DNA of 20,105 nt, from IMG/VR virus record IMGVR_UViG_3300009180_000275, positions 1 to 20,105 of that record. One strand, 5' to 3'. The notes beneath the pieces are model-generated. The model was not told the DNA's origin and did not search any database. It saw only the letters and a list, made by a program, of their open reading frames with translations. Position numbers and translations under genes: made by a program. Every line of letters begins with the position of its first letter. Positions within the stretch are counted from its first letter, which is position 1. Of this stretch, positions 1-20,105 are shown one piece after another. This stretch comes from a virus.

Positions 1-28
1 GCTTAGGGAAGCGCAATGGCTTATGATG
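1..28 (+). promoter_or_regulatory. Promoter-like element, copy 1 (GGCTTATGAT core)
   Basis: TATGAT at 22-27 looks like a -10 box within the core GGCTTATGAT. The same core recurs at 4630-4639 (+) and 19142-19133 (-). From 1 to 28 this copy matches 4613-4640 at nearly every base. No convincing TTGACA-type -35 box is visible at the expected distance. Bases 1-10 (GCTTAGGGAA) look like the end of a preceding 18-nt unit that the window edge cuts off; the full tandem pair is seen in copy 2. The element precedes the rightward gene at 107. Confidence 0.6.
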
Positions 29-33
29 TGGGG

Positions 34-80
34 GCCGGGTGGCCCTTGCGGCTTGCACTACAGGGGGCGTCCCACCCGGC
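34..80 (+). promoter_or_regulatory. 5' leader hairpin, copy 1
   Basis: GCCGGGTGG (34-42) pairs perfectly with CCACCCGGC (72-80) across 29 nt. Inside, 43-48 (CCCTTG) can pair with 61-66 (CAGGGG) with one G-U, giving a two-tier stem. The stem starts 6 nt after TATGAT, so the transcript would begin at the hairpin. It ends 26 nt before the ATG at 107. Copy 2 (4646-4690) has the same geometry with a different but still paired stem sequence. Confidence 0.65.
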
Positions 81-106
81 ACCCATTCACCACAACCGAC
101 AGACTG

Positions 107-739
107 ATGAGCAAGCGTAACGACGAAACCGGCACTGGCTTGATTCTCAATATAGGATCTGGCCCTTTAAGAGTATTGCTTGTTTCAATGGCATTATGGA
201 AACCCGGAGGAGGTGGAGAGCTTCTTCAACTTGAAACATTATTAACGCAAGAAGATTTTAAAGAAGTGCGTAGCAATGATTTTTTAGACGTGACATTCAA
301 CGCAATTCGTGCTTTCGTAAAAGCTTCTGATTACGTGCTGTGTCCATTTTTTCGAGAAATGTTAACACGGGAAGTAGTTGCGACAAGCAGTGTAACGTTA
401 CCGCTTTTAGGACTGCGTTGGTACGATCCCGCGAAATGGTCTGAAGGGTTGTACGAATCCGACCCTGGGGCAAGAAGTATTTACTCAGCTCTTTTTGATA
501 CTGAAACTAGAAACCCTGACTTTGCCTTTAAGGCAATGGATGCCGAAGATATTGATTATCAACAAGGGGAGTCATGTTTGTATGCTGCAAAAATTCCATA
601 CATGCAAAAAGATATTGCCAAGCAATGCGGCTTTACCTGGGATCCAAATAGAAAATCTTGGGTGCGCTGTTTAGTGGCGGACGAAACGCACCTATTCCCG
701 TTTAAATGTGTTCCTCTTGAGGCTGACGAGGATTACTGA
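107..739 (+). CDS. Unrecognised protein with C-terminal DUF5710-like segment
   Basis: A protein of 210 residues. The start at ATG 107 (MSKRNDETGTG) is chosen because it follows a leader with the CACCACAACCGAC motif and lies 26 nt after the hairpin, as in the copy at 4717. An earlier in-frame ATG at 23 would put the hairpin inside the coding region. Residues about 156-189 (YAAKIPYMQKDIAKQCGFTW, then DPNRKSW) resemble DUF5710, a short domain with a conserved pattern of the type 'vPy.eKd.AK.lGa.WD...k.W'. That domain has no settled biochemical role and often sits in DNA-handling or mobile-element proteins. I do not recognise the rest. The gene is clearly more AT-rich than its neighbours from about 140 to 720, which suggests separate acquisition. 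It is first in a two-gene rightward cassette. Confidence 0.75.
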   Translation: MSKRNDETGTGLILNIGSGPLRVLLVSMALWKPGGGGELLQLETLLTQEDFKEVRSNDFLDVTFNAIRAFVKASDYVLCPFFREMLTREVVATSSVTLPLLGLRWYDPAKWSEGLYESDPGARSIYSALFDTETRNPDFAFKAMDAEDIDYQQGESCLYAAKIPYMQKDIAKQCGFTWDPNRKSWVRCLVADETHLFPFKCVPLEADEDY

Positions 740-785
740 AGTCAAAACCCAGCCACCACCCTCTAACTCACACCACCAACCGACC

Positions 786-1355
786 ATGACCGACTTCCGC
801 GCCTTGTGTGCTGAGCTGATAGCGGGCCTTGACGGTGATTGTTGTCCCGAAACTCAGGGAAATTATTACAGCTCTGAAGCAATGAACGCCATCACCCGCG
901 CTCGCGCCGCCCTGGACGAGCCGGAGGGGGAGGGGCCGAGTGATCAGGAACTCGCGAGCTTCCTGGCCGATCGGCACAGAGCGCGAATGGAGAGTGAATC
1001 GGCGTTTGGTTCTCCCGATTTTGATGGAGCCAAGGCCAGGACTGCTCGGATTGCCGATACCCGCGCCGCCCTCGCCCGCTGGGGCCGCCCTGCACCAGCG
1101 CCGAAGCCCATCCCGGTGAGCAAGCGGCTGCCGGAGGATGCCGACTGCCTGGTTATCACGGCATACGATGGGACTAGCAGCTTTGATGAACACTACTGCT
1201 ACCTGGCTAAGGAGTTCAGGCACTGCGGCCGGGTGCTATTGATCTGGGAATTAAAGCCGACATCGGCCTTGAAGCTGGACTTGCCTTTCACGTACTGGCT
1301 GCCGGCGTCAACTCAATTCCTGCCAACGGCGGTAAATCCTGCCCAACCGACCTAA
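786..1355 (+). CDS. Phage accessory protein, FRALCAEL start and C-terminal DUF551-like domain
   Basis: A protein of 189 residues. ATG 786 follows CACACCACCAACCGACC, the CA-rich leader type seen before many genes here. An in-frame start at 708 would overlap the previous gene and read that leader as protein. Modules in order: DFRALCAEL at the N-terminus (shared with the gene at 15447-14794), an ARAAL helix followed by EGEGPSDQEL (shared with 15447-14794 and 5132-5890), a charged helical middle, then PVSKRLPEDADCLVI...TYWLPAST. The last part matches the DUF551 pattern ('v.eRLPe.g..vL...thWlP') common in phage small proteins. Function of DUF551 is unknown to me. The stop TAA (1353-1355) overlaps the stop of the convergent gene at 1352, so there is no room for a terminator between them. 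Confidence 0.8.
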   Translation: MTDFRALCAELIAGLDGDCCPETQGNYYSSEAMNAITRARAALDEPEGEGPSDQELASFLADRHRARMESESAFGSPDFDGAKARTARIADTRAALARWGRPAPAPKPIPVSKRLPEDADCLVITAYDGTSSFDEHYCYLAKEFRHCGRVLLIWELKPTSALKLDLPFTYWLPASTQFLPTAVNPAQPT

Positions 1356-1792
1356 GACCCCGCCACCGCCATCTGGATGCGTTGCTGCAGCTTTTTGCCA
1401 AGCGGGAACACCGGGATCCCCGATACCTTCACCGTGCCCCTGACCGCATCAGTCCAGGGCCTGGCCGGGAGGATTGTGCCATTGCGCAGGCGGGCGCCTT
1501 CATGCACGGCGGTGGCGTAGCTGGCGCTCCAGCGGGCCTCCATCGTGTAGGGATCCGCGAAGGAGTAGGTGCCGCTTTGCCGCAGGGTGCCGATGTCCAC
1601 AATGTTGCGCGGGCTCCCGACCGTGCCCACGCGGCGCTTCGTCTCCCGTGGCCAGTTCCACGCCGAGGGGTTGAACGATGCTTGATAGCGACCGAACAAC
1701 TCAACCAGCGTGCTGCGACTGATCTCCTGCAGCATCTGGTTCATCTCCCCAGGGCCGGGGCCGGTGACCGTGGTTTCTACTCGGATGCTCAT
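1352..1792 (-). CDS. HK97 gp10-like head-tail/tail completion protein
   Basis: A protein of 146 residues. The C-terminal half has YATAVHEGARLRNGTILPAR followed by PWTDAV. This fits the HK97 gp10-like signature of a 'Y...vHeG' loop and a 'PARPf...a' segment. The N-terminal half is a small alpha/beta domain with a helix (MNQMLQEISRSTLVELF). Proteins of this family act in connecting the neck to the tail during virion assembly. It follows 2263-1796 with the junction TGA-acc-ATG, so it is probably translated together with that gene. The assignment rests on motif resemblance and position; a different minor virion protein is possible. Confidence 0.6.
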   Translation of the reverse strand: MSIRVETTVTGPGPGEMNQMLQEISRSTLVELFGRYQASFNPSAWNWPRETKRRVGTVGSPRNIVDIGTLRQSGTYSFADPYTMEARWSASYATAVHEGARLRNGTILPARPWTDAVRGTVKVSGIPVFPLGKKLQQRIQMAVAGS

Positions 1793-1795
1793 GGT

Positions 1796-2263
1796 TCAGA
1801 TCGCAGTGAACAGGGCGGCCTTGAACTTGTCCCCCAGTGCCTCACGTAGCTCGCTGCCGATCCCGCCGACTCCGAACGGGAACTCCAGGATTCGCAGCTG
1901 CCCCTGTTCGGCACCATCGGCCAGTGTGGGCAGCACGGTGAGGTCGGTGAGCACCGCCTGCCCTGTGGCCCCTGGCAGCATCCCAGCGGGCCTGTAGCCC
2001 GTCTCATCCCACGCGAGGGAAGTACCGGCCGCCAGCCAGCTTGCGGAGCCCAGCAGCGCCCAGCGGGTGATAAACCCTTCGAGCATCAGCGACCCAGCCT
2101 TCACCCCCGGTAGATCCTGCTCGCTCCTGCCCTGGGGCTTGGCGAACGCCTCGACCACCACCGCAGGGCCAGCAGCAGGCACCCCAGCACGGAAGTTCGT
2201 GATCGTCCCCGGCGGTGCCCACACCATCCGCAGGTTCGCGTATTCGGCGAAGTCGGTGGCCAT
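1796..2263 (-). CDS. Probable virion neck/connector protein, unrecognised
   Basis: A protein of 155 residues. Its ATG overlaps the previous stop by one base (TGATG at 2265-2261), and the next gene begins three bases after its stop. It is rich in Gly, Ala and hydrophobic residues, without membrane segments or Cys motifs. A central strand-rich part (RWALLGSASWLAAGTSLAWD) and a C-terminal helix (GIGSELREALGDKFKAALFT) can be seen. I do not recognise the family. The place between an unrecognised protein and the gp10-like protein, in what reads as a neck gene order, suggests a head-tail connector or stopper role. That is inference from context only. Confidence 0.6.
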   Translation of the reverse strand: MATDFAEYANLRMVWAPPGTITNFRAGVPAAGPAVVVEAFAKPQGRSEQDLPGVKAGSLMLEGFITRWALLGSASWLAAGTSLAWDETGYRPAGMLPGATGQAVLTDLTVLPTLADGAEQGQLRILEFPFGVGGIGSELREALGDKFKAALFTAI

Positions 2264-2757
2264 CAGCTACGAACCAGCGTTGCCATTCCGCTGCCGCTGC
2301 CGCTGACCGGTTGGATCCCCAGCGTCTGGAAGATCCGCCCTTTTAAGTCGGCCATACGTCCGCCGAGCACGGCGCCGGCCGTCCCACCAGCGCCGCCGCT
2401 CTCGTACTTCACCCGCAACAGGCTGGTATCCCATTCCAATACGTCGGCCTTCTTCTTCAGGTCGTCGCGGCTCAGGGTCTCTCCAGGGGTTGGGCCTTCG
2501 TAGCTCGCCGCATTGCCGAGGTGCGCCGTCCCGATCTCCACCTTCTCCGCGTAGTCCGCTTCCAGGTTCTCGACCTCGTCGATCCATTGTTGCACCTGGG
2601 TTACGGCAGCAGTGGAGGTGATCGCCACCCGGTTAAGGATCGTCGTTAGTTCGGTGAGGTTGGTCACCGACAAGGGCCAGCCCGCATAACTCCGAATCAG
2701 CTCACGGTCATCCCTTGGGGTGATCCGCCACAGGCTGTTAAGGACGGGGATGGTCAT
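2263..2757 (-). CDS. Probable virion-associated protein, unrecognised
   Basis: A protein of 164 residues. The N-terminal third begins MTIPVLNSLWRITPRDD. Residues about 33-75 look helical and coiled-coil-like (LTTILNRVAITSTAAVTQVQ, then QWIDEVENLEADYAEKVE). A Gly/Ala/Ser-rich C-terminal part follows (GGAGGTAGAVLGG, SGSGSG). I do not recognise the family. The position, transcribed ahead of two neck-like genes, suggests a structural role such as an adaptor. The ATG (2757-2755) shares two bases with the ATG of the rightward gene at 2756, so its promoter or ribosome site would have to lie within the opposing gene. Confidence 0.6.
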   Translation of the reverse strand: MTIPVLNSLWRITPRDDRELIRSYAGWPLSVTNLTELTTILNRVAITSTAAVTQVQQWIDEVENLEADYAEKVEIGTAHLGNAASYEGPTPGETLSRDDLKKKADVLEWDTSLLRVKYESGGAGGTAGAVLGGRMADLKGRIFQTLGIQPVSGSGSGMATLVRS

Positions 2758-2929
2758 GGCGTCGCACGATCTAGCCCAGGTTTCCAGGAAACCTCAGGCA
2801 GTCAGCGGTGACCCCGTGTACAACGACAAAGCAGGCAAGGGCATGGCAGTGGGCAAGGCTGGCAAGGGCAAAAAGCAGGCCATGCCGAAGAAGCCCAAGC
2901 CTGCCAAGGGCGGCATGAAGGCGAAGTGA
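2756..2929 (+). CDS. Small Lys-rich basic protein
   Basis: A protein of 57 residues from ATG 2756 (MASHDLAQVSRKPQAVSG). ATG 2750 in the same frame is an alternative that adds two residues. The C-terminal half is a run of Lys/Gly/Pro (KAGKGMAVGKAGKGKKQAMP, then KKPKPAKGGMKAK), typical of small phage basic or nucleic-acid-binding proteins. It fills an otherwise empty 172-nt gap between two minus-strand genes and ends one base before the convergent HNH stop. The strand is opposite to all neighbours from 4579 to 1352. No upstream promoter or ribosome site is evident. Low complexity means a chance reading cannot be ruled out, though the composition is unlike a shadow frame. Confidence 0.5.
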   Translation: MASHDLAQVSRKPQAVSGDPVYNDKAGKGMAVGKAGKGKKQAMPKKPKPAKGGMKAK

Positions 2930-3238
2930 TCAATCAGGGGCCAGCCAGCTCCTGATCCGCTCCTCCCTCGCGGCAGTGTGGAACGGCTGCGCGTGATACC
3001 AGGCCCACACATCACAGTGGTTTTTGCTGACGTTGCAGCCAGCACATGCCGGCACAAGGTTCGATCGCACCGTCATGCCCCCCTTCACCTTGGGGATCAC
3101 GTGGTCAAGCGTGATCTTCTCTGGCTCGCACCCGCAGTAGGCGCAGGCACCATCCCATGAATCGATGATCTCCCGTCTGAAGCTGTTTTTTGTGACACGT
3201 TTGGAAACAAGCTGAGATCCTTCAATCCGATAGGACAC
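2930..3238 (-). CDS. HNH endonuclease
   Basis: A protein of 102 residues. It shows the HNH/beta-beta-alpha-metal layout: CAYCG at about residues 33-37, LDHVIPKVKGG with the catalytic His, NLVPACAGCN with the second Cys pair, then a Lys/His-rich helix. This is the usual length for a stand-alone phage HNH nuclease that cuts DNA using a metal ion. The start is GTG (3238), preceded by the stop of the metallophosphoesterase as TAA-cac-GTG, so translational coupling is likely. It might be a free-standing homing-type nuclease or serve in packaging or host DNA degradation. Its distance from the terminase genes makes a packaging role less likely than for the other HNH gene at 12964. Confidence 0.85.
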   Translation of the reverse strand: MSYRIEGSQLVSKRVTKNSFRREIIDSWDGACAYCGCEPEKITLDHVIPKVKGGMTVRSNLVPACAGCNVSKNHCDVWAWYHAQPFHTAAREERIRSWLAPD

Positions 3239-3241
3239 GTG

Positions 3242-4387
3242 TTACTCGGTGAAGACCGGGAATGAACCAACGAACCCCAAGCGGCTGTGCAGGAACCTCA
3301 TACCCTGCTGCGGTCGCTCGGGCCTATAGCCCTGGCGGTGGCCATAAGGGGCGCAACCGGGAAGGCTGCCGTTACCGGTGGCCCTGCCGAAGCTCAACGT
3401 ATGAAAATGGCCGTGGAATGTGTTATCAGCTGGAATGCTCTGATCCAGGTTCTTTACGTGCTTGTCCACGTTCCACAGCGGACCAGCAGCACCTCCGTTG
3501 TACCTCACCGAATCGCCATGGAAGAACCTGATCCGCTTGCCGTAAACATCTAGGTAAAGGCAGTCGGCATCAGCGATCTGCCACACCAGGCGCGGCTGCT
3601 CCCTGTAGTGCCTCCTGAGGTTGTGATACATCAAATGAGCAAAGCTGTTCTCAGTGGCGTTGCTCTGCTGCTTCTTGGTGGTCCGGTCATGGTTGCCCAC
3701 GTTGCAGGGCACCATGATCCGCTCCAGATCGGAATGGGCGAGCAGGTAGTCAAAGCCCCGCACCAGGGCCAACTGGCACCGCACGATCTGCTGAGTAGTG
3801 GTCAGGGTTTGGTTCTGCACTGCGTCGTTGTGCAGCTCCCCTTCAATCATGTCCCCACCCAGCCAGACCACACCCTCGCGGATGGTCATGGTGTTGCGCT
3901 GGCCGTCGATGATCTTGAGGGCATTGCGGAACACCGCATCTAGCCGGTCGTCAAAGATGTCCGGGTTGAACTCGTTAAGATCGTTCACCGCTGATGGCTT
4001 GACCACCATCCCGCAGTGAATATCACTGATCATCAGGATCGGTGCCGCCTCCTCCCTCTCGGGATCCGCCGGTAGCTCGATGGTCCCCTGATCGAAAATG
4101 TCCCTGATCTCCAGGGCCGTGGTCAGGGCATCCTGCACCGTCTCCAGTTTAGCCAAGGCCCGCTCTGCCGATGCTTTGGCGTCCCTCACCTCTGCCCTGA
4201 GCCTGCGAGCATCAAGCTGGAGGGCTAGCAGCTCTTCAGAGGTGTCCGATCGCTTGCCGTTCGGGCACATGCCCGGCTTGCAAAAGGGGCGGCGGGTTCC
4301 GGCCTCGTCGTGCCATTCGATGGCGCTCTCTTCAATCCATTCCCGGCAGGAGCCGTTGCGGCGGCATTGGAATGTGCGCTCAGCCAT
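3242..4387 (-). CDS. Calcineurin-like metallophosphoesterase with N-terminal Cys cluster
   Basis: A protein of 381 residues. The phosphoesterase core shows the five metal-binding motifs in order: SDIHCG (121-126), GGDMIEG (177-183), GNHDR (231-235), FHGDS (289-293) and GHFH (326-329). These coordinate a dinuclear metal centre that hydrolyses phosphodiesters or phosphomonoesters. The first 45 residues carry C8, C14, C36 and C41, which could form a zinc-binding knuckle. A charged, probably coiled helix follows at about 50-95. The substrate cannot be told from sequence; nucleic-acid end processing or a nucleotide substrate is plausible in a phage. The ATG follows the previous stop as TGA-acc-ATG. 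An unusually long DNA-metabolism gene for this position between head and neck genes. Confidence 0.85.
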   Translation of the reverse strand: MAERTFQCRRNGSCREWIEESAIEWHDEAGTRRPFCKPGMCPNGKRSDTSEELLALQLDARRLRAEVRDAKASAERALAKLETVQDALTTALEIRDIFDQGTIELPADPEREEAAPILMISDIHCGMVVKPSAVNDLNEFNPDIFDDRLDAVFRNALKIIDGQRNTMTIREGVVWLGGDMIEGELHNDAVQNQTLTTTQQIVRCQLALVRGFDYLLAHSDLERIMVPCNVGNHDRTTKKQQSNATENSFAHLMYHNLRRHYREQPRLVWQIADADCLYLDVYGKRIRFFHGDSVRYNGGAAGPLWNVDKHVKNLDQSIPADNTFHGHFHTLSFGRATGNGSLPGCAPYGHRQGYRPERPQQGMRFLHSRLGFVGSFPVFTE

Positions 4388-4390
4388 GGT

Positions 4391-4579
4391 TCAGGCCAGC
4401 CTCTGCAGCCAGACCCGCGCACCCACGCCAATGGACCGCTCTAGCATCGAGACCACCTTGTGGGCGGTGCGTTGTGGCAGGCTCAGGGCCACATCACGCA
4501 GTACCTGGCGGGTGGCCTCTTCATCCCTGGCGCCAACGGTGGCGTGGAGGGTCAGGAACGCACGTAGATCAGGAGGCAT
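4391..4579 (-). CDS. Small helical protein, unrecognised
   Basis: A protein of 62 residues from ATG 4579 (MPPDLRAFLTLHATVGARDE). The frame stays open upstream to about 4870, but there it is antisense to the rightward gene at 4717 and crosses the promoter and hairpin module, so the short start is preferred. It consists of two or three amphipathic helices (EEATRQVLRDVALSLP, TAHKVVSMLERSIG) ending in VWLQRLA. No domain is recognised; a small DNA-binding or adaptor protein would fit. It is the first gene of the leftward run 4579-2930, is coupled to the metallophosphoesterase (TGA-acc-ATG), and diverges from the rightward cassette. Confidence 0.6.
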   Translation of the reverse strand: MPPDLRAFLTLHATVGARDEEATRQVLRDVALSLPQRTAHKVVSMLERSIGVGARVWLQRLA

Positions 4580-4604
4580 GGGGCCGTTGCGTTTCCTTAG
4601 CTTG

Positions 4605-4640
4605 CCGTAATGGCTTAGGAAACCGCAATGGCTTATGATG
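4605..4640 (+). promoter_or_regulatory. Promoter-like element, copy 2, with tandem 18-nt repeat
   Basis: Two tandem 18-nt units, starting CCGTAATGGCTTA (4605) and CCGCAATGGCTTA (4623), differ at one base over their first 13. The second contains the TATGAT -10-like box (4634-4639). No standard -35 box is seen. The region lies between divergent genes (4579 on minus, 4717 on plus), so the repeats could bind a regulator acting in both directions. Copy 1 at the left edge appears to have the same two-unit build. Confidence 0.6.
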
Positions 4641-4645
4641 GGCGG

Positions 4646-4690
4646 GCCGGAGGGTTTCCTGTTCTGCGCAGGGACCGTTGTACCTCCGGC
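4646..4690 (+). promoter_or_regulatory. 5' leader hairpin, copy 2
   Basis: GCCGGAGG (4646-4653) pairs perfectly with CCTCCGGC (4683-4690) across 29 nt. An inner stem, 4657-4661 (TCCTG) with 4669-4673 (CAGGG), forms with one T-G pair. The stem starts 6 nt after TATGAT and ends 26 nt before ATG 4717. All three distances equal those of copy 1, and the stem differences are compensated on both sides. Confidence 0.65.
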
Positions 4691-4716
4691 ACCCTCTTCA
4701 CCACCACCGACCGACC

Positions 4717-5097
4717 ATGCCTGAACCCGACTTTCGCGCCGCCCTGCAGCGGCTAGCCGATGCTGTTGACGGGTGGGAGATAGAGCCAGCAGCGGATGAC
4801 CCGCTGGCCATGGCCATGGATCACGCCCGTAAGCTACTGAAGACCGCCGACGAGGGCGAGAGGTTGTCATCTGGGAAGTTGGTCAGCGAGCGGCTTGACA
4901 AGCTTCTCGCCGAGGTTCAGCAAAGAGATCTTGAGCCTGTTGAGATCATCCTAGGAAGCCGTGCGTTTCAGCTTTATTGCAAAGAGAGGCACATATACAC
5001 CCCAGGTGGAAGATTACACAGTGGTCTTCATGGCCTTCCGGTAACCAAAAGCGACTCCGAAGCCGCTGAGTATGTTGCTATTGAATACCAGCAGTGA
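4717..5097 (+). CDS. Phage accessory protein, FRAxL-type start
   Basis: A protein of 126 residues. ATG 4717 is chosen because it lies at the end of the CACCACCACCGACCGACC leader, 26 nt after the hairpin. The N-terminus (PDFRAALQRLADAVDGWEIE) resembles the DFRALCAEL module of the proteins at 786 and 15447. A helical middle follows (HARKLLKTADEGERL, LVSERLDKLLAEVQQRD). The C-terminal part (GSRAFQLYCKERHIYTPGG, then AAEYVAIEYQQ) is less GC-rich and unrecognised. It is first in the rightward cassette 4717-6725. No function can be assigned. Confidence 0.75.
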   Translation: MPEPDFRAALQRLADAVDGWEIEPAADDPLAMAMDHARKLLKTADEGERLSSGKLVSERLDKLLAEVQQRDLEPVEIILGSRAFQLYCKERHIYTPGGRLHSGLHGLPVTKSDSEAAEYVAIEYQQ

Positions 5098-5131
5098 CAC
5101 CACGTAACCAACCCACTTGCCACCACCAACA

Positions 5132-5890
5132 ATGAACGACATTAAAGTTACGATCCGACGCTCAATGCCCGGCGATTATTCTGTAGACGTTACAGATGGT
5201 GAAAAATTGCTAACGGCAAATTCACTTTTCCTTAAACCGGGTGAAACCTACACGCTTAGTTTTCGGTCAGACGCGCGCGACGCAGACCAAGTGGAAGGGC
5301 CAAGCCTCGCCGATGTTGTTGAGTTGTGCGAAGAGTTTGGGTTTGTACCGGGCAGCAATGGCGCATTGCTTTGGGGTGACACCTTCCGTGAGCCACCTCA
5401 AGATCCTCTCCCAGTACTGCAAGAGATGGTCGCCGCCGCCATCACCCGCTGGCGTGCCCCGGCTGCTCAGCCCGCCGCTCAGCCGGTGGACGTGGCCAAC
5501 CTGAAGCGCTTGCCCGAGGGGGTGGACCCCTTTGCGCCTGGGGATCCCGACGCAGACAACATCCAGCGGTTGGCCCAGATCCTCGTAGAAGTGGATGGCA
5601 GGTACGACACCTATCTAGAAGACGCTCAAGCGATCCTGGCGCATCCTGGGTTCAGCGGCTGCCACGATGGCCCCGTGGCCTCGCCGGCACAGGGGGTGCT
5701 AGATGACCGTTATGAGTTTTCGGTCATCGATAGCGAAGACTGCGAGCAGGCTGGAGGCAGTGCGCTAACACTGAATGATGCAATCCGAGAGGGCCGTAAC
5801 TACCTTCGACAGTGCAACCAGGATGGCCCGCATAGGCTGGAATTGCGCCGCGTTCTAGTGTTGGATTGCTCGGAGCCCGCCAATGCCTGA
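5132..5890 (+). CDS. Modular accessory protein with EGPS-type helix module
   Basis: A protein of 252 residues. ATG 5132 follows GCCACCACCAACA; a TTG at 5117 in the same frame would translate that leader. Residues 1-52 (MNDIKVTIRRSMPGDYSVDV, LFLKPGETYTLSFRSD) form a short beta-rich, AT-richer part. From about residue 53 the composition becomes GC-rich: EGPSLADVVELCEEFGF, then PVLQEMVAAAITRW, matching a module in the protein at 15447 (EGPSFAEVDELCAEFGF, ILQEMIGASIARW). The C-terminal half (DDRYEFSVIDSEDCEQAGG, then LRQCNQDGPHRLELRRV) is unrecognised. The composition step suggests a joint between two sources. It overlaps the next gene by 8 nt (ATGCCTGA). No function can be assigned. Confidence 0.75.
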   Translation: MNDIKVTIRRSMPGDYSVDVTDGEKLLTANSLFLKPGETYTLSFRSDARDADQVEGPSLADVVELCEEFGFVPGSNGALLWGDTFREPPQDPLPVLQEMVAAAITRWRAPAAQPAAQPVDVANLKRLPEGVDPFAPGDPDADNIQRLAQILVEVDGRYDTYLEDAQAILAHPGFSGCHDGPVASPAQGVLDDRYEFSVIDSEDCEQAGGSALTLNDAIREGRNYLRQCNQDGPHRLELRRVLVLDCSEPANA

Positions 5891-6434
5891 CACCACCCCC
5901 AACCTCCCGCCCTGCCCGTTCTGCGGGAGCACCAGAGTCAGCATTGACGACTCGGTAGGAGGGGTTTTTGTATCTTGTGATTTATGTGAAGCACAAGGGC
6001 CGTTTGTTGAGTATCAGCAGGTGAACTATCCCGCAAGCATGCTTAGGTCAATTTCTGTTGCCCCTAATGGCGACGCTATAAATCCGCCGGTTACTGTTGT
6101 CGGTCAGAGTAACGAGGAGTACAAGGAATTACGAGAAAAAGCCACACGGGAAGCCCAAGCCGCCGCTATCGCTGCCTGGAACCAGCGCAGCGCCTGGCAG
6201 CCGATTGAAACGGCGCCGAGGGATGGGCGCAAAGTTCTTGCCTGGGATGGGAATAATATAGAGATCGCCTGGATGCGATCTATTCGCTATGAGCCAAGTA
6301 CTTTTAAGCCAGGCGTACCAAATCCACATAAGTTTTGGGTTTATACAGATGAGGAATTAACTTACTACGAATTTCTGCCCATCCTCTGGCAACCCCTCCC
6401 CAGCCCACCCATCACCCCCAACCCCCATGCTTGA
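5883..6434 (+). CDS. Lar-like restriction-alleviation zinc ribbon fused to DUF551-like domain
   Basis: A protein of 183 residues. Residues 1-103: CPFCGSTRVSI, then VSCDLCEAQGPF, and much later AAAIAAWNQR. This is the Lar/restriction-alleviation zinc-ribbon layout (two CxxC pairs, a 'GP' turn and 'AI.aWN.R'). Known members help phage or prophage DNA survive host type I restriction. Many relatives are of unproved function. Residues about 106-178: WQPIETAPRDGRKVLAWDG to LPILWQPLPSPP, a typical DUF551-like segment. Between the zinc-ribbon halves lies an insert of about 40 residues (QVNYPASMLRSISVAPNGDA) in less GC-rich DNA. The start overlaps the previous stop by 8 nt (ATGCCTGA). The anti-restriction role is inferred from family only. 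Confidence 0.75.
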   Translation: MPDTTPNLPPCPFCGSTRVSIDDSVGGVFVSCDLCEAQGPFVEYQQVNYPASMLRSISVAPNGDAINPPVTVVGQSNEEYKELREKATREAQAAAIAAWNQRSAWQPIETAPRDGRKVLAWDGNNIEIAWMRSIRYEPSTFKPGVPNPHKFWVYTDEELTYYEFLPILWQPLPSPPITPNPHA

Positions 6435-6519
6435 CGCCAACACCCCCGCCTTCCGCCAGCATTACCCCAACGGCGCCACCGTCTACGACCGCACCGGGCG
6501 TATGACACCTCAGGCCTGA
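6427..6519 (+). CDS. Short protein, possibly 5' part of a broken gene
   Basis: A protein of 30 residues (MLDANTPAFRQHYPNGATVY, then DRTGRMTPQA). Its ATG overlaps the previous stop by 8 nt (ATGCTTGA), the same arrangement as at 5883-5890, which supports the start. The first 25 residues read like the N-terminus of a longer phage protein. The frame at 6540 stays open upstream through this gene, one frame away, so 6427-6725 may be one gene disrupted by an indel near 6500. Function unknown. Confidence 0.45.
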   Translation: MLDANTPAFRQHYPNGATVYDRTGRMTPQA

Positions 6520-6539
6520 CACAGGCACTGCTCCGGCTT

Positions 6540-6725
6540 GTGCAACTGAACTCACCAAAGGCCTGGAGACTGCGGCTGCAGGGCGCCAAGGTTTCATGGC
6601 AAGAGGGCTCCTACGGAGTGTTTAACAAGTCGGACTGCCAACTCCTCCGCCGCCACGGCTTCTGGCCCGCTCCGCTGACGATCAAGCCCCGGCAGTGGCT
6701 CCACATCGGGTTTGACAACCACTGA
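6540..6725 (+). CDS. Small basic protein, unrecognised, uncertain start
   Basis: 61 residues from GTG 6540. No ATG is in frame upstream, but the frame stays open back through 6427-6519, so it may be the 3' part of a frameshifted gene. The sequence is ordinary and protein-like, with conserved-looking Trp, Phe and Tyr (KVSWQEGSYGVFNKSDCQLL, then RRHGFWPAPL and QWLHIGFDNH). It has no signal peptide, membrane span or Cys cluster. It is last in the rightward cassette and converges on the head protein that ends at 6756. Function unknown. Confidence 0.5.
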   Translation: MQLNSPKAWRLRLQGAKVSWQEGSYGVFNKSDCQLLRRHGFWPAPLTIKPRQWLHIGFDNH

Positions 6726-6752
6726 GCCCCGCTTTGTCAACCACATTGTCAA
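6711..6752. repeat. TTGWCAA repeat cluster at a convergent junction
   Basis: TTGACAA (6712-6718) and TTGTCAA (6734-6740) form an inverted repeat, and a second TTGTCAA lies at 6746-6752. Each is followed by CCA. The cluster spans the stop of the rightward gene (6725) and the gap to the leftward stop at 6756. It could be a weak bidirectional terminator or a protein-binding site. There is no T run. Confidence 0.35.
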
Positions 6753-6755
6753 CCA

Positions 6756-7895
6756 TCACCCCCTAGCCGCCGCCCTCCTAGCCGCCAGCTCCCCTATCGC
6801 CTCGCTGAACGTCCGCCCATCCTGCGGGGCATCTAACGGCGCCGAGGGCGGAATGCTGCGCCTGCGATCGGGGAACAGATACCGCTCGCTGGCCGTTGGT
6901 GTCGTCAGAGCCCGCTGTAGCAGCCCCCGCGCCTTCTCCTCACTGATCCCCTCGGCCTTGGCCAGTGCCCGCACGCCTGCCGCCTGCTCCTCCCGCCAGA
7001 ACTCACCATCGAGCAGGGTGTCACGAATCACCGCATCCTCTTCCAGCACCTCATTAGCAGGCACCGGAACCGGTGTGCAGCGGCATTGCGGGTGGGCAGG
7101 GATCACCACCTGATCTGCCGGGAAGATCTGCCCATGGCGACTGAGACACCACCTGCAGGCCCGCTCATCGGTCGCTGCTACCCACCGGATGAAGGCGAAG
7201 CCCTCCTTGAGGTTGTGGTCAATGGCCCCCTTCACATAGGCATTAGCCAGCTCGCTGCGAGCGATCACCTCAGCACGCTGCCTGAGCCCCATGCGGGCCG
7301 TCTTGCCCGTGGGGTCGGTTGTGCCCTCCAGCGCCCCGAGGATCTGCCGTTCCAGCCGCCTGGAGCCCCAGCCGCGAGCTACCCCCTCGCTGACGATCTG
7401 CGCAATCTGATCACGGAACCGGGCCGTTTCGCCCTGCATGAAGGCGGTGGCCGCCTGCGTGGCAGCACGGACCGCCAGCGGGTTGGCACCGGCATAGGTA
7501 GCGGTGGCACCGGTTACGATGGTCTGCAGTGCTGCAGCCGCCTCACCACCAACGGATAGGGCCTCGACTAGATCGGTGGTGAACCGCCGCTGCCAGGCTG
7601 CGATCTCCTCAGGCGGCAGGAACTGCTGAGCATCCCGCAGGATCGCCTGATACTTGGCGGTGGCCTCGCCAGAGCTGTAGGCACCGGGGGCCCTGATCGG
7701 GTTCCCCTCGGGGTCTAGTGCCTCGGGGCCCACGGCGTTCAGGTAGGCGTTGTAGTGCCGCTTCAGGTCGCCTAGGACGCGATCCAGGGCGGTGCGGAGC
7801 ATGGCAGCGGTGTTCTCCACCATCCGCCCTTCCAGCTCATCGAGGATGGCGGCGTAGCTGTCTACGCTGCTGATGATGCGGTCGCCCTGGGCCAT
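6756..7895 (-). CDS. Phage head morphogenesis protein, Mu F/SPP1 gp7-like
   Basis: A protein of 379 residues. The long N-terminal part is helical (ILDELEGRMVENTAAMLRTA and onwards). The C-terminal third carries the family signature: RQRAEVIARSELANAYVKGA, then GFAFIRWVAATDERACRWC, SRHGQIFP, and PAHPQCRCTPVPV. The CxxC and the 'HPxCRC' element are the hallmark of the Mu F minor head domain. These proteins are minor capsid components that attach near the portal and in some phages take part in DNA ejection. It sits directly after the portal region in the transcribed direction, as expected. The start ATG follows the small membrane protein as TAA-cca-ATG. The tail end is Ala/Arg-rich (ELAARRAAARG). 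Confidence 0.88.
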   Translation of the reverse strand: MAQGDRIISSVDSYAAILDELEGRMVENTAAMLRTALDRVLGDLKRHYNAYLNAVGPEALDPEGNPIRAPGAYSSGEATAKYQAILRDAQQFLPPEEIAAWQRRFTTDLVEALSVGGEAAAALQTIVTGATATYAGANPLAVRAATQAATAFMQGETARFRDQIAQIVSEGVARGWGSRRLERQILGALEGTTDPTGKTARMGLRQRAEVIARSELANAYVKGAIDHNLKEGFAFIRWVAATDERACRWCLSRHGQIFPADQVVIPAHPQCRCTPVPVPANEVLEEDAVIRDTLLDGEFWREEQAAGVRALAKAEGISEEKARGLLQRALTTPTASERYLFPDRRRSIPPSAPLDAPQDGRTFSEAIGELAARRAAARG

Positions 7896-7898
7896 TGG

Positions 7899-8039
7899 TT
7901 ACGGCCGTGGGAAGTACAGCAAAAGAGCGATACCGGCCACAATCATTCCACCCGATAAGGCAAAATCAAATCGGGTTCCGTTAGCAAGGAACAATCCCCA
8001 GCAGCCGCCAACGACAAGGCTGATAAATGAGTATTTCAC
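7899..8039 (-). CDS. Small two-span membrane protein
   Basis: A protein of 46 residues from GTG 8039, whose first bases overlap the previous stop as GTGA. It ends three bases before the head protein starts. Two hydrophobic segments are seen: YSFISLVVGGCWGLFLA and MIVAGIALLLYF, joined by a short loop (NGTRFDFALSGG), a hairpin-like membrane topology. The spacing and overlap on both sides support a real gene. Membrane proteins are unusual between portal and Mu F genes. A holin-like, superinfection or membrane-adapted role can be imagined, but nothing in the sequence proves it. Confidence 0.6.
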   Translation of the reverse strand: MKYSFISLVVGGCWGLFLANGTRFDFALSGGMIVAGIALLLYFPRP

Positions 8040-8209
8040 TCGCCCACCACCCAGTCGCCTTCCTCCTCATCGTCAGAATCGTCATCAAAGCTGGCGAGCA
8101 CCAGTTCCTGCTTGGCCAGTTCCAGCACACCGACCACCTCAAACAAGCTGCACAGGGATTCGGAGATGGCTGCGCTGATCGCCTCGTAAAGCTGTTCCGC
8201 TGAAGTCAT
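8036..8209 (-). CDS. Small acidic protein, unrecognised
   Basis: A protein of 57 residues from ATG 8209 (MTSAEQLYEAISAAISESLC). The N-terminal two thirds is a long helix with heptad-like hydrophobics (SLFEVVGVLELAKQELVLAS). The C-terminus is strongly acidic (FDDDSDDEEEGDWVVGE). It overlaps the membrane microprotein by 4 nt (GTGA). Its position, after the portal and before the Mu F-like protein, suggests a virion-assembly helper, but I do not recognise a family. The gap to the portal stop is 32 nt with no clear terminator. Confidence 0.65.
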   Translation of the reverse strand: MTSAEQLYEAISAAISESLCSLFEVVGVLELAKQELVLASFDDDSDDEEEGDWVVGE

Positions 8210-8241
8210 GATGACTCTGTGGTTACGGCTTAGCTTTCCGC

Positions 8242-9750
8242 TCAGGCTGCCGCCGGCTGCGACTCATCCAGCGGTGTGCTCATATCCAGCGGCGTGGTCG
8301 TGTCGTTCCGCCCTGGTGTTGGCGCCCCCAGCGTCGGCCGCTCCCTGCGGATCCGCTTCATCTCATCTTCCACACTGCTCGTTGCCCGGTTGAACCCACC
8401 GCGCTGCAGCTCCTCCACGGCGCTCTCCTGGCTGATCAGCGGCTCGCCACCGGTTAGGTCCATCAGCGCCTTGGCACCCTGCGCATCAAGCGGCGGGACA
8501 AAGGCGTTCTCGTCCATCGTGAGGCCAGCCCCGACAGGTAGCTCCTCCCCGGTATAGAGGCACCAGATCGCCAGGATGGACTGCATCACGGACTTCTTAC
8601 GCTCGCCCATCGCTTTGATGCTCACCTGCGTCCTGCCGCCCTCAAGCTGCGCCTGGGTGGCCGTCTTGGTGATCTTGCTATCACCGCTGAGGAAGCCCAG
8701 CAGCTGCTGATTGATCAGCTCAACCACTTCCTTGATCTGTTCCCGTTGTTCGGCTAGAGATGTGGCTTCGGGTTCTGACCAATAGAACTTCCCACCTTTT
8801 TCTAGCCGGATGACGCTGTTGGGACCGATAACCAATGGCCTTTCCGGTTGGCCTGGCCCAACTGGGATGCCACCCTCCTCAACCGGCACCGGCATGGCGC
8901 ACTTATGAGTCTTCTCTTCCAGATCGCTGGACTTCCGAAAATGCTGGAAGCAGTGCTCCACCACCTGCCGCAATGGCTGCCCACCTTTGCCGAACCCGGC
9001 CTTCTCGGCTGGATACCAAACTACCGGGCAGATCGGCAGCGGTTTCTGTTTGGCGTCCAGGTATTGGCCATTGCTCACCTCGTCAATAGTTAGCCTGCCG
9101 TCTGCCTGCTTGGTCAGCTTGTACAGCGTCCACTTCCCCGCCTCGATCACCCGGTAGCGCTCCTCATAGATCACCCCAAAGTCGCCGTCGGGGGAATCAA
9201 CCTCAGCCCATTCCAGGAACGTGCAGCGGGTCACCACCTCCACCGAATTGACGATGGCCGTCCGCCAGTTCAGGCACGTTGAACGGGTGCGGCTGACTAG
9301 ATATGGGCGCCGCTTCAGTGCAGCCTCGCTGGCCCCATCGGTGGGTTGACCATCGGGCATCTCCACCAGGACCGGCACCCCACCATCTCGAAGGCATAGG
9401 GCATCCACGGTGAGCCACCACGCCTTAAGGCTATTGCCCTCTAGGTCAATGTTGTCCATCGCCTTCTCAAAGGTCGGCGGTGCGTTCACTAGGTCGCTGC
9501 GCGATAGCACCCCTGCGAAGGCTTCGATACCAGCCCGGAAGAAGTCGGCGAACACCGCACGACCCAGCCTGCCCTCATAGGCATTAGGCGGTTCCGCTGG
9601 TTCGGCCGGCAGATACTTTCGCTTGGTCGCCTCACCCTTCAGGCAATACCAGGCGTCGTAGGCTCGCTCCAGATCCTCGGCGTACTCCCGCAAGATCGGG
9701 TGCCGGAACGATGGCAGCTTCGGGTCGGTTCCAGGATGTTCAGAATGCAC
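8242..9750 (-). CDS. Portal protein, DUF4055 family
   Basis: A protein of 502 residues, a usual length for portals. The N-terminal part fits DUF4055 portal proteins: AYDAWYCLKGEATKRKYLPA, EPAEPPNAYEGRL, then FADFFRAGIEAFAGVLSR. Later segments include GVPVLVEMPDG, an acidic beta region, and the C-terminal long helix with EVVELINQQLLGF and TATQAQLEGGRTQVSI. The portal forms a dodecameric ring at one capsid vertex, through which the terminase pumps DNA and to which the neck attaches. Start is GTG 9750. The C-terminal tail is low-complexity (TPGRNDTTTPLDMSTPLDES). Neighbours fit: terminase upstream, Mu F-like protein downstream. Confidence 0.85.
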   Translation of the reverse strand: MHSEHPGTDPKLPSFRHPILREYAEDLERAYDAWYCLKGEATKRKYLPAEPAEPPNAYEGRLGRAVFADFFRAGIEAFAGVLSRSDLVNAPPTFEKAMDNIDLEGNSLKAWWLTVDALCLRDGGVPVLVEMPDGQPTDGASEAALKRRPYLVSRTRSTCLNWRTAIVNSVEVVTRCTFLEWAEVDSPDGDFGVIYEERYRVIEAGKWTLYKLTKQADGRLTIDEVSNGQYLDAKQKPLPICPVVWYPAEKAGFGKGGQPLRQVVEHCFQHFRKSSDLEEKTHKCAMPVPVEEGGIPVGPGQPERPLVIGPNSVIRLEKGGKFYWSEPEATSLAEQREQIKEVVELINQQLLGFLSGDSKITKTATQAQLEGGRTQVSIKAMGERKKSVMQSILAIWCLYTGEELPVGAGLTMDENAFVPPLDAQGAKALMDLTGGEPLISQESAVEELQRGGFNRATSSVEDEMKRIRRERPTLGAPTPGRNDTTTPLDMSTPLDESQPAAA

Positions 9751-9790
9751 CGCCGCCCGTACTCTTTGCCTGCTAGTGGAGCTTTCCGCC

Positions 9791-10705
9791 CTACAGCTTC
9801 ACCGCCTTGGGATGGGGCTTGCGGCGTTGGAACAGGGACGGCTGCACCACCTCGACCGGTGCGGGCCTGGGCTGGCGGGGGCGCCGCTCACGGGGTGCGG
9901 GGGCAATGGTGGCAACGTTGAGACCTAGGAGCCCCTGGCGGAACTGCTCCAGCGTGCGTCCACGCAGCTGCGCCTTCAGGAGGTTGTGGAACTGAATCAT
10001 CGGCCCGGAAGGGTAGGCCCGCTTGAATGGATCAGTAGCCCAGCGCTCTAGGAGGCCACGATCAGCGGGGCGCAGGTTGGCAAAGGCTGCATCGGTGAGG
10101 GCATAGAGCGCGGGGACAAGGGCTGCCTCGGTGGCCTGTGGCTGGTGCTGGCTAAAGAGGGTCAGCTCCTCCTCCAGCTCCACCGTGCCGACCATGCCGC
10201 CAAGCATCTCGGTGATCTCTTCCTCGGTAAAACAGGGCAGGGCCTCGACAACCTGGGCGAGCGTCTGCCCCTCGGCCAGCATCCGGCGAACACGGGGGTA
10301 GTGCTCACGCCACTTTGATGGCATCTTCACGTCGTAGCCATGGTCACGGATGTGGTGTTTGATGGCCCCCTCGATGAACATGCACACGCAGGTTGAGAGC
10401 GCATAGGGGCGCTCTGTGGCGGGGTTGATCCTGTGCGGGTCATAGCGGCGGCACCCGTTGATCAGCCCCTCCAGGGCGGGGCCGATGAAGTCTTCAAAGG
10501 GGCGGGAGCAGCGGCGGGACCACTTAGCAGCAGCTGCCTCGGCTAGCCCCTGGTTCTCAACAATCAGCCGCTCGGATAGTTCAGTGCGCGGTGGCGCTCC
10601 AGCCTTAGCCGGTTGCTCCAGCGGCGCACCCTTGCGCTCCCGTCGCTTGCGCTTGGGGAGCTCCGGGAGGGTATCGGTGGGTTGTGGCGGGGAGATGGTG
10701 GTCAT
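9791..10705 (-). CDS. Sigma-70 family-like factor (phage-encoded)
   Basis: A protein of 304 residues. After a basic, Pro-rich N-terminus (about 1-40), residues 47-125 match sigma region 2: LIVENQGLAEAAAAKWSRR, PFEDFIGPALEGLINGCRRY, YALSTCVCMFIEGAIKHHIR, DHG. This compares well with the 'dL.q.g..GLi.A...yDp...FsTya...irg.i..~lRdh' pattern of group 3 sigma factors such as the SigB/SigF type. Residues about 128-169 (MPSKWREHYPRVRRM, LAQVVEALPCFTEEEITEML) resemble region 3. A standard region 4 helix-turn-helix is not evident; only LRPADRGLLERW (211-222) hints at it. The C-terminus is basic and Pro-rich. The start overlaps the previous stop by ATGA. A role in directing host RNA polymerase to phage promoters is inference. 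Confidence 0.65.
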   Translation of the reverse strand: MTTISPPQPTDTLPELPKRKRRERKGAPLEQPAKAGAPPRTELSERLIVENQGLAEAAAAKWSRRCSRPFEDFIGPALEGLINGCRRYDPHRINPATERPYALSTCVCMFIEGAIKHHIRDHGYDVKMPSKWREHYPRVRRMLAEGQTLAQVVEALPCFTEEEITEMLGGMVGTVELEEELTLFSQHQPQATEAALVPALYALTDAAFANLRPADRGLLERWATDPFKRAYPSGPMIQFHNLLKAQLRGRTLEQFRQGLLGLNVATIAPAPRERRPRQPRPAPVEVVQPSLFQRRKPHPKAVKL

Positions 10706-10995
10706 AACCGGGCAGCCTTTCTGCTGGCATGGTCTTCGCGGAGAACGTCCAGCACCTCGACAGGAAGCAAGATGCGGCCACCTTCATCCGCGCCCCTTCC
10801 AGTGTGAGCCTGCAGGTATTCGTACAACTTGCTTTTGGTTATTCCGTGAGGGCTGGATCCTTGGTATTGAATGCAGGTTATCGGGATCATCTCTGACCAG
10901 TCCTGCTCCAGCAGCCAATCGACAACTTCAGGCGGCGGTAGGTGCGGGTCGCGGGGTGTGGTGCTCATTGGCTGGGTGGGTTGGTGGGTGTTCAT
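10702..10995 (-). CDS. Small protein with possible helix-turn-helix segment
   Basis: 97 residues from ATG 10995, which overlaps the large-terminase stop by ATGA. A second ATG at 10968 (MSTTPRDPHL) follows a CACCAACCCACCCAGCC leader and is a realistic alternative giving 88 residues. Residues about 52-65 (ITKSKLYEYLQAHT) look like a short recognition helix, followed by RILLPVEVLDVLRED. This might be an excisionase or MerR-type DNA-binding fold, but I do not recognise the family. It ends overlapping the sigma-like gene (ATGA), so the two may be co-translated and could work together. Confidence 0.65.
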   Translation of the reverse strand: MNTHQPTQPMSTTPRDPHLPPPEVVDWLLEQDWSEMIPITCIQYQGSSPHGITKSKLYEYLQAHTGRGADEGGRILLPVEVLDVLREDHASRKAARL

Positions 10996-12377
10996 CGGAA
11001 GCCGGGGATAGCGGATCGCCGCCGGGTGGGGGCTTCCGGTTGCTGCTGCGGTAGGCCATGGCCGTAGTGAGCAGTGGTCACCCGCATGGGGCCCGTGCCT
11101 GCCACGTGATTGATCGCCTGAGTCACCGAATCCGCTAGGTCATCGTGCCCATCTTCTCGCACCCCCAGCGATAGCAACTGCTCCTCTAGGACACGCAGCC
11201 ATGGTGCGCTGTGCGTCTCCCTCGGGTGAAGGATCAGGCCTTGCTCATAGCTTGGCGCTGCTGCATTGCCACGGGCCGTCTTGCCGCCGATGGGGTTGCA
11301 CTCCCGGATGATGAACCCGGCTGCTTCGCGTTTGAGCTTGTCGATGATGGCGCTGCCGTTGGCGCGGTCCTCGACCAGCAGCTCACCGAACTGCCACCGA
11401 TCCCAGAGGCTTTGGATCAGGGCGAGGGTATCCACGAAGCCGATCTTTTGATTGGCGGCCCCTAGCAGGTACATCCTGCCGCTGTGGTAGCCCCAAACGG
11501 TGATGCCCACGTAGTCGTTCTTTTTGCCTTCTTTGAAGTTGGCATCGACGCTGGCCAGGATCCGCTGAAAGCCTCGGGTTGGCAGATCCTCGGGCCCGTA
11601 GTAGCTGAACCACTCGCGGCGGAAAATGGCGCGACCCTTGAGGTCGATGATCTCGGCCCCGTACTCCTGCGCGAACAAGTCAGGGCCCAGGGTGCGGCGG
11701 GCTGCCTCGATCTCCGATTCAGCAACCCGGCCGCCATCGGCGGTGGTGAAGCGGAACCCGCTGCCCTCAGGATCCTCGCCGCTTTCGGCTGCCTTGAGGG
11801 CATCGGTGAACCAGTTCTCACCGGCTGGGGTGGTTATGAACCAGGCCGGTCCCCGTTGATCGGATAGGGCAGGGCGCAGCACCATCGTCCAGGCGTCCTG
11901 GCGCACGTAGGCGGCTTCGTCTACCACGCAGCCGGAGAGGCTGACACCACGCAGGCGGTCAGGGTCTTCTGCACCCTTGAGGAAGATCCTGGCGCCATTG
12001 ATCAGCTCGATGGATAGCTCCCCCTCGTTCTTGGCTGCGAGCGCGTTGGGCGGCGTCATCCGCTTCAGGTCTACCCAGGCGATCTGCTTCGCCATGCGGT
12101 AGGTGGCAGTCACGTAGTAGAACAACCCGCCTGGCGTGGCCATCGCCCAGGTGAGCAGGCGGGTGATGCTCAGGTAGGTCTTCCCAAAGCGACGACCGGC
12201 CATCAGGTACTTGAACCGGGCCGGGTCGTCGTAGACGCTGCGCTGGGGATCGCTGAGGGTGTCGTAAAGGCTGGCGCCAATCAGGCTGAGGTCTGTGGTG
12301 CAGGGGAGGGCAGCATCACGCTCCAGCTCCAGCATGGCAAGGCGCGAGGAGGCGTCAGGGGCGCGGATGGGGGTCAT
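10992..12377 (-). CDS. terL: Terminase large subunit
   Basis: 461 residues from ATG 12377, chosen because it overlaps the HNH stop as ATGA and is preceded by GGAGAAGG at a good distance; an in-frame start at 12422 would overlap the previous gene further. ATPase domain: Walker A MAGRRFGKTYLS (about 60-71), Walker B with the catalytic Glu in SGCVVDEAAYV (about 148-158), and a coupling motif near FITTPAGENW. Nuclease domain: SVDANFKEGKKNDYVGI, ELLVEDRANGSAI and EDGHDDLADSV supply the acidic metal ligands. The enzyme cuts concatemeric DNA and drives packaging into the prohead through the portal. Neighbours (small terminase, HNH, portal) agree. Confidence 0.93.
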   Translation of the reverse strand: MTPIRAPDASSRLAMLELERDAALPCTTDLSLIGASLYDTLSDPQRSVYDDPARFKYLMAGRRFGKTYLSITRLLTWAMATPGGLFYYVTATYRMAKQIAWVDLKRMTPPNALAAKNEGELSIELINGARIFLKGAEDPDRLRGVSLSGCVVDEAAYVRQDAWTMVLRPALSDQRGPAWFITTPAGENWFTDALKAAESGEDPEGSGFRFTTADGGRVAESEIEAARRTLGPDLFAQEYGAEIIDLKGRAIFRREWFSYYGPEDLPTRGFQRILASVDANFKEGKKNDYVGITVWGYHSGRMYLLGAANQKIGFVDTLALIQSLWDRWQFGELLVEDRANGSAIIDKLKREAAGFIIRECNPIGGKTARGNAAAPSYEQGLILHPRETHSAPWLRVLEEQLLSLGVREDGHDDLADSVTQAINHVAGTGPMRVTTAHYGHGLPQQQPEAPTRRRSAIPGFR

Positions 12378-12964
12378 GCGGCCTTCTCCGGTAAGTCCTT
12401 CAGGGCAGACGTAATAGCCCATTCAATGGAGGAAATTTTAGTTTCAGGACCCTTACCGCTTTGCGAAAAATGAATTGCCGTCTTTCTTAGTTGCTCTCTC
12501 ATCTGACGAGCTATTGCATCATGATCAACACTAGACACATTTTTGCCCTGAAGTGCATCCGTAATTGATTGCATAAGAGGCCAATAGCGGCCCAGCCCCA
12601 AGCCGGACATAGGATTTTGCTGCTTACTAATCCAGCTCCAGAAGAACTCTGGATCTGGTGTGTCTGGCATCAAATCGTGGCAGTAGCGACACAAAGGGAC
12701 AATGTTTGAGGGATCGGGCTCTCCCCCTATTGACTTTGCGACTATATGGCAGCGTTGCAATCTCTTGCCTACGTCATGTCCGCAGCACCAGCACCTTTCC
12801 CACTCCTCCATTGAATCAGTCCATTCAATGGCGAGGCAGTCGTCAAGGATTCTTTCTTTATGCGCCTTCCAACAAGCAGCGATCCATGAGGGTGCTTTTG
12901 TGCTGGCTTCCTGCACTACTTTGGTTTGCAGGTAATCGCTGAGGCAGAGCTGCGTGCTTGTCAT
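12374..12964 (-). CDS. HNH endonuclease-like protein
   Basis: 196 residues from ATG 12964 (MTSTQLCLSDYLQTKVVQEA), which overlaps the previous stop by ATGA; an in-frame start at 12994 would overlap further. The HNH core lies near residues 59-100: CWCCGHDVG, LQRCHIVAKSIGGEPDPSN and IVPLCRYCHDLMP, with two Cys pairs and the H in CHIVAKS. The C-terminal half is helical and unrecognised (ITDALQGKNVSSVDHDAIAR). The DNA is visibly richer in A+T than the terminase genes on both sides. In HK97-like phages an HNH protein beside the terminase is known to assist DNA cleavage at packaging. That role is plausible here because the gene lies between both terminase subunits. Confidence 0.85.
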   Translation of the reverse strand: MTSTQLCLSDYLQTKVVQEASTKAPSWIAACWKAHKERILDDCLAIEWTDSMEEWERCWCCGHDVGKRLQRCHIVAKSIGGEPDPSNIVPLCRYCHDLMPDTPDPEFFWSWISKQQNPMSGLGLGRYWPLMQSITDALQGKNVSSVDHDAIARQMREQLRKTAIHFSQSGKGPETKISSIEWAITSALKDLPEKAA

Positions 12965-13239
12965 CCCACCGGCCCCACGCGATACACCGCCCAATAGGCG
13001 CCGGGTCCTGGGTGGTCCGTAACCTCAATCAACTGATGCTCACGCAATGCCGCAATCCGCCTGCCTACGGTGGACTGCGAACACTGCCACCGGCTCATCA
13101 TCTCAGCGGTAGTAATCTCCGGGACAATGCCTGCCCGGATGCGCATATCCAGCCATTCGGCAAGCTCCAGGCAATCAAGCAGGGTGCCTTCACTCACATA
13201 GGGCCGTCGTGCCAGCAGGGTGCGGACGAGATCGTTCAT
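12961..13239 (-). CDS. Winged-helix DNA-binding protein
   Basis: A protein of 92 residues. The middle shows a helix-turn-helix (ITTAEMMSRWQCSQSTVGRR, then IAALREHQLIEVTDH) followed by a strand-like wing (GAYWAVYRV). The pattern resembles small winged-helix regulators or the N-terminal domain of replication/regulatory proteins. It overlaps both neighbours by ATGA, upstream with the small terminase and downstream with the HNH gene. It may be a regulator, or a second DNA-recognition component of the packaging machinery. I cannot decide between these from sequence. Confidence 0.7.
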   Translation of the reverse strand: MNDLVRTLLARRPYVSEGTLLDCLELAEWLDMRIRAGIVPEITTAEMMSRWQCSQSTVGRRIAALREHQLIEVTDHPGPGAYWAVYRVGPVG

Positions 13240-13739
13240 CCTTCCCCCTCATCAGTAGGAGGCGTCCCAAGGCCACGGGCCTGGATCTGCAGCAGCACCC
13301 GCCGTTCATCGTCTGGGGTGAGCCCAGCAGAGGCAAGGGCATCCATCACGGTGGCGATGGTCTTGCGCTCTACGCGGCGATCGGCGGCAGCATCCGAGAA
13401 GTGATCACGCAGTCTGGGATGATGCGTCAGCAGCCAGGTTGCAGCCCAAGGGTTGCCTCCATCAGCCTGCTTCTTTATCCCAGTCAGCAAGTTGCGGCAA
13501 TATTCCGCGTCAGCAAAAAAGATAGCTTCGCGAAATTGGTGATGAAGGCTGCCTTCCTCCTCTTCGTCTGCTTTCTTGATCCAGGTGCTGCAGGTGGCTC
13601 GATGAACCCCGAGAAGACTGGCGATCATTCCAACGGGCAAGCCATCCGCTGCGTGCTGCTTGGCTGCTTCCACCAGTTCAGGTGTGAGCTTGCTTGGGCG
13701 GCCAGCAGGCACGGGTAGCGCGGCGTTGCGGTCGCCCAT
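13236..13739 (-). CDS. Terminase small subunit (probable)
   Basis: A protein of 167 residues. The N-terminus has GRPSKLTPELVEAAKQHAAD, a typical opening of phage small terminases, and a helix-turn-helix at about 35-55 (LPVGMIASLLGVHRATCSTW, then IKKA). The middle is helical (REAIFFADAEYCRNLLTGIK), and the C-terminal half (RDHFSDAAADRRVERKTIAT) is a probable oligomerisation and large-subunit contact region. Small terminases bind the pac or cos site and bring the large subunit to DNA. The gene lies two genes before the large subunit. ATG 13739 is used; no Shine-Dalgarno is evident, but GGCTTAGAC lies just before it. It is the first gene after the hairpin at 13773-13754. Confidence 0.75.
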   Translation of the reverse strand: MGDRNAALPVPAGRPSKLTPELVEAAKQHAADGLPVGMIASLLGVHRATCSTWIKKADEEEEGSLHHQFREAIFFADAEYCRNLLTGIKKQADGGNPWAATWLLTHHPRLRDHFSDAAADRRVERKTIATVMDALASAGLTPDDERRVLLQIQARGLGTPPTDEGEG

Positions 13740-13753
13740 AGTCTAAGCCATAA

Positions 13754-13773
13754 TTGCCGTTTGGGAACGGCAA
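13754..13773 (-). promoter_or_regulatory. Perfect hairpin between dcd fusion and small terminase
   Basis: TTGCCGTT and AACGGCAA form a perfect 8-bp stem with a 4-nt loop. It lies 18 nt after the stop of the deaminase fusion and 14 nt before the small-terminase ATG (minus-strand reading). No T run follows, so it is a poor intrinsic terminator; it could act as an operator or as a leader structure. The minus-strand sequence after it, ATTATGGCTTAGACTATG, recalls the GGCTTA promoter core. Confidence 0.45.
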
Positions 13774-13791
13774 CGGCTACCCACGCAAGCG

Positions 13792-14790
13792 CTAGACCTT
13801 GGCGAGAGTGACACCAGCCGCTTGCCCCTGGTATTTGCCATCACCGTAGGGGTTATTGCAGGGCACCCCTTCGTAGAAGAGTGCCTGGCAGATCCCTTCA
13901 TTAGCGTAGATGCGGCAGTCGGAGCCGCTGCTGTTGCTGATCTCCAGGGTCAGGTGGCCCTCCCAGCCGGCTTCGCCTGGGGTGAGGTTGACGATGATGC
14001 CGCAGCGGGCGTAGGTGCTCTTGCCGATGAACTGGGCGGTGACATTGGATGGGAGCTTGAGGTAGGGGATTACTGCCCCAAGTCCGTAGGTGTGGCCGGG
14101 GAGGATGAAGTAGTCGCCATCCCGCTCATCGTGTTGCAGCCCTGCGTGAGCCAGGCAGCGGTCATCAAAGTTCTTGGGGTCAACGATCAGGCCGGGGACG
14201 TGCCGGAAGATGCGGAACTCCTTAGGCGAGAGCGTGAGATCGTAGCCGTAGGAGCTGGTGCCGTAGCTGATGACCGGTCGCTTTGGCGGCCAATCAAGGT
14301 CCAGTAGCGAAGCGCGTTCGCTTTGAAAGCACGCGGCCGCCTCCACCTCCCGGATCTTCCCAGCCTCAAACGGGCTGATCATGCCCTGCTCTGCAAGCTG
14401 GCGGATGCGCCAATCAGGGATCGGGCCGGCTGGGTGGGGATTACGGATTGTGCCGATGCCGGGAAAGAAGGCATCTTGCCGCTCGGGTGTGGTGGTCATT
14501 TGGTGATGGGTTCGTAGATGGTGCGGGCTTGGTGCTGGAATGGCGCTGGCGGGGAGCCAGTGAGAGTGGTAAGGCTGCAGGTGGCCCCTCCAGCCCAAAG
14601 TCCAATTCGGCCATGGTGTGGCCGACCGTGGCATGAGGACCCAACACCTCCCCTCGGCATCGCAATCCCCTCCCTCTGACTCGGGGCGCGAGTCCGGCAG
14701 TCGCTCAGCCACCGGCACCGGGGCGGGCGCGGCCTGCTGCTGGAGCAGGGTGGCGGCGCGGGTGAATTGCTCCGCCGTCGTATTGCTCAC
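13792..14790 (-). CDS. dcd: DUF551-like domain fused to dCTP deaminase
   Basis: 332 residues from GTG 14790, placed three bases after the previous stop (TAG-gac-GTG). Residues 1-97: VPVAERLPDSRPESEGG, DAEGRCWVLMP and HSHWLPASAIP, a DUF551-like module. Residues 98-332 are a full-length dCTP deaminase: ISYGTSSYGYDLTLSP, FIGKSTYARCGIIVNLTPGE, AGWEGHLTLEISNSSGSD and ICQALFYEG. These contain the family's Arg/Ser and catalytic Glu motifs. The enzyme converts dCTP to dUTP, feeding dTTP synthesis for phage DNA. An internal ATG at 14499 follows CCCATCACCAA, so a separate 235-residue deaminase may also be made. The linker codons read like a former leader, as if the DUF551 gene had lost its stop. Confidence 0.88.
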   Translation of the reverse strand: MSNTTAEQFTRAATLLQQQAAPAPVPVAERLPDSRPESEGGDCDAEGRCWVLMPRSATPWPNWTLGWRGHLQPYHSHWLPASAIPAPSPHHLRTHHQMTTTPERQDAFFPGIGTIRNPHPAGPIPDWRIRQLAEQGMISPFEAGKIREVEAAACFQSERASLLDLDWPPKRPVISYGTSSYGYDLTLSPKEFRIFRHVPGLIVDPKNFDDRCLAHAGLQHDERDGDYFILPGHTYGLGAVIPYLKLPSNVTAQFIGKSTYARCGIIVNLTPGEAGWEGHLTLEISNSSGSDCRIYANEGICQALFYEGVPCNNPYGDGKYQGQAAGVTLAKV

Positions 14791-14793
14791 GTC

Positions 14794-15447
14794 CTAAAAC
14801 TCATCCCCACGATCCGCATCCTGTTCCAATGCAGACACCACCTCCGCCACCTCCGGGGCTGGTGGGGCGGTGGGGGCAACACAGGAACAAGCACCTGGCA
14901 ACGGGCAACCTCGTGGCTCAATCGCAACTGGCTGACCTGGTGGGTTCTCGCGCAGCCATGCTGCGGCGCGGTCGCTGATCGTCGTGATTCCGGCTACGGT
15001 GTGAGCGCCGATGCAGTCAGCCATTGCAGCCACCTGCTCCAGTAGGGGGCGAGCCGCAAGGGACTCGGCGGGTGAGTAGGGCGCTGGCGGGGCGGTGGGG
15101 CGGCCCCAGCGGGCGATGGAGGCGCCGATCATCTCCTGGAGGATTTCTAGGCCTTCCCCCCGATCGTCGTTAAGGTGAAACCCGAACTCGGCACAAAGCT
15201 CGTCAACTTCGGCAAAGCTCGGCCCCTCCCCCTCCGGCTGGGCCGCCAGGGCGGCGCGGGCGCGGGTAATCAAGGCGCGGTGTTTGTGGTAAGGATTGGC
15301 GTCGTCGTATTCAGCCAATGGCTCCAGCAGCTCAGCACACAGGGCGCGGGTAATCAAGGCGCGGTGTTCGTGGTAAGGATTGGCGTCGTCGTATTCAGCC
15401 AATGGCTGCAGCAGCTCAGCACACAGGGCGCGGAAGTCGGTGTTCAT
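14794..15447 (-). CDS. Modular accessory protein with duplicated FRALCAEL unit
   Basis: A protein of 217 residues. The N-terminus has a 28-residue unit, RALCAELLQPLAEYDDANPY plus HEHRALIT, present twice in tandem and encoded by an 84-bp DNA duplication (15258-15425). It is followed by RARAALAAQPEGEGPSFAEV, DELCAEFGF and EILQEMIGASIARWGRP, a module shared with the protein at 5132. The rest is Ala/Pro-rich with ITTISDRAAAWLRENP. The start overlaps the upstream stop as ATGA. The family seems to be a phage accessory set with mix-and-match modules; function unknown. It is directly coupled to the DUF551-deaminase gene. Confidence 0.8.
   Translation of the reverse strand: MNTDFRALCAELLQPLAEYDDANPYHEHRALITRALCAELLEPLAEYDDANPYHKHRALITRARAALAAQPEGEGPSFAEVDELCAEFGFHLNDDRGEGLEILQEMIGASIARWGRPTAPPAPYSPAESLAARPLLEQVAAMADCIGAHTVAGITTISDRAAAWLRENPPGQPVAIEPRGCPLPGACSCVAPTAPPAPEVAEVVSALEQDADRGDEF
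15258..15425. repeat. 84-bp in-frame tandem duplication
   Basis: Bases 15258-15341 and 15342-15425 are near-identical copies; I see two differences (for example TGTTTGTGG against TGTTCGTGG). A partial third start, GGGCGCGG, follows at 15426. The unit encodes 28 residues and keeps the frame. High identity suggests a recent event. Confidence 0.9.
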
Positions 15448-15959
15448 GGTGTTTCCGTGGTGGTGGTTAAATCTGCCTCCTCACGCAGCATCAACGAGCT
15501 GGTAGGCCGGCCCTGCTGATCAAGCCACGCCGCCACCTCGCGGATTGCGGCGCGGGCCTGAGCGTCCCAGGTCCCTTCGATGTCAGCTATGACGTAATCG
15601 CGCTCCATGGCTCCACCCACCCGCTCCACCAATCCCCCGGCAGTCGCGGCCGGCGGGGCGGGTTGGAGATCTGAAGATTCCTGCCTCCACCGATTGATTT
15701 CGGCCCACTCTTGGTCGGTGAATTCACTGTCTTCGTGATTGGGATGGGCGGCCACCGGGGCAGCCTCGGGGGTGGGCTCGTCGTCGCCTCGATCCAGCAC
15801 AATTAGCCGGTAAAGCCTGGCCTTATGCGGCTGCTGCTGCGCAGCCTCCAGCGCTGCCACTCGCTCCAGAAGGTGCAGCAGCGCCTGAGACGTGACGAGG
15901 CCAACGGCGGCGGATTGACGTACCCAGGCCAAGGCCTGGGGGGATAGCGGTTCGATCAC
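15444..15959 (-). CDS. Accessory protein, 'SPQALAWVRQSAAVG' family
   Basis: 171 residues from GTG 15959, overlapping the upstream stop as GTGA. The N-terminus (IEPLSPQALAWVRQSAAVGL, then VTSQALLHLLERVAALEAAQ) is an amphipathic helix pair that could form a coiled coil. The middle is acidic and Pro-rich (DRGDDEPTPEAAPVAAHPNH). A second helical part follows (AQARAAIREVAAWLDQQG). No known domain. A 24-residue protein at 16485-16411 copies its first helix and looks like a truncated relative. Its last codons (ACCACCACCACGGAAACACC) also form the CA-rich leader of the next gene. Confidence 0.75.
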   Translation of the reverse strand: MIEPLSPQALAWVRQSAAVGLVTSQALLHLLERVAALEAAQQQPHKARLYRLIVLDRGDDEPTPEAAPVAAHPNHEDSEFTDQEWAEINRWRQESSDLQPAPPAATAGGLVERVGGAMERDYVIADIEGTWDAQARAAIREVAAWLDQQGRPTSSLMLREEADLTTTTETP

Positions 15960-16372
15960 GACTTCGCCTCAGGCTGCGCCAGCACCGAACGCAGCCACTC
16001 GGCAGCAGCTTCGTTGCTGTCGTAAAAATGGCTGTGGGCATCAACGCCGCCGAGCATTAGGCCGGCGACGCCCGAGCCGACTGCCACCTCAAGCAACCTG
16101 CCAACCTCCCCGGCTTGGTGGATCAGCCAGCCACCTAGGCAGTGTGTGGTGTCGCAGCTGTGCCAAGCGCCCATCTCCAGCGCGCCGTCCTGAAGCGCGG
16201 CAGCCGCGGCGGCCTTGATGCGTTGAGGAGCATCGGCTGCGATTGCGATACCAGTACACCCGACCAGATTGGCGCCGCGCAGATCGGCGCGTTGGACGCT
16301 GGGGTCGCCGGCCAACCAGCGAGCGTGGCTAGCCAGGATTTCGGGCAGGTTGAGGGGTGGTGATTTAGACAT
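15956..16372 (-). CDS. Small protein with pentapeptide-like start and Cys/His core
   Basis: A protein of 138 residues. ATG 16372 follows a 38-nt spacer. After LPEILASHARWLAGDPSVQR comes ADLRGANLVG, a single pentapeptide-repeat-like stretch. A helix-rich part (APQRIKAAAAAALQDG) is followed by MGAWHSCDTTHCLGGWLIHQ, where C and H residues might bind a metal. The C-terminus (EAAAEWLRSVLAQPE) is helical. I recall the 'WHsC.TtHC.aGW' pattern from small phage proteins of unknown role, and can say no more. It overlaps the next gene as GTGA. Confidence 0.7.
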   Translation of the reverse strand: MSKSPPLNLPEILASHARWLAGDPSVQRADLRGANLVGCTGIAIAADAPQRIKAAAAAALQDGALEMGAWHSCDTTHCLGGWLIHQAGEVGRLLEVAVGSGVAGLMLGGVDAHSHFYDSNEAAAEWLRSVLAQPEAKS

Positions 16373-16410
16373 GGGATTTTGAGCGGTGGGGTCATCACAA
16401 AAAATTGTTG

Positions 16411-16485
16411 TTATTCATTCAGCGAATACACAGCAGCGCACTGGCGCAGCCAGGCGAGGTCTTCAGGCGACAGTAAGTTGCTCAT
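16411..16485 (-). CDS. Truncated relative of the 15959 protein
   Basis: A protein of 24 residues (MSNLLSPEDLAWLRQCAAVY, then SLNE). It aligns with the start of the protein at 15959 (PLSPQALAWVRQSAAVG). The ATG overlaps the previous stop as ATGA, and GGAGG lies 7 nt upstream, so it is well placed for translation. It ends at TAA after the first helix, so it is either a decayed copy or a deliberate micro-version of that helix. The 38-nt spacer after it has a T6 run but no GC stem. Confidence 0.5.
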   Translation of the reverse strand: MSNLLSPEDLAWLRQCAAVYSLNE

Positions 16486-16649
16486 CCTTTTACCTCCAAG
16501 GGCAGGATTCGCACTTCCATTCCCTCGGCCAACAGCGCTTCGGTGCGCGTTGACGCTTCGGTGAACAGTTCAAAGCGCTCTGTGCCGACGAGTGCGCGGC
16601 GGCCGGGGCCAGGCGTGCGTTTGATGTACCAGCTGATCTGGAAGGTCAT
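16482..16649 (-). CDS. Small basic protein, unrecognised
   Basis: A protein of 55 residues (MTFQISWYIKRTPGPGRRAL, then VGTERFELFTEASTRTEALL, then AEGMEVRILPLEVKG). It has 4-nt ATGA overlaps at both ends, with 16646 upstream and 16485 downstream, which strongly supports a real gene. It is a compact alpha/beta-looking protein without Cys or membrane segments. It may be a distant relative of the 67-residue protein at 17422 (both begin MTFxI and end in a similar 'A..A....VVL.....EV' stretch). Function unknown. Confidence 0.7.
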   Translation of the reverse strand: MTFQISWYIKRTPGPGRRALVGTERFELFTEASTRTEALLAEGMEVRILPLEVKG

Positions 16650-16987
16650 CGAAGGGGATCCTCGAAGGGGGTGTCGTAGGTGATCACTGAAGGGTCGGCA
16701 GGTTTGGTCGAAAGGTCGTCGGTGGGCAGCACCGGGATCCCGGCAGGCAGGGGCATTGCGATTGCGCCTGCATTGCGTGCCAGGAAGTCGGCAAACAGCT
16801 CGTCATCGCTGAGAGGCTGAGCCCATTCGCCGCACCAGTTACGAGGCAACACCCACGGCCACTCAGCCCAGTCTTCGCTTTGCGCTGGCCTAGGGGCGTA
16901 ACGATTGCAGGTGCCCTGTCCATCGTCTTGCTCGACGTGGAACCGGCAGTTAGCGCAACAGGGCGTTAGGTCATTCGTCTCGCTCAT
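16646..16987 (-). CDS. Small four-Cys, probable zinc-binding protein
   Basis: A protein of 113 residues. The N-terminal half carries CCANCRFHVEQDDGQGTCNR, then YAPRP, WVLPRNWCGEWAQP. The set CxxC...C...'WCGEW' is a recurring zinc-knuckle layout in small phage and bacterial proteins. The C-terminal half (DELFADFLARNAGAIAMPLP) is a helix then a Pro-rich tail. ATGA overlaps join it to 16984 upstream and 16649 downstream. No enzymatic motif is visible; a nucleic-acid or protein adaptor is conceivable but unproven. Confidence 0.7.
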   Translation of the reverse strand: MSETNDLTPCCANCRFHVEQDDGQGTCNRYAPRPAQSEDWAEWPWVLPRNWCGEWAQPLSDDELFADFLARNAGAIAMPLPAGIPVLPTDDLSTKPADPSVITYDTPFEDPLR

Positions 16988-17157
16988 CGGGCCCTCGGTG
17001 CTACGTGGCGTTCGTGCAGCAGTTGCTGATGTGCGTCCCGCAGGGCTAGAGCCTGACCAAGGATGACGGCCCCCAATAACAGAAAGATGACCAGGATGGC
17101 TGGCCCTACTCGGCGATCGGAGGCTTCACTGTGGCGGCGGCGCTCGGTCTGGAGCAC
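16984..17157 (-). CDS. Small single-span membrane protein
   Basis: 57 residues from GTG 17157 (VLQTERRRHSEASDRR). The frame is open further upstream, but those codons would be antisense-like readings of the gene at 17422, so the GTG is preferred. A charged N-terminus is followed by one strong hydrophobic span, VGPAILVIFLLLGAVILGQA, then a basic, His-rich tail (HQQLLHERHVAPRAR). The stop overlaps the next gene as ATGA. It overlaps the preceding membrane microgene by 52 nt in another frame. Nested small membrane genes recall lysis cassettes (holin, spanin), but no lipobox, endolysin or spanin signature is seen. Confidence 0.5.
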   Translation of the reverse strand: MLQTERRRHSEASDRRVGPAILVIFLLLGAVILGQALALRDAHQQLLHERHVAPRAR

Positions 17158-17222
17158 CTCCTCTGCGCGATCAGCAGCACTAGCAGTGCGGCGATTAGAA
17201 ACCGTGGGAAGGGACGGCTCAA
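17106..17222 (-). CDS. Membrane microprotein, overlapping another
   Basis: 38 residues from TTG 17222, overlapping the previous stop as TTGA. The sequence begins with a basic patch then a hydrophobic span (SRPFPRFLIAALLVLLIAQR) and ends with a short polar tail (RCSRPSAAATVKPPIAE). The Cys after the span is not in a lipobox. A TTG start and the short length make it uncertain. Support comes from the tight overlap and from the hydrophobic run with basic flanks, which is a typical membrane insertion signal. Confidence 0.4.
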   Translation of the reverse strand: MSRPFPRFLIAALLVLLIAQRRCSRPSAAATVKPPIAE

Positions 17223-17422
17223 ACGCGCACCTCGCAGGGGATGGCGTCACAACGAAGGACAACGGCGCCGGGGTGCTGGGCCTCAAAGGCTTGTTTGGCG
17301 TCGCGGGCGTTCCAGCCGTCAGGCGTGACCCATTCGGTGTGCTGGGTCTTGCTGTTCTGGAAGATGCTGGGGAGGATGGTATTTGCACGGTTCGAGCGGT
17401 GGTAGGTGATCGAGAAGGTCAT
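17219..17422 (-). CDS. Small protein, unrecognised
   Basis: A protein of 67 residues (MTFSITYHRSNRANTILPSI, then FQNSKTQHTEWVTPDGWNAR). ATG 17422 directly follows TTTCACCACCACCCC, the CA-rich leader. The C-terminal part (DAKQAFEAQHPGAVVLRC) looks like a helix followed by a strand. It may be related to the 55-residue protein at 16649. Its stop overlaps a possible TTG start of the membrane microprotein (TTGA). No function can be assigned. Confidence 0.7.
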   Translation of the reverse strand: MTFSITYHRSNRANTILPSIFQNSKTQHTEWVTPDGWNARDAKQAFEAQHPGAVVLRCDAIPCEVRV

Positions 17423-17448
17423 GGGGTGGTGGTGAAAGGGTTCGGGGT

Positions 17449-17544
17449 CTAACAGGCGCTGCGCTTGCTGCCGTTCTCTTGGGGCATGAAGACCCTGGAA
17501 TCAACGGCAGACCTCGACGGGTCCCGATGCAGGTGAGAGGCCAT
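17449..17544 (-). CDS. Weak candidate: 31-codon ORF in a gap
   Basis: 31 residues (MASHLHRDPSRSAVDSRVFM, then PQENGSKRSAC). It is the best reading I find in the 207-nt gap 17423-17629. It has ordinary codon use and a GGCGGTGG stretch upstream, but no neighbour overlap or recognised motif. The gap may equally be non-coding. Confidence 0.25.
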   Translation of the reverse strand: MASHLHRDPSRSAVDSRVFMPQENGSKRSAC

Positions 17545-17629
17545 GTGTTCCACCGCCTAACCCGAGCAGTGGATGGCATCACCAGGGAGCGCAGGTAGTC
17601 CGGCAACTCACCGGGCCATGCCCCGAGGG

Positions 17630-17887
17630 TCAGAGCAGTTCCTTGCCGGTGAAGGAGGGGAAGGCTGGCAGGAATGGCGCGGGGGTGGGGATGGATGCGT
17701 TGGTGAGGGCGGAGGTGATGCGATAGATGCGGCTCCTCCAGTTGCTGAGGGCCAAGGCATCTACGGGGATGCCGTCTTCGCGGGAGTTGTCTTCGATGGC
17801 GCGGGCGGTGGCCTCGGCATCGGCCAGCAGTTGATCTAGGGCGGTGGCTACAGGCTGCTGGCGGGGGGTGTGGGTAATCGTGGGCAT
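17630..17887 (-). CDS. Small helical protein, unrecognised
   Basis: A protein of 85 residues. ATG 17887 follows CGCCCCACCACCA, the last part of a 38-nt spacer. The N-terminal half is one long helix (QPVATALDQLLADAEATARA, then IEDNSREDG). The C-terminal half is Pro-rich with SNWRSRIYRITSALTNASIP. No motif is recognised. Longer readings of other frames here are Pro/His-rich and translate the leader, so they were set aside. Confidence 0.65.
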   Translation of the reverse strand: MPTITHTPRQQPVATALDQLLADAEATARAIEDNSREDGIPVDALALSNWRSRIYRITSALTNASIPTPAPFLPAFPSFTGKELL

Positions 17888-17925
17888 TGGTGGTGGGGCG
17901 GTTTGGCTTGGAATGTTCTGAGCCG

Positions 17926-18183
17926 TTAGTTCCTAGACGGTAAAAGTAATCTTTCTTGTATATCAAGCGCGACCTTCTTTACAATGTTTGGATCAAATAC
18001 TTCTCTTATTGGAAAGGATTTAATTGTGCCGTTCCAGCCGACAATGGCATTGCCATTTTCGTATCGAAAAAACTCGTACGTGTTTTCATCGCTGGCGTGC
18101 GCTGCTGTGTCGCCTGGAGACAGAAGACGCATTTCGGCAAGCACGATCTCAATAGCTGAATCAATAATCTGATTGTTGTTCAT
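17926..18183 (-). CDS. Small acidic protein, unrecognised
   Basis: A protein of 85 residues (MNNNQIIDSAIEIVLAEMRL). The N-terminal helix is followed by TYEFFRYENGNAIVGWNGTI, a beta-looking segment, and a C-terminal helix (NIVKKVALDIQERLLLP). The DNA is less GC-rich than that of its neighbours, suggesting separate acquisition. It lies between two 38-nt spacers. The upstream one carries AACCACACCGC. Function unknown. Confidence 0.7.
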   Translation of the reverse strand: MNNNQIIDSAIEIVLAEMRLLSPGDTAAHASDENTYEFFRYENGNAIVGWNGTIKSFPIREVFDPNIVKKVALDIQERLLLPSRN

Positions 18184-18221
18184 GTTCGTATCAAAGCGGT
18201 GTGGTTTGGAAAGCGCAGCAG

Positions 18222-18461
18222 CTAGGCGTACGCGAAAGCCTCTTCCTCAACCGGTAGGAGCACGGTGAGGGAGTAAGGGGCCTGCGTCTCGTCGTAGCTG
18301 GCTAAGGTGGCTGGCAGGGTGTCTACATCGCAGTAGTCGTCGTTGTCGTCGTTCTCGACGTAGAACCAGGGGGCCAGATCATCACCCTGCCGCTCACTGG
18401 CGATGGAGCAGAGGGGGTGCTCTTCGATGGTGAGCAGAGCGTCGGCGAGGGGGGTGGACAT
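18222..18461 (-). CDS. Small acidic protein, unrecognised
   Basis: A protein of 79 residues (MSTPLADALLTIEEHPLCSI). It is strongly acidic in the middle (YVENDDNDDYCDVDTLPATL) and ends PVEEEAFAYA. Such small acidic proteins are common in phage early regions and some mimic DNA, but that is only a possibility here. The ATG follows a 38-nt spacer containing CCCCACACCACC. No Shine-Dalgarno is seen. Confidence 0.65.
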   Translation of the reverse strand: MSTPLADALLTIEEHPLCSIASERQGDDLAPWFYVENDDNDDYCDVDTLPATLASYDETQAPYSLTVLLPVEEEAFAYA

Positions 18462-18499
18462 GGGCGGTCGGGATGGTGGTGTGGGGCAGGACTGGGAAG

Positions 18500-19000
18500 C
18501 TATTTAGGCAGGCCCAGTCTTTCCTGAAGCTTTTGTACGGCAAAGGCCAAGGCCTGAGCTTTAAAAGTGTCATCTATCTGCGCCGTAAATTCCTTTTTAA
18601 ACGCGTTCAGCTGCTCAGCCACGACACCTTTTACCGCTGTCGTAAAAGCGTTTTGCTCACTTTGGTAAGTCTTGGGGGCGTACTTAAGCTCTGAGCTGAT
18701 TTCCTTGATAATTGCTCTCTTGAAGTTTGTCGGAGCCATAGAGCGCCCGTAGCTGTCAACGGGGGTGTACTCGGCGTTCATGATGTCGTCTACCAATGAC
18801 GGCATATGCGACTGCAGAGCTTCCTTAATTTGAGCTTGTATGATAGCTGCAAGCTTCTCGTCAAACCGGTTAAAAAGCCGTTTCCGGTAGTCGTCCGTTA
18901 AGCGAGCAACAACTTGCCGTCTAATCGATTCATCTATTGACTCTTCAGGGTTTCCGTTTTCGTCGCAAAAAATGTTTTCTAGGTCAATTTGAATTTTCAT
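18500..19000 (-). CDS. Helical protein, unrecognised
   Basis: 166 residues from ATG 19000 (MKIQIDLENIFCDENGNPEE). The frame is open to 19132, but those 44 codons cross the leader and give a Pro/His-rich tail, so the later ATG is preferred. The protein is largely helical and charged (SIDESIRRQVVARLTDDYRK, IIQAQIKEALQSHMPSL, VAEQLNAFKKEFTAQIDDTF). The C-terminal half could be a coiled coil. I recall 'IeIDLE.IF.De.G.si...i...Vv..L' openings in phage hypothetical proteins but know no function. Its DNA is less GC-rich than its neighbours. It is the first clear gene after the left-facing promoter-like element. Confidence 0.7.
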   Translation of the reverse strand: MKIQIDLENIFCDENGNPEESIDESIRRQVVARLTDDYRKRLFNRFDEKLAAIIQAQIKEALQSHMPSLVDDIMNAEYTPVDSYGRSMAPTNFKRAIIKEISSELKYAPKTYQSEQNAFTTAVKGVVAEQLNAFKKEFTAQIDDTFKAQALAFAVQKLQERLGLPK

Positions 19001-19108
19001 TGGGAGGGTGCAAAAAGCGAGGTACAGGTCGGGTGGTGGTGGTGATGCAGAATAGGCCTCGACGGGGCCGTGGGCTAGGGCATGGCTGGTAGCCGGTCGG
19101 TTGTGGTG

Positions 19109-19125
19109 CCGGGCCTTTGCCCCGG
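19109..19125 (-). promoter_or_regulatory. Leader hairpin, copy 3 (diverged)
   Basis: On the minus strand CCGGG and CCCGG form a short stem with a 7-nt loop, starting 7 nt after the TATGAT box. CACCACAACCGACC follows directly, as after the hairpins at 80 and 4690. The stem is shorter than in those copies. An ATG at 19083 sits close to the position where the other copies start translation, but it reads Met-Pro-stop. Confidence 0.45.
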
Positions 19126-19132
19126 TCCTCAA

Positions 19133-19165
19133 ATCATAAGCCGTAAAGCCCGCTTTCGCAAAGCC
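19133..19165 (-). promoter_or_regulatory. Promoter-like element, copy 3
   Basis: GGCTTATGAT (minus strand, 19142-19133) matches all ten core bases of copies 1 and 2; further upstream the match is weak. It lies between a terminator-like hairpin (19233-19205) and a leader hairpin (19125-19109), as expected of the start of a leftward transcription unit. It would serve the run of genes starting at 19000. Confidence 0.5.
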
Positions 19166-19204
19166 CTGCCGTCGTTGCGTTTCAGAAACCGTAACAACTG
19201 CGCC

Positions 19205-19233
19205 AAAAGGAAAGCCCCGGCGGTTGCCAGGGC
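19205..19233 (-). terminator. Probable intrinsic terminator
   Basis: On the minus strand GCCCTGG (19233-19227) pairs with CCGGGGC (19220-19214) with one T-G pair and a 6-nt loop. It is followed by TTTCCTTTT. It lies 22 nt after the stop of the gene at 19447 and ahead of the promoter-like element at 19142, so it would separate two leftward units. Confidence 0.6.
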
Positions 19234-19255
19234 CAGAGATCAGGGCAAGCTGCAG

Positions 19256-19447
19256 CTAAACCGGCGAAACGGTGAAGTCCCACGATGCTTTGTCGTCTGT
19301 GCAGCAGCGGAAGCCCTGGTCAAGCATGGGGGCCACTCGACTGCGCAGATACTCGGCGGTTTGCACGGCAACGTCGTCTGTGCATAAAGCCTGATCCCCC
19401 TCAAGGAAGATGGTGAGCCTGATCTCGAAGCGTTTGGGTTGGGCCAT
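19256..19447 (-). CDS. Small protein, unrecognised
   Basis: 63 residues from ATG 19447 (MAQPKRFEIRLTIFLEGDQA). The frame is open further up to 19549, but that part overlaps the KilA-N gene and a hairpin, and CTCACCATTC precedes the chosen ATG. It reads strand-helix-strand (FEIRLTIFLEG, VAVQTAEYLRSRVAPMLDQG, WDFTVSPV) with two adjacent Cys. No family is recognised. It is followed by the probable terminator. Confidence 0.6.
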   Translation of the reverse strand: MAQPKRFEIRLTIFLEGDQALCTDDVAVQTAEYLRSRVAPMLDQGFRCCTDDKASWDFTVSPV

Positions 19448-19479
19448 GAATGGTGAGGAGCGTGGTTTGATGCGGAAGT

Positions 19480-19498
19480 GCCGGGATAGGCTCCCGGC
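19480..19498 (-). promoter_or_regulatory. Hairpin in the gap before the 19447 gene
   Basis: GCCGGGA and TCCCGGC form a perfect 7-bp stem with a 5-nt loop. On the minus strand it ends in CCGGCAC, like the leader hairpins, and the ATG follows 32 nt later. There is no TATGAT box at the matching distance and no T run. It may be a relic of the leader or an mRNA-processing structure. Confidence 0.4.
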
Positions 19499-19508
19499 GG
19501 GCCAGGGA

Positions 19509-20105
19509 TCAGGCGGAGAGAGCCACCTCATAACGGGGGCTAGCCCCAAGCCTGAGGGTGCGCGAGCGGTGGCGCGTCAGACCAGCCATCAGGGTGGCGG
19601 CTACAGCCTGCTCCCAGCACGCAAGGGCTTCCTCGTCCGATGCAGCGTGGATCACGATGCGGGGGGAGTTGCCGAGGATTCCTCGGTAGCTCGTGACGGG
19701 CTGGCGGTGGTTGGTGGTGAGCGGTGAGGCGGGTGGAGCGGGCTGGAACTGCTGCTCCAGGAACCAGCCATCCATCCAAACGGCAAAGGAGGGTGAGATC
19801 CAGCGGGCAAGGTCCACCGCCAGGCGGGGATGAATCCAGGTGCCCCGCAGGTGGTTGGGGCCGGTGCCGATGGAGGTCACCAACAGGTCGGCCGGAATTC
19901 CGGCAGACCCCGAAAGGGACTGCAGGTACTCGGTTGTGCGGTCGTTGGTGACGTAGTGGTTCCAGCGGCGACCACCGGCTTTACACATGGCCGTGGCGTT
20001 CACGTAGCCATCCATCTGGCGGCGTTGGATCGGGTGGCCGTTCCACTCGCGGGCCTCGATCTGGGTCGGTGCCGGTTGCGCGGGCAGGAGGGCGAGAGGC
20101 TCGCC
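19509..20105 (-). CDS. KilA-N domain protein, cut by the window end
   Basis: 198 residues visible; the start lies beyond 20105, since the frame stays open to the edge and the first part already belongs to the domain (EAREWNGHPIQRRQMDGYVN). The KilA-N core continues with ATAMCKAGGRRWNHYVTNDR, TTEYLQSLSG and GTWIHPRLAVDLARWISPSF, then AVWMDGWF. KilA-N is a DNA-binding domain of phage and large-virus proteins, many annotated as antirepressors or regulators. The C-terminal part (VTSYRGILGNSPRIVIHAAS, then a helix and SRTLRLGASPRYEVALS) is unrecognised. It is transcribed towards the small gene at 19447. An ATG at 20015 exists but would remove the domain's first strand. Confidence 0.85.
   Translation of the reverse strand, partial: GEPLALLPAQPAPTQIEAREWNGHPIQRRQMDGYVNATAMCKAGGRRWNHYVTNDRTTEYLQSLSGSAGIPADLLVTSIGTGPNHLRGTWIHPRLAVDLARWISPSFAVWMDGWFLEQQFQPAPPASPLTTNHRQPVTSYRGILGNSPRIVIHAASDEEALACWEQAVAATLMAGLTRHRSRTLRLGASPRYEVALSA

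Follow-up and report, generated by a model that had tools for sequence, protein, structure and literature searches.

The open reading frame between the terminase and portal genes of this phage is almost certainly a real, diverged sigma-70-family factor. Its best reading, over which our judgement is evenly poised, is as a late sigma resembling gp55 of phage T4, which would use promoters with a -10 element only and be tethered on replicating DNA by a sliding clamp, normally the host's. The window (the whole stretch of DNA analysed) is the 20.1-kb viral record IMGVR_UViG_3300009180_000275, and its source is a freshwater cyanobacterial phage. The features discussed below, with the evidence for each, are as follows.

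18..27, plus strand: GGCTTATGAT element preceding a nested plus-strand gene group (exact match)
4630..4639, plus strand: GGCTTATGAT element preceding a nested plus-strand gene group (exact match)
8242..9750, minus strand: portal protein (phrog_145, E 1.1e-68)
9791..10705, minus strand: phage sigma-70-family factor, 304 aa (phrog_351, phrog_36098, profile against the PDB)
9830..9844, minus strand: QPSLF (aa 288-292), predicted beta-clamp-binding motif (tail conservation, lineages, background count)
9845..9925, minus strand: low-confidence basic/proline-rich linker (aa 261-287; pLDDT about 46-55)
9926..10129, minus strand: four-helix C-terminal domain where region 4 would lie (aa 193-260; AF2 of the domain alone, pLDDT 82)
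10196..10318, minus strand: sigma region 3-like helices (aa 130-170; AF2 helices, profile alignment to SigB/SigA)
10346..10582, minus strand: sigma region 2 (aa 42-120), the domain for core RNA polymerase and -10 recognition (AF2 helices, pLDDT about 85-91)
10995-10702, minus strand: 97-aa ORF between TerL and the sigma gene
10992..12422, minus strand: terminase large subunit, TerL (Pfam Terminase_6N, E 4e-14, and 6C; phrog_38, E 4.8e-38)
13739-13236, minus strand: TerS
19133..19142, minus strand: GGCTTATGAT promoter-like element upstream of the packaging operon (TerS, TerL, sigma, portal; exact match)

A sigma factor beside the terminase

The original prediction placed a sigma-70-like ORF at 9791-10705, between the terminase and portal genes, and both position and identity were borne out; the ORF lies on the minus strand and encodes 304 aa. 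The protein matches two PHROG sigma families, phrog_351 (E 2.1e-14) and phrog_36098 (E 4.6e-14). Pfam Sigma70_r2 reached only E 0.23 against the single window sequence, while a profile of 24 relatives picked out PDB sigma factors at E 3e-13, a cyanobacterial SigA being among the aligned matches. Regions 2 and 3 of the sigma-70 family are both present: the profile aligns them with SigB, SigA and FliA, and the alignment to SigB and SigA runs through region 3, as had been proposed, where AF2 also predicts helices (residues 130-169). A Pfam Sigma70_r3 match was seen in one family member only (E 0.014).

The AlphaFold model of the whole protein has a mean pLDDT of 70. Structural alignments that spanned the whole chain gave rmsd values above 20 A, so the comparison was limited to separate domains. 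The sigma-2 domain of the model, inside which the peptides first quoted as region 2-like fall, aligned with known structures at Z of 11-12.7, among them the SigE N-domain 8b3z (Z 12.7, 2.1 A over 77 residues) and sigma70 1sig (Z 11.6, 1.5 A over 72 residues). We also considered the possibility that the whole protein belongs to a structural or otherwise unrelated helical family, and this was not found; the top fold and sequence matches are sigma factors, with the exception of a designed repeat protein (8vd6) aligned to the region-3 helices. As a member of the sigma-70 family, the protein would be expected to bind core RNA polymerase and to direct promoter-specific initiation.

The gene order is TerS, small HTH and HNH genes, TerL, the 97-aa ORF, sigma and portal; neither Rfam families nor tRNAs were found in the window. 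Close relatives of the window sigma occur at 61 IMG/VR loci. The suggestion that a sigma factor among packaging genes is unusual was only partly right. A sigma is annotated directly after TerL in cyanophages PSS2, S-CBS2, S-CRES1 and S-CRES3, and the same order is common to PSS2, S-CBS2, S-CRES1-3 and environmental relatives; a sigma beside the terminase is thus a recurring cyanosiphovirus arrangement. The sigmas of S-CRES1-3, S-CBS2 and PSS2 (annotated as rpoS/SigF, type III, and falling in phrog_36098) share with the window sigma this position and homologous regions 2-3, although at only about 30% identity. S-CRES1 also encodes a second sigma factor, gp7 (L063:408-1184), and a protein annotated as an SPT5-like elongation factor, gp11 (L063:2373-2636). 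Elsewhere in the window, 14794-15447 and 708-1355 are paralogous TDFRALCAEL genes on opposite strands, and the former has its N-terminal unit duplicated in tandem internally.

For region 4, in the HMM searches originally proposed as a check, Pfam models matched none of 24 relatives. The claim of a missing region 4 therefore stands at the level of sequence, but a four-helix domain with a weak resemblance to sigma-4 is predicted in its place. The isolated domain drew no significant Foldseek match; on re-alignment its two best chains were sigma-4 segments, one from M. tuberculosis SigA (Z 3.8) and one from E. coli sigma70 (Z 3.2), values within noise for helical domains. Among the few chains compared the domain alone had no confident PDB fold, and a new fold is not implied. 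We take it to be a region 4 that has diverged strongly, or else a replacement of region 4, and it could still read DNA.

The first of these options belongs to an alternative that we consider unlikely, namely a group-3 (SigF/FliA-like) phage sigma of the ordinary kind that drives late transcription by itself. Its region 4 would have diverged greatly into the four-helix domain, and the QxSLF tail (discussed below) would have another task, for example contact with core RNA polymerase or a phage coactivator. The similarity of regions 2-3 to SigB, SigA and FliA and the weak sigma-4 fold match of the four-helix domain are consistent with it, although no region 4 is seen at the sequence level. The PSS2 sigma, described in PMC2784084 as group 3 and as likely serving a particular regulon, also agrees with such a reading, and this relative presumably works without the tail motif.

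The C-terminal tail and the sliding clamp

The tail motif, which the original prediction missed, is the most informative feature of the window sigma. AlphaFold gives the tail (residues 261-304) low confidence, and the motif lies within it. Among 72 complete tails of the window family the motif reads QPSLF in 67, QPSLL in three, and QPTLF and QSSLF in one each, so that Q and L are invariant and F is changed to L only, in those three. These tallies are residue counts; codon counts were left aside (a few loci are wrongly oriented).

The motif extends beyond the window family to three sigma lineages that are at most ~35% identical, with QPSLF, Q(G/P/A/S)SLF and QLDLF, respectively. Their joint alignment shows no change at Q288, L291 or F292 and almost none at S290, while the remaining C-terminus diverges; the variation lies mainly at motif positions 2 and 3, with Q1 and L4 fixed. 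In the S-CRES/S-CBS2-type sigmas, about 30% identical to the window sigma in regions 2-3, the exact C-terminal end is Q[GPAS]SLF, and in the third lineage (L139, 33% identical) it is the canonical QLDLF. The window sigma differs from the S-CRES types in that 12 largely basic residues, with a short conserved stretch RRKPHPKAVKL, come after the motif. The motif is missing from the PSS2 sigma, which belongs to the S-CRES-like family, and the passages of PMC2784084 consulted mention no clamp motif for it. As the three motif-bearing lineages are homologous, the motif may have arisen once.

Two further observations concern related sigmas. The annotated rpoS of S-CBS2 (L064:8010-8745; NC_015463.1 56832-57567) stops early, and in a shifted frame the homologous C-terminus continues to ...RLQGSLF and a stop, which suggests a frameshift or a sequencing error in that record's sigma gene. 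A distantly related sigma group on viral contigs (L141-L147) has regions 2-3 only and a long, variable N-terminus; as it ends after region 3, without a clamp motif, it was left out of the comparison.

The bacterial beta-clamp consensus is QL(S/D)LF, in which Q1, L4 and F5 matter most; QLDLF binds best, and position 2 is tolerant, with Leu preferred (PMC11139829; see also PMC4549789). Written more generally as Q-aliphatic-x-[L/M][F/L], this consensus is matched by the window motif at Q1, L4 and F5 but not at position 2, which is Pro in the window sigma and Gly, Pro, Ala or Ser in others; L139, with Leu, is alone in being fully canonical. The clamp affinity of the window family may therefore be low. 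The position of the motif in a disordered C-terminus recalls Pol II and Pol IV and transposases (PMC11139829, PMC4549789). In the Cyanobium MAG that also contains a phage relative (L149), Pol III alpha has QGNLF aligned at the E. coli alpha clamp site; with Gly at position 2, the host motif, too, is without an aliphatic residue there. The clamp site in the E. coli alpha PDB chain used for this alignment reads QLDLF, which we take to be an engineered consensus.

Short linear motifs arise easily and Pro at position 2 is atypical (PMC11139829), so one might suppose a coincidence of a conserved tail with no clamp function. We regard this as very improbable, given the presence of the motif in three lineages, the fixed Q1 and L4 with variation mainly at positions 2 and 3, and a background in which Q..LF fell within the last 30 residues of only 1 of 656 other proteins from nine phage records (a predicted DNA methyltransferase). 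A predicted DNA methyltransferase at G002:26425-27447 (minus) has a clamp-like motif at its C-terminus (...KAVQPDLFAGVAA).

One close sibling phage of the QLDLF lineage (G022), with identities to the L139 locus of 97% for TerL, 82% for the N-terminal part (fragment) of the sigma and 93% for the portal, encodes its own DnaN of 361 aa (PF02768, E 2.7e-25; PDB clamps, E 1.7e-45; PHROG processivity factor, E 8.5e-74). The gene (L154:13221-14306) is on the reverse strand within the late region, and the C-terminal MPVQIR of its product resembles that of Cyanobium DnaN. A clamp gene in a close sibling, and a tail that matches the clamp consensus up to canonical QLDLF in one lineage, both argue against the group-3 sigma acting alone. 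Among viral contigs this DnaN had no relatives beyond G022 itself, and DnaN was not found in the window-family records searched, nor in S-CRES1, S-CBS2 or PSS2. The T4-type clamp model PF02916 had no match in 12 records, although the control set was likewise without a match.

No PolA or Pol III alpha match was found in G022, and no family A polymerase or Pol III alpha in the phage records searched. The early region of one record (G001), read by eye, has genes for SSB and for RusA-like and recombinase-like proteins, and no polymerase. These phages would therefore be expected to replicate with host Pol III and the host clamp. As to the identity of the host, one relative (L149) lies on a contig binned into a Cyanobium MAG, suggesting Cyanobium; apart from that contig, the genome scan for host-borne relatives yielded just a single S-CRES-type gene, located in a proteobacterial MAG.

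The apparent dependence on the host replisome also bears on the idea that the sigma is a bifunctional takeover protein, which would slow host replication by competing, through its tail, for the host clamp. Inhibitors of the clamp cleft such as the toxin SocB do use the same motif (PMC9690074), but a block of the clamp would harm phages that seem to lack PolA and Pol III alpha, and the gene lies within the packaging operon; we consider this idea extremely improbable.

A clamp motif might instead serve DNA transactions: the sigma, encoded beside TerL, would connect the terminase with freshly replicated DNA. A role of this kind has been suggested for T4 gp55, which binds the terminase gp17 and affects packaging (PMC9026906). 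The conserved TerL-sigma adjacency would be in keeping with this, as would QVELF near the N-terminus of some relatives' TerL. QVELF is absent, however, from the window TerL and others, and the TerL beside the sigma has been swapped for strongly diverged versions (about 25% identical locally), so that no tight co-evolution of sigma and TerL is seen. We find a terminase link quite improbable, and we do not count TerL as a co-evolving partner among the strong arguments, because diverged TerL types stand beside the same sigma. One of the TerL versions compared (window 10992-12422; L004, L006, L030, L038 and others) has a conserved QVELF/QVQLF near the N-terminus, a possible second clamp motif.

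A promoter-like element without a clear -35

The element GGCTTATGAT is real and specific to this phage group, and it has no -35 that stands clearly above background. Three exact sites occur in the window (18 plus, 4630 plus, 19142 minus), a number reached in just 1 of 100 shuffles even when one mismatch was allowed. Sixteen sigma-bearing records contain 25 exact sites, against 0 for the reversed pattern; the Cyanobium MAG has 0. There are only 2-3 sites per genome, and several sigma-bearing records (G005, G007, G009, G018) lack an exact site. In the window, and likewise in five of seven relatives examined, one of the sites stands in front of the packaging operon, and the remaining sites precede nested gene groups. 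Three classes of upstream flank share the core but no -35, and the best -35 scores at GGCTTATGAT are 3 or 4 of 6, close to those at random positions.

GGCTTATGAT sits in a larger element, in which a GC-rich, often hairpin-forming stretch follows directly. GC-rich inverted repeats are found directly downstream of many sites (window 28-100 and 4640-4710; the leaders of L006, L030 and L052), and the leader stems differ in sequence yet pair (CCGGGTGG/CCACCCGG, CCGGAGG/CCTCCGG), which describes structured 5' leaders.

The hypothesis that this sigma recognises the element came with a proposal to look for co-occurrence of gene and motif across related phages. A 14-base pattern scan of viral contigs was uninformative, as chance hits dominate, and was set aside in favor of a 28-base extended element. 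Each of the eight distinct contigs that contain the 28-base element and measure 15 kb or more also has the sigma gene, the shorter ones have other genes of the same phage group, and the case of relatives with the motif and no sigma gene did not occur. The link thus gained support from these contigs, from the 25 sites against 0, from the lack of a clear -35 and from the operon site. As all element-bearing contigs come from one phage group, however, the link is still one that we infer, and phylogeny alone could explain the co-occurrence. The chance that the window sigma reads GGCTTATGAT seems to us neither better nor worse than even.

Late transcription and replication

In T4, the gp45 clamp is bound by the sigma-2 protein gp55 through a C-terminal epitope, which sits on a divergent flexible linker. 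On the flap, gp33 stands in for sigma-4, and the late promoters, whose sole element is -10-like, are activated by the clamp (PMC2988020, PMC7892883). Reviews have called clamp-activated transcription unique to T4 and its relatives (PMC2988020, PMC9690074). In the open-access literature searched, we found no phage sigma with a beta-clamp motif.

Like gp55, the window sigma has a sigma-2 domain, no recognisable region 4, a flexible linker and a C-terminal clamp motif, a likeness at the level of the motif from which binding is predicted; and, as for T4 late genes, a -10-only promoter is proposed for the window phage. It belongs, however, to another sequence family: its PHROG matches, phrog_351 and phrog_36098, are named sigma factors rather than gp55, and the viral fold search placed a gp55 no higher than rank 40 (E 0.23). 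Unlike gp55 it also has region 3 and the extra four-helix domain, and its motif is of the bacterial beta-clamp type, not the LDFL type of T4, so that the clamp would be DnaN. The promoter GGCTTATGAT is not the T4 late consensus, and the window phage is not T4-like. The mechanism, by analogy, would work like that of gp55 in a protein outside the gp55 family.

The sigma family, domain order, motif conservation, sibling dnaN and promoter-like element are observed, and from them we infer clamp binding, activation and the reading of GGCTTATGAT by this sigma. The late sigma would redirect host RNA polymerase to phage late promoters that have an extended -10 only (probably GGCTTATGAT), with region 2 opening the -10; with a four-helix domain in place of a normal region 4, a -35 is probably not read. 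The flexible basic tail would dock on the beta sliding clamp via its QPSLF-type motif, and clamps remaining on phage DNA that has just been copied would tether the sigma-RNA polymerase holoenzyme and activate it, so that late transcription would follow phage replication, as with T4 gp55, gp33 and gp45. As no DNA polymerase of their own is apparent, the clamp would be host DnaN, except in the sibling lineage that has dnaN. From its position and the promoter, the window sigma probably serves late genes; that it is tethered by a clamp is, on balance, somewhat probable.

More tentatively, and with less than even confidence, we suggest that clamp-activated, replication-coupled late transcription exists outside the T4 group. 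The cyanosiphoviruses would join the role of gp55 (sigma-2) and a gp33-like role at the flap (four-helix domain) in a single protein able to dock on the cellular beta clamp. The dnaN of one lineage, in which no polymerase gene was found, would then be a dedicated transcription clamp. If this is true, phages reached the coupling of late genes to replication by another route, via the host's own clamp, and it would explain the timing of late genes in cyanophages without a DNA polymerase of their own.
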